Assembly: GCA_016200845.1 (NCBI GenBank)
Contig: JACQDW010000011.1
Coordinates: 1 to 64,000, forward strand
Length of the DNA stretch: 64,000 nt
Source: Burkholderiales bacterium
Lineage (GTDB): Bacteria; Pseudomonadota; Gammaproteobacteria; Burkholderiales; Burkholderiaceae_D
Direction: 5' to 3'
In this document: positions 1-64,000 of the stretch, piece after piece
How the letters are laid out: the number at the start of each line of letters is the position of its first letter
Numbering within the stretch: position 1 is the stretch's first letter
Notes under the pieces: generated by a model
What the model was told of the DNA's origin: nothing
Database searches by the model: none
Seen by the model: the letters and a program-made list of their open reading frames with translations, nothing else
Position numbers and translations under genes: made by a program

Positions 1-2
1 AC

Positions 3-755
3 AATACCGAAATTCGCCACAGCCTCAATGCCAGCCTGCAAAACTATGCTCTACGTTTGCACGGCATGATGCAAAATGCGGCCATTGAAGATAACGTTTC
101 ATCCGAAGATTTTGTGATCGAGGTCGGCAACCCACTACAAAAAAAATGGATCAATCTGGTTCTCAGTGCGGTCGAAGACGGCGTCTTGCAAGGTCTAGTC
201 AACGACATTACCGAAAGAAAATTAATCGAAGAATCCGCCAATCAGCTTGCAGTCACCGATCACTTGACTGGCGTTGCCAATCGGCTTGGATTTGAAAAAG
301 CCATGTCTCGCATGGAATTTGAAATGCATGCCAAACTCATTTCCAATTTCTATTTATTGATGATCGACCTCGATGGCTTTAAAAAAGTCAACGACGACCA
401 CGGTCATGAAGCTGGTGATAAGGTTCTCTGCAACTTTGCCCAATTGCTCACCATGATCGTGCGCAAGAGCGATTTCACAGCAAGACTGGGCGGCGACGAA
501 TTCATCATCATACTCAAAGACATCGATCAGGAGGAGCAAGCGCAAAGCATCGCGCAAAAAATCATCAATGACGCTGGCCGCCCTTATCTGCTTGAAAAAC
601 ATATGGAAATCCATATTGGAGCCAGTATTGGCATCACCTACGTCAACACGCCAGAATTTGACGCCACCGACGCACTACATCTGGCAGACGAAGCCATGTA
701 CGCCGCCAAACGCGCAGGTAAAAATCGCTACGCAATCAATCCGCCTCAGCTATAA
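3..755 (+). CDS. GGDEF domain protein (diguanylate cyclase), 5' truncated by window edge
   Basis: RLGGDEFIIIL motif and DHLTGVANRLGFE; frame stays open upstream to the window start. Confidence 0.9.
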   Translation, partial: NTEIRHSLNASLQNYALRLHGMMQNAAIEDNVSSEDFVIEVGNPLQKKWINLVLSAVEDGVLQGLVNDITERKLIEESANQLAVTDHLTGVANRLGFEKAMSRMEFEMHAKLISNFYLLMIDLDGFKKVNDDHGHEAGDKVLCNFAQLLTMIVRKSDFTARLGGDEFIIILKDIDQEEQAQSIAQKIINDAGRPYLLEKHMEIHIGASIGITYVNTPEFDATDALHLADEAMYAAKRAGKNRYAINPPQL

Positions 756-892
756 ACAAAACAGGTTCATCAGGCGATACCTTCATTCAAATTTCTGAGC
801 CTCTCAAAAAATCATTTGCCAGACACATTCACTTCCCCCTATGCTGCGCTTTTTCCTGAGTGAGAAATTCAATATTTCAAAGGAATGATATC

Positions 893-1519
893 GTGGCAGC
901 TCGAATCGATCACAATTTACCCGGCTCTAGCGTATTGCAGCGTGGCGCGTCCGCCAGCATGGCATTTCTCATCGTTTTTGCTGCGCTCAGCGTATTTCAA
1001 TTCAACCAGCGGCACGCCGCCAATCACAAATTCACTCAACACACGTCACAACTAATTTGGTTTCAACTTCCCAAGCTAGTCACCGCAACGACGCCCCCAC
1101 AACATCAAGACAATCCAGCTAACGCACCAAGGCAAACTAAAATACGCCATATCGAAACACTCGCCACAACAAACGCCACACTGACCACCAAGACAACAGA
1201 AATCCCCACGCAACAAGAAACCAAAAACGATTTCGACGACGCCTTTAAGAGTCAAGATGCCGTTGATCAAGCGATCGCAAGCAAACACACCAGCATCGAT
1301 GGCAACAAGCTCCGGCACGCCTACCAAGACAGCAAAACCGAGCTGCAAAAACAAGCAGAAAAAAGCGGCAAATCACTGGCAGACGATCGCCTGACCCAAC
1401 AAGAAAAATTCCAACAAGCCGCCAACCGCGCGGCAAAACCAGACTGCCTACGCCAAGGCGGCAGCATCTTATCGTTATTTGTCGTGGCTTATCAGGTGGC
1501 GACGGATCATTGCAAGTAG
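893..1519 (+). CDS. hypothetical protein with one N-terminal hydrophobic segment
   Basis: ORF; GTG preceded by AAAGGA; hydrophobic segment ASMAFLIVFAALSVF. Confidence 0.5.
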   Translation: MAARIDHNLPGSSVLQRGASASMAFLIVFAALSVFQFNQRHAANHKFTQHTSQLIWFQLPKLVTATTPPQHQDNPANAPRQTKIRHIETLATTNATLTTKTTEIPTQQETKNDFDDAFKSQDAVDQAIASKHTSIDGNKLRHAYQDSKTELQKQAEKSGKSLADDRLTQQEKFQQAANRAAKPDCLRQGGSILSLFVVAYQVATDHCK

Positions 1520-1537
1520 ATAGGGCACACAACACAC

Positions 1538-1557
1538 ATTTCTCTCTTGACAGAAAT
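1538..1557. promoter_or_regulatory. putative regulator operator, ATTTCTCTC-TT-GACAGAAAT
   Basis: imperfect inverted repeat upstream of the regulator; matches the perfect palindrome at 2155-2174. Confidence 0.5.
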
Positions 1558-1582
1558 AACTAGCATTCCTAGAATACGCAAT

Positions 1583-2113
1583 ATGGAACTCACACCTGTC
1601 AAACAACAATTTATTCTGCACTGGGGCGAGATGGGCACCTTATGGGGTGTCAATCGCACCGTGAGCCAAATTCACGCCTTGTTGTATATCGTTGGTACGC
1701 CGCTGCCCGCCGAAGAAATTGCAGAAACGCTGGGTGTGGCAAGATCCAATGTTTCGAACTCACTCAAAGAATTACAAAACTGGAATTTGGTAAAGCTAGC
1801 GCATGTCATGGGAGATCGTCGAGCGCATTTCACCACGTCTCTCGACGTATGGGAGCTATTTCGCACGGTGGTACGTGAACGCAAAGAACGTGAATTGATG
1901 CCTACCATTACGACTTTGCAAGCTTGTCTGGACAGCCCTGACATTGACCAAGAAGACCGTGCCAGCAAAGCGCGCATCAGCGAAACGCTTGCATTGATGA
2001 AAACCATCACAAGCTGGACAGACGAAATGTTACGACTCGAACCGACTACGCTCATGAAGTTATTAAAAATGGGCGCTAAGGTTCAGCAATTGATACGTCG
2101 TGACGACAAATAA
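1583..2113 (+). CDS. GbsR/MarR-family transcriptional regulator
   Basis: winged-HTH-like LPAEEIAETLGVARSNVSNSLKELQNWNLV. Confidence 0.85.
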   Translation: MELTPVKQQFILHWGEMGTLWGVNRTVSQIHALLYIVGTPLPAEEIAETLGVARSNVSNSLKELQNWNLVKLAHVMGDRRAHFTTSLDVWELFRTVVRERKERELMPTITTLQACLDSPDIDQEDRASKARISETLALMKTITSWTDEMLRLEPTTLMKLLKMGAKVQQLIRRDDK

Positions 2114-2118
2114 ATTCA

Positions 2119-2150
2119 GCGGGCGCAAATTTGCGTCTGTTTTTTTAATT
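2119..2150 (+). terminator. putative rho-independent terminator
   Basis: GGCGCAAATTTGCGTC palindrome followed by T7 tract. Confidence 0.55.
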
Positions 2151-2154
2151 CAAA

Positions 2155-2174
2155 ATTTCTGTCTCGACAGAAAT
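2155..2174. promoter_or_regulatory. putative operator, ATTTCTGTC-TC-GACAGAAAT
   Basis: perfect 9-bp inverted repeat with 2-bp spacer, upstream of the SDR/DoxX gene. Confidence 0.55.
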
Positions 2175-2215
2175 AAATGAATTTAGATATAGACCGGGAG
2201 TACAGGGAGAAGAAA

Positions 2216-3493
2216 ATGAGAATACTTCTATGTGGCGCAAATGGTTTTATCGGGAGACACATCAGTGCGGCTTTAAGCGCATTGGGCCATGAAGTGATTC
2301 ACGGTGTGCGTCAGACGCAATCTACGGCGTCCATCACTGAACTCAGTGTCGATTTCGATCAAGACACCGACGTCAAGCTCTGGCAAGCCCGCCTACAATC
2401 ATTGAAAATTGATCTCGTGGTCAACGCAGTGGGCATCTTGAGTGAAACAAAGAGTCAGCGTTTCCACACCATACATCAACAAACACCAATCGCATTATTT
2501 GAAGCTGCCGATCAACTAGCTATCAAGGGAATTATTCACGTCTCTGCGCTGGGGCCGGACGATGCAGCAAGTCACCCCAATTCACTATCAAAGACGATTC
2601 AACTCACGCCTTATTTGCAAAGCAAACGCGAGGCTGATGCCTTTCTCTCGACTTTAAGCTGCCCTCATTTAATCGTTCGCCCCTCACTCATTGTTGGTGA
2701 TGACGGAACCAGTAGCCAGTTTTTTAGGGTGATGTCGAGCTTGCCCGTAATCGGCTTACCTGGCAAAGGCGAACAACAACTTCAGCCAGTACATATCGAT
2801 GATATTTGCCTCGCCATCGGCAATTGGATCATGCAAGCAGAGCAAACAGATACGCTTCCCCGCCACACACTATTGCGTGCGGTCGGGCCAGAGCAAATGA
2901 GCTATCGAGCTATGCTAGAACACTATCGCAATGCGATGGAACTGGGAAAAGCGCTGTGGATACCTATCCCTCAGCGGTGCATGCGCCTCGCCGCAAGTAT
3001 CGCCACTTACCTGCCGCAAAAGGTATTCACACCTGACACACTCATCATGTTAGAACAAGGCAATATTGCTGACGCCAGCGAGTTCGCTGCAACACTACAT
3101 CGCGCGCCCACATCGGCAGAAAACTGGTTCGCCGGAACGCCACCTCAGCAGCTTGCTTCTGCTGCCATCTCAATGTGGGAAAATTACTTATTCCGCTGGG
3201 TGCTCGCCCTGCTGTGGTTGACCTCGGGCTTCATTCCTTTATTTTTTTATCCGCACGAGAGCAGCTATGCTTTATTAGCGCCTTTTGGTTTGCATGGTGA
3301 GGTGGCAGCCATCACTTTGATGGGTGCATCGTGCATCGATATCCTCCTGGGCATCGCGACGCTGTTTTATCCGAGCAAGCGTCTATGGGCAGCACAGATT
3401 GGACTGGTGATCGTGTATAGCGCTTTGATTAGTTTTTTCTTACCCGAATTTTTGTTTCACCCCTTCGCACCGGTTCTCAAAGACACAAAATGA
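2216..3493 (+). CDS. NAD-dependent epimerase/SDR with C-terminal DoxX-like membrane domain
   Basis: N-terminal GANGFIGRHISAAL Rossmann motif; C-terminal hydrophobic region. Confidence 0.8.
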   Translation: MRILLCGANGFIGRHISAALSALGHEVIHGVRQTQSTASITELSVDFDQDTDVKLWQARLQSLKIDLVVNAVGILSETKSQRFHTIHQQTPIALFEAADQLAIKGIIHVSALGPDDAASHPNSLSKTIQLTPYLQSKREADAFLSTLSCPHLIVRPSLIVGDDGTSSQFFRVMSSLPVIGLPGKGEQQLQPVHIDDICLAIGNWIMQAEQTDTLPRHTLLRAVGPEQMSYRAMLEHYRNAMELGKALWIPIPQRCMRLAASIATYLPQKVFTPDTLIMLEQGNIADASEFAATLHRAPTSAENWFAGTPPQQLASAAISMWENYLFRWVLALLWLTSGFIPLFFYPHESSYALLAPFGLHGEVAAITLMGASCIDILLGIATLFYPSKRLWAAQIGLVIVYSALISFFLPEFLFHPFAPVLKDTK

Positions 3494-3966
3494 ACGATTA
3501 TCTTCTACTCAAGACTATCCATATTATTTCTTCGGTACTTCTCGTTGGAACTGGTTTTGGTTCGGCGTTTTATCTCTTCTTTGTCAATCGCAGTAAAAAT
3601 CTCGTTGCGATTGTTGTCGTATCGCGTCTGGTTGTGAGAGCCGATTGGTGGTTCACCACGCCTGCTGTCATCGTTCAACCGATTAGCGGTTATCTGATGA
3701 TGCAAATGGCGGGATGGCCGCTCACGACCCCTTGGATTGCGCTATCTTTTGCGCTGTACACATTAGCGGGTATCTGCTGGCTGCCTGTCGTCGTATTGCA
3801 AATCAAAATGCATAAACTGGCTGAACAATGCTTCAAAGAAGGACGCGAATTGCCAGCGCAATATTGGACCTGGTCACGTTATTGGGAGTGGCTGGGCTAC
3901 CCCGCCTTCATTGCGATGGTCGGGGTCTATTATTTGATGGTGAATAAACCTGCTCTATTTGCTTGA
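3490..3966 (+). CDS. DUF2269-like integral membrane protein
   Basis: multi-TM ORF overlapping the upstream stop; family resemblance LLLKTIHIISSVLLVGTGFGSAFYL. Confidence 0.7.
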   Translation: MNDYLLLKTIHIISSVLLVGTGFGSAFYLFFVNRSKNLVAIVVVSRLVVRADWWFTTPAVIVQPISGYLMMQMAGWPLTTPWIALSFALYTLAGICWLPVVVLQIKMHKLAEQCFKEGRELPAQYWTWSRYWEWLGYPAFIAMVGVYYLMVNKPALFA

Positions 3967-4012
3967 TCTGATCGCGCTAACCTAAATATCACGACGATGC
4001 GGATGCAAATTT

Positions 4013-4081
4013 GTAGGGCGGGTGAAACCCGCGCCGCCAGCACATCGAATGCCTAAGCAACGCGGGTTTCACCCGCCCTAC
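4013..4081. repeat. inverted repeat GTAGGGCGGGTGAAACCCGC...GCGGGTTTCACCCGCCCTAC
   Basis: 20-bp perfect inverted arms between convergent genes. Confidence 0.85.
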
Positions 4082-4110
4082 GAGAATCGTTTAATTAATT
4101 GACGGTGCCC

Positions 4111-5550
4111 CTAGGCATCCCCCTCATCCACCGCCAGCTCATCCATACCCAGCAAACTCTGTGCTGTATCGCTAGGTAATGCCTCGACTTGTTTGAGTTT
4201 ACGGGTCATTTGACGGGTGCGCACTTCTGCTTTGTCAATGTTGTCGGCGGCTTTGACCAGTGCGTTTTTGGTGGCGGTGAGTACGTCGCCGAATTTGGAG
4301 AATTCGGTTTTGACGGCGCCCAATACTTGCCAGACTTCGGACGAACGTTTTTCTAAGACGAGAGTGCGGAATCCCATTTGCAAGCTGTTGAGTAATGCCG
4401 ATAGCGTCGATGGACCGGAGATCGAGACTCGATGAGTGCGTTGCAAATCGTCGGCCAAGCCGGGGCGGCGCATGACTTCTGCGTAGAGCCCTTCGGTCGG
4501 CAAAAATAAGATCGCAAAATCGGTGGTCAGTGGTGGCGAGACGTATTTCTCTGCGATGGTTTTTGCCTCGTTGCGGATGGCCCGTTCTAACTCTTTGCCT
4601 GCTTGCGCCACGCCTTCGGCGTCAGCGCGTTCCGCTGCCTCAAGCAAACGTTCGTATTGCTCTTTGGGGAATTTGGCGTCAATCGGCATCCAGACCGGAG
4701 CGCGGTCATCTTCTTTGCCTGGCAATTTGATGGCGAATTCGACGCGTTCGCCGCTATTGGGCACGGTCTCGACGTTCTTCGCATATTGATCGGGCGTGAG
4801 CATTTGTTCCAACACCATTTCCAATTGCACTTCGCCCCAAGTGCCACGGGTTTTTACGTTGGTCAGTACACGTTTTAAATCGCCAACACCAATCGCTAAC
4901 TGCTGCATTTCACCCAGACCTTGATGCACTTTTTCCAGTCGATCTGACACTTGCTTGAAGGATTCGCCCAAGCGCTGCTCCAAAGTCGCGTGCAATTTTT
5001 CATCGACCGTCTTGCGCATTTCTTCCAACTTGCCCGCGTTGTCTGCTTGCAGTTGCCCTATCTTTTGCTCCAATGTCTGACGAATTTCATTGAGGCGTTG
5101 TGCGTTCGATTCAGTCATACTGGCCAAGGTTTGATTAAGCGTATCGGCAAAACGTTTGAGGCTCAAGCCTTGCTCATCTCGTGCCGTTTGCGCTTGCTGG
5201 ATCAGTGCTAGTCGCATTTGCTCTAACTGTTGGGCGTTGTTTTCATTGAGCTTCACCAACTGCTGAGAGAATCCATCAATCTGACTATTTTGCAGCGTCG
5301 CCACGCTGGTCAATTGCGCCGCCAAACTTTGTTGAAATTGCGCGAAATTACCACCCAACTCTTGCCGCGTCGATTGCGCACTGGCTTGAATTTGCTCACG
5401 CATACTGCGCTCAATTTTTTCTAATTCATTTCTGAATTGTTCTGATAGATTGTCACCTGCTTGGCGCGATAAAATCCGCCATTGCAAAACAGCGACCACA
5501 ATCAACACCAGCAAAATCGCCAGCGTCGCAATTTCCGTCCAATTATTCAT
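4111..5550 (-). CDS. rmuC: DNA recombination protein RmuC
   Basis: N-terminal TM, long coiled coil, TRGTWGEVQLEMVLEQ and FLPTEGLYAEV motifs. Confidence 0.92.
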   Translation of the reverse strand: MNNWTEIATLAILLVLIVVAVLQWRILSRQAGDNLSEQFRNELEKIERSMREQIQASAQSTRQELGGNFAQFQQSLAAQLTSVATLQNSQIDGFSQQLVKLNENNAQQLEQMRLALIQQAQTARDEQGLSLKRFADTLNQTLASMTESNAQRLNEIRQTLEQKIGQLQADNAGKLEEMRKTVDEKLHATLEQRLGESFKQVSDRLEKVHQGLGEMQQLAIGVGDLKRVLTNVKTRGTWGEVQLEMVLEQMLTPDQYAKNVETVPNSGERVEFAIKLPGKEDDRAPVWMPIDAKFPKEQYERLLEAAERADAEGVAQAGKELERAIRNEAKTIAEKYVSPPLTTDFAILFLPTEGLYAEVMRRPGLADDLQRTHRVSISGPSTLSALLNSLQMGFRTLVLEKRSSEVWQVLGAVKTEFSKFGDVLTATKNALVKAADNIDKAEVRTRQMTRKLKQVEALPSDTAQSLLGMDELAVDEGDA

Positions 5551-5555
5551 GTTGA

Positions 5556-5954
5556 TTAACCTGGTGTATTCCGCATCCAATCGGCGGTTTGATAAAACGA
5601 TGTCATTAAGTGTTCTTGCAAGCCCTGCTCTATACCGACGTCTTGCATAGCCCACGCCATACAGCGCAACCATTGATCACGCTCGGCAACTCCAATCGCA
5701 TAAGGCAAATGCCGCGCCCGCAAGCGAGGGTGGCCAAACTGAGAAATATACAAATCAGGCCCGCCCATCCAGCCCGATAAAAACCAAAATAATTTATCGC
5801 GCGAACTGTCATTCGGCGTCGGATGCATCGCGTGTATTCCAGCAAACTCCGGCTCCAATTGCATCAGATCATAAAATCGATCGACCATCGCCCGCAACTT
5901 TTCCGCACCACCGATCAACTCGTAGAGAGTTGGTTTTACTGCTTCTGATTCCAT
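5556..5954 (-). CDS. group II truncated hemoglobin
   Basis: LYELIGGAEKLRAMVDRFYDLM and LFWFLSGWMGGPDLYISQFGHPRLRARH. Confidence 0.92.
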   Translation of the reverse strand: MESEAVKPTLYELIGGAEKLRAMVDRFYDLMQLEPEFAGIHAMHPTPNDSSRDKLFWFLSGWMGGPDLYISQFGHPRLRARHLPYAIGVAERDQWLRCMAWAMQDVGIEQGLQEHLMTSFYQTADWMRNTPG

Positions 5955-5983
5955 TTTCTACCTGACTTTAAACTTTACTTAGC

Positions 5984-6202
5984 TTATCGCTTATTATCTT
6001 CTCGTCTCAAATGACGCATAAATCGCCAAATAACAATCAGGCTGACAAACATCATAGTGGAATTAAAAAGCGATACCCACATTGGACTCAAGCCAAACCA
6101 CCATGGCAAGATCCAAGCGGACAATTTAATCGAAAATAAGATGCATAAAATACTGATCATCAACGCGATGCCCAGCCCCCCTAACTTCTTTAGTTTTGTC
6201 AC
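5984..6202 (-). CDS. small membrane protein
   Basis: 72-aa ORF with two TM segments, in line with neighbours. Confidence 0.5.
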   Translation of the reverse strand: MTKLKKLGGLGIALMISILCILFSIKLSAWILPWWFGLSPMWVSLFNSTMMFVSLIVIWRFMRHLRREDNKR

Positions 6203-6223
6203 ACTTTCTCCTTCACTATCCCG

Positions 6224-8734
6224 CTAACTATTACGTAATGACAGCAAAGGCGGCTGATTCAACACATGTCGCAAACCCAGCCAGCCACCTGCCATGGCGC
6301 ACAACGCGCCGATCACGATACCGACCACCATCACTGCTGGTGAAAACACCCAGGCAAATTTAAACGCGAATGTCGCCAACACCCATCCTATCGCCATCGC
6401 ACCACTTGCCGCCAATAATCCAGCCAGACCGCCTATCAACAAAAATTCTAGCCACTGTGCTTGCGACAACTGTTGACGCGTTGCTCCCAGCGCTCGCAAC
6501 AAAGCAGCTTCGCGCATACGTACGTCTTGCGATCCCAAGAGTGCTGCGTATAAGACCAAGCCGCCTGAGATCAAGGTGAACAAAAATAAAAATTCCACCG
6601 CGCTGATCACCTGATCCAAAACGTCTTGCAATTGCTTGAGTATCGCACCGACATCCATCACCGTCAGATTGGGAAACTCCAGTGTCAATTGATTGGCAAA
6701 TTGTTGTTGGTCAATGGGCAAACGGAATGCGGTGATCCAAGTCTGCGGCATGTTTTGCATGGCGTTGGGATTGATCACGACAAAAAAGTTGACTCGCATC
6801 GAGCCCCAGTCCAGCTTGCGCAAGCTGGTGATTTTGGCGGTGACTTGTTGACCGGCGATATCAAACTTCATACGATCGCCCAGTTTTAATTTCAAGTTTT
6901 TTGCCAAACCCTCCTCGACCGATGCTTCTGCCTCACCTTTCTCTGCATTGGAATACCATGCCCCTGCGATCACGGTATTGGTGGCAGGTAAGTCGTTCAT
7001 TGTGGATAAATTAAACTCGAGCGTCACGAGGCCCTTAGTTTGTTCGTCACGATAATTTTCCGGTTTGACGACATCGTCATTCACCTGTATCAGGCGTCCC
7101 CGTATCATGGGATACAAAGTTGGCTGTCCAAATTGCGCGAGACGTTTTTCTATAGTCGCTTTTTGGTCTGGCTGAATATTAATAATGAAGTGATTCGGCG
7201 CATCCTTGGGAGTGGCTTGCATCCACGCCGAAATCAAATCACCGCGCACCACGGTCAATAATAACAAGGCCATTAAGCCCAATGCTAACGACACCACTTG
7301 CATCACCGTTGCGCCGCTACGCCTTTGCAAAGCCGTGATCGCAAAACGCCAGACCTGTGAATCAAATTGCGTACGCAAACGCTTTAAACTCCACAAACAA
7401 ATCCGCGCCAACAGGGCAAATAAAAACAAGCACAATACAAACCCAAGCGATACCATCAAGGCCAATTTCACATCACCGCTTTGCCACAACATCAAACCTA
7501 AAAAGATGATGAGGCCCATACCATACGTCAATACGCTCATCGCCTTGGGAGCTTCTTGCTCGCGGCGGATAACTTGATTATGCGGCACATCGCGCAGTTG
7601 CAAAATCGGTGGCAAGGCAAACCCGATCAAGAGCAAAATGCCAATCGCCACGCCCTGCAGCGCCGGAACCCAACTCGCAGCGGGCAAATCATGACTGACA
7701 AATTGCGCCAAATAATCAAGCAACACATAATGCGCGGCAAAACCACTCGCGACACCGATCACGCTTGCCACCACACCGAGGATGACAAACTCGATCAGAT
7801 ACAAAGAGGTGACTTGATTTTGGGTCAGCCCCAAACAACGCGGCATGGCGCAGGCGTCGATATGGCGCAGCATAAATCGTCGCGCTGCCATCGCAATAGC
7901 GACTGCCGCCAGCAAGGCCGACAACATACTCACCATCGCCAAAAACTGCTCGGCGCGCGCCATCGTCGTGCGCATTTGCTCGTTCCCATTTTCTATGGTT
8001 TCTATGCGTATGCCTTTGAGATCCTGAGCCTGAATTTGCTCTTCCAGTTGTGTTTGAAATTGCGTGATCTTGTCCGCCTCACCAGCGAGCAATAAGCGAT
8101 AGGTGGCGCGCGATCCATCTTGAATTAATTGACTAGTGGCGAGGTCGGAATCTGAGATCATGACGCGAGGTGAGAAGCCCAGAAAACCCGCGCCACGATC
8201 GGGTTCAACCGCAATGCTGTGCGTCACTTTAACACGCAATTCACCAAGTTGAATTTGACTACCCACTGCGATATTCAGACTGACCAGCAAAGCTGGATCA
8301 ACCCAGGCGGTGCCGGGCGTGGGCGCCTCGTTCATCGCGACTTCTTGCTGTCCCTGATGTACTTTCACTTTGCCGCGCAGAGGATAAGTGCTGCTGACGG
8401 CTTTGAGCGTGATCAACTTGGCCTTGCTTGCTTCACCCTCGCCCGCCAAAGCCATGCTGGGGAACACCACGGTTTCTGCATAGTTTAAACCCAGGGCCTT
8501 GGCCTGCCGCTTCCATTCATCCGGGATAGTTTTGACCGAAGCGATACTCAAATCCGCCGCCAGCATTTGATGCGCATCTCGCACCAAGCCACTGCGCATC
8601 CTATCGACAAAAAAACCCACTGCCGATAAAGAAGCCACTGCTACCACTAGCGCCACTAATAAAAATCGCAGCTCGCCAGCGCGCCAATCGCGCATCATCA
8701 TGCGCAAGGCTAAAGTGGGAATCTTAGAAACCAT
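6224..8734 (-). CDS. FtsX-like ABC transporter permease
   Basis: 836 aa, repeated FtsX-type TM blocks (REAALLRALGATRQQL). Confidence 0.9.
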   Translation of the reverse strand: MVSKIPTLALRMMMRDWRAGELRFLLVALVVAVASLSAVGFFVDRMRSGLVRDAHQMLAADLSIASVKTIPDEWKRQAKALGLNYAETVVFPSMALAGEGEASKAKLITLKAVSSTYPLRGKVKVHQGQQEVAMNEAPTPGTAWVDPALLVSLNIAVGSQIQLGELRVKVTHSIAVEPDRGAGFLGFSPRVMISDSDLATSQLIQDGSRATYRLLLAGEADKITQFQTQLEEQIQAQDLKGIRIETIENGNEQMRTTMARAEQFLAMVSMLSALLAAVAIAMAARRFMLRHIDACAMPRCLGLTQNQVTSLYLIEFVILGVVASVIGVASGFAAHYVLLDYLAQFVSHDLPAASWVPALQGVAIGILLLIGFALPPILQLRDVPHNQVIRREQEAPKAMSVLTYGMGLIIFLGLMLWQSGDVKLALMVSLGFVLCLFLFALLARICLWSLKRLRTQFDSQVWRFAITALQRRSGATVMQVVSLALGLMALLLLTVVRGDLISAWMQATPKDAPNHFIINIQPDQKATIEKRLAQFGQPTLYPMIRGRLIQVNDDVVKPENYRDEQTKGLVTLEFNLSTMNDLPATNTVIAGAWYSNAEKGEAEASVEEGLAKNLKLKLGDRMKFDIAGQQVTAKITSLRKLDWGSMRVNFFVVINPNAMQNMPQTWITAFRLPIDQQQFANQLTLEFPNLTVMDVGAILKQLQDVLDQVISAVEFLFLFTLISGGLVLYAALLGSQDVRMREAALLRALGATRQQLSQAQWLEFLLIGGLAGLLAASGAMAIGWVLATFAFKFAWVFSPAVMVVGIVIGALCAMAGGWLGLRHVLNQPPLLSLRNS

Positions 8735-8759
8735 GACGCTCCTTTATGCCGCCTTCAAC

Positions 8760-10007
8760 TCAATAATTCGAAAGACCTTGTGCAAAATCGCTCAACAAAT
8801 CCTGGGTATCTTCTATCCCCACCGAGACACGGATTAAGGAATCGGCAATCTGCATCTCAGCACGACGCTCGGCTCCCATTTCAAAGAAAATGGTATGCGC
8901 CACAGGAATCACAAGGGTGCGAGTATCGCCCAAATGCGTTGCGTTGATCGCCAACTTGAGATGATTCAAAAAATCGAAACAATCGATTTCAGGCTGCAAT
9001 TCAAAACTAAACAGAGCACCATAAGAGCGGAATAAGTCTGTCGCCAAAGCATGCTGAGGATGCGATGCCAAACCGGGATAATGGACGCGCGCCACCCGTG
9101 GATCAGCTTCTAACATCTGCGCTAATGCCAAGGCGTTGGCACTTTCACGCTCCATGCGCAATGCCAGAGTTTCTGCACCGACTGCAATCTGATGCGCCGC
9201 ATCGGGCGACAAACTCGCGCCGAAATCGCGCAAAGCCTTGGCGCGCAATTGCGACATGCCTTGTTGCGCGGGCGCTTGCTTGCGGAAGTTAGCAGCGATA
9301 TGCGGGTAGCTGGCCCAATTAAATAAGCCCGTATCCGTAATAGCCCCGCCCAAGACATTGCCATGTCCGGCGATTGCTTTAGTGAGGGAGTTGATCACCA
9401 ATCCCGCGCCCACTTTTTTGGGACGGAACAGGTAGGGAGAAGTCATGGTGTTATCGACGACATACAGAATGCCACGCTGCTGGCACAGCTCACCTATGCG
9501 TGCCAGATCAGCGATTTGTGTGCGTGGGTTGGCAATCGTTTCGACGAACACCATGCGCGTATCAGGTGTAATGGCTGCTTCCACTTGCGCCACATCAGTG
9601 GCATCGACCAGCGCTACCGCAATCCCTTGCTCAGCACAGGTTTGCCACAAGCTATTGGTGTTTCCAAACAAGAAGCGCGACGACACGATCTGATCACCAC
9701 GCCGCAACAAGCCTTGGAACACCGCACCTATCGCCGCCATGCCGGTCGCAAAACACAAACTGGCAACGCCATCTTCCATCTTGGTGATTTTATCTTCCAA
9801 GGCAGACACCGTAGGATTGCCCTGGCGACCATAGCGAAATCCGTTCGCCTTGCCCTGAAACACATCGGCCAATTCACGCGCGTTGTGATACCCAAAAGTC
9901 ACGGAAGTATGAATAGGTTTGTGAGGAGATCCGTGCTCGATCTCCTTTTGTCTGTCGTTATGAAGGATGGTGGTGGTGAAACCGTAAGTGTTATCTGTGC
10001 TCATCAT
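8760..10007 (-). CDS. cystathionine gamma-synthase / O-succinylhomoserine sulfhydrylase family PLP enzyme
   Basis: INSLTKAIAGHGNVLGG PLP lysine region; YGRQGNPTVSALEDKI. Confidence 0.9.
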   Translation of the reverse strand: MMSTDNTYGFTTTILHNDRQKEIEHGSPHKPIHTSVTFGYHNARELADVFQGKANGFRYGRQGNPTVSALEDKITKMEDGVASLCFATGMAAIGAVFQGLLRRGDQIVSSRFLFGNTNSLWQTCAEQGIAVALVDATDVAQVEAAITPDTRMVFVETIANPRTQIADLARIGELCQQRGILYVVDNTMTSPYLFRPKKVGAGLVINSLTKAIAGHGNVLGGAITDTGLFNWASYPHIAANFRKQAPAQQGMSQLRAKALRDFGASLSPDAAHQIAVGAETLALRMERESANALALAQMLEADPRVARVHYPGLASHPQHALATDLFRSYGALFSFELQPEIDCFDFLNHLKLAINATHLGDTRTLVIPVAHTIFFEMGAERRAEMQIADSLIRVSVGIEDTQDLLSDFAQGLSNY

Positions 10008-10109
10008 GCCCTGTGCTTGCGAAGATAGGTAAACGAAAGCAAGAGTTTAACCTATAAACAAAAAGCTTTAGGCAGCACTATAAGCAATAAGTTTCCAACC
10101 ATCGCTCTA

Positions 10110-10288
10110 GGACTTACGCAAAACAGACGCTGGCGTTGTTGCGTTCCCTTGCAGGGCGCGATAACACAAGCATGTGTTTTTGCTAGGTGGGCAAGCAGCA
10201 TGCTGCTTGAATTCCCCCACTACGCCCTCGCCGTACAATTGTACTGTCTTCGGCTCCACGCCTAGCCAGCGCAATTTTGCGTAAATCC
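10110..10288. mobile_element. MITE-like palindromic element, long form (copy 1, 179 bp)
   Basis: GGACTTACGCAAAA left end, ATTTTGCGTAAATCC right end; homologous to the copy at 35066-35244 in inverse orientation. Confidence 0.8.
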
Positions 10289-10354
10289 GAACTCTGATGA
10301 AATCACGACAGCGAATCACCAAGCTAGGAATACCGACACAACAACGAGAACAAC

Positions 10355-11245
10355 TTACGCTATCGTCAAAAAATCCTCGATCAACTTCGCCAACACCTCG
10401 GGCTGGTCGTGATGCAGCATATGACCTGCGTCCATCACGATTTCGGTGCGCATCTTTGGTACGAATTTCATGCGTCTGTCTATCTCTGCGCGGGCTTCTT
10501 CTTTATTACCGATCATGCGGTAGATGTCGGTATCGTTCGCTTCTACCCATAGCACGGGTGCGGCGATGTTTTGCCAGCACTCTAAGACTTCGTCAACGTG
10601 GTAAAGCAAAGGACTAGAATTTTTGTGGGCAGGGTCCGCCAGAATTTCCCAGCGCCCTTCTGCGTTTTCTTGCGCCCAATGTTGTGCCAAGAAGTGTGCA
10701 CGGTCATCGCGCAATCGGGGATTGGTTTTTTGCAGGCGAGCTACCACTTCATCAACACTGGCATAAGTACGCAAGCTGGGGACTTCGCGCAACTCGTCTA
10801 ACCATTTGCGATATCGGCCCGGCGCTTGCTTCGCTTGGGTCATTGGCATCCCAAAGCCTTCGAGATTGATCAATCTGGCGATACGTTCGGGGCGCACCCC
10901 TGCATAGACCATGGCGATATTTCCACCCATGCTGTGCCCCAACAAATCCACGGGCTGGTCGGGCGAAAAGTGCTGTAACAAAGCATCAAGATCAGCAACA
11001 TAATCGGGGAACCAGTAACTCTCAACCGGAGGAGATTGCGTCAATCCAAAGCCGCGCCAATCGGGAGCAATGACATGCCAGTCCTGCGCGAGACAATCGA
11101 CGACAAACTGGAACGAAGCAGCGACATCCATCCAGCCATGCACCATAAATAATGTCGGGGCATCTTCACGACCCCAGTGACGGCAATGTACTTGCAATCC
11201 GCGCAGGGAAACAAATTCGGAACGACTGACGAGTGAGGTAGGCAT
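10355..11245 (-). CDS. alpha/beta hydrolase
   Basis: LLGHSMGGNIAMVYAGVRPERI nucleophile elbow; likely start MPTSLVSRSEF. Confidence 0.88.
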   Translation of the reverse strand: MPTSLVSRSEFVSLRGLQVHCRHWGREDAPTLFMVHGWMDVAASFQFVVDCLAQDWHVIAPDWRGFGLTQSPPVESYWFPDYVADLDALLQHFSPDQPVDLLGHSMGGNIAMVYAGVRPERIARLINLEGFGMPMTQAKQAPGRYRKWLDELREVPSLRTYASVDEVVARLQKTNPRLRDDRAHFLAQHWAQENAEGRWEILADPAHKNSSPLLYHVDEVLECWQNIAAPVLWVEANDTDIYRMIGNKEEARAEIDRRMKFVPKMRTEIVMDAGHMLHHDQPEVLAKLIEDFLTIA

Positions 11246-11349
11246 GGTCAAGGAATCCAATAAAAAGAACGATCGTTCGATTATTATAACCGAATACAAA
11301 TCCGGCCATCGGCTTTCACCAATTTACCGCAAAAACCAGTCAATCTCGC

Positions 11350-12297
11350 TTATTTCACTGGTTTTCCATCAAAACGCACATAATCCCCCACTTTCAGCTG
11401 CACCAACTCACTGCTTGCAATTTCCTTGGCATCCAACATCGAGAACGGCATTTGCACTTGCGCCACCTTGACCCAGCCCATGCTCGCCTGCGCCGTGCCA
11501 TAGGCGAGCGGCTGGCTAAGTTGCGCCTTCATGCCCCAAGCGGGAAGTTGCTCATAAGCGGCCACGGCCAAACCAACATCGCCAACCGTTAAGTTGGAGC
11601 TGGCACCCGCGTCGAGATAAATCTGCTGGTCTTTCACTTGAACAATTTTGGCAAGCATAGGATAACTCGCTAAATCTTGGCGTATCCATGCGACCGATTC
11701 TTGCATGACGGAGTCTATCGCTTGACCGAATTTGGTCGCATAAAATGTGACGCTCCCGAAAGGCTTATCACGTCCTATTTTCGAATCATCGCCAGCAGGT
11801 CGATATAAATGATGGCGACTGATACGCACGCCAGTGACGCCATCATAGATCGCAAATTCTATTTCTATGTGCCGTTGACGACTCTCCCACAGTCCCAAAA
11901 AGCGGGGCTCGACACGTACGCCAGCATTTCTGATCTCGCCAGCAATCACAAATTGCGCATCATGTTCCGCCGCCACTTGCTGCACTAAACGAGTCGATGG
12001 CGCTTCTTGTTGCAAATCAAGAGAAAGTAAATTGTGCGACTGCCGCACCAAAAAACTGCCGGAATCATCAAGCCGGCTCAAGATCTCGCGCGGCATTCCT
12101 TGCGCAATATCATCGACATCTTGCACCTGCGACGCCAATTTCACCGCCATTGCGGTCATCACGATCTTTTTCTTTAAAACACGATCATGGTATTGCACAG
12201 CCTTGGGCTTAGAGAACAGACTACAAGCGTTCAGACTTAGGCTACAAATTAAGAAAATAGACCAGAACAGCCTTCTGGAAAAAGATTTGCCACGCAT
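11350..12297 (-). CDS. lipoprotein, FlgT-like (flagellar assembly) protein
   Basis: lipobox-like SLSLNAC; overall FlgT-like organisation. Confidence 0.5.
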   Translation of the reverse strand: MRGKSFSRRLFWSIFLICSLSLNACSLFSKPKAVQYHDRVLKKKIVMTAMAVKLASQVQDVDDIAQGMPREILSRLDDSGSFLVRQSHNLLSLDLQQEAPSTRLVQQVAAEHDAQFVIAGEIRNAGVRVEPRFLGLWESRQRHIEIEFAIYDGVTGVRISRHHLYRPAGDDSKIGRDKPFGSVTFYATKFGQAIDSVMQESVAWIRQDLASYPMLAKIVQVKDQQIYLDAGASSNLTVGDVGLAVAAYEQLPAWGMKAQLSQPLAYGTAQASMGWVKVAQVQMPFSMLDAKEIASSELVQLKVGDYVRFDGKPVK

Positions 12298-12414
12298 TAT
12301 CAGGTCTCCTGAATAATCGATGATGAGGACTATTCAGACCTTATAGCATGGACGCCGGACGTTCAATCCTTAACACAACAGGGTTTTTTACGCCCAATTT
12401 TCAACCTTTAGCCT

Positions 12415-13242
12415 TTATACGATTTTCATCGCATCTAACTCAGCCTGACTAAACCCCGCCGCCAAACGTGCTGCTACGTTGAATGGCGCACGCAGGACGG
12501 GCGCTTTGAATTGCTGTGCTAATTGAGCGAAACAGGTGATGGGATCGAGTTGCCTTTGTTGGCATAGATAAGCAAACCAGCGGTTGCCGATGGCGACGTG
12601 GCCGATTTCCTCTCGTAGAATAATGTCCAAAATCTCAGCGGCTGCGAGGTCGCCTGCTTGTGCGATCTTGGCACGCAAGGCGGGCGTTGCATCGAGGCCG
12701 CGGGCTTCCATGGTACGCGGTACCAAGGCCATGCGCGCCAATACATCACCACTGGTTTTTTCTGCCAATTCCCACAGGCTGTTATGTGCGGGGAAATCGC
12801 CATAGGCAAATCCCAAACTTAGCAAATGATCCGCCAATAAGCAAAAGTGATATGCCTCCTCTTGCGCCACTTGCAGCCAATCGGCGTAATACGCCTCCGG
12901 CATATTTGGAAAACGCCATACCGCGTCGAGTGCCAGATTGATCGCATTAAATTCTATATGCGCCAACGCATGAATCAGACTAGCCCGCCCTTCCACTGTA
13001 TTCATGGCGCGGCGCTTGACAGCCAATGGAGGTACCAGTTCGGGACGATCTGGACGACCGGGCACGCCGTCGGGCGCCGTCAAATGAGCATCGCTTTGCA
13101 CTGTAAGTTCGCCGCGCAGATAGCGAGCGCGCAATTCTTCGGTCTGCGCTGCTTTCGTTCTGGGGTCAGCTTCTATGAGGCAGAGCAAGGCTTGCTGACG
13201 CAATTCGGTCGTCGAAGATAAGGGGAATACTGTGGAATTCAT
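12415..13242 (-). CDS. ferritin-like DUF455 family protein
   Basis: HALAHIEFNAINLALDAVWRF...EEAYHFCLLADHL...EEIGHVAIGNRW carboxylate/His motifs. Confidence 0.88.
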   Translation of the reverse strand: MNSTVFPLSSTTELRQQALLCLIEADPRTKAAQTEELRARYLRGELTVQSDAHLTAPDGVPGRPDRPELVPPLAVKRRAMNTVEGRASLIHALAHIEFNAINLALDAVWRFPNMPEAYYADWLQVAQEEAYHFCLLADHLLSLGFAYGDFPAHNSLWELAEKTSGDVLARMALVPRTMEARGLDATPALRAKIAQAGDLAAAEILDIILREEIGHVAIGNRWFAYLCQQRQLDPITCFAQLAQQFKAPVLRAPFNVAARLAAGFSQAELDAMKIV

Positions 13243-13361
13243 GCGGAGGGCGGTAAAATAGAGGGTGATACGAAATCAGAAGCTGGCATTTTACGGCATT
13301 TTGCACCCAGCTTCGCCCCTCATTTCGCCCCCCACTTTGCGCCATTTCTACAGGAAACACC

Positions 13362-13898
13362 ATGCCCATCTATCAACTTGCCGATGCGATTCCGGAGATT
13401 GATCCGACTGCTTACGTTACTGACAACGCCACCGTCATTGGCAAAGTCAAAATTGACGCCAAGGCCAGCGTCTGGTTTGGTGCCGTATTACGTGGCGATA
13501 ATGAACTGATACACATCGGTGAGAATAGCAATTTGCAAGAGTCTTGCGTCTTACACACCGACATGGGCTATCCGCTAACCATCGGTGCCAATGTCACGGT
13601 CGGCCATCAAGCCATGCTGCATGGCTGCACCGTTGGAGATGGCTCTCTGATCGGGATTCAGGCAGTGATACTCAATGGCGCAAAAATCGGTAAAAATTGT
13701 CTGGTGGGCGCTGGTGCTCTGGTCACGGAGGGGAAAGAATTTCCCGACAATTCGTTGATCGTCGGCTCGCCCGCCAAAGTCATACGCACACTCAGCGACG
13801 AAGCCGTCTTGCAAATGCAAGGCAATGCCCAACATTATGTGGAACGCGCGCAAGCTTATCGCCGCGACCTCAAGAAAATAGAAGGAAACCAAGAGTGA
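13362..13898 (+). CDS. gamma-carbonic anhydrase family protein
   Basis: left-handed beta-helix hexapeptides; [20 protein letters not shown]. Confidence 0.92.
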
Positions 13899-14821
13899 AA
13901 GATCAACTCCAAAAATTTATGTTTGAACACGCCGGTGTGCGTGGCGAATTAGTCGAGCTGCCCAACACCTGGCAAGAAATTTTGTCGCATCACGATTACC
14001 CCCAGCCAGTTCAAAACATCTTGGGTGAATTGCTGGCAGCCACAGCGCTGCTCAGCGCCAATCTCAAATTCGATGGCACCATGATTATGCAAATTCACGG
14101 CGACGGCCCAGTGCGCCTGATGGTGGTTGAGTGCGATGCCAATTTGCGCCTGCGTGCCACCGCCAAACTTGCTCCCGACGCGCACATCGCTGACAACGCC
14201 AGCCTCACAGACCTGGTGCACAGTCACGGTCATGGACGTTTCGTGATCACGCTAGACCCGAACGACAAACTACCCGGCCAGCAAGCCTATCAGGGCATCG
14301 TGCCTTTGGACGGCGAGTCGATAGCCGGCATTATTGAAAACTATATGATGCGCTCCGAGCAGCTCGACACAAAACTTTGGTTGGCGGCCGACAAACAAGT
14401 GGCACGCGGCATGCTCTTACAAAAGCTGCCCAAGCACGGTGGTAGCGAAGCGCAGGTCGAAGACGAAACCGAAGCCTGGAACCGTGCAGTGATTTTAGGC
14501 AGCACATTAAAGCAAGAAGAACTCCTAAACACCGATATTCAAACTTTGATGACGCGCTTATTTTGGGAAGAAACTCTGCGCGTCTTCGATCCTTTGCACC
14601 CGGAATTCTATTGCAACTGCACCCGCGAACGAGTCGGTGATATGCTCAAAATGCTGGGTGAAGAAGAAGTCAAAACCGCCATCAATGAGCTCAGCCAGCT
14701 CGACATCAATTGCGACTTCTGTGGAAAACATTATGGCTTTGATCAAGTCGATTGCGCTCAACTGTTTACTGCGGCCACCTTGACCGAAGGCGTCATTACG
14801 CCTAGCCAAAGCAAACATTAA
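13895..14821 (+). CDS. hslO: Hsp33 family redox chaperone
   Basis: C-terminal CxC...CxxC ([10 protein letters not shown]...[10 protein letters not shown]); GTG start overlapping upstream stop. Confidence 0.95.
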
Positions 14822-14984
14822 GCTCTTCCCCAATGGCGACGACATGGCTCGTCGCCATATCACTTACAATTTGCAACAAAAATTTGTGGCATCTTGTGAC
14901 ATCCAAAGCACCTTCTCGTGCGTTGAGCCCCCACAGGTCGGCGATCATTCTTCTATTTACTCAATTCACTGTGCGAAAGACATT

Positions 14985-17025
14985 CATGAGCATGTTTCTC
15001 CCCACAAAAAAAATTCTCAGCCTGAGCGGCATTGCCCTCATGACCGCGCTGAGTGCATTTCCAGTCCAGGCGCAATCACTGCCTCCTGCTCCCTCCAATA
15101 ATCCTCAAGATGTTAACCAACAATACCAGCCCGAACCACCGGGACGGGTTGCCCGTGTTGGCTATGCTTATGGCAATATCAGTTTTGCCGACGCGGGCAG
15201 CAATGTCTGGACCAGCTTACAGCCTAATCGCCCACTTTCGACCGGTGACAGCATCATGGTGCCCGAGCTGGGGAAAGCTGAATTACAAGTTGGTGCCGAT
15301 TCGTTGCGCATCAATGCCAATACGCGGCTGAGTTTTGTCAATCTCGACGATAACAACATACAAATCAATTTATCATTAGGCAGCGTCGTGTTCAGGGTAC
15401 GCGCCTTGCAACAACGGGAAAATATTGAAATCAACACGCCCAATCTGCGATTTGTCATACAAGAGCCGGGCGAATACCGTATCAACGTCAATGACTATGA
15501 CAGCGATATGGTCGGATATCAGCAACTCGACGAATATGGCAACTGGGATACCCATGTCGAATACGGAGCGATCTGGTATCCGCGTGGTGTTTCGGTCGGC
15601 TGGGCTCCTTACCGTGACGGTCATTGGGTCTGGGTCTCACCATGGGGGTGGACTTGGGTCGATCGCTCGCCTTGGGGCTTTGCTCCTTACCACTATGGTC
15701 GCTGGACTTATGTTGGACATCGTTGGCGCTCGATTCCCGGGCGCTGGGAACCTCATTATCACGCAGTTTATGCGCCCGCTTTGGTCGCCTTTGTTGGTTT
15801 TAATCGCGGTGGCGTGCACGTCGGGATAAGTGTTGGCAATGATCGTTACCAAGATTTTGGCCCTTCTGTCTCCTGGTTCCCACTCGGGCCCGGCGAAGTT
15901 TACCGTCCCTACTATCATTACAGTGATCACTATCTTCATAACGTGAATCAAAATATCGTGATCAACAACACCACCATTATTCAAAACAATAACTACCATT
16001 ACCATAATCAGGATGTACGCGATGCAGTGACCTCGGTTCCGACGCAAACTTTCGTGCGTGGTGAACACGTTTTCCCGCACTCAACCTCAGTCACTCAGGC
16101 ACAAATTAAGCAAATGCATGTGCAGGAAAATTTGAATTTGCAGCCAGAGAAAAATAATCGCTTTGGTGACGAACGTCCGCGCTATTGGCAAGACAGTGAA
16201 AAGAATTTGCGACATCCCGTCGTGAACGCGCCAGAGCGTCAGGAACGCAGCGGCAATGTTGTCATTGGCACAGGCAACAATCAAGCTGTCACAAATAATG
16301 CAGCCATCAATGCCGGTACGCCTAACACATCCTTGCCTTCGAACAATCGCGAACGTGCTTCCCGTTTCAATGACAACGATCGAGAAGCACCCTACAACAA
16401 TCCACGTCAGCCAGGCAGACGCATTGAGGGTAATCGGATCGACGGTAGTATCAATGAACGCGTGCTCCCGGCGCAAACCGCTACCATGCCTGCCACAGTA
16501 CCGCAGCCTCAGTCTGTCAATAATGGAACGGGCATACGCACCATAGAGGAAATGAACCAACGCCCTGTCAATTCAGCGCGCAATGCTGATGAGTCCTCGC
16601 GCGGCAGCTTCAATCAAAATCGTTTTGAAGATAAACGCGATACTGGTGTGCGCCGCGCCGCGATGGAAGAGCAGACGCCACGTCAAGTTGAGCGTAAATT
16701 GGAGACCAACAATGATCGCGCTTTTGACAGCAGCAATCGCTTTGAACGTCGGGTGGAACGCATGGAAAGAAATGAAGAGCGCAGTAGCAACCGTGCCTTC
16801 GAGCGGAGTAATGAGCGTGTGCAAGAACGAACTCCCGAACGCGTAGAAGATCGCGGTGATCGCAGTGGTGGTCGTTTTTTTGAACGGGTGCAGAACCGTG
16901 AAGCAGCTCCAATGCCAAAAGCGGAACCACGCGTGACGCCGCCTGAACCCAAACGTGAAAACCCACCAAGCTCGTCGAAATCAGAACGCGACAAAAATTC
17001 AGAAAGAAAAGGCATAGAACGTTAG
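14985..17025 (+). CDS. FecR/DUF6600-type secreted protein with long Arg/Glu/Asn-rich tail
   Basis: signal peptide; repeated W-x-P-Y-x-x-G-x-W blocks; low-complexity charged C-terminus. Confidence 0.75.
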
Positions 17026-17058
17026 ATTTTAATTAATCAACTTAATCAAAATTACATG

Positions 17059-17087
17059 AAAAAGCGACGCGAAACCGTCGCTTTTTT
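17059..17087 (+). terminator. rho-independent terminator
   Basis: GCGACG-cgaaac-CGTCGC followed by T6. Confidence 0.85.
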
Positions 17088-17276
17088 CTTATCCAAACAA
17101 TTTTGTGACATTTCCGTAGATAAACATCCCAAGTTTTGCGCTAATTTGCTAAGATGAACTGAACCATGATCGTGTTGTACTACGTTGTTCAGCCACACTT
17201 TATCTCAAGTTTGTTTTTTGCCTGATCGTTATCGCTCACACTGCATTCCAACTGCAAGCAATAAGGGGCTTTAAAT

Positions 17277-18377
17277 ATGAACGCACACACCATCACCTGC
17301 CCAGAATTTTTAAGCATGGAGCAGTCCATCATTGATGACTTCGTGAGCTGTACCAACGAAAGTTGTGACGAAACCGAACTTTGCATCAAGGCGCTCAATC
17401 GTCATGGCGGCCCCGAATATGTTCATCGCTTATTTCGCGGCCTGCATTCTCTCAAAGGCAATTGCCAAATGGTTGGTTTGGCGGCGTTCACAGAACCGCT
17501 ACACAAAATAGAAGAGATCGTCGCTCGTTTACGTTCCCATAAAATCCCCTATGTGCCTTGCATAGGTGAGTTTATCTTATTGGCAACCGACGAAATCGAC
17601 ATTTTGCTCAACGAGCTCATCAATCAAAAACAGGTGGATAACGACAGGCGACTGCTTTTATGTCATGTCAGCGACAAGATTCTCAACGGACTAACTCCTG
17701 ACAACATCAGCGAAATTTTTGGTGACGCCATTGCTCAGGTCAGCCACAAAGCCCGCACCGCAGCGGCGGACGTCAAGCAAAAGAAAGTCTTACTCGAACT
17801 GCCTGACGACATGGAATTGATGCGTATGCTCTCGCTACACATTGATAACCTCAGCATCTATAGACTCAATCGTAGCGATCAAATCGTACAATTAATCGAA
17901 CAGCTCAATGCTGCATTAAACTTCCCGGTTGACCCGAAACAACTCCACGCCGCCGCCTTGATGCACGACGTTGGTATGAGCTTTATCCCGCACAATATTT
18001 TTAACAAAGAAAGCTCACTGACCCGCGAAGAAATTCGCAAAGTGCAGGAACACGTATTGATCAGTAGCCAATTACTACTGCGCTTTGGCGGTTGGGAGGA
18101 AGCCGCGAAAATGGTACTCGCCCATCACGAGCGCTTCGACGGTACCGGCTATCCCAACGGGGTAGTCGGTCATGCCATCCACCCCGGCGGCCAAATGCTC
18201 TCCATCGTTGACACTTTCTGCTCGATCACCAACGAGCGTTCAGATCGCACCTTCAAAAAGAGTTTGCTCAGTGCCATCTCCGAAATCAACGCCAATATTG
18301 AAACTCAGTTCGACCCGGACATGGTGCACGTATTTAACGAAGTTGTACGACGTATTATGCTCAGGACATCCAACTGA
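17277..18377 (+). CDS. HPt + HD-GYP domain protein (putative c-di-GMP phosphodiesterase)
   Basis: HSLKGNCQMVGL (HPt); LMHDVGMSF and HHERFDGTGYPNG (HD-GYP). Confidence 0.9.
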   Translation: MNAHTITCPEFLSMEQSIIDDFVSCTNESCDETELCIKALNRHGGPEYVHRLFRGLHSLKGNCQMVGLAAFTEPLHKIEEIVARLRSHKIPYVPCIGEFILLATDEIDILLNELINQKQVDNDRRLLLCHVSDKILNGLTPDNISEIFGDAIAQVSHKARTAAADVKQKKVLLELPDDMELMRMLSLHIDNLSIYRLNRSDQIVQLIEQLNAALNFPVDPKQLHAAALMHDVGMSFIPHNIFNKESSLTREEIRKVQEHVLISSQLLLRFGGWEEAAKMVLAHHERFDGTGYPNGVVGHAIHPGGQMLSIVDTFCSITNERSDRTFKKSLLSAISEINANIETQFDPDMVHVFNEVVRRIMLRTSN

Positions 18378-18384
18378 TATCTTA

Positions 18385-18485
18385 GGACTTACGCAAAACA
18401 GACGCTGGCGTTGTTGTGTTCGCCTCGCCGTACAATTGTACTGTCTTCGGCTCCACGCCTAGCCAGCGCAATTTTGCGTAAGTCC
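18385..18485. mobile_element. MITE-like palindromic element, short form (copy 2, 101 bp)
   Basis: complete 14-bp TIRs; identical to the reverse complement of 37806-37906. Confidence 0.9.
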
Positions 18486-18531
18486 CTAACTAATAAAGTG
18501 GCCTGCTCAAAGCAATCAGGCCAAATTTCCT

Positions 18532-20073
18532 CTAGTACTTGGCAGGCTGTCCCGCAGCGGGAGTTGATTTCTTGATGAACTCACGAATGTGTTCATTTGA
18601 ACTCGCCAAGTCTTCGGCGCGTAGATACATCATGTGTCCACTGCGATAGCCTTTAAATTCGAGTCTCTCTTTGAGTTTGCCGCTGGGATCGAGATTCCAC
18701 ATCGTATATTTCGCATCAAAATAATTAGTCGCGCCATCGTAGAATCCCGATTGCACCATCACATGCAGATACGGATTCTCCGCCATCGCCAAACGCAAGT
18801 TTTCACCGGTATTGTTATTGGTGTTATCCCAAGGATGCACCGGTCCGAACATATTGTATTTGAGGTCGGTTTTGTATCTTAAGACGTCGCGCAAATAAGA
18901 GTTAATCGCTGGCGTAAATGAATGCAGCCATGAAGTCAGCTCCGCATTATAGTCAGGCGAGGCGCCAGCATCGCTGCGATCGACACCCAAATAACGGGAG
19001 TCCAGACGCCCTAGCGTTTTGCCTTGATCACGCAATAAATCTTTCCAAAAATAAGAAGCCGGCACTTGCAAATTATGTTGCAACACCGTTTTAAGTGAGA
19101 GCCCTGAATAACGCGCGACTTTCTCTGCGATCGCTTGCTTTTTTGCCGCATCGATAAAGCCACCACGACTTAATGCAGGGATCAATTCATCGAGCGTAAA
19201 TGCTTCGACCTCCGGCAAGAGCGCATTCAAATCACGCTGCTGCAAATCCGCCGCTAAAGCCTTGTGATACCAAGCGGTCGCTGCATAATAAGGTAGAGAA
19301 GTCGCCGCGTTCACAGGCCCTTCACGCTTAATCCCCAGATCGGTGGGCGACACCAAGATCACGCCATTCAAATACATCCAATGATTATTTTGCAGCTCTT
19401 TTGCCAAACCAGACACACGCGTGGTGCCATAGCTCTCACCGATCAGGTATTTGGGCGAATTCCAGCGCCCCTGACGCGAGACAAAAGTATTGAGCCATTC
19501 AGCCAGATAAGTCACATCGGCATTCACCCCAAAAAACAAATTGCGATCAGCCTTGGCATCTAGAATACGAGAAAAACCAGTATTGACAGGGTCGATATAC
19601 ACAATATCGGCGACATCCAAAATCGAATGCGGATTATCACGCACGCCATAGGGCTGCACCGGATAACCTTCATCATCAATATTAAGCATTTTCGGCCCGG
19701 TGTAAGCCACATGCATCCACACCGAAGCAGAACCTGGACCGCCGTTAAACGACATCACCAGGGGACGCTTGTCGCGATTACTGACGTCGCTACGTTGATA
19801 GTAGGTATAAAACAAAGAGGCAATCACTTTGCCATCCTTATCCCACACGGGCTGTGTTCCTGCCGTCACTTTATAAGGAACTGGTTTCGATTTAATCATC
19901 ACTTGCCCGGTCGAATGAACTGCCGATTCTGCGGGCAGCAAACGTTCATTGACCACATTGGCAGGTTTTACTTTTTCGCTTGACGCCACTGGTGTCGTCG
20001 TTTCCTGGGCTGCGGCGAGGCTGGAGCAGCCAACGATGCAGACAAAGACGATTTGGGAAAAATTGGGTTTCAT
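18532..20073 (-). CDS. S10 family serine carboxypeptidase-like peptidase
   Basis: MSFNGGPGSASVW, IGESYGTTR, QSGFYDGATNY and GHMMYLR motifs; signal peptide. Confidence 0.9.
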   Translation of the reverse strand: MKPNFSQIVFVCIVGCSSLAAAQETTTPVASSEKVKPANVVNERLLPAESAVHSTGQVMIKSKPVPYKVTAGTQPVWDKDGKVIASLFYTYYQRSDVSNRDKRPLVMSFNGGPGSASVWMHVAYTGPKMLNIDDEGYPVQPYGVRDNPHSILDVADIVYIDPVNTGFSRILDAKADRNLFFGVNADVTYLAEWLNTFVSRQGRWNSPKYLIGESYGTTRVSGLAKELQNNHWMYLNGVILVSPTDLGIKREGPVNAATSLPYYAATAWYHKALAADLQQRDLNALLPEVEAFTLDELIPALSRGGFIDAAKKQAIAEKVARYSGLSLKTVLQHNLQVPASYFWKDLLRDQGKTLGRLDSRYLGVDRSDAGASPDYNAELTSWLHSFTPAINSYLRDVLRYKTDLKYNMFGPVHPWDNTNNNTGENLRLAMAENPYLHVMVQSGFYDGATNYFDAKYTMWNLDPSGKLKERLEFKGYRSGHMMYLRAEDLASSNEHIREFIKKSTPAAGQPAKY

Positions 20074-20262
20074 CTATTCAATCTCCTTGGTTTTTTGCTT
20101 TAGTTTTATATGTGCGGCATATGACTAAACATAGAAAGAAAAATCACTAAAAAGTTCCGCCCAGATTCAAAACTTCCAATGTCAAGAATTTGTACTACGA
20201 TGTAACAATAGCCGCACCTCTTTGACGATTTCATTGCCCATCTTTTTCCGCCAGGAGTTTTC

Positions 20263-21315
20263 ATGCACCCCGTGCAAGAAGTCTATGCCGCCGATGAAGA
20301 CGAAGTCATAGCCGACATCGTCAACCGTTTACGACAGAAAATGGTGGAAGAAAATCCAACTGGGCTGATGCGCCGCGATACGCATTCAAAAATGTATGGC
20401 GTCGTCAAGGCCGAATTCATCATCGAACCGCATCTCCCTGCCGAACTGGCCGTCGGCCTGCTCCGCCAGGCACACACTTATCAAGCCTGGATACGATTTT
20501 CCAATCAAGACACTAGCAATAAACCAGACATCTCCCGCGATATCCGGGGAATGGCGATCAAGTTAATGCAAGTGCGGCACAAAAAACTCATAGATTCAGA
20601 GCAAGCAATGGCGCCGGAAGAACCGAATCAACCACACTATTGTTTGACACACGATTTCGTCTTAATCAATCCCCCCATGTTTATCGCAAAAAACCCTGCG
20701 CAATTTAATGGCATGTTAAAGGCGATTGCAGGCTCGCTCTGGCACAAGTTGATGTTCTTCGGCAGCCATCCACGTCTGGTGTGGAATTTGTTTTTTTCCT
20801 TGATCAGTATCGCCAACCCTTTGCAAACCCGCTATCACAGCACAGTGCCTTATTTATTAGGCCGACGCGCAGTAAAGTATGCCGCTATTCCCCTCCTTAC
20901 AGCGCCAGATTTGTTACCAATGGAGCCCGACGATGATTATCTGCGTGCTGTGATGCAGGCACAACTCAAACGAGGCGATGCTTATTTTGACTTTTGCATC
21001 CAAGTGCAGACCAATGAACAAGACATGCCGATAGAAAACCCGCAAATCACTTGGTCGGAAAAAGAAGCGCCGTTTCAAAAAGTTGCGACGATACGCATCT
21101 TAAAACAAGATTTCGACGATGCCGCGCACGATCACTTTGGAGAAAATTTATCCTTCAATCCCTGGCGCGCTTTGCCTGAGCACCGCCCGCTGGGTGGCAT
21201 CAATCGTGCGCGGCGCGCTGTGTATCAGGCGCTGGCACAATTCCGGCATGCTGCAAATCAAGAACAAGCGGCAGAGCCAGATAGCTGGGATCTGCCGACT
21301 TCCACAAACGAGTGA
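20263..21315 (+). CDS. catalase-related (heme) family protein
   Basis: AWIRFSNQDTSNKPDISRDIRGMAIKLM and FDFCIQVQTNEQDMPIENPQITWSE. Confidence 0.8.
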   Translation: MHPVQEVYAADEDEVIADIVNRLRQKMVEENPTGLMRRDTHSKMYGVVKAEFIIEPHLPAELAVGLLRQAHTYQAWIRFSNQDTSNKPDISRDIRGMAIKLMQVRHKKLIDSEQAMAPEEPNQPHYCLTHDFVLINPPMFIAKNPAQFNGMLKAIAGSLWHKLMFFGSHPRLVWNLFFSLISIANPLQTRYHSTVPYLLGRRAVKYAAIPLLTAPDLLPMEPDDDYLRAVMQAQLKRGDAYFDFCIQVQTNEQDMPIENPQITWSEKEAPFQKVATIRILKQDFDDAAHDHFGENLSFNPWRALPEHRPLGGINRARRAVYQALAQFRHAANQEQAAEPDSWDLPTSTNE

Positions 21316-22878
21316 TCAGGTTGGATCGATCACCCCAGCAGCGATCATCCTCAGCGCCGTAAGACTAGGCACAAAAAAATACTCACCGCCACGGGTTTCC
21401 ACCAGCCGTGGAATTTTACTCAGCATATAGGGAGCGTCATCACTATCGGGATCGACTTGCAACACAGCCTTACTTGGAAAGCGCGCATCGCTACTATGAT
21501 TTCCCAGCAAAATTTCTTTGTCGCTGCCTGCCTGAAAATCATTGCCGTAATTGACCCATTGCTGTTGCACGAATTCAAATTGACGATTGATATCGGCATT
21601 GATCATCATGATAATAATGCCGTGATTGCCATCGTCCCGACTACGATCTTTCACCTGTCCATAAGGCAGCCCGCGACGCAATAAGCGACGACGATTTGCT
21701 AAAGCACCCGGCGTATCAAACGCCCCCGGATTGGCTATCATGCAGCCGGGTTTGTCGCCCTTCACCATCTCCAGCGAGGCGCGCGGATTGATGCGACGTA
21801 TATGCGCACTAAACGGGCACTTTGCGCCACTCATATCTTCGTCGTAAGTAAAATCACTGAGCATCTTGTCGCGCGTTGCCGCGTCTGCCTGCGCAAATGC
21901 CTGATCAAATTCAGCCTTACTTTTGGCATCCGGTGCACGCACCAAAGGCGCGCCATTATCGCGCCAGCGTCCGACAAATTTCGCCGCCAACAATTCTTTA
22001 CCGCCGGGATAATCTTTCGCATGCTGCTCCAAAAAACGGTCAAAAGTCGCGACGTTTTCATGTAATTTGCGGTACACCATATACGTACCATTACGCGCCA
22101 ATAAAACGGGTTGCGGTGCGGGCGGATATTCGTGCGCTTCATCGACATGGCCCAACAAAAATTCACCGGTCGCCAATGGTGCCCAACTGCCGTCTTCCAT
22201 CTGCTTGCCGCGCCCCTGCGCTTTTAAGTCGTAATCGGGCGCACCTTCAAATACCGGATCACCGATGCCATCGGTGTAGCCAAAGTGTTCTTTCGCCGTA
22301 GGCTTACCATCTTCCATGACAACACACACGTCCTGATAGTCCAACAGCGCGCCGTTGTCTGCCCTATGCCCACCGAGTATCACCACTTCGTCTTTATAAT
22401 TAGCCAGCAGGGAGAGCAACCATTGATAGCTCGCCTCCAGCAAAGCTGGCAGACGCGCATTGAGCGAAATAAAAATATGCACATCTTTGTCCCGCGTGTC
22501 GCGATTACCACGCCAGATCGGGTCCCAATTTTCTGGCGCACTGGGGCCATCATCGCCCAGCATATCGCGTCGCTGCTTCATGCCCTCGACAAACTCAGGC
22601 GAAAAACCATTTAAAGAAGCGCGAGGCAAGTCCAATTCTTTTAAACCCTGATACGCAAAAGCGATATTCACGGTCCAATCAGGCTGCTTAATTTGCCCCG
22701 GCTGATCACCCCATTCCACCGAAGAAGTCACTCGCCGCGTCACCTCGGCCACAAAGGCGCGGGCACGAGCCGAATGGCGGATATTCAAAAATACATAGCG
22801 CGCCACCGGATAGCCAAATCGTCCGTAAGCACGTATCACATTACCCTGAATGTCGGTCAGATCTAATTGGGTCGTCAT
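21316..22878 (-). CDS. DyP-type heme peroxidase
   Basis: GYTDG (GxxDG) motif, CPFSAHIRRINPR and LLRRGLPYG. Confidence 0.92.
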   Translation of the reverse strand: MTTQLDLTDIQGNVIRAYGRFGYPVARYVFLNIRHSARARAFVAEVTRRVTSSVEWGDQPGQIKQPDWTVNIAFAYQGLKELDLPRASLNGFSPEFVEGMKQRRDMLGDDGPSAPENWDPIWRGNRDTRDKDVHIFISLNARLPALLEASYQWLLSLLANYKDEVVILGGHRADNGALLDYQDVCVVMEDGKPTAKEHFGYTDGIGDPVFEGAPDYDLKAQGRGKQMEDGSWAPLATGEFLLGHVDEAHEYPPAPQPVLLARNGTYMVYRKLHENVATFDRFLEQHAKDYPGGKELLAAKFVGRWRDNGAPLVRAPDAKSKAEFDQAFAQADAATRDKMLSDFTYDEDMSGAKCPFSAHIRRINPRASLEMVKGDKPGCMIANPGAFDTPGALANRRRLLRRGLPYGQVKDRSRDDGNHGIIIMMINADINRQFEFVQQQWVNYGNDFQAGSDKEILLGNHSSDARFPSKAVLQVDPDSDDAPYMLSKIPRLVETRGGEYFFVPSLTALRMIAAGVIDPT

Positions 22879-22892
22879 AAGATTTCCTATGA

Positions 22893-23609
22893 TTATCTAT
22901 GATTATCAACAATCCGATATTTCCCCGCTGGCCAGGTCGGTGCAACGGTATCGCCAGGCGCGGTGCGTTGAAAAAAATCGCGTAAGTTTGCACGAATTTG
23001 CGCCGCATCCCGACCTTGATTGTCACTCGCAAATCGGACGAACTCTTGTTTTAGATAGAGTGCCTTTAACTGCTCCTCCAATGGCTCATCATTAGAGCCA
23101 TTAAAAAACAAAGACGTCGTCAATTGGCAGCGCTTCATATATGCGACAAAACTGGCCGCATCATGTACCGCATCAAAACCATAGCAATAGCCCCAAATTT
23201 CACCAATGCGATCGCCAATTGCTTCCCACATTCCGCTCAGATAGCCATCCAGATCTGCGCTCGCACCGCCATGAAAATTACAAGAGAAAATCAGATAGCG
23301 GTTCTTAAGATGATCTTCCTTAGGCACAGTTTTGCGCCGCATCACATCCGGCACCACGGGCAAAAAATCACTCAAAGGATCAGGCGCACAGCCACTGGGC
23401 AAAGACTCGGTATACACATCGTCGAGCACAAAGAATCGACACAAATAAGTCTGCGGCACCCGTGCCATAGGGCTGTTCACTTCAAAATTCCAGCTTTGCA
23501 GGCGATCGCGAATCACGTCTGCATAGGCAATTTCGTCTGGCGTGACGATATTTTTTATCGGTGACATTACCGTCAAGGCATAGGCATTTCCGCTCACATT
23601 ACCGGCCAT
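22893..23609 (-). CDS. uncharacterised protein, paralogue of the 23599-24399 product
   Basis: AGNVSGNAYALTVMSPIK N-terminus and FSCNFHGGASADLDGYL. Confidence 0.65.
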   Translation of the reverse strand: MAGNVSGNAYALTVMSPIKNIVTPDEIAYADVIRDRLQSWNFEVNSPMARVPQTYLCRFFVLDDVYTESLPSGCAPDPLSDFLPVVPDVMRRKTVPKEDHLKNRYLIFSCNFHGGASADLDGYLSGMWEAIGDRIGEIWGYCYGFDAVHDAASFVAYMKRCQLTTSLFFNGSNDEPLEEQLKALYLKQEFVRFASDNQGRDAAQIRANLRDFFQRTAPGDTVAPTWPAGKYRIVDNHR

Positions 23610-24399
23610 GTTGCTCTCCTCGTGTTGGCGTCGCCGCTGCTGGTGGCGGGCAATAAGCGCAATTCGCTGTCTCTATCTCATTCTGCAATCGACCGTCATG
23701 CCAGCGTTGTCTGCGTTCGACCTGATAGGCAGACATACTGACGATAGGTGTGGGGTGCATGTCGCCTAGGTCATGCTGCAAGCCGCGCAACAGCGCACGG
23801 TAACGACGCATGAAAGCCTCATTACTTTCGTTCTCGTTTGAGTGCTGCTGAAAATCGATTAGGGCATCTTTCACGGCTTTGGCGCTCTTCACATCGTTCG
23901 ACGCGGCGAGCGGATAGGCGTTGTAATAGTGGATGGTCTCGATTTGGTTGTAACGGATATAGTGATGAAAAGGCGTCAACGGGACTGATTTGGGATAGCG
24001 GATATTCCACTTCCAAAACAAATCAAGCCCACCCGGAATCGCAAACGTAAACGAATCAACATACTGATCCCAACTGCCATTGAAATTACTGAAAAACAGC
24101 ATGTAGGAATAATTCAATTCCTCTTTCGGCTGCTCTGGTGCCAGATGTGGAAACTGCTTGCGCCCGATGATGACCCAACGCGCATAATGTATCAAAGACA
24201 GCGTGATCAAACCACGCAAAGTGGACGGTCGCTTCAACGCAACCCAAAAGAATAATTTATTCACCCATGCGGTATACCAACGCACAGGCGTAATCACATT
24301 CATGGCATACGCTTTACCTGCGATATTCGACATACTCATTCCTCCCAACATAGAACAGCTGAAGAAAGACTGAACACCCGATGACGACGATTGCGACAC
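23599..24399 (-). CDS. uncharacterised protein, paralogue of the 22893-23609 product
   Basis: SNIAGKAYAMNVITPVR N-terminus and FFSNFNGSWDQYVDSF. Confidence 0.65.
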   Translation of the reverse strand: MSQSSSSGVQSFFSCSMLGGMSMSNIAGKAYAMNVITPVRWYTAWVNKLFFWVALKRPSTLRGLITLSLIHYARWVIIGRKQFPHLAPEQPKEELNYSYMLFFSNFNGSWDQYVDSFTFAIPGGLDLFWKWNIRYPKSVPLTPFHHYIRYNQIETIHYYNAYPLAASNDVKSAKAVKDALIDFQQHSNENESNEAFMRRYRALLRGLQHDLGDMHPTPIVSMSAYQVERRQRWHDGRLQNEIETANCAYCPPPAAATPTRGEQHGR

Positions 24400-24702
24400 G
24401 ACTTAAACTTGACCAGCGTCAAAGCAAATCTGGACTCAAAAAGTGTGCAACCTGCAAAATCGAAAGTCAATGAGTAAATTATTTGCATGCTTCATTTATT
24501 AAACAAAAGTACCCTTCTCCATCTTTAATTACGCATACTTACAACAACTTTCATCAAAATCAGAAGTGAGGCATCCGAATTACTCTGACATCCACAAAAA
24601 TATGTAAAGCAGACTTGACATTCAATTTATCTTCTATATGATGTCAAGCATGCTTTACAGAACAAAGCGAAAACAACCTGAATAATTCGATAGGAGCACC
24701 AC

Positions 24703-25113
24703 ATGCTGAAGAATGAAACGTCCAAAAAAGACCGTGCCATCGCAAAAAAATATTTAATCGAACTAGGACTCGCATTGGGTCTTTATATGGTCACCCTCAT
24801 CACCTCTATCCATTTCGCCAAAGACATGGAAGCTGGCACCCTACGTACACTCATCGTCTTGACGCCCACCTTGCCTGGCCTGGGCGCACTGTTTGCCATA
24901 ACACGCGCCGTCAATCGCATGGACGATTATGGTCGCATGCGCATGTTGGAAGTGATGGCACTATCCGGCGGCATCACCGCTTTTCTCGCATTTAGCTATG
25001 GTTTTTTGGAAGGGATGGGCTATCCCAAGCAAAGCGGATTTACTTTCTACGCCGTCTTTATGTTGGGTTGGTTTGTGATCGGCTTGATCCGCAAGTTTCT
25101 GGAGCGTGAATAA
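24703..25113 (+). CDS. integral membrane protein paired with XRE regulator
   Basis: four predicted TM segments; stop directly abuts the HTH gene. Confidence 0.65.
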   Translation: MLKNETSKKDRAIAKKYLIELGLALGLYMVTLITSIHFAKDMEAGTLRTLIVLTPTLPGLGALFAITRAVNRMDDYGRMRMLEVMALSGGITAFLAFSYGFLEGMGYPKQSGFTFYAVFMLGWFVIGLIRKFLERE

Positions 25114-25304
25114 TGCGCAATATCGTAAAAGAACTACGCACAGAAAAAGAGTGGAGCCAGGCGACACTGGCCGACCATCTCGACGTCTCGCGCCAAACAG
25201 TCAACGCCATAGAAACCGGTCGTTACGACCCCAGCTTGCCTCTGGCATTCACCATCAGCAAGCTATTTGGGAAACCGATAGAGAAGATATTTTTTGAGGA
25301 TTGA
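25113..25304 (+). CDS. XRE-family HTH regulator
   Basis: MRNIVKELRTEKEWSQATLADHLDVSRQTVNAIETGRYDPSLPLAFTISKLF. Confidence 0.9.
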   Translation: MRNIVKELRTEKEWSQATLADHLDVSRQTVNAIETGRYDPSLPLAFTISKLFGKPIEKIFFED

Positions 25305-25331
25305 GTCGAAAATCGCGGCTCTGTCATTTAC

Positions 25332-26102
25332 TCAATTAAGCAAACGCTCCACCGCTTTTATCCCCTCTCGGGCAGTCAAGGTCACGCTGGTGGCTTTGGC
25401 TTGCCATTGAGTTGCCAATTGCTCCGCCTTAGTGCGATTTTCTGCGCTGAGCTCTTGCGCAGCTTTGGCTATGTCGCCTTGCAATTTGTTGATCAACTTT
25501 TTATCTTCGTCACGTTGCACAGGCAAAGTGTTGAATTTGGCAGCGATGAGATCAGCGGCGACTTTGGTATAGACATAAGCGAGCACAGAGTCGGCGTCGG
25601 GAAAGCGTTTAGACGCGTGTAGCAAAGCAAACTGCATCATCGACGCAAACTCACCTTGATCCGCAGCAGCACGTAACCAGAGTGCCGTGTTCTTATAGTC
25701 CTGCCGCTTATAGAAAATCAAAGCCACATCGTGTTGAGCCAAAGAATAACCAGCTTGCGCTGCGCGCATTTTCCAGTCAAAAGCCTGCGCCTCATCCTTC
25801 AACAAACCAAACTGTCCTGCGTAATAACATCCCAATTTATATTGCGCCAGTGGATTGCCATTTTCCGCCGCTTTGCGAAACCAGACCAACGCCGACTGCG
25901 GATTTTTTTTCGCGCCACCGTTGCCACTATTGAGCATCATGCCTAAGTGATACTGCAGCTCCGCTTCTTCTGCACTACCAGCACTTAGCTTCTCCACTTG
26001 CGCCTGCGCTTTTGCATACAAGGAGAGTTCCGCAGACCAGGCGACTGACATGTGCGCCGCGCAAAACAAAGACAGGGAGAACAACAGAGAATTCAATTTC
26101 AT
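25332..26102 (-). CDS. Sel1-repeat/TPR-like secreted protein
   Basis: AEELQYHLGMMLNSGNGGAKKNPQSALVWFRKAAENGNPLAQYKLGCYYAGQ. Confidence 0.8.
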   Translation of the reverse strand: MKLNSLLFSLSLFCAAHMSVAWSAELSLYAKAQAQVEKLSAGSAEEAELQYHLGMMLNSGNGGAKKNPQSALVWFRKAAENGNPLAQYKLGCYYAGQFGLLKDEAQAFDWKMRAAQAGYSLAQHDVALIFYKRQDYKNTALWLRAAADQGEFASMMQFALLHASKRFPDADSVLAYVYTKVAADLIAAKFNTLPVQRDEDKKLINKLQGDIAKAAQELSAENRTKAEQLATQWQAKATSVTLTAREGIKAVERLLN

Positions 26103-26342
26103 TGCCAGCTCCTTTAAAAAGAACCGCAGTGTAGAGACGGGACCGAGAAAGCCACATGATTGTCAATGAAGTAGCGTCTGGCTCGCCCATTTGGTGCGTA
26201 AGGCAAATTGAGAGTCGATCGCATTTCCTGTCTTTTTATTCCCAATGCCTCAATGTGGAATTAGTCACGAAAATCGCGCAACAGTGGCTCAACTGTTACA
26301 ATTAATACCAATCTTTCAGCCAATTAATGTGGAGAACCAAAA

Positions 26343-27416
26343 ATGAGCGTTAGTGAAACTCCTCCAAGCCTCTTGCCACCTCCCGTCGGCTATGCCGACT
26401 GGCTGGCCGACTTGAAAGGTCGCATTCACAACGCACAGCAGCGCGCAACATTCGCAGTCAACCGCGAGCTCGTAATACTGTATTGGCAAATCGGCCGAGA
26501 CATTCTGGCGCGCCAAAGCGAACAGGGCTGGGGCAGTAAGGTGATAGAACGTTTGGCGCTAGATTTACGTGCTGCGTTTCCTGATATGAAAGGTTTTTCG
26601 CCGCGTAATCTCAAATACATGCGCGCATTTGCGGATGCCTGGCCTGACGTGGAATTTGTGCAAGAGGTGCTTGCACAATTACCGTGGTACCACCAATTGG
26701 CGCTACTGGACAAACTAGCTAGCCCCGAAACCCGCCGCTGGTATGCGACCAAAGCGATCGCACACAACTGGTCGCGCAACATCCTCGTAATGCAAATCGA
26801 AACCCGTCTTTTGGAACGTAGCGGCACTGCGGTCACTAATTTCGAGGTCAGTTTGCCCAAGCCACAGTCTGATTTAGCCCGCGAATCGCTAAAAGACCCC
26901 TACCGTTTAGACTTTCTCGGTTTGAGCGACGGGGCGCAGGAACGCTAAATCTAAAACGCCTTAGTAAAACATGTCACCGATTTTCTTTTAGAATTGGGTG
27001 CAGGTTTTGCCTTTATTGGTCGCCAAGTGCTGCTGGATGTGGGTGGCGACGAGTTCTTTATTGATCTGCTGTTCTATCACCTCAAACTGCGCTGCTATGT
27101 GGTGATTGAACTCAAGGGCGGCAAATTCAAACCAGAACACTTGGGTCAGCTAGGTTTTTATCTGACCGCCATGGATCGCCAAGTCAAAAGTGAACACGAT
27201 AATCCCACCATCGGCCTTCTGCTCTGCAAGAGTAAGAATAAAGTGGTGGCCGAATATGCCTTGGGCGACAGAACCCAGCCTATGGGCATCGCCGAATACA
27301 AACTCTTAGAATCCCTGCCTGCCGAGTTGCGAACCAGCTTGCCCAGTATCGAACAAATTGAGCGTGAACTGGCTGATGCTGGTGACAGTAACTACGTTGA
27401 CGAGCCAGAGACTTAA
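26343..27416 (+). pseudogene. DUF1016/PDDEXK (YhcG-like) nuclease gene interrupted by two in-frame TAA codons
   Basis: ORFs 26343-26948 and 26994-27416 lie in one frame; joining them restores ...GAQER-x-I-x-NALVKHVTDFLLELGAGFAFIGRQ... Confidence 0.75.
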
Positions 27417-27426
27417 ACCAATACTG

Positions 27427-28980
27427 CTAATGACTCGTCCCCTCAGAGCGCGTAATTTTATTGAAGACATTATATTTTCCAGATGGCTTTTTCATGGGTA
27501 GTCGCTTGACTTCTTTTAACGTCATGGCGTCATAGATCACCAACTCGCCCTCCATTTCCCAGATGCTGACCAGCGCAAATTTTCCGTCGCGGGTGAATTC
27601 GGTGTGGGCGGCGACTTTGCCCGGGCTGGGTTTGAGTTGCTTCACCACTTCCAGACTTTGTTTGTCGATGATTTGAATCACATCCCTGTCTCTTTTTCCG
27701 TTAAAGACATCGACCCAGGCATAAGGATTATTTTCATGGCTGCGCATAAAAAATCCCGGGCCTGCCGTCGGAATTTGTTTGATGGTTTGCCAGTTTTTCA
27801 TATCGATGACCGTCACCAAACCTTCCTTCAAATTCGGTGATGCTAAGACAGGATGCCCGTGATAACTCCAACTGATGCCTGAGCCCAAATGCGGCATGCC
27901 GGGCAGATCGACGCTGGCGATTTTTCTGGCGATGTTGAGGTTAATGACTTGCCCTTTTCCTTCACGCGAGGCGCCGATTAAATGATCGTAATTTGCATCG
28001 AAGAAAAAATCATCGAGAAAATCATCAAGGCGTATTCTGCGGGCGGCGAATGGTCCAGGCAGTGCTAAGCCTTCCGCCATTTTATAGTCGTGCACCAAGC
28101 CCGGATAGACAGGTGCTGGATGATCGTCATACGACATTTCCCAGACTTCAGGAATGTCTTTTAAGGCAGCGACAAAACTATGGCGCGGCGCGGCATCATA
28201 GACCGCGGAGACGCGGGAGGATTTGCCCTGATCATCTTTCACATCGATGACGCGTATCGGACTCAGGTCGCGGGTATCTAATGCCACCAGCGTGTTGGGG
28301 TAATAGTTCGCCACCATCGCATACCGCCCATCGCCAGAGACCGCCATATTGCGCGTATTGATGCCAGCCCGCACTTCGGCCACCAGTTTTAAATTCCAAA
28401 TATCGTATTTTGCAATCCAGCCGTCGCGTGAAGCAAAATACACATAACGACCATCGGGTGAAAACTTAGGCCCGCCATGCAAGGCATAACGTGTAGGAAA
28501 ACGCTGTATCACTTCAAATTTATCGCCATCTAAAATGCTGGCGTGATGGTCGCCCGTTTCCACTACCACAAATAGATTCAAAAGATCAGCGACAAACACC
28601 GGTTTGTTTGGCAAATCAGTGTGATGGACGATACGTGATGCACGAATTTCCTCCATGCCCCACGCCGGAAGTTTGGCGAGTGGCGTATAAATAAAATCGC
28701 TCAACGCTTGCAATTCATCTGTATTTAATTGCGTTTGAAACCCGGGCATTTGTGTCGCGATTCTACCTTCGCTAATGGTTTTCAAAGCCTCCGATTTGCG
28801 CAGACGCTCCAGATTGCCGGGCAATAAGGCGGGCCCTGCTGCACCCAAGCGATCTGCGCCATGACAGACGGCACAATGTTGTTGATATAGCGCTTGTACC
28901 TTCGTCACATCGACTTCGGCATACGCAAATCCCGTCAATAAACTCATGCTAAACAACACATATTGACATATCGTTTTCAT
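27427..28980 (-). CDS. nirN: cytochrome c / d1-type protein, NirN-like
   Basis: CAVCH heme motif plus d1 beta-propeller; C-terminus KKPSGKYNVFNKITRSEGTSH. Confidence 0.75.
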   Translation of the reverse strand: MKTICQYVLFSMSLLTGFAYAEVDVTKVQALYQQHCAVCHGADRLGAAGPALLPGNLERLRKSEALKTISEGRIATQMPGFQTQLNTDELQALSDFIYTPLAKLPAWGMEEIRASRIVHHTDLPNKPVFVADLLNLFVVVETGDHHASILDGDKFEVIQRFPTRYALHGGPKFSPDGRYVYFASRDGWIAKYDIWNLKLVAEVRAGINTRNMAVSGDGRYAMVANYYPNTLVALDTRDLSPIRVIDVKDDQGKSSRVSAVYDAAPRHSFVAALKDIPEVWEMSYDDHPAPVYPGLVHDYKMAEGLALPGPFAARRIRLDDFLDDFFFDANYDHLIGASREGKGQVINLNIARKIASVDLPGMPHLGSGISWSYHGHPVLASPNLKEGLVTVIDMKNWQTIKQIPTAGPGFFMRSHENNPYAWVDVFNGKRDRDVIQIIDKQSLEVVKQLKPSPGKVAAHTEFTRDGKFALVSIWEMEGELVIYDAMTLKEVKRLPMKKPSGKYNVFNKITRSEGTSH

Positions 28981-30224
28981 ACTTGCGTCTCCTCCGCCTT
29001 CACTTTAGCGCTAGGCAGACCTTCGTCCAATTTCAATTTAAAGTAAGGCACGGTCTTCAAACGCGCAGCATCGCCATGCACGCCTATTTCCGCGTCCGAC
29101 AAATAACAGGCAGGATCCTCTTGCCAGGGATCGCCGGTCAATTGCAGTGCACGCACCCGCGTATTGCCGCCACACACATCAACATAGGAACAAGCTGCAC
29201 AGCGCCCTTTTAGTGGACGTGGATGCGACTTCAAACCCGCCATCAAAGGGTCGCTAGTGTCTTGCCAGATTTCGGAGAAAGCTCGCTCGCGCACATTACC
29301 CAAATTGTGATGCCACCAAAATGTATCGGGATGCACATTGCCCAGATTATCGATATTGGCGACATTCACGCCCGATGCATTACCTCCCCACAGCGCCAAT
29401 TTGGCGCGCAGATCCGCTTCTCTTTCTGGGAAACGCTGACGCAACCACTGCAATAAATACACGCCATCGGCATCGTTATTTCCAGTCACGAATTCTTTAT
29501 TTTTTCCCGCCTGCAGCGCTTGCCAACAAGTGTCGAACAACAAGTCCATGGCCTTGCGCGTGGTCTCTAAGAACGCATCATGCTCACGATTTTTGTTGCC
29601 ACGCCCGGCATAATTTAAATGCGACAAATAAAATTTATCGATGCCTTCGTCTTCGACCAATTGCAGCAAAGCAGGCAGATCATGCGCATTGTCTTGAGTG
29701 AGCGTAAAACGCACCCCCACCTTAATTCCGGCATCGCGACACAAACGCACTGCATGCAAAGACGATGCAAACGCACCTTCTTTGCGACGAAACCGGTCAT
29801 GGGTTTCGCGTATGCCATCCAAACTCACACCGACATAATCAAAACCAACTTGCGCGATGCGCTCAATATTTGCTTCGTTGATCAAGGTACCGTTGCTCGA
29901 CAAGCCAACATAAAACCCCATCGCCTTTGCCGCATCTGCGATGGTATAAATATCTTCACGCAGCAAAGGTTCGCCACCCGACAAAATCAAGACTGGCACG
30001 CCAAATGCGCGCAAGTCTTTCATCACGCTCAGCACTTCGTCAGTGCTAAGCTCGCCCTGAAAATCTTTGTCCGCCGAAATCGAATAGCAATGTTTGCAGG
30101 TGAGATTGCAGCGTCGTATCAGATTCCAGATCACCACCGGACCTGGCGGATTTTTTCTCACTGTATTGGCTGGTAGTGGCGTGGGGTGAGCAATCTCACG
30201 CATGTAGTGCGTCATTCTGAACAT
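28977..30224 (-). CDS. nirJ: heme d1 biosynthesis radical SAM protein NirJ
   Basis: CNLTCKHCYS radical SAM motif; C-terminal CAACSYVDVCGG; cluster context. Confidence 0.9.
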   Translation of the reverse strand: MFRMTHYMREIAHPTPLPANTVRKNPPGPVVIWNLIRRCNLTCKHCYSISADKDFQGELSTDEVLSVMKDLRAFGVPVLILSGGEPLLREDIYTIADAAKAMGFYVGLSSNGTLINEANIERIAQVGFDYVGVSLDGIRETHDRFRRKEGAFASSLHAVRLCRDAGIKVGVRFTLTQDNAHDLPALLQLVEDEGIDKFYLSHLNYAGRGNKNREHDAFLETTRKAMDLLFDTCWQALQAGKNKEFVTGNNDADGVYLLQWLRQRFPEREADLRAKLALWGGNASGVNVANIDNLGNVHPDTFWWHHNLGNVRERAFSEIWQDTSDPLMAGLKSHPRPLKGRCAACSYVDVCGGNTRVRALQLTGDPWQEDPACYLSDAEIGVHGDAARLKTVPYFKLKLDEGLPSAKVKAEETQV

Positions 30225-30249
30225 AGTTTTCTCTTGATATAAATTTCTA

Positions 30250-30717
30250 TCACAAACGCATTCCTGTTTTTTTCAAAATCCGTTTGCTATACAAAATCGA
30301 TTTCTCTTGCACAAAATCACCTAGCAATCGCGCAATCAAGACCGCCTTTTGTTCCACTTCTTCTCTGGTCTGCGCATGCACCATCGCAAATAAGTTATAC
30401 GGCCAGTCTGGCAAAGCACGGGGACGCTGATAGCAATGGCTGACAAAGCTCAAGGCGCCCACTTCTTGCCCCAGTCTTTCGATCTGCGCATCATCGACAT
30501 TCCAAACTGTCATACCATTGGCGCGATAGCCCAGCGCATAATGGTTAGGCACGACGCCGATACGTCGCACCATGCCTGCCGCTTGCATTGCTCTTAGTCG
30601 TTGCATGACTTCTTCGGCATCGATGCCTAGCTGCTCAGCGATATGATGATATGGGCGCGGCAGCAAAGCTAAGCCAGCTTGGCACGCGACCACGATAGAA
30701 CGATCAATCGCGTCCAT
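30250..30717 (-). CDS. nirH: Lrp/AsnC-like siroheme decarboxylase subunit (NirH-like)
   Basis: MRRIGVVPNHYALGYRANGMTVWNV...CYQRPRALPDWPYNLFAMVH; cluster position. Confidence 0.75.
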   Translation of the reverse strand: MDAIDRSIVVACQAGLALLPRPYHHIAEQLGIDAEEVMQRLRAMQAAGMVRRIGVVPNHYALGYRANGMTVWNVDDAQIERLGQEVGALSFVSHCYQRPRALPDWPYNLFAMVHAQTREEVEQKAVLIARLLGDFVQEKSILYSKRILKKTGMRL

Positions 30718-31220
30718 CAGTCCTCCACCTGCAACTTCAGCTCAACAAAAAATTCGCGCATTTTTGGAAAATTTTTCACTTCACACTGCGTTTTATCTTC
30801 TATCAAACGTATCGCTTCATCGATCTGATCTGGTGCCTCGCACGCCAAGACAAACCACATATTCAGCGCATGGTCGCGTTCATAATTATGCGCAACCTGC
30901 GGCAAGGCATTCACCACAGCCGCCACCTCGTCAAATCGTTCTGGTGGCGCGTGCAAGGCAGCCAAGGTAAAAGCGCCACCCATACGTTCGATCTGAAACA
31001 AGGGCCCGATGCGCGTCAAGATGCCCTGTCCCAGCAAAGAGCGCAGTAGTTCCAACAATTCCATCTCACTCATCCCCAAGCGTTGCGCCGCCTCCAGATA
31101 AGGGCGTTCGCAAATGCCTATCCCGCTTTGCAGGTGATTGATGACCGCTTTTTGTTGTGGGCTAAACGCAGGCAAGATGTTCCCCCTGCTCTGTTGTGAT
31201 AGTGGGTGTGGGCGCGCCAT
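30717..31220 (-). CDS. nirG: Lrp/AsnC-like siroheme decarboxylase subunit (NirG-like)
   Basis: ILTRIGPLFQIERMGGAFTLAALHAP...HNYERDHALNMWFVLAC; cluster position. Confidence 0.72.
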   Translation of the reverse strand: MARPHPLSQQSRGNILPAFSPQQKAVINHLQSGIGICERPYLEAAQRLGMSEMELLELLRSLLGQGILTRIGPLFQIERMGGAFTLAALHAPPERFDEVAAVVNALPQVAHNYERDHALNMWFVLACEAPDQIDEAIRLIEDKTQCEVKNFPKMREFFVELKLQVED

Positions 31221-32193
31221 AGTGAGCGCCGCATTGTTTAAATCGTCGCTGACTAAACAAAACCGCATGCTGGTAAGAGTGCAGTTCACACTCGACTAAC
31301 AACTGCGCAATACTCGCCTGCACATCACTGCGATCCTTGCCGTGCAACATACAAAAAAGCTGATAAGGCCAGTCGGCAAGATTTGATTTTCTTTGATAAC
31401 ACAAGCTGACCATGCCGCTGGCAGCGATACGTCTTCCCACTTCTGTACAGCGCTGTGCAGGCACGTTTAGCACCAACATCGCATTGGCGCGATAACCCAG
31501 CTCGTGATGACGCAGTACGACACCAAAGCGGCTCATGACATCATGCATCTTCCATGTTTTCAGTTGCTGCAAGACCCAATCTTCATCATCGCCAAGGTGT
31601 GCAAAAGGCTGCGATTCAAAACACAAACCATGCTGCAAGGCGTGTAACAAATGGCGCTGGCGCAGACTCAACAGCAAAGGTCGCTCTGGGCTATGCCGCG
31701 TCGATGGCCTCATCACATTTGCTCGCGCCATATTCAAGTCAAACCCGAGATCAATGTGATATTCCTCGACCAACGGCAAGAGCAATAGTTTCCCGCACTG
31801 ACAACACGTCTCCAATTCAACAACCGCCTGTTGCAAAGCATGCTGATTGGCCGCACCAATCACGAACCACACATTGTATGCATGCTCACGTTGATAATTG
31901 TGATTGACGCTGGGGTGCGCACTAATCAGGCTTGCGACATGCTCCAAACGGCTGTCGTCCACCTGCATCGCAGCGAGACAACTGACGGCAACGCGATTAG
32001 GTTTAAACACTGCACCAACGCGACTAATCACACCGCTTGACTGCAAGCGTGCCAAGGTTTCCATCACCGTCGCCTCGTCCACTTGCAAGGCTTGCGCAAT
32101 CTGCGCATACGGCTGCGCCACCAAGGGAAAATCATGCTGAAACTGGTTGAGCAATTGCATTTCCATGAGGCTCAAATTTGAAGAATCACCCAT
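31162..32193 (-). CDS. NirDL-type fusion siroheme decarboxylase protein
   Basis: two tandem AsnC-like halves (VISRVGAVFKPNRVAVSCLAAMQV and VMSRFGVVLRHHELGYRANAMLVL). Confidence 0.8.
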   Translation of the reverse strand: MGDSSNLSLMEMQLLNQFQHDFPLVAQPYAQIAQALQVDEATVMETLARLQSSGVISRVGAVFKPNRVAVSCLAAMQVDDSRLEHVASLISAHPSVNHNYQREHAYNVWFVIGAANQHALQQAVVELETCCQCGKLLLLPLVEEYHIDLGFDLNMARANVMRPSTRHSPERPLLLSLRQRHLLHALQHGLCFESQPFAHLGDDEDWVLQQLKTWKMHDVMSRFGVVLRHHELGYRANAMLVLNVPAQRCTEVGRRIAASGMVSLCYQRKSNLADWPYQLFCMLHGKDRSDVQASIAQLLVECELHSYQHAVLFSQRRFKQCGAHYGAPTPTITTEQGEHLACV

Positions 32194-32203
32194 ACCATGC
32201 ACC

Positions 32204-33415
32204 TCAAAAACCGATGCGTGCAGCACGCGAAGTAAAGAAAATTCCGCTAGGCGAATCGGCCTGCAACACTTGGCGCGTCGTAAAATCATCGGTTGCGATC
32301 ACCATCACGCGATGATCGTCACGCGCTGAAATCCAAACGGCTTCACCACGCGGCGTAAATTCCATATGCAAAATTGCTTTGCCAGGAGTCAGTGTCTTGA
32401 TCACTTGCCGACTTTCGACATCGATCACATTCACTTGCCCATTATCGGGAAACGCAAAGTTCACCCAAATCTGTTTGCCATCAGGCCGCGCCATCACAAA
32501 CACAGGCTGCCCCGCGACGGCGACCCGCCCCACTTCTTGCCAACTTTCGGTGTCCACAATCAAGACTTCATGACGTCCAATCGCAGGCACATAGGCATAG
32601 CGACCAGCGATCGCCCACCCGCGCAAATGCGGCATTTTATAGACGGGTAGTTTTTCTTCTCCCTTACTATAATCAGGCAAAATCTTGCGTACTCCTCTGT
32701 CCAAGTGCCATAAATCGAGCATCGCCATACCATCTTCACCAAACAAACCCGCCAGATAATAACGACCATCCGGCGTCACCAAACCATCATAAGGTTCGCG
32801 CCCCACCTGCTTAAACGTGCGCACTTGCGGGTGACGTGGATCGCTCAGATCAACGACCCAAATCTCGCCACTATCAAAACAACTCCAGACAAAGCGCTGA
32901 CCCGGTGCATCAGCCAAACCCACCACTTTAGAACGCTTGCCCTCACTACCAAAACTGGTGGGAATATCGGCCAATAATTCCAAACTCGCCGCATCAAAAA
33001 TCTTGACACCACCAGGTTGATAATTTTGCGCGGCAATCAAGCGACCATCCTGAGAAATCGCGCCACCAATGCTATTCCCCGCCTGCACAATGCGCTTATC
33101 AATTTTCTGCAATAAGAGATCTACTTTCGTCAAACCACCGTCACGTCCAAACACATAGGCGAACCGCGCATCACGCGAAATCACCACCGAAGCATGCGAC
33201 AAATCGCCAAGTCCACTCACGCTGGCAAGTCGCGTCGCGCCACTATGCTCAACGATTTGCACTCGCCCGGAAGCACGTTCAATAATGATGCCGAGATCAC
33301 CAGTGCCGCGCACACCAACGTGGCCACATGCAACAAGTGTGGTCACGCCAACCGTAACGCTAAGGCACCGAAAAAAAGTAGGTGAGAAAAATCCGAAACA
33401 ACTAAGGCTCTTCAT
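32204..33415 (-). CDS. nirF: NirF-like heme d1 biosynthesis protein
   Basis: d1-type beta-propeller without CxxCH; cluster position. Confidence 0.8.
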   Translation of the reverse strand: MKSLSCFGFFSPTFFRCLSVTVGVTTLVACGHVGVRGTGDLGIIIERASGRVQIVEHSGATRLASVSGLGDLSHASVVISRDARFAYVFGRDGGLTKVDLLLQKIDKRIVQAGNSIGGAISQDGRLIAAQNYQPGGVKIFDAASLELLADIPTSFGSEGKRSKVVGLADAPGQRFVWSCFDSGEIWVVDLSDPRHPQVRTFKQVGREPYDGLVTPDGRYYLAGLFGEDGMAMLDLWHLDRGVRKILPDYSKGEEKLPVYKMPHLRGWAIAGRYAYVPAIGRHEVLIVDTESWQEVGRVAVAGQPVFVMARPDGKQIWVNFAFPDNGQVNVIDVESRQVIKTLTPGKAILHMEFTPRGEAVWISARDDHRVMVIATDDFTTRQVLQADSPSGIFFTSRAARIGF

Positions 33416-33799
33416 GCGGAAACCCCTTTTGCAATTGGGCGACGATCCAGCGCGCCTCTTCTTCATTTAAAAATCGCTTCCACGGTGGCATCGCCGTACC
33501 GGGACGCCCTTGCAAAATCACCGTCAGCAAACTGTCCGCAGGAAGCGCTCGCAACGTGTCGGGCAACAAGGCCGGCCCTAAGCCGCCTTTCAAACTCAGA
33601 CCATGACAAGAACCGCAGTCTTGCCTCACCAAGCGAATGAGTTCCACTTTGCGCGCCTTGGAAATAGTGTCGACCGCTCGCGGGATCTCAGCTTGTTGAA
33701 TACCAGTCGATTGCGCCTGCGACGACAACATCATGAGGCAGCTCAACACCAGCGCCAACACGCATATCAAACCAACTTGAAAAAGAAATTTGGGCTTCA
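33402..33799 (-). CDS. small c-type cytochrome (NirC/c55X-like)
   Basis: CGSCHGLSLKGGLGPALLP; signal-like N-terminus. Confidence 0.8.
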
Positions 33800-34074
33800 T
33801 TCGCAGACCCAGCGTCGCAATAAAAACAACGCAAACAATACGCCCCACACCATGACATCACCATGCGTCATTGGCATAAGTGCGCAAGGCAAGCGAACTA
33901 AGCGCCGCATTTTTGGGACTAGCTAAGTGGAGCGAAAACTAGGCAGAAAGAACTAGAGAGACATGCAAGCATCAGCAATGACAGATATCTTCTTCACTCA
34001 CAAAAAGTGCTTCCAGCAGGCGAAATTTGACGAAATCAAAATTGAAAAATCAGAAAAAAACGGAGTATCAAAGT

Positions 34075-34088
34075 TTGCGCGAAATCAA
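34075..34088. promoter_or_regulatory. possible FNR/DNR-type box TTGCGCGAAATCAA
   Basis: resembles TTGAT-N4-ATCAA, 5-4-5 spacing, in the nirC/cobA divergent intergenic region. Confidence 0.35.
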
Positions 34089-34170
34089 ACCAGAACCACT
34101 GCGCCAGTTTGCCCTTAGCGTATGCGCTCATTAGAATGTTTCGCAACGAACCAAGCATAAGGAAGTCAAC

Positions 34171-35061
34171 GTGAAACCCATTCCGCAAGCTCGACAAGAA
34201 GCTATCCCAAGCTTGAATCCGGCACCCGCCAACCATCAACAGACCTGCTCCGAAGTTAAAGTTTTTTTGGTCGGTGCCGGTCCCGGCGACGCCGAGCTAT
34301 TGACGCTGCGCGCTGCACGTCTATTGCAATGCGCCGATGTGATTGTCTATGACCATCTGGTCAGTGACGATGTGCTCAACTACGCCGCGCCTCATGCCCA
34401 GCGCATCTATGTTGGCAAGCAAACCAACTGTCATACGCTGCCGCAGCAACAAATCAATCAATTGCTGGTTGATCTCGCAAAACAGTATCAAAACCATCCT
34501 CCGCATGACGATGCATGCAAGCACAAACTCACAATCGCTGGCGCACACCAAGTCATCGTGCGCTTAAAAGGGGGAGATCCATTTATCTTTGGACGGGGAG
34601 GAGAAGAAGTCGAAGCCCTGGCTGAACAAGGCATCGCATTTGAAGTAGTGCCGGGCATCACGGCAGCCAGCGGCGTTGCCAGCTATGCGGGCATTCCATT
34701 AACGCATAGAGATTTTGCGCAATCATGCGTATTCACTACGGGGCATTTAAAAGATGGCAGTTTGAATCTTGACTGGGATGCATTGAGCCGTCCGCATCAA
34801 ACCGTGGTCATCTATATGGGGCTGCAAGCGCTGCCCGAAATCACGCGTCAATTTCTCTTGCATGGCGCGCCAGAAAACACCCCCGTCGCGCTAGTCGAAC
34901 AAGGCACCAGCGCCCAACAACGCGTGCTGTGCGGCACACTGACCACCATCACCGATCTGTGCCGTGCCTTGGGGCTCAAGTCCCCTAGTCTCATCATCAT
35001 AGGACAAGTGGTCACGCTGCACCGAAAACTGCAATGGTTTCACAACCAGCAAGCCCAGTAA
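34171..35061 (+). CDS. cobA: uroporphyrinogen-III C-methyltransferase (CobA/NirE-type)
   Basis: VFLVGAGPGDAELLTLRAARLLQCADVIVYDHLV and RLKGGDPFIFGRGGEE. Confidence 0.93.
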   Translation: MKPIPQARQEAIPSLNPAPANHQQTCSEVKVFLVGAGPGDAELLTLRAARLLQCADVIVYDHLVSDDVLNYAAPHAQRIYVGKQTNCHTLPQQQINQLLVDLAKQYQNHPPHDDACKHKLTIAGAHQVIVRLKGGDPFIFGRGGEEVEALAEQGIAFEVVPGITAASGVASYAGIPLTHRDFAQSCVFTTGHLKDGSLNLDWDALSRPHQTVVIYMGLQALPEITRQFLLHGAPENTPVALVEQGTSAQQRVLCGTLTTITDLCRALGLKSPSLIIIGQVVTLHRKLQWFHNQQAQ

Positions 35062-35065
35062 ATTT

Positions 35066-35244
35066 GGACTTACGCAAAATTGCGCTGGCTAGGCGCGGAG
35101 CCGAAGACAGTACACTTGTACGGCGAGGGCGCAGTGGGGAATTCAAGCGGCATGCTGCTTGCCCACGTAGCAGATAACACATGCTTGTGTTATCGCGCCC
35201 TGCAAGGGAACGTAACGACGCCAGCGTCTGTTTTGCGTAAGTCC
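35066..35244. mobile_element. MITE-like palindromic element, long form (copy 3, 179 bp)
   Basis: complete TIRs; internal palindromes; homologous to copy 1 inverted. Confidence 0.9.
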
Positions 35245-35880
35245 TATCGCAACAAGCGCCAACCGATTAAAGCAAACCACACAATTTGCATCAGGCCAAA
35301 CATCTCCGTCAGCATGCTGGCAGGGTACATCGTTGCCATGCCCAGCGCGCCAACGACGACGCCTAGCGCATTGATCCAAGAGGGGAACAAACGCGCCTTC
35401 CACGCCGCCACGCTGACCAGCAAAACCCACAAGCCACCGACGACTTCGTTGCCGCCGCCCAGCCCTTCGATCACCGTCGTCAGCGTGATCCACAAAGTCC
35501 ACGCCTGATCGGGCTGGGTCGCCGACAACTTCAACATCTGCGCCAGGCCAATATTCGCAATCATTCCGCTCGCCATCACCAATACCACCCAGGCAAAACC
35601 AAACACGCTAGCCACTTGCGACAAGCTTTCTTGTTGCGACTTCAAAGCGCGATGTATGCCCGCCACCAACACCGCCAACAGTGTGCCGAACAACACATAC
35701 CCGACCAGATTCGACACCATCAGAGCGTGTTGGTGCTCCGCTAAAAATGCGATTTTCTGCGCCACATTACCCCGTCCCGGATAAGGCCAATATGCGCCAT
35801 AAAATACAAAGATAGCACAATAAATTGCGGCCTCAGCCAAGGCGGATAAGCCAGCCGCTTTTCGTAATGTCATCATGTTC
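35244..35880 (-). CDS. DUF4386-like membrane protein
   Basis: MMTLRKAAGLSALAEAAIYCAIFVFYG...; multi-TM. Confidence 0.65.
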
Positions 35881-35944
35881 TCTCCTGAATGTAACAACAA
35901 AAAACACACATCAAGCTTACTCGCCTAAGCACGATTTACAGGAC

Positions 35945-36781
35945 TTACTCCAACATCAAACGCGCCCGACCAGACACCCGTATCGACGCCCCAGCTTCAG
36001 CAGAAATCTCCGCATGCAAACGAGAGCGCATGCCCATGTCTTCGCCTTGCACGATTTCAATTGCGCCACCATGCGGCCATTCCAAATCACGTAAATACCC
36101 TGCGAATGCAGCGGTGGCCGCGCCCGTGGCCGGATCTTCATATACGCCGCCAGAAGCAAACGGATTGCGTGTATGGAAGCGCTGCTCACTTTCGGCGAAC
36201 ACCAGCATCACCGTCGCGATACCCGCCTGACGCATGAACTGACGTCCGGCATTTAAATCGTATTGCATACGCGCCAAAGCATCGCGCGACTTTAATGCGA
36301 AGACAAAATGATCCGCGCCGCCATGAATGCGCGCTGGGGGAATCCGCAAATCCAACTCTGATTCCGCATACGAAAACAAACTCAATAATTCCGCCACCGA
36401 CTCCGCCGCCAGACCTTCACTATGGGTAGGCGGTGATTGCAACGTCGCTGCAACACCCGTTCCATCGCGTCTGCCTTCAACCGAAATCATGCCGCGATTG
36501 ATTTCCAAATTAAATTTACCAGCGCCGTATTCCATCGCCAAGGCTGCTCCCAACGCGATCGTCGCATGACCACAAAAAGGCACTTCCGATTCTGGCGAAA
36601 AATAACGCACACGCCAAGCACCATCTGGCTTTTGCACCGCAAACACCGTCTCAGAAAATCCAACTTCCGCTGCCATGCTCTGCATCTGCGCATCATCTGG
36701 AAACGCGTTCATGATCTTCACACCCGCCGGATTTCCACCCACATCGCCGTCCGCAAACGCGGCAATTTTTAATATCGACAT
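35945..36781 (-). CDS. PhzF-family isomerase
   Basis: GGNPAGVKIM, EVGFSETVFA, FCGHATIALG, EDPATGAATAAFAGYL. Confidence 0.92.
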   Translation of the reverse strand: MSILKIAAFADGDVGGNPAGVKIMNAFPDDAQMQSMAAEVGFSETVFAVQKPDGAWRVRYFSPESEVPFCGHATIALGAALAMEYGAGKFNLEINRGMISVEGRRDGTGVAATLQSPPTHSEGLAAESVAELLSLFSYAESELDLRIPPARIHGGADHFVFALKSRDALARMQYDLNAGRQFMRQAGIATVMLVFAESEQRFHTRNPFASGGVYEDPATGAATAAFAGYLRDLEWPHGGAIEIVQGEDMGMRSRLHAEISAEAGASIRVSGRARLMLE

Positions 36782-36802
36782 GCTTTCCCTTTCTCTGGTA
36801 TA

Positions 36803-36902
36803 GGACTTACGCAAAACCGTCCCAGCTAGGCGTCGCCGACGACGACAGTGCTGTAGCACGGCTAGGAGACGCAACAACGCTGGGGCGATTTTGCGTAAGT
36901 CC
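36803..36902. mobile_element. MITE-like element, divergent form (copy 4, 100 bp)
   Basis: same GGACTTACGCAAAA / TTTTGCGTAAGTCC termini, divergent centre. Confidence 0.8.
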
Positions 36903-36917
36903 TGTGGTATCAACAAC

Positions 36918-37250
36918 TCAATTGATCAAAACAAAACCCAGTGCCGTATTCACACTCTCTTTGACGACATTCAAAGCCGCATTAATCGCCGCCTCTGCCG
37001 CTAACATCCCCAACCCTTCCAAAGTTAGAAACACCATACGCGTCGCATTTTTTTGAATTTCCAAATGCAAAGTAGCTTGCTCTGCATTGATTTTTCCGCT
37101 CACCGACAAGACTTCAATCATGGCGAGAGACTGCGCCATTTTCTTCGCCTCAGTTTCGGCATACTCTTTTATTTCCGGCCATTTTTTTGCCAAGGCGCCT
37201 TGAAACGCGGCCAGCATATCTTGCGTCAATTGTGATGTATTCAGACTCAT
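36918..37250 (-). CDS. hypothetical protein
   Basis: 110-aa ORF MSLNTSQLTQDMLAAFQGALAKKW... Confidence 0.55.
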   Translation of the reverse strand: MSLNTSQLTQDMLAAFQGALAKKWPEIKEYAETEAKKMAQSLAMIEVLSVSGKINAEQATLHLEIQKNATRMVFLTLEGLGMLAAEAAINAALNVVKESVNTALGFVLIN

Positions 37251-37274
37251 TCCAAATCCCTTCGATCGAATTAA

Positions 37275-37731
37275 TTAAGCACCGCGCCGCTTCGCAAGCT
37301 CCAGTTTTAAAATAGCCGTAAAACTAGCATTAAACTGCATACGCAAAGGCGCTATCTGCGCTTTCGATATACAAGCAATCTGATGCAGCTGCTCCAGAGT
37401 CTCGATACTCTTACCCAGCAATCGCGTCTGTTCCGCTGTTAATTCATTTTTAGGAATCGCCGCCGCACGCACTGCAATCGCACTCGCATCGACTTTCAAA
37501 TCCTGATATGCCGATTGAAAAAATGAATACACACACTCGGGCAAACCGTCCTTCGCCTCCAACGTCAGCAAATGCGACTCCATTTTTTTCTGCAAGGCAG
37601 TGACGGTTTTATCGGTAGTTTCATCGTAATGACTGATGAGTTGAATATTGCAAGCACTCAGAATCAACAAACCAGATAGGCACAAGAAAAATCGCAGCTG
37701 ACGAATCAGCTTAATCGGAACAGGAAACATC
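37275..37731 (-). CDS. hypothetical lipoprotein
   Basis: lipobox LLILSAC; likely start MFPVPIKL, since the upstream ORF extension runs into the MITE. Confidence 0.6.
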
Positions 37732-37805
37732 GTCACCTCACACACAAATAGAAAGAGAGTTTGCCTTAAATTGCATAAAATTATGCACTCTTTTAAAAAA
37801 ATATA

Positions 37806-37906
37806 GGACTTACGCAAAATTGCGCTGGCTAGGCGTGGAGCCGAAGACAGTACAATTGTACGGCGAGGCGAACACAACAACGCCAGCGTCTGTTTTGCGT
37901 AAGTCC
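37806..37906. mobile_element. MITE-like element, short form (copy 5, 101 bp)
   Basis: identical to reverse complement of 18385-18485. Confidence 0.9.
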
Positions 37907-37943
37907 TAAAATATTATCGATCACCAAGCCTAGCCTTATCGTC

Positions 37944-38354
37944 CTAAGTATCTGGCGTATCCGTATCTTGCTCACCCCGCTTCAATTGCTCCCGCGCTTC
38001 GTGAGCCAAGGCTTCATATTTTCGACGGAAAAATTCCAAGCTTTCTTCATCAAGCTCTTCTAAGTCCAACAGCGCGTTATGCGCGCCTTTGGTTGCCCGA
38101 ATCAATTCATCAAGTTTGACCTGTATCGCTTCGGTATCCCGATTTTGCGTATTCTGAATCAAGAACACCATTAGAAAAGTAATGATGGTCGTCCCCGTAT
38201 TGATGACCAACTGCCAGGTATCGCTAAAATGAAATAGAGGGCCAGTGATTAGCCAAACCAAAATCACACTCACTGCGATCGCAAAGGTTTTAGGGCGGCC
38301 ACAAAACCGAGCAGTGGCTTGCGCAAACTGAGCATACTTAGGTGGACTTTGCAT
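37944..38354 (-). CDS. low-affinity iron permease family protein
   Basis: LVINTGTTIITFLMVFLIQNTQNRDTEAIQVKLDELI. Confidence 0.85.
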   Translation of the reverse strand: MQSPPKYAQFAQATARFCGRPKTFAIAVSVILVWLITGPLFHFSDTWQLVINTGTTIITFLMVFLIQNTQNRDTEAIQVKLDELIRATKGAHNALLDLEELDEESLEFFRRKYEALAHEAREQLKRGEQDTDTPDT

Positions 38355-38524
38355 CGTTATTACTCCGAAAAAAATTCTCATTTCAAAACTGGTTTGAATC
38401 AAGCAGGGCTAAACATGCTCCGTATCTAAACCGACAACAGCATATCATGTCCGAACATGGCGAGTTGGTATGCCCGACTTCCGGTCTAATAGCAAGCCTC
38501 GTCACCCACAAAAAGGAACGCAAT

Positions 38525-38989
38525 ATGATCATCGTCAAAGGCATACCATCAGCACATGCAAACCACTACAGATATGGGGGTACAGACGCCAATGGGCAAG
38601 TCCCACTCCAAGTCAAAGCTGAAGGGAAAGCGAACCCCTGTCGCCATTGCCTGCAACTCATAGAGGAAGGCGACGACATGCTGATACTCAGTTATCGCCC
38701 ATTTGAGACGGTACAAGCCTACGCAGAAACAGGCCCTATTTTTTTGCACAAAAATGAATGTGCACACTACCAAGAACATCAACTACCAGTCTGGTTCCCG
38801 CATATCAACCCCGCCATCATTCGTGGCTATGATCAACAAGACTGGATACTCTACGAAACCGGCAGTGTCGTCGCTGGCACAGAACTCACACCGGCGTGCG
38901 AAAGCATCCTCAGCCAACCAAAGGTCAGCTATGTGCATATACGTTCAAGATTCAACTGTTTTCAGTGTCGGGTTGAACGTATCGACTAA
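38525..38989 (+). CDS. DUF1203-like protein
   Basis: CRHCLQLIEEGDDMLILSYRPFE...GPIFLHKNEC. Confidence 0.8.
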   Translation: MIIVKGIPSAHANHYRYGGTDANGQVPLQVKAEGKANPCRHCLQLIEEGDDMLILSYRPFETVQAYAETGPIFLHKNECAHYQEHQLPVWFPHINPAIIRGYDQQDWILYETGSVVAGTELTPACESILSQPKVSYVHIRSRFNCFQCRVERID

Positions 38990-39028
38990 GCGAACCAAAT
39001 GCAACATCGGGTCATAGTGCTCTCAATA

Positions 39029-39466
39029 TCACTGTGACTTCAACGCCCTCCAACGCGCTATCGTCCCTATCAGAAAACACACACCCGCAATCAACCACAC
39101 TAGGGACGCTGTGATATCAAACGCAGTTAAACGCTGCGGCACTTTAATCAAAAACGGAATCAACAACAAGCCACGCAGCAGACAAATCGTGGTGATCACA
39201 CACAGTGCAGTCTTAAGGAAAGGCAAGCGTCGCATCAGCCCCGTTGCTGAAAACGCGTACAAGCCGCACAACAACATCAAGCAGCCAATGATCATGCCAC
39301 TCACGGGGGCATCCCAGGTGCCTCGCCGGGCAGATTCAACCACCCAATGAGGCGCGGTTAAAAATGCATACCAATCAGGTCCAAGTAAAGGGGCGATCCA
39401 GTGGATCACGGCGCCAAAAATGGCAATGCCTGCGGCGCATAAAAAAACAAAGCGTTCTAATTTCAA
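39029..39466 (-). CDS. small integral membrane protein
   Basis: four hydrophobic segments. Confidence 0.6.
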   Translation of the reverse strand: MKLERFVFLCAAGIAIFGAVIHWIAPLLGPDWYAFLTAPHWVVESARRGTWDAPVSGMIIGCLMLLCGLYAFSATGLMRRLPFLKTALCVITTICLLRGLLLIPFLIKVPQRLTAFDITASLVWLIAGVCFLIGTIARWRALKSQ

Positions 39467-39691
39467 GATTTGCTTCCTTCAATATTAACAACCATGATGA
39501 ACATTACCGTCGAATGCATTATGTTCGTCCTGAGACAATTTGACGACTTATTTAGTTCGACATCATGCCGCGACGCCTGACACACAGTACCGGGCGAGTA
39601 TTTTTATTTTTCTGCGAACCGTTTTACCACCTAACCGCCTCTTAGTATGGGAGGGACGTCCTCACACAAACGAAGTCAAAAGGAGTTAGCT

Positions 39692-39898
39692 ATGTTTTAT
39701 ACTAAAAATGTCCCCGGATGGGAGCGTCTGTTGCGTATTTTGATCGGCATCGTCTGCCTGGGATTCGCGATGATCAATTTTGGCACATCTGGCGCTGCGG
39801 TCGGTGCTGGCATTGCCGGAGCGATGTTATCAATGACAGGTTTATTTGGTTTTTGCCCTATGTGCGCGATGCTGGGGCGAAAACTCACAAAGAAATAG
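39692..39898 (+). CDS. DUF2892-like (YgaP TM domain) protein
   Basis: NVPGWERLLRILIGIVCLGFA...LFGFCPMCAMLG. Confidence 0.8.
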   Translation: MFYTKNVPGWERLLRILIGIVCLGFAMINFGTSGAAVGAGIAGAMLSMTGLFGFCPMCAMLGRKLTKK

Positions 39899-39982
39899 AG
39901 GGAAGCAAAAAGCCGCGCCGCGCAGCCACAAACAAAGCCGGAGCGGTTTGCGTGAGAAACACGCGCACCCTACTACGTAAAT

Positions 39983-40498
39983 ATGAAAAACACTGACACC
40001 AACTTAATTCTTGCCGCACAGACGGGCGACCCCAAGGCGATCAGCCGTCTGCTGACCTTGTGTCATGCCGATGCGCGGCGCTATGCGTATCGGCATTGCG
40101 CTGCAAGTGATGTCGATGACGCAGTGCAGGAATCGCTCCTGCTCATGTCACGAAAAATTCACACGCTCAAAGCGGCAGCGGCATTTTCATCCTGGCTTTT
40201 TGTCGTTATCAAACGCGAGTGTCGCCGACTTGAACGCATCTTACTCAAGCACGAACCGCTAGACGATGAAACCGCCGAACAACAATTAGCGCACCGCACC
40301 GACACGGATCTGCGCATCGACCTCGCGCATGCATTAGAATCGCTGCCTGCCCATTATTTAGAGGTGGTTTTACTACGTGATTTTGAAGAATTGACCATCG
40401 CAGAAATCGCCGGGAAACTCAAGGAGCCAGCAGGCGCGATCAAAAGTCGGTTACACCGGGCGCGTGAACTAGTGCGAGAGTATCTGTTAGCGCAATGA
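39983..40498 (+). CDS. ECF-type RNA polymerase sigma factor
   Basis: DVDDAVQESLL and LRDFEELTIAEIAGKLKEPAGAIKSRLHRAREL. Confidence 0.9.
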   Translation: MKNTDTNLILAAQTGDPKAISRLLTLCHADARRYAYRHCAASDVDDAVQESLLLMSRKIHTLKAAAAFSSWLFVVIKRECRRLERILLKHEPLDDETAEQQLAHRTDTDLRIDLAHALESLPAHYLEVVLLRDFEELTIAEIAGKLKEPAGAIKSRLHRARELVREYLLAQ

Positions 40499-40503
40499 GT
40501 TAT

Positions 40504-41043
40504 CTACAGAATAGCAGTAGGTGCCATGTCAGAACCCACACCAAGGGGCAGCTGATACCATGCAACATCATGCCATTGACCGTGCTTAAAACCGACTGAT
40601 TTATAGACCCCGAGCAGTTCAAAACCAACACTACGATGCAGCGCAACGCTCTTCACGTTCGGCTGTGCTATCCCTGCAAATGCCTGGCGATACCCCTTAT
40701 TCGCAAGGTCACGCAATAGATGTAGATATAACTTCTTTCCTATTCCCTGTCCATGCGATAAAGCACTCACATAAACACTCACATCAGCAGACCACTGATA
40801 TGCAGAGCGCTCACGATGTGGTGAGCCATAGGCATATCCAACGATGTTCCCTTCGATTTCAGCCACTAACCACTGCCATCGAGATTGATATTTAATAATC
40901 CTTTGCAAGAACTCTTCGGATGAAGGGAGTTCACATTCAAAAGAAATCGATGAAGCTGCCACATACGGCGCATAGATTTTCAACAGAGAATCAACATCCG
41001 TATCTAATGCAGGGCGAATTACAATATCTGATAAGGGTCTCAT
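40504..41043 (-). CDS. GNAT N-acetyltransferase (phosphinothricin acetyltransferase-like)
   Basis: VYVSALSHGQGIGKKLYLHLL and SVALHRSVGFELLG. Confidence 0.88.
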   Translation of the reverse strand: MRPLSDIVIRPALDTDVDSLLKIYAPYVAASSISFECELPSSEEFLQRIIKYQSRWQWLVAEIEGNIVGYAYGSPHRERSAYQWSADVSVYVSALSHGQGIGKKLYLHLLRDLANKGYRQAFAGIAQPNVKSVALHRSVGFELLGVYKSVGFKHGQWHDVAWYQLPLGVGSDMAPTAIL

Positions 41044-41240
41044 ACTTAGGCTTTAAATTGATGGAGATAATTAAGGGACAGCAAAAATCATGCCGTACAA
41101 ACTATTCCACATCATCATGTCCACTCAGTTAATTTGCACCGATACGATGCGAATTACTGACACATGAACTATTTAAGTGCAAACCCTAGCTTAGACTACC
41201 CTCACCACGCATTATCGCTACACACTGGCTTCTCGCTCCC

Positions 41241-44200
41241 TCATTTCTTGCCATCACTCACCCCAAAATCAATCTTCAACATCTCATAGCAAATGCCCTG
41301 TTGAGTGATGCGTCCACTAGGGTCGATCAGGTAAGCGGTGGCAAACGGAATGGGAACGTCTTTACGACCGGCTGCCATGTGGATGGTGTAAATCATATCG
41401 CGCGCTTTGCTGCCCAGTATCAACGGAAAATTCGGCGCACTGGGATATTGCGCGTGTTGTAGTGACATGCGCGAACTAAAGCCGACCACATTCCATCCTT
41501 TGCGTTTTGCTTCATATGCACAGGCATTGGTGCGCTTATCATTTACTTCCGAGACGAGCGCGAATACAGAACGTCCATCACTACCCAAGGGCGGCTTGCT
41601 ACCAACCCAATCCGCATCAGGAATCGCCGCGATCTGATCTAGCAGGGTCGAAACCTTAGCTTGCGCCACAGGCGCTGGCCTCGCGCTTGATGACATGGTT
41701 GACGTTGATGGCGTCGCTACTGATGAGGCTTCCGGCACTTGCTCACACTGGGTAATCGGCAGGGTTTCTGTGGGGTAGCCAACACGCACGGCTTGGTAGG
41801 TTCCTGATAGTTTAGAACCTGTTTTCGTCAAACTGATGGTCAATGTGCCATTGGTCACCTGAAACGCATGCACTGCGATCAGCTTGCCGCCTTCTAGTCG
41901 CACTGTATGCGCCTTCAACATGCCTTCGACACCACTGGTGATGGTACTGACCGTATAGGAATTCCCTGAGCGCGTAATCGTCGGAAACAAGGCTGACGAC
42001 TCGCTACCTTCGCGCACTTCACAGCCCCACTCACCAGAAAAATCTTGTGCGGCAGCGACATCGGCTTCCCGGCGATTGACCGCCGTACGCGCCAAGGTCA
42101 AGGCTTCCTCACCACGATTACTTACGGGTTGCGCAGGCGGCGCAGACGGTGCCAGCCAGTCTGGCAAAGCCTTCGGCTTGGTCACTGCTTTTTGGCATCC
42201 ATCCATGCTCTTGCCTGCAATTTGCCGCTCAACAAATTCGCCCAAAGTGCATAAATTGAGCGAGTCAAATTTCATGCGCACCGCCCACATGCTTTGATAA
42301 CGCGACCAGCCCGCCGGATGGTCGGGTGCGCCAGCAATCGTGATCCCTGGCCCTTTGATTTGTCCCCACTCCGAATAACTAAAGTTTCCGGGACGCGAAG
42401 CGGCAATCACAGGAGTCGCAGTATGCAACCATTGGTCGATCAGACTTTGTACGCGTGGATCGTTCCACGGATCTGGGGTATTCAATACCGACGTGGCAGG
42501 CGGTGCAACTCTGTCGGCAACACCTCGTCCTGGCGTTTGTGGAGCAACTTGTGGAACAACTTCTGGCGTGACTGGCGGCTTGCGAACTTCTCGCGTCACC
42601 GGTGTCAATATCGATACCACCTCCGCCAGCCTGTCATCACCGGGGCGTTGAGGATTCGACCAACGCGGTGGGACCGATGCGACCTCTCCTGTCGCATTTG
42701 GTGACGTACCGTTTACGACTGCACCCGACGGTGTATTTGCGGCGGTATCGGAAGGTGCAGACATATCTGTATCAACGATGAGCGCCCTTTCGCCAGCGTG
42801 CAAGATCATTTCTTTCACTGGCGATGGCTTGCCCGCTTCGACATTAGGTGCATAAGTCCGATAAATATAGCGTCCTCTTAAGCGCACCGAACCTTCATAC
42901 ACGAACACTTCGGTACCACGATCATCGCGCACCATGCGATAGCGGGTATCAAGACCCACCACATTACCGTATTCCATGGTGACGGCGACATCGTCTCTTC
43001 CCGGTCCAGATTTATCGTGATAAATATCCAGAGTTCCGCGTTCCAATTTCACAAATTGTTTATCTGCGTTCGGTTCACCAAGACGCAATTGTGAATTTTG
43101 TCCCAAGGTCAAACGTGTCTCGTTGGGACTCTTCATCACAAGTTGACCGTCCGCCGCCGTTTGCAGTTGCGCCCCTATCGTCAAATTAATCCCCGCCGTG
43201 AGCGACTGTGGCGTAGCACCAGTGCCGAGGACGATCATGGCCTGTCCAGTCACCGTTTCCAATAAAATCTGGCTAGGCCCACCGGGGGCAAAGGATTGTG
43301 TTCCAGTCGCGCTACCCTTATCTGCAACGGGACAACTCAGGGTGAAGTTCCATTCAGTACGTTCTGATTTACGACAGGCAGGTTGCACCACGATCGTCAC
43401 TTGCTCACTTGCCCCCGACAATGCCAGTGGCAAGCTCTTTCTTCCACTGACGCATCCGGTATCGGCCAAGACCTGTCCTCCATATTGCACAATCATATGA
43501 TCGGGAACGTCGAACATTTCATATTGAAATTGCGCAGTGCCCGCATTATGGCCAACGTTAACCACGATGGTTTGAGGTGGATTGGTGCCTGCCTTGGTCG
43601 TGGTATTACATGCGATCACCACGGGTTCATTTTTAGGTTCACACGATTTTTGATCCGCGCCTAGTTTGAAACCTTGCGCACATTGACAGAGATTCTTTTG
43701 TTGATCTGGATTCCACACAGAAACCGCGTTTGCTGGGCAAGCCTTCGCTGCACTTGCAGATTTCCCTTTAAATTTGCGTTTGCACGCATCTGCTTTTTGT
43801 AATAGGGGGCTATTGATGTCGACCGCAGCCTGCACCCAATTTGCAGACGCGGACATATCATCAACCGCTTTATCTTGTCGTTCGACACCCTTACATGGTT
43901 TTGCTTCGTCACGTAACTGATTGTGTCTATCCTCTAAGGCTTCATATTGATTATCAACGATCGAATCCGCGGTCAATAATTTTGTCGCCTCGCTATCGCC
44001 TGCGGTGCACTCTAAGACTTCCTGAAACCCGTCAAATTGATTGGACAACTTGGCCTGCTGGGCATTTGCGTTCAAAAATTCCAAATTATAAAGTGGCGAA
44101 GGCGTCTGCTTGGGATGGGCTTGAGACATCAATCCAAAATGCCTTACAAAAGTCTGACGCGCTTCGCTATATGCCGTGATCATCGCATGCATATCACTCT

Positions 44201-46457
44201 GCAACTCGCGCATTTCAGCCAGCTGTGTGGACAGATGTTTTTTATTAGCGAACATACGATCACGCATGGCTTCCGATAATTTCACTCTCTGCTCCAACGC
44301 CGCTTCATCTTGATGCCCAATCTTATTGTTGTAACCGCGCGCTTCTGCGGCATCAACGATCATCTGCGCGGAGATCATATTACTACTCTCCATCAACTGC
44401 CTGATGCGGTCTGCTTGTTCAGCTGAAGTACATTTTTCTCCCAAAGCATTGGCTTCATCCAATTGTGCAATGGCTTTGGTTTCACCCTCACTGCTCTGTT
44501 GAGACAATTGAGAAACACGCTCCATACGTTCACGTTGTCCTTCACAGCTATCACTCGCAACTATGGTCTCGCCCAAGCTCTCTTTCCACTGCGCAGCCAT
44601 GACATTTGAGGTATCCATCAACACTTTAGTTGCGCGGCCACGATTTACCATTTTCATACACATCTGAACGGCTGCCGAACGCAAAACCGCCATCAAATTA
44701 AGTTCACTTTGTGCCACCGCGGCGCTCTGGCCATACCGCATCAGCAAATCTTTTTCCATCGCATATTGCTGAGTCAAGGCATTCTTCTCTGGCGCATTGG
44801 CCCAATTAATTCCCGCCGAGTACGCCGCATAGACCGCCATAGGAACGCCAACGAAGGCCATACCAGCGCCCACCGCGACCAAGGTGGATTGACTAATAAT
44901 TCCCGCAGCGATTAAGCCTTTCGCCGTTGCAAACATGCCTGCACCCACGATCACGGTCGTCTTTAAAGTGTGCTTCAACTCTTCATCGCATTGCGCTTGC
45001 GTTTTACCCGATTCAATACAAGCCTGATAATCCAAATACACAGTCGCAACGCCCAAGACACCGCCAACAGCGCCCGCCACGCGAGCCCCTGCAGCAACAC
45101 CTGCGGGCAATTCAAAAGGTGCAGCGCCAACCCCACCCGCCACCCGTGCTTTGGCGGCTGCGAGTGCCTCCGGATCAGATGCAAGCGCCTGCAATTTCTT
45201 TAAAAAAGTAATCTTGCCGTAGGGAGTTCCGCCTGCGGCCTCATAAGCTTGCGTTGCTTTAATCAGTAAAGCCTCTCTCATCGTTGGATTTAAATTTCCG
45301 GCTTGCTCCGCAATAATCGCTTGTATCGCCTCTAGCTTACTTGGTTGCGTCGCTCCGATTTCGGACAGTTTTCTCGTGTAATTTAATATCCCCTTGCCGA
45401 CGCCCAGCTCCCCCAATTCACCAACCATCGCTGCGTCATCGGCTGTCATGACCCCACGCTTATTTTTATCAATATTACGTACAGCCCGATCTAAGCTATC
45501 TGGAGAAATTCGCCCCCGCGAATCAACCGGAATGTCTATTTTTGGCAGACCATGCTGTTCGGCTACAGCATTGGTCAGGTTATCAATGCGTTGTAAGTAT
45601 TTCGCCCCTTGCGAGCGCAGCAATTGTGCATCGGCTAGCAAGTCTTCCGCAGCGTTGGGATTGGTCTTCATCAATTGATTCGCCTTCGCCTCCATGCCAT
45701 CGGCGATGTGAAATTTATGCTGAGCTAATTCTTGCATCTGACTCACATATTCACTAGTGTCGAGCAAATTAAGTTTCACACCCGGATTGTTCTTCATGGT
45801 ACGCATCTGAAACTCAATATCTGCGGCGCCTGGACGGGTGTATGCTGTGCCACCCCGTCGGTTGATATCTCGATTGATTCGTGTAAATTCTTCGTCAGTG
45901 ACACTACTTCGCACTGGCATAAAATCAGTCTCTGCCTCAATCCTTCCGGGCGGTGCGTCAAAGCCTTTACGCTTTAAATAACGTCGCAAATTGGTTTGAT
46001 GCGCCTCGTCTGCCGCCTGAAAATCTTCTAGTGTTAATTTTTTTCCTGGCTCCATCGCCTCCGCCAGCACGTCAGTATCGGTTCCGGGATTATGTTTACC
46101 ACCCGCACTAGGCTGCAATTTTGCCGACAAGCCCGCCGCCTTAGCTGAATCACGAATCGCATTATTATTCACCGCGGCAAAGTGTTTTTGCGATGCCTGA
46201 TAGGCGGCATCAGAAATCTTCCCACGCAAAGCCAGTCGATTGATATCGCGATTATGAAAAACAACCAGCGCCTCTTGCATGGGTGTCGGATTTCCCATCA
46301 TCACTGCATTAATCGCCTCCATCAACTGCAAGTCCTGCGCCCGCACCGGCATCGGCACAAACGACGCAGCGATCAATATCAAAGATAAAAAAAACAGAGC
46401 GACGCTTTTCCACGCTTGCTCCGATCTTCTCACCGTCAAGAACGATACTCTCATCAC
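41241..46457 (-). CDS. giant (1738 aa) secreted multidomain protein with FecR-like domain
   Basis: signal peptide, hydrophobic central segment, Cys-rich EGF-like stretch, FecR-like LETVTGQAMIVLGTG...RLTLGQNSQLRLG. Confidence 0.7.
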   Translation of the reverse strand: MMRVSFLTVRRSEQAWKSVALFFLSLILIAASFVPMPVRAQDLQLMEAINAVMMGNPTPMQEALVVFHNRDINRLALRGKISDAAYQASQKHFAAVNNNAIRDSAKAAGLSAKLQPSAGGKHNPGTDTDVLAEAMEPGKKLTLEDFQAADEAHQTNLRRYLKRKGFDAPPGRIEAETDFMPVRSSVTDEEFTRINRDINRRGGTAYTRPGAADIEFQMRTMKNNPGVKLNLLDTSEYVSQMQELAQHKFHIADGMEAKANQLMKTNPNAAEDLLADAQLLRSQGAKYLQRIDNLTNAVAEQHGLPKIDIPVDSRGRISPDSLDRAVRNIDKNKRGVMTADDAAMVGELGELGVGKGILNYTRKLSEIGATQPSKLEAIQAIIAEQAGNLNPTMREALLIKATQAYEAAGGTPYGKITFLKKLQALASDPEALAAAKARVAGGVGAAPFELPAGVAAGARVAGAVGGVLGVATVYLDYQACIESGKTQAQCDEELKHTLKTTVIVGAGMFATAKGLIAAGIISQSTLVAVGAGMAFVGVPMAVYAAYSAGINWANAPEKNALTQQYAMEKDLLMRYGQSAAVAQSELNLMAVLRSAAVQMCMKMVNRGRATKVLMDTSNVMAAQWKESLGETIVASDSCEGQRERMERVSQLSQQSSEGETKAIAQLDEANALGEKCTSAEQADRIRQLMESSNMISAQMIVDAAEARGYNNKIGHQDEAALEQRVKLSEAMRDRMFANKKHLSTQLAEMRELQSDMHAMITAYSEARQTFVRHFGLMSQAHPKQTPSPLYNLEFLNANAQQAKLSNQFDGFQEVLECTAGDSEATKLLTADSIVDNQYEALEDRHNQLRDEAKPCKGVERQDKAVDDMSASANWVQAAVDINSPLLQKADACKRKFKGKSASAAKACPANAVSVWNPDQQKNLCQCAQGFKLGADQKSCEPKNEPVVIACNTTTKAGTNPPQTIVVNVGHNAGTAQFQYEMFDVPDHMIVQYGGQVLADTGCVSGRKSLPLALSGASEQVTIVVQPACRKSERTEWNFTLSCPVADKGSATGTQSFAPGGPSQILLETVTGQAMIVLGTGATPQSLTAGINLTIGAQLQTAADGQLVMKSPNETRLTLGQNSQLRLGEPNADKQFVKLERGTLDIYHDKSGPGRDDVAVTMEYGNVVGLDTRYRMVRDDRGTEVFVYEGSVRLRGRYIYRTYAPNVEAGKPSPVKEMILHAGERALIVDTDMSAPSDTAANTPSGAVVNGTSPNATGEVASVPPRWSNPQRPGDDRLAEVVSILTPVTREVRKPPVTPEVVPQVAPQTPGRGVADRVAPPATSVLNTPDPWNDPRVQSLIDQWLHTATPVIAASRPGNFSYSEWGQIKGPGITIAGAPDHPAGWSRYQSMWAVRMKFDSLNLCTLGEFVERQIAGKSMDGCQKAVTKPKALPDWLAPSAPPAQPVSNRGEEALTLARTAVNRREADVAAAQDFSGEWGCEVREGSESSALFPTITRSGNSYTVSTITSGVEGMLKAHTVRLEGGKLIAVHAFQVTNGTLTISLTKTGSKLSGTYQAVRVGYPTETLPITQCEQVPEASSVATPSTSTMSSSARPAPVAQAKVSTLLDQIAAIPDADWVGSKPPLGSDGRSVFALVSEVNDKRTNACAYEAKRKGWNVVGFSSRMSLQHAQYPSAPNFPLILGSKARDMIYTIHMAAGRKDVPIPFATAYLIDPSGRITQQGICYEMLKIDFGVSDGKK

Positions 46458-48124
46458 TATCTCCCACCAGGTAATAAGCGCCGCAACTCTTCTTCACTCA
46501 GCCAGTCATCAAAAACACCTTCTTCCAACATAATGCTGCGCCGGTATTGCGCCCTATATCCCGCCGCTCCCGCTTTGCGCAACCAAGTTACTGCCTCCTG
46601 CCCGCGCTTCAACAAACCATATGCACGCGCCATCGTCATCATTCTCTCGGCATCGTTCGGCGCCATCGTCAACGCCAACTCTGCCTGCCGCAACGCCGCT
46701 TCATATTGCCCCGCCTCGACCAACACATCAGCAAGCTTTTGATTCAAACCAAGATGTCGCGCATCCAAAACCAAACCACGTCGATAAACCGCCTCTGCTT
46801 TTGCCCATTCAGACGAATCCTCATATTCGCTTCCCAAAGCCGCATAGACCCAGGTCGCCTTGGTCTCCAAACGCACCGCTTTCTCATACGCCGCAATCAC
46901 CTTTTGCGTCTCAGGGTCGTCACCACCCATCATCAGATTGCGCTCACCCCGCACCGCTGCCAAGGCATAGCCGTAATACGCATAAATATAATCAGCGCTC
47001 AAGATCGACACCGACGACTTCCCGCCGCCATCTGCCCACGCCGCCAATTGCGTCAAATACGGCAAGGCCTTATCTGACGCTTTGCGCCCCACCAACAAGA
47101 TCGCCAGCTCCATGCGTGCTTCGTTCGCAGTCTGTGTTTGTCCCTGTGCTTGTCCAAGCTCACTCGCTTTCAAAAACGCCTGCATAGCCGCATCCAATTC
47201 TTTTTGCGCTTTCAAAAAACGACCATACTCCAACTGCACCAAATCAAAGTCCGGCGCAATCGCCAGCGCTTTCGCAAACTCTGCACGCGCTTGCTCCGGC
47301 TGCGATTTTTTCATCCAATACACCGCCGCCAGCCAGGCATGTGCATGAGCGATTTTGCGCGCTGGATACTTAGCACGCGTCGCCGCCACAAAGCGCACCA
47401 TCGCCTCGTCAAACTCTTTCAAATAATAAAAATGAATACCCTGCGCCAGAAAAGCGCGGGCATAATCAGGATCAACCAACACCGCATTATCTGCAGGCTC
47501 TTTCGCATCCGCATAACGACGCTCACGTATCGCCTGCTGCGACAAATCACAATACACATTCGCCAGCGCGGCAGGCGCCAGATAACTAATCGCCAGCACC
47601 ACATCAGGCTGATCAAGACTCGTAATCACTCCCATCAATTGCGGAAAGAAAAGCTCCTCGCGTTGACCATCTTTACGCGTTTGCGTCAACACCGCTTGCC
47701 CAAACCGCGAGCGCACATCGGCCGCCAACACGGGGGTTCCCAGCCATGCATCGATACGCGCAACCAAGTGTGAATCTGAAAAATACTCCACCTGAATTTT
47801 TTGCATATCCATAGATGCACCCGCACTACCGGCAGGTGCTGCATACTCAAACAAATCTGGCTTGATTTGCCGCACAGGCGCACCCAAGACACGCTCCACA
47901 TCCGCAACGCTACTTAGCCCCGCCCGCACGCTCAAAAACGGCACCACCTGGGCAGCAAGTCGCGGCAAAGCCTCGGCAGCAGCAAACTGCACTGGAATAC
48001 ACAATAAGGTGGAAAGTAAAAGCAGAACGCGCAAGCACAAGGACGCAAGTTTGACCGCATCAGAAAGTGCCACGACACAAAAAGCAAATCCCCATCGCAT
48101 CATCGCCATGCTCCCTACATCCAA
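46457..48124 (-). CDS. TPR-repeat protein
   Basis: tandem TPR-like motifs; its 3' end touches the start of the giant ORF at 46457. Confidence 0.8.
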   Translation of the reverse strand: MDVGSMAMMRWGFAFCVVALSDAVKLASLCLRVLLLLSTLLCIPVQFAAAEALPRLAAQVVPFLSVRAGLSSVADVERVLGAPVRQIKPDLFEYAAPAGSAGASMDMQKIQVEYFSDSHLVARIDAWLGTPVLAADVRSRFGQAVLTQTRKDGQREELFFPQLMGVITSLDQPDVVLAISYLAPAALANVYCDLSQQAIRERRYADAKEPADNAVLVDPDYARAFLAQGIHFYYLKEFDEAMVRFVAATRAKYPARKIAHAHAWLAAVYWMKKSQPEQARAEFAKALAIAPDFDLVQLEYGRFLKAQKELDAAMQAFLKASELGQAQGQTQTANEARMELAILLVGRKASDKALPYLTQLAAWADGGGKSSVSILSADYIYAYYGYALAAVRGERNLMMGGDDPETQKVIAAYEKAVRLETKATWVYAALGSEYEDSSEWAKAEAVYRRGLVLDARHLGLNQKLADVLVEAGQYEAALRQAELALTMAPNDAERMMTMARAYGLLKRGQEAVTWLRKAGAAGYRAQYRRSIMLEEGVFDDWLSEEELRRLLPGGR

Positions 48125-48605
48125 GATGTCACGCTCATGTCGTGAGAGGAAGAAACCCAGCCCGCGATGAGAAACATCTTATGCTTTGGGGAAACAGATT
48201 TCAAGCAAGGAAGACCACAAGTTTCCAAGTAACAACACATCGTTCAAGGCGGTAAAACCAGCCATCAAAAAAACCGCGCATTAGCCCAATCGACTAGTCG
48301 TTTTCATGTAAGCACCCAAAAACATAACATGTTAAACATAAAATTTCACATGTAAATAAAATACCAAAATGACACAAAAGCTGGCAAACAAGCACCAAAA
48401 CCCCTCAAAAATCAACAAATCAACAACAAATCAAGCCAAAATCCAGCATGGCACGCGTATTGCTGTATGTAAATTTGTGGATACTGCATGCAAGGCCAGC
48501 ACCCAGTTTCTGCACCAATGAGTTTCTATTCCGACTAAATCAAACTGACGCGAATACGCCCACAACGGGCAATCACATCAGCTTTTATCTTTTAAGGAGC
48601 AGCAC

Positions 48606-48983
48606 ATGGCAACGCCAACACAACTCAACAACACCAGCAACAGTGTGACAATCGCCGTCCCTAACGCCGACAACTTCATCAATATTCAACTCAATCCAGA
48701 CAGCACCAACACCTACGGCTCCATCACCGTCTTCGCACAAGACCAAAATGGTTTCGGTGCAGCCGTCAACGCATCGCTGCCATTGAGCACTTATCTGTCC
48801 TCCTATAAGTCACTCAACCCCAGCGCCACTAGCGTCGTCCTCACCTTCACCTTCGGCAACTACGCAGGTGGCGGCGCCATCGCCTACAACATCTCCGGCG
48901 GCGGCATGACCACAGTCAGCTACAGCAACGACCTGGCAGCCTACACCAGCCAAATGAACGCCTATTTGATCAACGTGTTCTAA
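48606..48983 (+). CDS. small Asn/Ser/Thr-rich protein of unknown function
   Basis: ORF with AAGGAG ribosome-binding site; MATPTQLNNTSNSVTIAVPN...YLINVF. Confidence 0.65.
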   Translation: MATPTQLNNTSNSVTIAVPNADNFINIQLNPDSTNTYGSITVFAQDQNGFGAAVNASLPLSTYLSSYKSLNPSATSVVLTFTFGNYAGGGAIAYNISGGGMTTVSYSNDLAAYTSQMNAYLINVF

Positions 48984-49003
48984 TCCAACACGCGATCAGG
49001 TAA

Positions 49004-49062
49004 GCAAAAAAAAACGAGCGCAGCACAAAGCCCGACACCATCGGACTTTGCTGCTGCGCTCG
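49004..49062 (-). terminator. strong hairpin terminator (T-tract on the minus strand)
   Basis: CGAGCGCAGCACAAAGCCCGA-cacca-TCGGACTTTGCTGCTGCGCTCG with A9 at its left. Confidence 0.8.
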
Positions 49063-49082
49063 CCACATTCATACTTGCTTAT

Positions 49083-49583
49083 CTACTTCATCGCAACATC
49101 GGCAACTTCTACCCCAACGACAAACTCACGCTTCACCCCAACATACCCATCAAACACCCGACGATGCGCCGACAAAGACCATTCATCATTCCGGCGATAA
49201 TAATCCCTCACCCACGCCATCAAATTCACTAACATACTCTCCTGCGCTTCTGGTGTCGCATATTTATGCGGTTCCCAAGGGCGACGCTGACAATTCTCAA
49301 CACAGGCATCCTCACCAGGATTCAAAAAAATCAGCTCAGGCGAAGTACCTAACACCATTTGAATCAACTCCGCATAACAACCTTCCACCACCCAGCTCTC
49401 ATGCTGCTGCAAGAACGCCAGCAAATCAGTTTCAATTGCAGCCCGATCACGCAACACCGCAATCTGCCCCGGCTCCCACACTATGCAATCCAACTCCAAC
49501 AAGGGCAAACTAAAACGCTCACACAAAGCCCGCGCCAAAGTTGATTTTCCAGACCCAGAATTTCCTACTATCGCAAATCGCAT
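49083..49583 (-). CDS. P-loop adenylate kinase/topology-modulation-like protein
   Basis: MRFAIVGNSGSGKSTLARAL Walker A. Confidence 0.85.
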   Translation of the reverse strand: MRFAIVGNSGSGKSTLARALCERFSLPLLELDCIVWEPGQIAVLRDRAAIETDLLAFLQQHESWVVEGCYAELIQMVLGTSPELIFLNPGEDACVENCQRRPWEPHKYATPEAQESMLVNLMAWVRDYYRRNDEWSLSAHRRVFDGYVGVKREFVVGVEVADVAMK

Positions 49584-49596
49584 CAGCGTCACTCCA

Positions 49597-49983
49597 TCAC
49601 TGCCCAGCAGGCGGCTCCCACAATTCAACTTTATTTCCCTCCGGGTCCATCACCCAAGCAAACTTGCCGTACTCCGACTCTTCCACTTTTTCAAACACAT
49701 TGCAGCCTTCCTCCTTCAACGCCCGCACCAAGGCATGCACATCAGCCACTCTGTAATTGATCATGAACGGAGCCGTGCTAGGCGCAAAATAATCGTTATC
49801 GGCAGAATTGATGCTCCACGCCGTCGTACCAGCAACAGGTTTGCCCTCATCGTCCGCCCAAGAAAAAGCAGCTCCACCCCACACCTGAACATCAATTCCC
49901 AAATGCTGCTTATACCAAGCGCGCATCATCTCAGCGTCTTTCGCTTTAAAGAAAACACCACCAATACCAGTAACTCGTTTCAT
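49597..49983 (-). CDS. VOC (glyoxalase-like) family protein
   Basis: GIGGVFFKAKDAEMMRAWYKQHLGIDV...FAWVMDPEGNKVELWEPP. Confidence 0.9.
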   Translation of the reverse strand: MKRVTGIGGVFFKAKDAEMMRAWYKQHLGIDVQVWGGAAFSWADDEGKPVAGTTAWSINSADNDYFAPSTAPFMINYRVADVHALVRALKEEGCNVFEKVEESEYGKFAWVMDPEGNKVELWEPPAGQ

Positions 49984-50181
49984 GACTTCTCCTATTCTGT
50001 GAGCGACGATCAATCGACAATAATTTTACGTATCAAACAACTTGATAAGTTTACAGTCGAATCAAAGGAATGTGCTATTTATTTATCATTATCATGACGC
50101 CCAGCGCATACTCAGCACAAAACAAACCACAAAAAAAAGCCCACGAATAACGCAGGCTCATTCAACACACTTCTAAACAAT

Positions 50182-50974
50182 TTAAGTACCAGTTCGCAAA
50201 CCCACCAGCACATCAAGAAGCTCAGTACGTACCACGCCCTGCTGTGCTTCTCGACTGATAGTCGCATCACCGTCAAACAACTGATGTCCATAATGACCAA
50301 ACTGCGAGTGATTACCACCAACGATCTCCACCCACTTAGTTTTCTTTGGCAGCAAATCCTGATTCGACAACACTTTATCGACGGGCGCTACACCATCATT
50401 CATCGCATAGATTTTAGTAACGGGTAACTGGAGAAAAGATAAATCATCTTGCTTGGGATGCGTAGTACCGACCAACACCAATCCCGCGATGAGGCCGTGA
50501 TGAGCCTTAGCCATACGGGCTGCCAACGCGCCGCCCAATGAATGTCCTGAGACGACCCAACGTGAAATACCCGGATGATCAGCAATCACTTTCAGCGCAC
50601 GATCGATTGCTTCCTCTTTGTGCGCATCAAGCGGAGCAAAACGATAGGGAAGCTTGACAACCACCACCGGATATCCCGCATCCGCAATCGGACGCAACAG
50701 CGGAGCATAGGCAACTGCCGAAACGCCAGAACCACAAAAGAAAATCAAGCCCACCCGACCACCCTGCTTGCCAGGAAAAAACGCCAAGGTCGTCCCCTCA
50801 TCAACAACAGTAACCAAGCTCGCACTCTGCATCAATGCAGGATCAACACCCTGCGTTCGCATAGAATTCGCCAGCCACAAGGTCGACACCACAGCCCAGA
50901 TCAAAAACGCAAATTGTATCCAGCGGTGAAAACTGCCTCTGTGTTTTCCAGTTTTACTTATTTTAAATAACATA
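50182..50974 (-). CDS. alpha/beta hydrolase
   Basis: WVVSGHSLGGALAARMAK; MNDGVAPVDKVL; GGNHSQFGHYG. Confidence 0.85.
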
Positions 50975-51037
50975 GCGCCCCGACCAAAATGACTAAGCTT
51001 ACCCACCTTCGATCCAAACAAATCCTAAACCTTATTT

Positions 51038-51175
51038 TCAACGGCCAGTTCGCCACTAACGATTTCGCCAGTCTGATCCGAGCTACCACTGACGGTACGG
51101 AAAATTATTATACCTATGTGCCTTTGGCATTTCGCGCCCTGATCGATTTCTTTATCAACTTTTCCACTCACGCAA
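51038..51175 (+). pseudogene. remnant of LysR C-terminal coding region, internally deleted
   Basis: FNGQFATNDFASLIRATTDG...FRALIDFFINFSTHA matches the 3' part of the intact LysR at 53944-54915. Confidence 0.8.
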
Positions 51176-51176
51176 A

Positions 51177-51402
51177 GCCAGCACTATACTCATGCGGTCA
51201 AGCTCGGCAAGATCCGAAACATCCATCAAAATATCGATAATAGGGTTGGCAGAGAGTCCAAGAATCGAAGTGTCCCAATATAAAAAATCTCTTTTACCAC
51301 GTCTCCAAGGCTCGCTTTTAAGAAAACCCGTTCACGCTCAAAAACATCAGGCCATTTTGGATTGTAACTAAGGATTTCTGCTGTTCTTTTTGGTTTACCC
51401 AT
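51177..51402 (-). pseudogene. GrpB-family (UPF0157-like) gene fragment, frameshifted and 3' truncated
   Basis: MGKPKRTAEILSYNPKWPDVFERERVFLKASLGDVVKEI then, in another frame, SILGLSANPIIDILMDVSDLAELDRMS. Confidence 0.72.
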
Positions 51403-51419
51403 CGCAGTGATTTACCTGG

Positions 51420-51475
51420 GGATAACGCCTGAATTAAGCCGAACCGCGAAACGGCTTCGGCTTGAATTGTTAGAC
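51420..51475 (-). other. integron attC site (56 bp)
   Basis: GGATAACGCCTGAATTAAGCCG...CGGCTTCGGCTTGAATTGTTAGAC: paired core sites and imperfect palindrome. Confidence 0.8.
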
Positions 51476-51635
51476 CACTCGCGTCAAATTTGCGAGCTGT
51501 TCTGACTGTTTACGCTCCCTATTACGGAACGGAATTGAAGCTACTGCTGGTTCGATAGTGCATTCTCACGGCAAGCGCGTTCAATCGTTCCGTTTGAATT
51601 TAACCCGGTCACTTACACGAATATGAGCATATCGA

Positions 51636-52857
51636 TCACACCGCCGCCCGTATCGGCAGCATGCGACCATACATAAGCACCCGCCAAAGCCACTCGATGG
51701 GGCCGAATCGGAATCGACGTAGCCACGCAGTGCTCAATATTGCTTGAAGTAAGTACACAAAGACACCGAGCAAAAAGGCTGGCCAAGCTGCCATACGTCC
51801 GAACTGACCCAGCCCGTAGCCGAAGAACACAAAGCCAAATATCACGGACTGAAGAATATAGTTGGTGAAAGCCATGCGACCAACGGCGGCAAATGGAGCA
51901 AGTACACCTTGAGAGCCATTAAGTTGTGCGAGCCAGATCACGAGCGAACCATAGCCGAATGCGAACACGACAGGCGTAAGAGCATGAAGCAGCAAACCAG
52001 CAACACCCCAACTGCCAAAGGCGTCCAATCTCGATTCATATGTTAATGCGATTCCGGCGACGATACCGATCACAGCAAGACTCGCCAACTGTCGTCGGTA
52101 TATCAAAGCCTGTTGAAGCACACCGGATCGCCAGATATAGGCGCCGAGTAAAATCAACGCAAGAGTCCGTGGAAACACGAAAACATGTAGTGGCAGAATG
52201 AGCGCCAACTCACGAATGTTAAATTTCAATATCTCAAGGTGTGTGCCGATCGAGTAGACCAGATTCGCTTGCGCGACATGATCGACCAAGATCTCGGTGC
52301 TCGGCCAAGGAACCAGTGGCGGTAACATTGGCAGCACCGCATAGAGCGCGAACAGCAAAATAGATGTCGTTAGCTGTGTCCAACGTGGGAAGCCCAACAA
52401 CGGCAATGCCAGTAACCCAGCAATCGCATATTCGGTCAGGATGTCGCCGTTCCAAATGAAAACCAAATGCAAGATTCCGAAACCCAACAAAACAATAAGG
52501 CGACGGGTCAAAAAGTAGTAGGGATGATTGCCATGTGAAAGCCGCTCCAGCTGCATTGCTAGTCCAACACCGAACAAAATTGAAAACAGCGAAAACGCTT
52601 TGAAGTTGAGGGCAAATGAAACAAATGTCTCAATGAGTCCATTCAGGTCCCAAGACGGAGTATCACTAGGAAGGAATTGTTGAAAGATGGACACGCGAAA
52701 TTCTGTAACAAGATTCACTAGCAGAACACCAAGTAAGGCAACTCCACGCAACGTGTCAATCGAATCGATTCGCTCATTCAACGGGACCGAAACTAGTGAA
52801 TTCTCTGAGTTAGACTTTGAAATCTGCGGCACGGAAGGCTGCGCTCGAACGGTCATG
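51636..52857 (-). CDS. DUF418-like membrane protein
   Basis: IDTLRGVALLGVLLVNLV N-terminus; multi-TM; C-terminal GPIEWLWRVLMYG. Confidence 0.88.
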
Positions 52858-53149
52858 TGTTTTCTCACTTCTTATTGTGAAATTTTGATAGGCATCTAAA
52901 TTATCGCAGCTAAAGAAGCTGTAAAAAATAAAAAATCAGACAAAATCCAAATCTGGAAGTTTCATGCGACACCATACGCGAAGGATATCGGAAATTTCCG
53001 CAAGGTAGCCACATCATTTTCTACAAATCCAGCGCCAAGTCCGCCATTTTAGTGGTGCGCATTTTGCATAAGAGCATGGATTACGATTTGCAGCTCTGAG
53101 GCTTTAAGTTCTGCAATTACCGACTCCACGCTGTACCAAAAAATTTACG

Positions 53150-53950
53150 TCAAACCTGCGCAAAGCCGCCATCAACGCTCAATTCCACGCCGTTGACAAA
53201 GCTGGCAGATGGCGACGCCAGGAACACTACCGCCGCTGCAATCTCCTCTGCTTGCGCCATGCGCGCTGCAGGCACAACAGCACTCAGGTAATTCGTCAAT
53301 TCAGCAATGTGGGTTTCCGTCATTTGTAAACCGGTTTGCAAAATCGGGGTACTGGTCACACCGGGGCTAATGGTGTTGACGCGAATTTTTCTCTCTTTGA
53401 GATCACTGCACCAGGTACGGGCGAACGAGCGCACAGCCGCTTTGCTGGCGCTATACACACTGAGATTTGTCATTCCCTTATTGGCCGCAACCGACGCGTT
53501 CAAAATAATATTGCCCCCTTGCCGTATCAGAGGCAATACGCTCTGCACCGTAAAAAACACGCCTTTGACATTGGTGTCGAACATGGCATCAAATTGCTGT
53601 TCACTGGTGGTGCCGATGACATTGTTTTCGGCGATCCCGGCATTGGCAAAGACCACGTCCAATTGGTCGCCCCGCTGCTCTATGCAACGCTTGACGATAT
53701 CGATTTCTCCCAGCTGCGCAACATCCGCTTGTATCGCCACTGCTTTCGATCCGAGTAAGCTTTGTGCCTGATCCAATTTCTGCTTATCGCGGCCAGTAAT
53801 GTAGACGCACTTAGCCCCTTTTTGGAGAAAGGCCTGTGCGCTGGCTAAACCTATGCCAGAAGTGCCGCCGGTGATCAGAATGGATTGCTGTTGAAATTCT
53901 TGAGTTTGCATCATATTTCCTTGCTTGATTTGAGTGAAAAACCTTGCCAA
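53150..53950 (-). CDS. SDR-family oxidoreductase
   Basis: ILITGGTSGIGLASAQAF, NAGIAEN, YSASKAAVRSFART. Confidence 0.92.
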   Translation of the reverse strand: MARFFTQIKQGNMMQTQEFQQQSILITGGTSGIGLASAQAFLQKGAKCVYITGRDKQKLDQAQSLLGSKAVAIQADVAQLGEIDIVKRCIEQRGDQLDVVFANAGIAENNVIGTTSEQQFDAMFDTNVKGVFFTVQSVLPLIRQGGNIILNASVAANKGMTNLSVYSASKAAVRSFARTWCSDLKERKIRVNTISPGVTSTPILQTGLQMTETHIAELTNYLSAVVPAARMAQAEEIAAAVVFLASPSASFVNGVELSVDGGFAQV

Positions 53951-54915
53951 GTGTAGACGTCACCTACTATGCAAACAATCCGTATAATGCTCATCACGCT
54001 AATGAATTTACCTCATCTATGAAACCCGATTTAAATGCCCTATTTGCCTTTGCCCGCGTCGCCCACCATCGCAGTTTTCGCCGCGCCGCGTTGGAATTGC
54101 AATTGACGCCATCAGCGCTCAGCCACACCCTGAACAAGCTGGAGCAAAGTCTGGGGCTGCGTTTACTCAATCGCAGCACACGCAGCGTCAGCGTTAGCGA
54201 CGCAGGGGCGCGATTACTCGCTAGCCTAGACCCGGCACTGACGAAAATCGGACTCGCATTAGAAGTCATGAACGAAGTGCGCGAAAAACCGATGGGACGG
54301 CTGCGCATCAATGTGCCCAGAGCCGCGGCACAACTAGTCATTGCGCCACGGCTGGCAGACTGGATGAGAGCTTATCCTGATGTGCAATTGGAGCTTGTGA
54401 CAGATGATGCTTTGATCGACATCGTCGCGCAAGGCTTTGACGCAGGCGTGCGTTTTGGTGAGAGCTTGCAGCAAGACATGATCGCCGTGCCCATAGGCCC
54501 CAAACTGGCATTCTCGGTGTGCGCCGCCCCGCATTATTTAGCACTACACGGTGTGCCAAAAACGCCCAAGGATTTATTGCAACACGCATGCTTACAATAC
54601 CGTTTTCCAAGCGGCACGCATTACGCTTTGGAATTCCAATCCAATAAAAAACGCATGGAAGTCAACACCAAAGGCCAGTTCGCCACTGACGATTTCGCCA
54701 GCCTGATCCGCGCCGCAATCGACGGTGCCGGAATTTGCTATACCTATGACGCCTATATCAGCGAACTCGTCGCACAAGGACAGCTACAAAGAATTCTGCA
54801 AAACTGGTATCCAGCAGGCGAACGTATGTACCTATACTATCCAAGTCGCGTCAATCTGCCGTTAGCTCTGCGCGCCTTTATCGATTTTTTTATCGACTCT
54901 TCCACTCACGCTTAA
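53944..54915 (+). CDS. LysR-family transcriptional regulator
   Basis: FARVAHHRSFRRAALELQLTPSALSHTLNKLEQSLGLRLLNRSTRSV. Confidence 0.93.
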   Translation: MPSVDVTYYANNPYNAHHANEFTSSMKPDLNALFAFARVAHHRSFRRAALELQLTPSALSHTLNKLEQSLGLRLLNRSTRSVSVSDAGARLLASLDPALTKIGLALEVMNEVREKPMGRLRINVPRAAAQLVIAPRLADWMRAYPDVQLELVTDDALIDIVAQGFDAGVRFGESLQQDMIAVPIGPKLAFSVCAAPHYLALHGVPKTPKDLLQHACLQYRFPSGTHYALEFQSNKKRMEVNTKGQFATDDFASLIRAAIDGAGICYTYDAYISELVAQGQLQRILQNWYPAGERMYLYYPSRVNLPLALRAFIDFFIDSSTHA

Positions 54916-54993
54916 ACACATAAAAATGATGGCTACGCTGATCCCCACCCACTAGGCTGAGCGGCTTTTGAAGAGCTCTGATTGAGCGCCAAG

Positions 54994-55446
54994 CTAGACC
55001 GCATCTTTAATGCTAGACGGGAGTATCTGAAAGTCGGATGTCTTAGTTAGCGCCTGAAGAGCGACAAGCAATGCTTCTGGAGGTGGAACCACTTTTCGGG
55101 CAGCAAGATCAAGCCAACCTCCCATTGACGTGACCCTGCAACAAGGTTTTCCGTCCTGACGAAGAATTTCATTCCGAATGAGAAATCGGCTTCCATCTGC
55201 AGCCAATCCGGCCATGGATAAAGTCACCGTGATCTCTTGAAGAAGACCGACCTCGCGAAAATACTCCACCTCGTCCTTCATGATAACGGGGCCAAGCTTG
55301 AGTCTTACGAACTCCTCCATCGGGAAGCCATTCTCCGAAAAGTACAACATGCGGACATCGGCAGACTTGTCGAGAAACGCCGTGTTCTTCATGTGTGAAT
55401 TGAAATCCATGTCAGCCCATCCTGCATATAATTTTTTCGAGTACAT
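54994..55446 (-). CDS. hotdog-fold acyl-CoA thioesterase-like protein (integron cassette)
   Basis: GWADMDFNSHMKNTAFLDKSADVRM; flanked by attC 55493-55582 and degenerate attC-like 54955-54999. Confidence 0.8.
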   Translation of the reverse strand: MYSKKLYAGWADMDFNSHMKNTAFLDKSADVRMLYFSENGFPMEEFVRLKLGPVIMKDEVEYFREVGLLQEITVTLSMAGLAADGSRFLIRNEILRQDGKPCCRVTSMGGWLDLAARKVVPPPEALLVALQALTKTSDFQILPSSIKDAV

Positions 55447-55492
55447 GTGATGTTCCTATTTTGATGAGAGGGTGAGCTTGGTTTTTGATGGT

Positions 55493-55582
55493 GTATAACG
55501 CAACGGAGAGCGGATGGCCGCCCACATATTAGAGAAATACTTAACCGCTTCGCGGCCAGTCCGATCGACCATCTTGTTATGC
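55493..55582 (-). other. integron attC site (90 bp)
   Basis: GTATAACGCAACGG...GTTATGC ends; internal GCGGATGGCCGC / GCGGCCAGTCCG arms. Confidence 0.85.
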
Positions 55583-55583
55583 A

Positions 55584-56639
55584 TCAATTCACCCAGATTG
55601 AAAGATCGGCGAATTCACCAGTAAGGCGTTTTATATTGGCGTGCGCTAAGCCTATTCCGACGCTAGTGAGAGTAAAGTTGTTGAGGCTTGTGTTGGACCA
55701 AGCAGAGAATAGTTTCTCCATGTATGACCGCACCTCAACACATTTCGCTTTTATTTCGGGACTAGTCAATCGATTCTTGCCAAAAGCTTGGCGTAGGCGA
55801 AGCTGATCGTCTGAGCTTATTCGATGCTCTAAAAATAGCTTCTCCAATTCCGTTATGTTTTGCGCTCGCACCTGAATTTTGGTTGGGTCTAGCAAACAGC
55901 GCCCTGTCAATTGTTGGCTAGGATTGAAAAAAAACGTCGCTCCACTGAGTTCGGAGAGATCAACACCCTTGTCAAAAAGTCCTTGAAAACGTGTCCAAAA
56001 AATATCCTCCAAGCTGCTTGAGGTTATTTGCATAGTGCCACATCCTGCGAACTCCAGATGTTGGTAGGCTGCCATACCAGAGGGTAATGTATGAACGAAT
56101 GGGGCAACGAATTTATCCAATTGAACACCCAATTGCTCGAACGAAAACATGCCGGATGAGTTGCAGTATTTAAAAAAGAAGATAACGGCTAGAGCAGACA
56201 GTTGTTCATCAGTGAGTTTTGGGGCAACTGTGAGGCATTCATTCAGAACTATCTGAACCATATCACGGTCAGGATGCTTTGTTCGATCAACCAATAAATC
56301 AACCAATAGATCTCCCAAATTTGCATCTGCCGTTCTTGCATAGTCTCTCTGTACACTAAAGAGTCCATATTGAAAGTCCGGACTTTGAGCTTGAGCTAAA
56401 CCCGCTAAGTTTTCGTCACTAAGTTTTTTAAGGAATTTATCGGTTATCTCCTCAGCCCGCTGGCGGGCTACCTCCTTGGCTTCACCAGCTAACTGAAGAA
56501 AATTAAAGCGAAAAACATCAAGAACGACCTCACGCACCTCTGTGTAGGTCAATCCATTATTTACAATATCCCTGCCGGCCTGATATGCGACTCCACCGGT
56601 TGTCACTTCTTGTTTCTGTTCGTCACCTTTGTTCAGCAT
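55584..56639 (-). CDS. LPO_1073/Vpar_1526-family-like protein (integron cassette)
   Basis: VAYQAGRDIVNNGLTYTEVREVVLDVFRFNFLQLAGEAKEVARQRAEEITDKFL; family recalled, not searched. Confidence 0.65.
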   Translation of the reverse strand: MLNKGDEQKQEVTTGGVAYQAGRDIVNNGLTYTEVREVVLDVFRFNFLQLAGEAKEVARQRAEEITDKFLKKLSDENLAGLAQAQSPDFQYGLFSVQRDYARTADANLGDLLVDLLVDRTKHPDRDMVQIVLNECLTVAPKLTDEQLSALAVIFFFKYCNSSGMFSFEQLGVQLDKFVAPFVHTLPSGMAAYQHLEFAGCGTMQITSSSLEDIFWTRFQGLFDKGVDLSELSGATFFFNPSQQLTGRCLLDPTKIQVRAQNITELEKLFLEHRISSDDQLRLRQAFGKNRLTSPEIKAKCVEVRSYMEKLFSAWSNTSLNNFTLTSVGIGLAHANIKRLTGEFADLSIWVN

Positions 56640-56641
56640 GC

Positions 56642-56893
56642 CTATTTCCCCTGATCTTTTGTATTAATGTTCCCAAGAGATATATTCCCTCCAGCTTGAA
56701 CCCCAATTGATCCTTTGGTGACCGATTGGTGCAACGCGGCGCTATTTTGTCGTTTGCGATCAACAATGAACGCAGCAATGCAAGCTGACAGCGAGGTAAT
56801 CGATGCAACTGCTGGTTCGTAGTCTGGCGAGTGAACCATCCAAGCAATTGAACCGAGCAAAGCGGAGATGGTGAGAATTTTTATCGCAATCAT
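56642..56893 (-). CDS. small membrane protein with VQAGGNISLGNI C-terminal motif (same cassette)
   Basis: two N-terminal hydrophobic segments; 2-nt gap to the downstream gene. Confidence 0.65.
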   Translation of the reverse strand: MIAIKILTISALLGSIAWMVHSPDYEPAVASITSLSACIAAFIVDRKRQNSAALHQSVTKGSIGVQAGGNISLGNINTKDQGK

Positions 56894-56916
56894 ATGGTGC
56901 TTCCTAATGCATAATC

Positions 56917-57720
56917 GGGATAGGAAGAAGTCTCACAACCCCTCCCTCCCACACCACCGTGCGTACGGGTCACGTACACGGCGGTTCAATGAATATTCCT
57001 ACCGTCCCACTAAAGTCGGTAGCCCTAAACTACTAAAGTATCGTACTGGCAATGCAATTGCAAGCGCGGGGGTCATTGAGATTCGCCATGGTCCATGCGC
57101 TGATTTACTGGTGTTCCATGCTTCTCGCACGGAGGCTCCGCGTTTACGCAATTCCCGATAGCCAGATCGCCCCCATTGCTTCCAGATATAACAGCGTAAC
57201 TTGCGCCGTATCCATTTATCGATGTCACGTAACTGACTCATCACTTCGGCAATGCCAAAGTAAGCTTTCCAGCCCAGCAGATACATTCTTAGTTCTGCGA
57301 TGATCGTTGCTAGACTGCGACCTCTGGTACGGCGGGTTAACTCTCGGACGCGGTGTTTTAGCTTATCGATGGCTTTATCTGCCACTTTCAATCTGGCGTC
57401 TTTGGGATTAACCGTAAAGCCCAGAAATTTGCGTTTGTGTGGGCGATCTACTGCGCTTTTAAGGACGCTGACCGTGAGTCCTAGTCGGTTTCCTATCCAG
57501 CGGGTTACGCTTGCCATGATCCGTTTTCCGGCTCGTTCGCTTTTGACCATAATGTTGCAGTCATCGGCGTAACGCGCAAAACAGTGACCACGCTTATTGA
57601 GTTCCCAGTCGAGTTCATCGAGTACGATATTAGCCAGTAGTGGCGACAATGGTCCGCCTTGCGGCACGCCCATGGTCGTTGGCTGGCGTTTATCGTCCAC
57701 TTGCACACCTGCTTTGAGGT
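56917..57720 (-). mobile_element. 5'-truncated group II intron with RT/maturase C-terminal half and 3' end (domain V/VI-like)
   Basis: QGGPLSPLLANIVLDELDWEL...FARYADDCNIMV; downstream GAACCGCCGTGTACGTGACCCGTACGCACGGTGGT hairpin. Confidence 0.85.
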
Positions 57721-57841
57721 AGCCATTCTCCGAAAAGTACAACATGCGGACGTCGGCAGACTTGTCGAGAAACGCCGTGTTCTTCATGTGTGAATTGAAA
57801 TCCATGTCAGCCCATCCTGCATATAATTTTTTCGAATACAT
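56999..57841 (-). pseudogene. chimeric ORF: 5' thioesterase fragment fused in frame to group II intron RT
   Basis: first 40 aa identical to the 54994-55446 product, then YLKAGVQVDDKRQPTTMGVPQGGPLSP... Confidence 0.85.
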
Positions 57842-57884
57842 GTGATGCTCCTATTTTGATGAGAGGGTGAGCTAGTTTTTTAAT

Positions 57885-57974
57885 GGCGAACACAAAAGTG
57901 ATGTGCACCGCGCGTTGCAGCTTGCACGAAAGGTCAGTAATACAATAGCGTCACTATCGACTGTCATGTTAGAG
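57885..57974 (-). other. diverged attC-like site (90 bp)
   Basis: GGCGAAC...GTTAGAG ends, short paired arms; same length as neighbouring attC sites. Confidence 0.5.
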
Positions 57975-57980
57975 CCACCT

Positions 57981-58840
57981 TCAAAGCAGACTTGCTATGA
58001 CAGCCGCTTGTTGCAACTTTCCGGTGGGATCGGCTGCGGTCTTAAACCGGCAAAATTCGTCAGCCCAGGGAGAGGTTCGTAAACGTAATGGTGGGTTTTC
58101 AGTGTCGATGCATCCCGCGACCACTTCAGCAACTTGCTCTGGGGATTGATAAACACGCGCAATCTCTTCTGAAGAACGACTTTGAATTCGATTTATGTAT
58201 TGTTGGAATAATGGAAGATAGTCATCTTGTCGGATACCTCCTGTCGAGTTGAGTTGTGACATGACAGTTTTCGCAAATTCGGACTGAATACCCGCAGGCT
58301 CGATTACCGAGAACTTGATACCAAAGCCAGTTTCAAGATAGCTAGCCATTGCTTCGGTATATCCCTCGACAGCAAACTTCGCTGCGCAGTAAATTTCATT
58401 GAATGGTTGTCCCACCAAGCCACCAATAGATGAAATATTGATGATATGCCCACTTTTTGCGACGCGCATGTATGGCATGACTGCCTTCGTGCAACGAACT
58501 ACTCCCATGAAATTAATATCCATGACCCAACGTATTTCTTCTTCGGTAGCTTGTTCGGTCGTGCGAACAAAACCAGCGCCTGCGTTGTTTACGAGCACGT
58601 CAATTCGACCTTCAGTGGCAATCATGTCCGCCACGCATTGAGTGACGCTTTCCATATTCTCTACGTCAAGTTGACGAATCGTGATGCTAAGATTTTTTTT
58701 CTTGGCGGAAAGCACGAGCGCTTCTTGTTTTTCTAAATTACGCATGGTTGCCCAAACACGGTGTCCACGCGCTGCCAAAGATAAAGCCAAACTGGCACCT
58801 AAACCAGAAGAAGCACCGGTAATCAAAATCGTTTTCATAG
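57981..58840 (-). CDS. SDR-family oxidoreductase (probable integron cassette)
   Basis: ILITGASSGLGASLALSL, NNAGAGF, YCAAKFAVEGYTEAM. Confidence 0.92.
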
Positions 58841-58869
58841 TTTTCTTTCGGGGAGTGAATTGGTAGATA

Positions 58870-58939
58870 GCCCTGACGTCGAAACTCACCGGCGCTGCGC
58901 GGCTTTATCGCGCAGCGCCGGTGGAATGTATGGTTGGCC
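58870..58939 (-). other. attC-like site (70 bp) with degenerate R' core
   Basis: perfect 15-bp stem CACCGGCGCTGCGCG/CGCGCAGCGCCGGTG; GTTGGCC at one end, GCCCTGAC at the other. Confidence 0.6.
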
Positions 58940-58952
58940 ATCACTGCTCGCG

Positions 58953-59294
58953 CTATGCGCGTGCGTCTACATAAACCCAAGCCGTTCGTCCGGAGGACAG
59001 GGGGGCCGATACACGTTTGTAGTCTGACACTTCGTATTTGTCTGCATTCGCGAGTTCATCATCAGTCACCTCGAAGACGGTACCAGCAACGCGGTCCTCT
59101 GCAACGCCCGTTTGCTTGACGATGGGGTGGTGACTCTTCCCACTCGTCTTGAGAACCTCCGGATCTTCAATCTTGACCATGGATTGATGAAAACCCACCA
59201 GCTGGTCGGCGGTGCCGTGAAGCTCCCGCCCAAAGGTGGTCAGTTGCACATCGCGCTGCTGGAGCGTTCCGTACGAAAAGAGAAGTTGCGTCAT
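58953..59294 (-). CDS. gamma-glutamylcyclotransferase/AIG2-like protein (integron cassette)
   Basis: LLFSYGTLQQRDVQLTTFGREL. Confidence 0.85.
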   Translation of the reverse strand: MTQLLFSYGTLQQRDVQLTTFGRELHGTADQLVGFHQSMVKIEDPEVLKTSGKSHHPIVKQTGVAEDRVAGTVFEVTDDELANADKYEVSDYKRVSAPLSSGRTAWVYVDARA

Positions 59295-59326
59295 AGAGCG
59301 ATGATCTCCGCTGAAGAAAGTTGTGA

Positions 59327-59416
59327 TGCCAACGTTAAATTGAAAGGCGCGTGCGCCTATAAGTAAATCTCAAATGAGCGCAAGTTCGCGCGTCATTTCC
59401 GAATGTCATGTTAAAT
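59327..59416 (-). other. integron attC site (90 bp)
   Basis: TGCCAAC...GTTAAAT ends with internal inverted repeats. Confidence 0.7.
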
Positions 59417-59433
59417 CGAGTTTGTCGCATGCT

Positions 59434-59778
59434 CTATACCGCTCGAAGTATGTCTTCCACACTTTTAACATCGTCTTGCGGCAAAAGCACCTCTATATTT
59501 TTTTCTTCACGCCAGAAGCCGACAATCCAAGTGAACAGCAACTCGTTTTCTTGATCCATAACTCTCAAACATTTCAACACTTCATTTCGAAGTCCAATAA
59601 CTTCACAGTCAGAGGTTCCAGCGTTGATCTTGATTTGAATCCCTAGTTCGTTCCACATTCCCGCATAATGATCATCAATTTGAGCAACGAAGGGCAAATC
59701 AGCGACTTCACGAATACGTGCAAGCACTAAGTCTTCGCGTGGCACTCGTTTCAGGTGGCGATCTTTTCTTCGGCTCAT
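59434..59778 (-). CDS. hypothetical cassette protein
   Basis: 114-aa ORF between attC sites; ATG just inside the core site. Confidence 0.65.
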   Translation of the reverse strand: MSRRKDRHLKRVPREDLVLARIREVADLPFVAQIDDHYAGMWNELGIQIKINAGTSDCEVIGLRNEVLKCLRVMDQENELLFTWIVGFWREEKNIEVLLPQDDVKSVEDILRAV

Positions 59779-59780
59779 CG

Positions 59781-59811
59781 ATTTAACGTCCTCTCGATTG
59801 AAGGGTTAGGC
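59781..59811 (-). other. very short or deleted attC (31 bp)
   Basis: minus strand GCCTAACCCTTCAATCGAGAGGACGTTAAAT: both core sites, most of the palindrome absent. Confidence 0.55.
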
Positions 59812-60264
59812 AGCAGGGCGGCAGCGAGACCAGACGACACGAAGATGCTCCCCAAAGGCGCGAAAGGCGGTTGTTCTGCGGCCGACAAAGAAACGCCCCT
59901 CTGCATAGGCATTGTTTCCGGAAGATTTGGCCAAGCCCTCACGTATACGTGTTTCTAGCGCTCGATACGCCTCAAGGTCTTCAGGCAACACGCGTTCGGG
60001 ATACAGCAGGCTTTCTGGAAGTTTTCCCTCTCGATAGGCGGAGTTCCAGCGTGACCAAAGTTGCTGTTGTTCGAGGGCTAGCCGAAGAAGCTCTGCGCTG
60101 ACAGGACTTAGTTTGAACCGACGCACCGTTCGGTCGCGAACTGTCAACTCGTTTGATACTTCAAAGCGATACGGGTGACCGCGAAAGTCGGCAAAGCCGG
60201 ATTCCGGGCCGTCGTAGTAGCCCTCAACGGCATACACGATCTCAGCTTTGGGGCGCTGGCTCAT
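59806..60264 (-). CDS. hypothetical cassette protein
   Basis: 152-aa ORF whose stop overlaps the attC core. Confidence 0.65.
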   Translation of the reverse strand: MSQRPKAEIVYAVEGYYDGPESGFADFRGHPYRFEVSNELTVRDRTVRRFKLSPVSAELLRLALEQQQLWSRWNSAYREGKLPESLLYPERVLPEDLEAYRALETRIREGLAKSSGNNAYAEGRFFVGRRTTAFRAFGEHLRVVWSRCRPAA

Positions 60265-60271
60265 TTCTGCT

Positions 60272-60361
60272 GCCTAACGCAACGGTGAGCGGATGGCCGC
60301 ACACGTAATTAATAAATGCCGAGCCGCACTGCGGCAAGTCCGATCGACCATCCTGTTAAAA
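60272..60361 (-). other. integron attC site (90 bp)
   Basis: GCCTAACGCAACGGTGAGCGGATGGCCGC...CCTGTTAAAA. Confidence 0.88.
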
Positions 60362-60365
60362 ATCT

Positions 60366-60638
60366 TCATGCTCGAACACCTTCTTCAAAGTGAAAATGTG
60401 ATTGAGAAGCACAGGTAAACCCCGCAATGAAACTAGGTGTCAATTGTGCTGATGATTTAGGGGTAAAGTAACCATTGTTTGACGCCCAATCTAGCACACC
60501 AATATCTACCGGATATTCTGTTAGAACACTGGATAGTTTGTTTGTGGAAACCCAATCTTCCGCAGCCTCAAGCGAGGAAAATACCCCTCCAGGAAATCTA
60601 GAACCTGCACCATTGAATATCCAAACAGTCTGATTCAT
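60366..60638 (-). CDS. hypothetical cassette protein, duplicate A (MNQTVWIFNGAGSRFPGGVF...)
   Basis: 91-codon ORF between attC sites; two-residue differences from duplicate B. Confidence 0.75.
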   Translation of the reverse strand: MNQTVWIFNGAGSRFPGGVFSSLEAAEDWVSTNKLSSVLTEYPVDIGVLDWASNNGYFTPKSSAQLTPSFIAGFTCASQSHFHFEEGVRA

Positions 60639-60644
60639 ATTGAT

Positions 60645-60734
60645 TTTTAACGTCGAGATGAGCGGATGGCCGCCCACAAATTAATAAAGAACACTGCCGC
60701 ATCGCGGCCAGTCCGATCGATTGTCCTGTTAGCC
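60645..60734 (-). other. integron attC site (90 bp)
   Basis: TTTTAACGTCGAGATGAGCGGATGGCCGCC...CCTGTTAGCC. Confidence 0.85.
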
Positions 60735-60757
60735 AACGTGAACATGAACAAAAACGT

Positions 60758-61126
60758 TTACTTATTGCCTCGCAACTGTTTTAAACGTTCGCTTTCAGTG
60801 ACGATGGGAATACATATTTCATCACTCCGCTTCTTGGCCAATTCTTCTGTCGTGATGGAAGTAGTTGGCGAATATATTTCGTCGGCAATCTTCTCGGCCA
60901 AATAATTAGATCCGGGCGCCCTTGGTTTACCTTGCTGTTTCAAGCTAAACATCGCACCAGCGATGAGTCGATATCCCTCACACACAGACGCAATCGTTTT
61001 AGCTTGCGCAGGACTAGGTTTCCAATCATCAGCACGAGCGTTTTTACAATTTCCAAAAAAGGTAAGCGCCGATGCTAGAAAAATAGCAGAACACCAAGTG
61101 TTTTTAGCAAGTGTTGTGAGTTTCAA
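60758..61126 (-). CDS. hypothetical secreted cassette protein
   Basis: signal peptide MKLTTLAKNTWCSAIFLASALTFFGNCKNARA. Confidence 0.7.
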   Translation of the reverse strand: MKLTTLAKNTWCSAIFLASALTFFGNCKNARADDWKPSPAQAKTIASVCEGYRLIAGAMFSLKQQGKPRAPGSNYLAEKIADEIYSPTTSITTEELAKKRSDEICIPIVTESERLKQLRGNK

Positions 61127-61175
61127 TTATGACTCCGTATTGTTCATGTAGTGTATCGCTGGACCGTCGTGGGCT

Positions 61176-61265
61176 GGCTAACGCAACGGTGAGCGGATGG
61201 CCGCACACGTAATTAATAAATGCCGAGCCGCACTGCGGCCAGTCCGATCAACCATCCTGTTAAAA
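61176..61265 (-). other. integron attC site (90 bp)
   Basis: near-identical to 60272-60361. Confidence 0.88.
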
Positions 61266-61269
61266 ATCT

Positions 61270-61542
61270 TCATGCTCGAACACCTTCTTCAAAGTGAAAA
61301 CGTGATTGAGAAGCACAGGTAAACCCCGCAATGAAACTAGGTGTCAATTGTGCTGATGATTTAGGGGTAAAGTAACCATTGTTTGACGCCCAATCTAGCA
61401 CACCAATATCTACCGGATATTCTGTTAGAACACCGGATAGTTTGTTTGTGGAAACCCAATCTTCCGCAGCCTCAAGCGAGGAAAATACCCCTCCGGGAAA
61501 TCTAGAACCTGCACCATTGAATATCCAAACAGTCTGATTCAT
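61270..61542 (-). CDS. hypothetical cassette protein, duplicate B
   Basis: near-identical to 60366-60638 product. Confidence 0.75.
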   Translation of the reverse strand: MNQTVWIFNGAGSRFPGGVFSSLEAAEDWVSTNKLSGVLTEYPVDIGVLDWASNNGYFTPKSSAQLTPSFIAGFTCASQSRFHFEEGVRA

Positions 61543-61548
61543 ATTGAT

Positions 61549-61635
61549 TTTTAACGCCGAGCTAACCGGCCCGCAGTACGTGCCGCGGAGCGGCATGTTC
61601 TTGCTGCGAGGTCCGGGTTGAGGGACAAGTTAGCT
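61549..61635 (-). other. integron attC site (87 bp)
   Basis: TTTTAACGCCGAGCTAACCGGCCCGC...GGTCCGGGTTGAGGGACAAGTTAGCT. Confidence 0.8.
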
Positions 61636-62496
61636 TCTTGCCTTTAGATCATACACAGCAACCTTGCCAAGAGCCGGATCATCCCGACTGAAGGCGCCGC
61701 TACAAATTGACCAGTCGCACATCACGGCGCTCTTCGGCGTTTGCCGAGAGAGCTTCTTGAGCTCATTAACCGCTGATTGCGAGACATCAATACAACCAAG
61801 AAGCTTCATCCCCATCTTCTTCATGTGGGAAGCTTTCGGAGCGAAGAATGCAACCCCATCGGAGAAGAGCGTCTTGGACTTCATGACGGCGTCGAGATCC
61901 GGTTCTTTGCTTGGGTCGGTAACCAATGGCGTATATGCAGCCCAAGGAAACCAGTCAAAAACGCGCCCAGCGTCGAGAATAATCAGCGAACCCCAGCCAT
62001 CTGGCCTGAACTTTGCCTCTTCCCATGACGAGAACCATGCATTCATCCCCTGCCCGTTCATTGTCGGAAACGCGTAGACCTGTCCCACTGCCACAGCGCA
62101 CTTGGGCGGTGATTGTGGAACCTTTCTAGACCCAGGTGGTTTCGGATTTGCGATTCGATCCTTGAGCTTAGAGTGAACCTTCTTCCGTCCGGCGAGCCCA
62201 CTGGCGTCCATTCCGCGCGCTTCAAGATCAAGAATGTCCACCCCGGTATCGATGGCCGCGAGCCCAAGCTGAACCACGCGCTCACAGCTGATACCACGCT
62301 TCGCAAACTGGTCTGCAACTACCATCCAAAATGCAGGGCAGCCGTCTTCACTCAGATTGTCGTCGCGCTCAAACTGCTCCAGAACGAGCCGTAAGATCGA
62401 CTCGCCGTCACCCGGCATCTTGGAGAGCAGCGAAATCGTATCCCGCAAATCGCATGCTTCATCATCGTCGTACAGTCCTTCGCCCCAGACCCCCAT
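61630..62496 (-). CDS. DUF4259-like cassette protein
   Basis: MGVWGEGLYDDDEACDLRDTI N-terminus; stop overlaps attC core. Confidence 0.65.
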   Translation of the reverse strand: MGVWGEGLYDDDEACDLRDTISLLSKMPGDGESILRLVLEQFERDDNLSEDGCPAFWMVVADQFAKRGISCERVVQLGLAAIDTGVDILDLEARGMDASGLAGRKKVHSKLKDRIANPKPPGSRKVPQSPPKCAVAVGQVYAFPTMNGQGMNAWFSSWEEAKFRPDGWGSLIILDAGRVFDWFPWAAYTPLVTDPSKEPDLDAVMKSKTLFSDGVAFFAPKASHMKKMGMKLLGCIDVSQSAVNELKKLSRQTPKSAVMCDWSICSGAFSRDDPALGKVAVYDLKARS

Positions 62497-62523
62497 GTTA
62501 TACACCTCGTTCTAAAATCAAGA

Positions 62524-62598
62524 AGCTAACGATAAAATAAGCGGCGTCGCGTAGCGACGTCCGGCGCCGAAGGCGCGAACTTGATTGTTTTGTTAGCG
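62524..62598 (-). other. integron attC site (75 bp)
   Basis: AGCTAACGATAAAATAAGCGGCGTCGCG...GTTTTGTTAGCG. Confidence 0.85.
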
Positions 62599-62601
62599 CT
62601 T

Positions 62602-62934
62602 TTATTGTTCGCATTCATTTAGGTATGATTTGACAAAAAAATCATTGATGTCTTCACCGACGGTGATGACAGCTAAGCACTCGTTTTTTGATTTGATGAA
62701 TGCAAACCTACAAAAAGGGCGATCAACCGCGCAGCCCATGGTTTCGGGGTATTTTGCAATTACATCATCTCTTGTGCCAGCGTACTCGGGTTTTGGCGCA
62801 AGTTGCCAGCCAGCGTTTAATAGTTTCTCTCTTGCCTTTTCATACGGAAGCCCCTTGATTTCCGAGACATCGAATGATGTTTGTGAATTACACCCGAATA
62901 AGATAATTGCAAAAAAAGCTGGGATAGTTTTCAT
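62602..62934 (-). CDS. small lipoprotein with PASTA-like segment (first cassette)
   Basis: IILFGC lipobox; IKGLPYEKAREKLLNAGWQLAP. Confidence 0.65.
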   Translation of the reverse strand: MKTIPAFFAIILFGCNSQTSFDVSEIKGLPYEKAREKLLNAGWQLAPKPEYAGTRDDVIAKYPETMGCAVDRPFCRFAFIKSKNECLAVITVGEDINDFFVKSYLNECEQ

Positions 62935-62937
62935 GAG

Positions 62938-63375
62938 CGCTAACTATTTAACTGAAGGGCATCGCGGTTTTTGCGATGTCCCTTTCCAGTGAATCGTTCT
63001 CTGGAATAGAGAGCGGCACGTAACGGCAAAGCATTTGTCACCACTAATCCACCAAAATTTCGCCCGGTTCTATGCCTTTTACCTGAAGCGCTGGGCACCT
63101 GTCCGAATCAACGACTTGTCGTTATTCGCGCTGGTGTTCATCGCTTCACTAAATAGCATTTTTTTCGAGCTGTATAAACATACAGTTATTGTGTATCATA
63201 TTCGACCGCAAAAACCTGCACACTAGCTCTCTATTTCCACGGGTACGTGTTTTAATTTGACAATATGGGAAGATACCCGATTGTTCGAAAAAAGACAATT
63301 TGTTTTAAACCTCTTGCAGCCCGCATGAAACATAGGTAAATTTGGTTATACTGATTAAATATACAGCATAACCAA
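62938..63375. other. probable attI/promoter region between intI and the first cassette
   Basis: position between divergent intI and the first cassette; CGCTAAC junction; hairpin 62957-62982. Confidence 0.5.
63349..63368. promoter_or_regulatory. LexA (SOS) box TACTG-ATTAAATATA-CAGCA
   Basis: CTG-N10-CAG with AT-rich spacer, ending 8 bp before the intI ATG. Confidence 0.75.
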
Positions 63376-63834
63376 ATGGACAAAAACATCACTCCTGAAA
63401 AGCCACGTTTGCTTACCCAAGTTCGTGAGCGATTGCGTTATAAGCATTACAGTCTATCCACTGAGAAGCTGTATGTGTATTGGATACGTTTTTTTATTCG
63501 CTGGTCGGGGTTGCGGCATCCGGTTGAGATGGGGGTGATCGAAGTTGAAGCGTTTTTGACTATGCTGGCGACCGAAAGGCGCGTTTCAGCTTCAACGCAT
63601 AAACAAGCGCTGTCGTCGATTCTGTTTTTGTATAAAGAAGTCATTTGTGTCGACCTGCCTTGGATGCAGCAGATTGGGCGACCCAAAACGCAGGCTCGGT
63701 TGCCCGTGGTTTTGACGGCCTTGGAAATACAGGCAATTTTTTCCTTTCTTGATGCTCGCCACCCCGAATTTTCCCTGTTCGCCAAACTTCTTTATGGGAC
63801 ATGCGAATTCTCGAAGCGGCGCGTTTGCGTGTGA
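63376..63834 (+). pseudogene. intI: integron integrase IntI, frameshifted and lacking the C-terminal catalytic half
   Basis: RLLTQVRERLRYKHYSLSTEKLYVYWIRFFIRW...; after LLYGT the frame shifts (alternate frame MRILEAARLRVK), then stops. Confidence 0.88.
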
Positions 63835-63900
63835 AGTACCTTTATGGTACTTAAATACGGCTTGCGAACATCGTCCAATTCTCACCAAAAGCAGCAAACA

Positions 63901-63937
63901 AAAACGCGACTCCAAAATCAATTCAGAGTCGCGTTTT
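63901..63937. terminator. rho-independent terminator hairpin
   Basis: AAAACGCGACTC...GAGTCGCGTTTTTT. Confidence 0.75.
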
Positions 63938-63956
63938 TTCGTGCCAAATTCAAAAA

Positions 63957-64000
63957 TTAAACTTCTTCCGCAGCGCTCAAGCGATACACCGTTGCACCCA
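63957..64000 (-). CDS. C-terminus of a CDS continuing beyond the window (...GATVYRLSAAEEV*)
   Basis: open minus frame ending in TAA just before the terminator. Confidence 0.4.
   Translation of the reverse strand, partial: GATVYRLSAAEEV

Follow-up and report, generated by a model that had tools for sequence, protein, structure and literature searches.

The two-gene cassette that we analyzed in a window of 64,000 nucleotides (contig JACQDW010000011.1, Burkholderiales bacterium) probably encodes a two-protein membrane-linked module, in which a small membrane protein and a larger partner would pair through matching tags, with a presumed role in protection against competing phages. The organization of the pair suggests a so far undescribed membrane-linked module, and what had been the orphan family name LPO_1073/Vpar_1526 becomes a two-gene unit with a hypothesis on how its parts find each other.

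Organization of the integron cassette

The cassette and the elements that delimit it are as follows.

55584..56639, minus strand: LPO_1073/Vpar_1526 family protein, 351 aa (NF045477, E=5.9e-89; phrog_19542, E=2.5e-20)
56642..56893, minus strand: small membrane protein, 83 aa, two hydrophobic segments (hydropathy; phrog_27656)
about 55492..55583, minus strand: attC closing the cassette, read from the sequence (GTATAAC...GTTATGC), one of a four-repeat family
56914..56986, minus strand: 3' end of a group II intron (domains V-VI), 5'-truncated, marking the upstream limit of the cassette (Rfam RF00029, 42.9 bits, E=6.7e-6)
56999-57841, minus strand: group II intron RT, C-terminal part (profile match)
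63376..63834, plus strand: integron integrase remnant, N-terminal half only, heading the cassette array (NF011946, E=3.1e-50; TIGR02249, E=4.9e-42; both partial)

Both ORFs run on the minus strand with 2 nt (56640-56641) between them, and each is preceded by a plausible ribosome-binding site. An earlier note on this DNA had given these coordinates, a shared strand and this spacing, and had placed a single attC at the end of the unit and two transmembrane segments in the small protein; we recovered all of these, the attC at about 55492-55583 and the membrane segments as two hydrophobic segments by hydropathy. Repeats of the same attC family were found at 60250, 60623 and 61154. With its ORFs, its attC and an array headed by an integrase remnant, the window pair has the composition of an integron cassette. 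The preceding attC was probably interrupted by the group II intron whose 3' end sits at 56914.

Pairing of the two genes across loci

We searched Pseudomonadota genomes, E. coli, plasmid and phage records, and viral contigs, and obtained 15 distinct intact two-gene loci (the window; L002; the E. coli P2-like prophages; G182, G443, G629; L050; G791, G824, G801, G911, G1016; G1115, G1097 and L039), from several proteobacterial lineages and viral contigs. The small gene was immediately upstream of the large one in 15/15, a few nt apart or overlapping with it. Copies without a partner numbered three (G857, G994, G935), all of them degraded or truncated, and in two further cases (G1000 and G998) a membrane segment was fused to the large protein in a single ORF. 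The LPO_1073 family is rare, with 2 carriers among 369 genomes of the class, 3 among 399 of the phylum, and 6/198 and 6/146 in two orders. In the reciprocal direction, a profile of the small proteins gave five strong matches in 198 genomes, each of the five beside a large gene. Matches among the plasmid and phage records came nearly all from E. coli P2-like prophages; the E. coli copy measures 246 bp + 858 bp, and an example is the pair WP_000687980 and WP_000490525 at 1683554-1684666 of NZ_CP028732.1. The presence of the pair in every intact locus found contradicts a rare co-occurrence of the two genes, which the earlier note had named as an outcome that would speak against its proposal.

Variation of the membrane part

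The small protein of the window matched phrog_27656 over its whole length (E=1.8e-11) and is 55% identical to that of L002. Across the loci, the small partners come in one-segment and two-segment forms, as called from hydropathy only. In two-segment proteins the segments are separated by a conserved loop, which reads DYEP in the window and L002, FEP in L024 and GFDS in L005 and L050. Mapped onto a tree built from the core of the large protein, membrane type switches at least three times and does not cluster; even the sister loci L039 and L050 differ in it. On this evidence, the membrane part is best described as modular.

SLATT and other two-TM effectors resemble the small protein by their two hydrophobic segments, short loop and effector-like size. 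Membership in SLATT was rejected, as SLATT_3 matched the L002 small protein at just 13.1 bits (cut-off 45; E=0.07). Separately, a protein of G889 (L056:1471-1929) carries a similar two-segment membrane head, WFYAERSYEPAIVFIISLGAAI, followed by a different C-terminal region without the motif described below; the match is weak (E=0.0016) and suggests that the membrane module is also in use elsewhere.

Cognate tags in the two partners

The partners share a motif that is C-terminal in the small protein (HQSVTKGSIGVQAGGNISLGNI in the window) and N-terminal in the large one (EQKQEVTTGGVAYQAGRDIVNNG). The tag is about 20 residues long, with the in-register consensus Q-K-Q-K-V-G-D/N-N-S-T-N-I-Q-A-G-G-N-V and the core IQ[AV]GGN[VLM]. 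It lies directly after the membrane part, about 10-20 residues from the C-terminus, in the small proteins, and about 15-32 residues from the N-terminus in the large ones. The alignment of QSVTKGSIGVQAGGNI to QEVTTGGVAYQAGRDI in the window pair gave p=0.006 against shuffles, and the same test gave p values of 0.001-0.02 in the 14 other pairs; the motif common to both partners, already pointed out in the earlier note, is real. It was confirmed by an independent route, since the profile of the small proteins also caught the large protein's own N-terminal motif in 3 genomes (E=7e-7 to 2e-4).

Cognate motifs were more similar to each other than motifs from different pairs (permutation p=5e-5, 15 pairs), and the signal persisted in 9 strictly non-redundant pairs after removal of close relatives (p=2.5e-4). 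No signal came from the permutation controls, for which we used shuffled tails, the membrane part and other regions of the large protein (p 0.13-0.76). Examples of cognate tags are QVQKGGIGSKNIQ with QIQKGGIGSTNIQ in L039 and TQKAKVSNGGSIIQVAG with NQKAKASENSSITQVSG in L026. These comparisons indicate that the tags have co-evolved with those of their partners. The similarity within pairs could also have arisen if gene conversion had acted between the two stretches that encode the motif, a process that would itself imply a need for the tags to match.

The motif was retained through every replacement of the membrane part. Because membrane types were swapped at least three times and the motif was always kept, it most likely serves to join the small and the large protein. 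In the linkers of the two natural fusions, no motif was detected (p=0.90 and 0.20). The simplest reading of the sequences would be that the tag links the partners in trans and becomes dispensable once they are joined in cis. Taken together, the pairing in intact loci, the two fusions and the co-evolution of motifs within pairs lend good support to the co-functioning two-component membrane-linked system that had been proposed from the window alone.

The large protein

The large protein of the window is a clear member of NF045477 (298.1 bits, cut-off 45, model positions 1-257 of 257) and also of PHROG 19542, so the family name assigned to it in the earlier note was correct. The NF045477 model covers residues 29-350 and begins downstream of the tag, and its description includes neither a partner gene nor a shared tag, both of which the window unit has. 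A Pfam search of the large protein returned no domain, and no recognized catalytic motif was seen in it. We found no paper in the literature on the LPO_1073/Vpar_1526 family; Vpar_1526 is reportedly mentioned in an outer-membrane proteome list.

From a shallow alignment, the structure is predicted to have a mostly helical core behind a disordered head, with a mean pLDDT of 65; a second model was weaker (pLDDT 52). Comparison with solved structures, by sequence and by fold, and with viral predicted structures gave no match, searches that have little power with models of such low confidence. A housekeeping assignment, which would have counted against a specialized system, was rejected on the Pfam result and on these structure searches, none of which returned a clear housekeeping fold. 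The PADLOC candidate PDC-S47 was also rejected as the family of the large protein: the match spans about 40-80 residues around the motif, never the full length, with a best E of 2.2e-4 (L024). Within the large protein, the PDC-S47 profile covers solely the motif and the first helix, a hint that other candidate defence proteins may be headed by this tag too.

Genomic context and a possible defence role

Every copy from E. coli belongs to a P2-like prophage, with replication endonuclease/DinI-like genes on one side of it and the portal gene on the other. According to the main text of PMC9122126, the gpA-gpQ slot of these prophages is a hotspot of antiviral systems, and a three-gene system from it protects against P1. 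Several E. coli copies adjoin Hp1/Hp2/Hp3 (E to 2.7e-248), apparently that same three-gene system, as judged from the matching names. The two-component systems of the hotspot (HAD-hydrolase + TM protein, RT + SLATT, three hypothetical proteins) occupy the same slot in E. coli and, like our pair, combine a membrane protein with a cytosolic one. The pair differs from them in having no sequence relation, and it is absent from the systems named in the main text of PMC9122126.

Elsewhere, on a viral contig (L039/L049), the pair follows a tail tape-measure gene and immediately precedes Thoeris ThsB (1e-57) and ThsA (2e-201). In L050 it lies near phage portal and terminase genes, which suggests the same P2-like slot as in E. 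coli, and in L026 it is inside a prophage, ahead of the terminase genes. In G629 the pair forms a stand-alone cassette of a second integron, whose integrase is complete. As side observations, the E. coli 'plasmid' pZ1323HEC0009-3 (L005, NZ_CP148400.1) has P2-like phage genes around the pair and may be a plasmid-like P2-like prophage, and one fused form (L030:2582-3783) is close to a gene that matches the PADLOC candidate PDC-M04A (E=1e-85).

To evaluate the neighbourhoods as a whole, we compared with PADLOC 128 flanking proteins from 12 genomic loci to 108 proteins from control stretches located half a contig's distance away in the same genomes. No clear excess was observed, the control set itself including a Gabija pair, and the enrichment near defence islands that the earlier note had proposed to survey was not borne out against these controls. 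The defence role put forward in that note thus keeps in its favour the P2-like hotspot beside a validated system, the Thoeris neighbour and the two integrons, and has the PADLOC comparison against it. Its argument from integron location is weak evidence alone, because no recognizable defence genes were found among the other cassettes of the window array. Defence genes are common in such mobile settings, and mobile elements also carry non-defensive genes. Given the negative PADLOC test, anti-phage defence is therefore our best guess, and a plausible one, rather than a finding.

Proposed mechanism and alternative readings

The reading that we favour is a membrane assembly held together by homotypic tags, of which a plain anchor or an amyloid signalosome switch would be refinements. 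The small protein would sit in the inner membrane, and its C-terminal tag would pair with the homologous tag at the N-terminus of its cytosolic partner from the LPO_1073 family to form the assembly, which may protect the carrying element or its host against competing phages. The large protein would then be a sensor or regulator, and the membrane protein an effector acting by permeabilization and abortive infection. 'Sensor' is a guess here, as the large protein has no recognized domain, catalytic motif or structural match. In the NLR settings of animals, fungi and filamentous bacteria, cytosolic and membrane proteins are known to signal to each other through homotypic tags; should the tags of our module assemble on infection, this mode of signalling would extend to short, mobile, non-NLR modules of ordinary proteobacteria.

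A constitutive anchor is a real possibility, if not one we would favour: the small protein would merely tether the large one, which would be the active part (a nuclease- or nucleotide-free effector, or an exclusion or superinfection factor). That the membrane part can be exchanged between one and two segments and fused in cis (G1000, G998), and that the fusions have no detectable motif, agrees with such a tether. However, the conserved loop of the two-segment form (DYEP, FEP, GFDS) exceeds what a bare anchor needs, and the large protein shows no evident catalytic motif.

We consider it rather unlikely that the tags form an amyloid-type signalosome, in which the large protein, on sensing infection, would use RHIM/BASS-like tags to template a cross-beta fold in the membrane protein's tail, and the membrane protein would then kill the cell. 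Signalling of this kind is found in the NLR/Bell pairs of filamentous bacteria and in NWD2/HET-S of fungi. BASS pairs, an NLR with a Bell-domain effector, resemble our module in several respects: a small membrane protein with a C-terminal motif, an adjacent or overlapping gene with a matching N-terminal motif, and cognate specificity, which homotypic templating predicts. The pair has this BASS layout, with a C-terminal motif in the membrane protein and an N-terminal one in the adjacent partner. In addition, IQ[AV]GGN[VLM] is similar to GVQVGDGNVQI, an amyloid-forming BASS3 peptide (PMC8086366), to which the small tails aligned with a mean score at p=0.003-0.012. However, a non-aggregating peptide from the same study (PMC8086366) did equally well relative to the shuffled-tail control, and for the heads of the large proteins the BASS3 comparison gave just p=0.06-0.16. 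Judged by the published peptides alone, the likeness of the motif to BASS families is a weak and non-discriminating one to a single BASS3 peptide. The hosts also differ, filamentous bacteria for BASS and proteobacteria for the module, and, unlike the BASS partner, the large protein is not an NLR: no P-loop was found in the 15 large proteins and no match to NB-ARC, NACHT or TPR. That no motif is detected in the permanently joined fusions fits simple docking better than a switch, and we lean towards docking on this point. The more specific form of this idea, a proteobacterial non-NLR RHIM/BASS-like signalosome, is more doubtful again; there, an LPO_1073 sensor would recruit or convert a one- or two-segment effector via cognate tags, and the unit would have spread by integrons and P2-like prophages.

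Finally, a toxin-antitoxin cassette stabilizing the integron or prophage, with a holin-like small toxin and a large antitoxin bound via the tag, is improbable: one operon does combine a small hydrophobic protein with a larger partner on integrons and prophages, and toxin-antitoxin pairs are common in cassette arrays, but a fusion of both parts in one chain is unusual for them, the large protein far exceeds the usual antitoxin in size, and the motif persists through repeated changes in the type of membrane part.

Remnants and repeats in the window array

The group II intron near 56914 has lost its 5' part. The ORF at 56999-57841 (minus strand) is chimeric, with a thioesterase start of about 40 residues in frame with the C-terminal half of the intron RT; a 169-nt thioesterase copy at 57718-57886 is 96% identical to 55323-55491 in the neighbouring thioesterase gene. 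The integrase remnant at 63376-63834 has an early stop after its N-terminal half; unless an integrase is supplied in trans, the cassettes of the array may be fixed in place. Further along, 60269-60568 and 61173-61472 share 98% identity, attC included, a repeat that we read as a recent cassette duplication.
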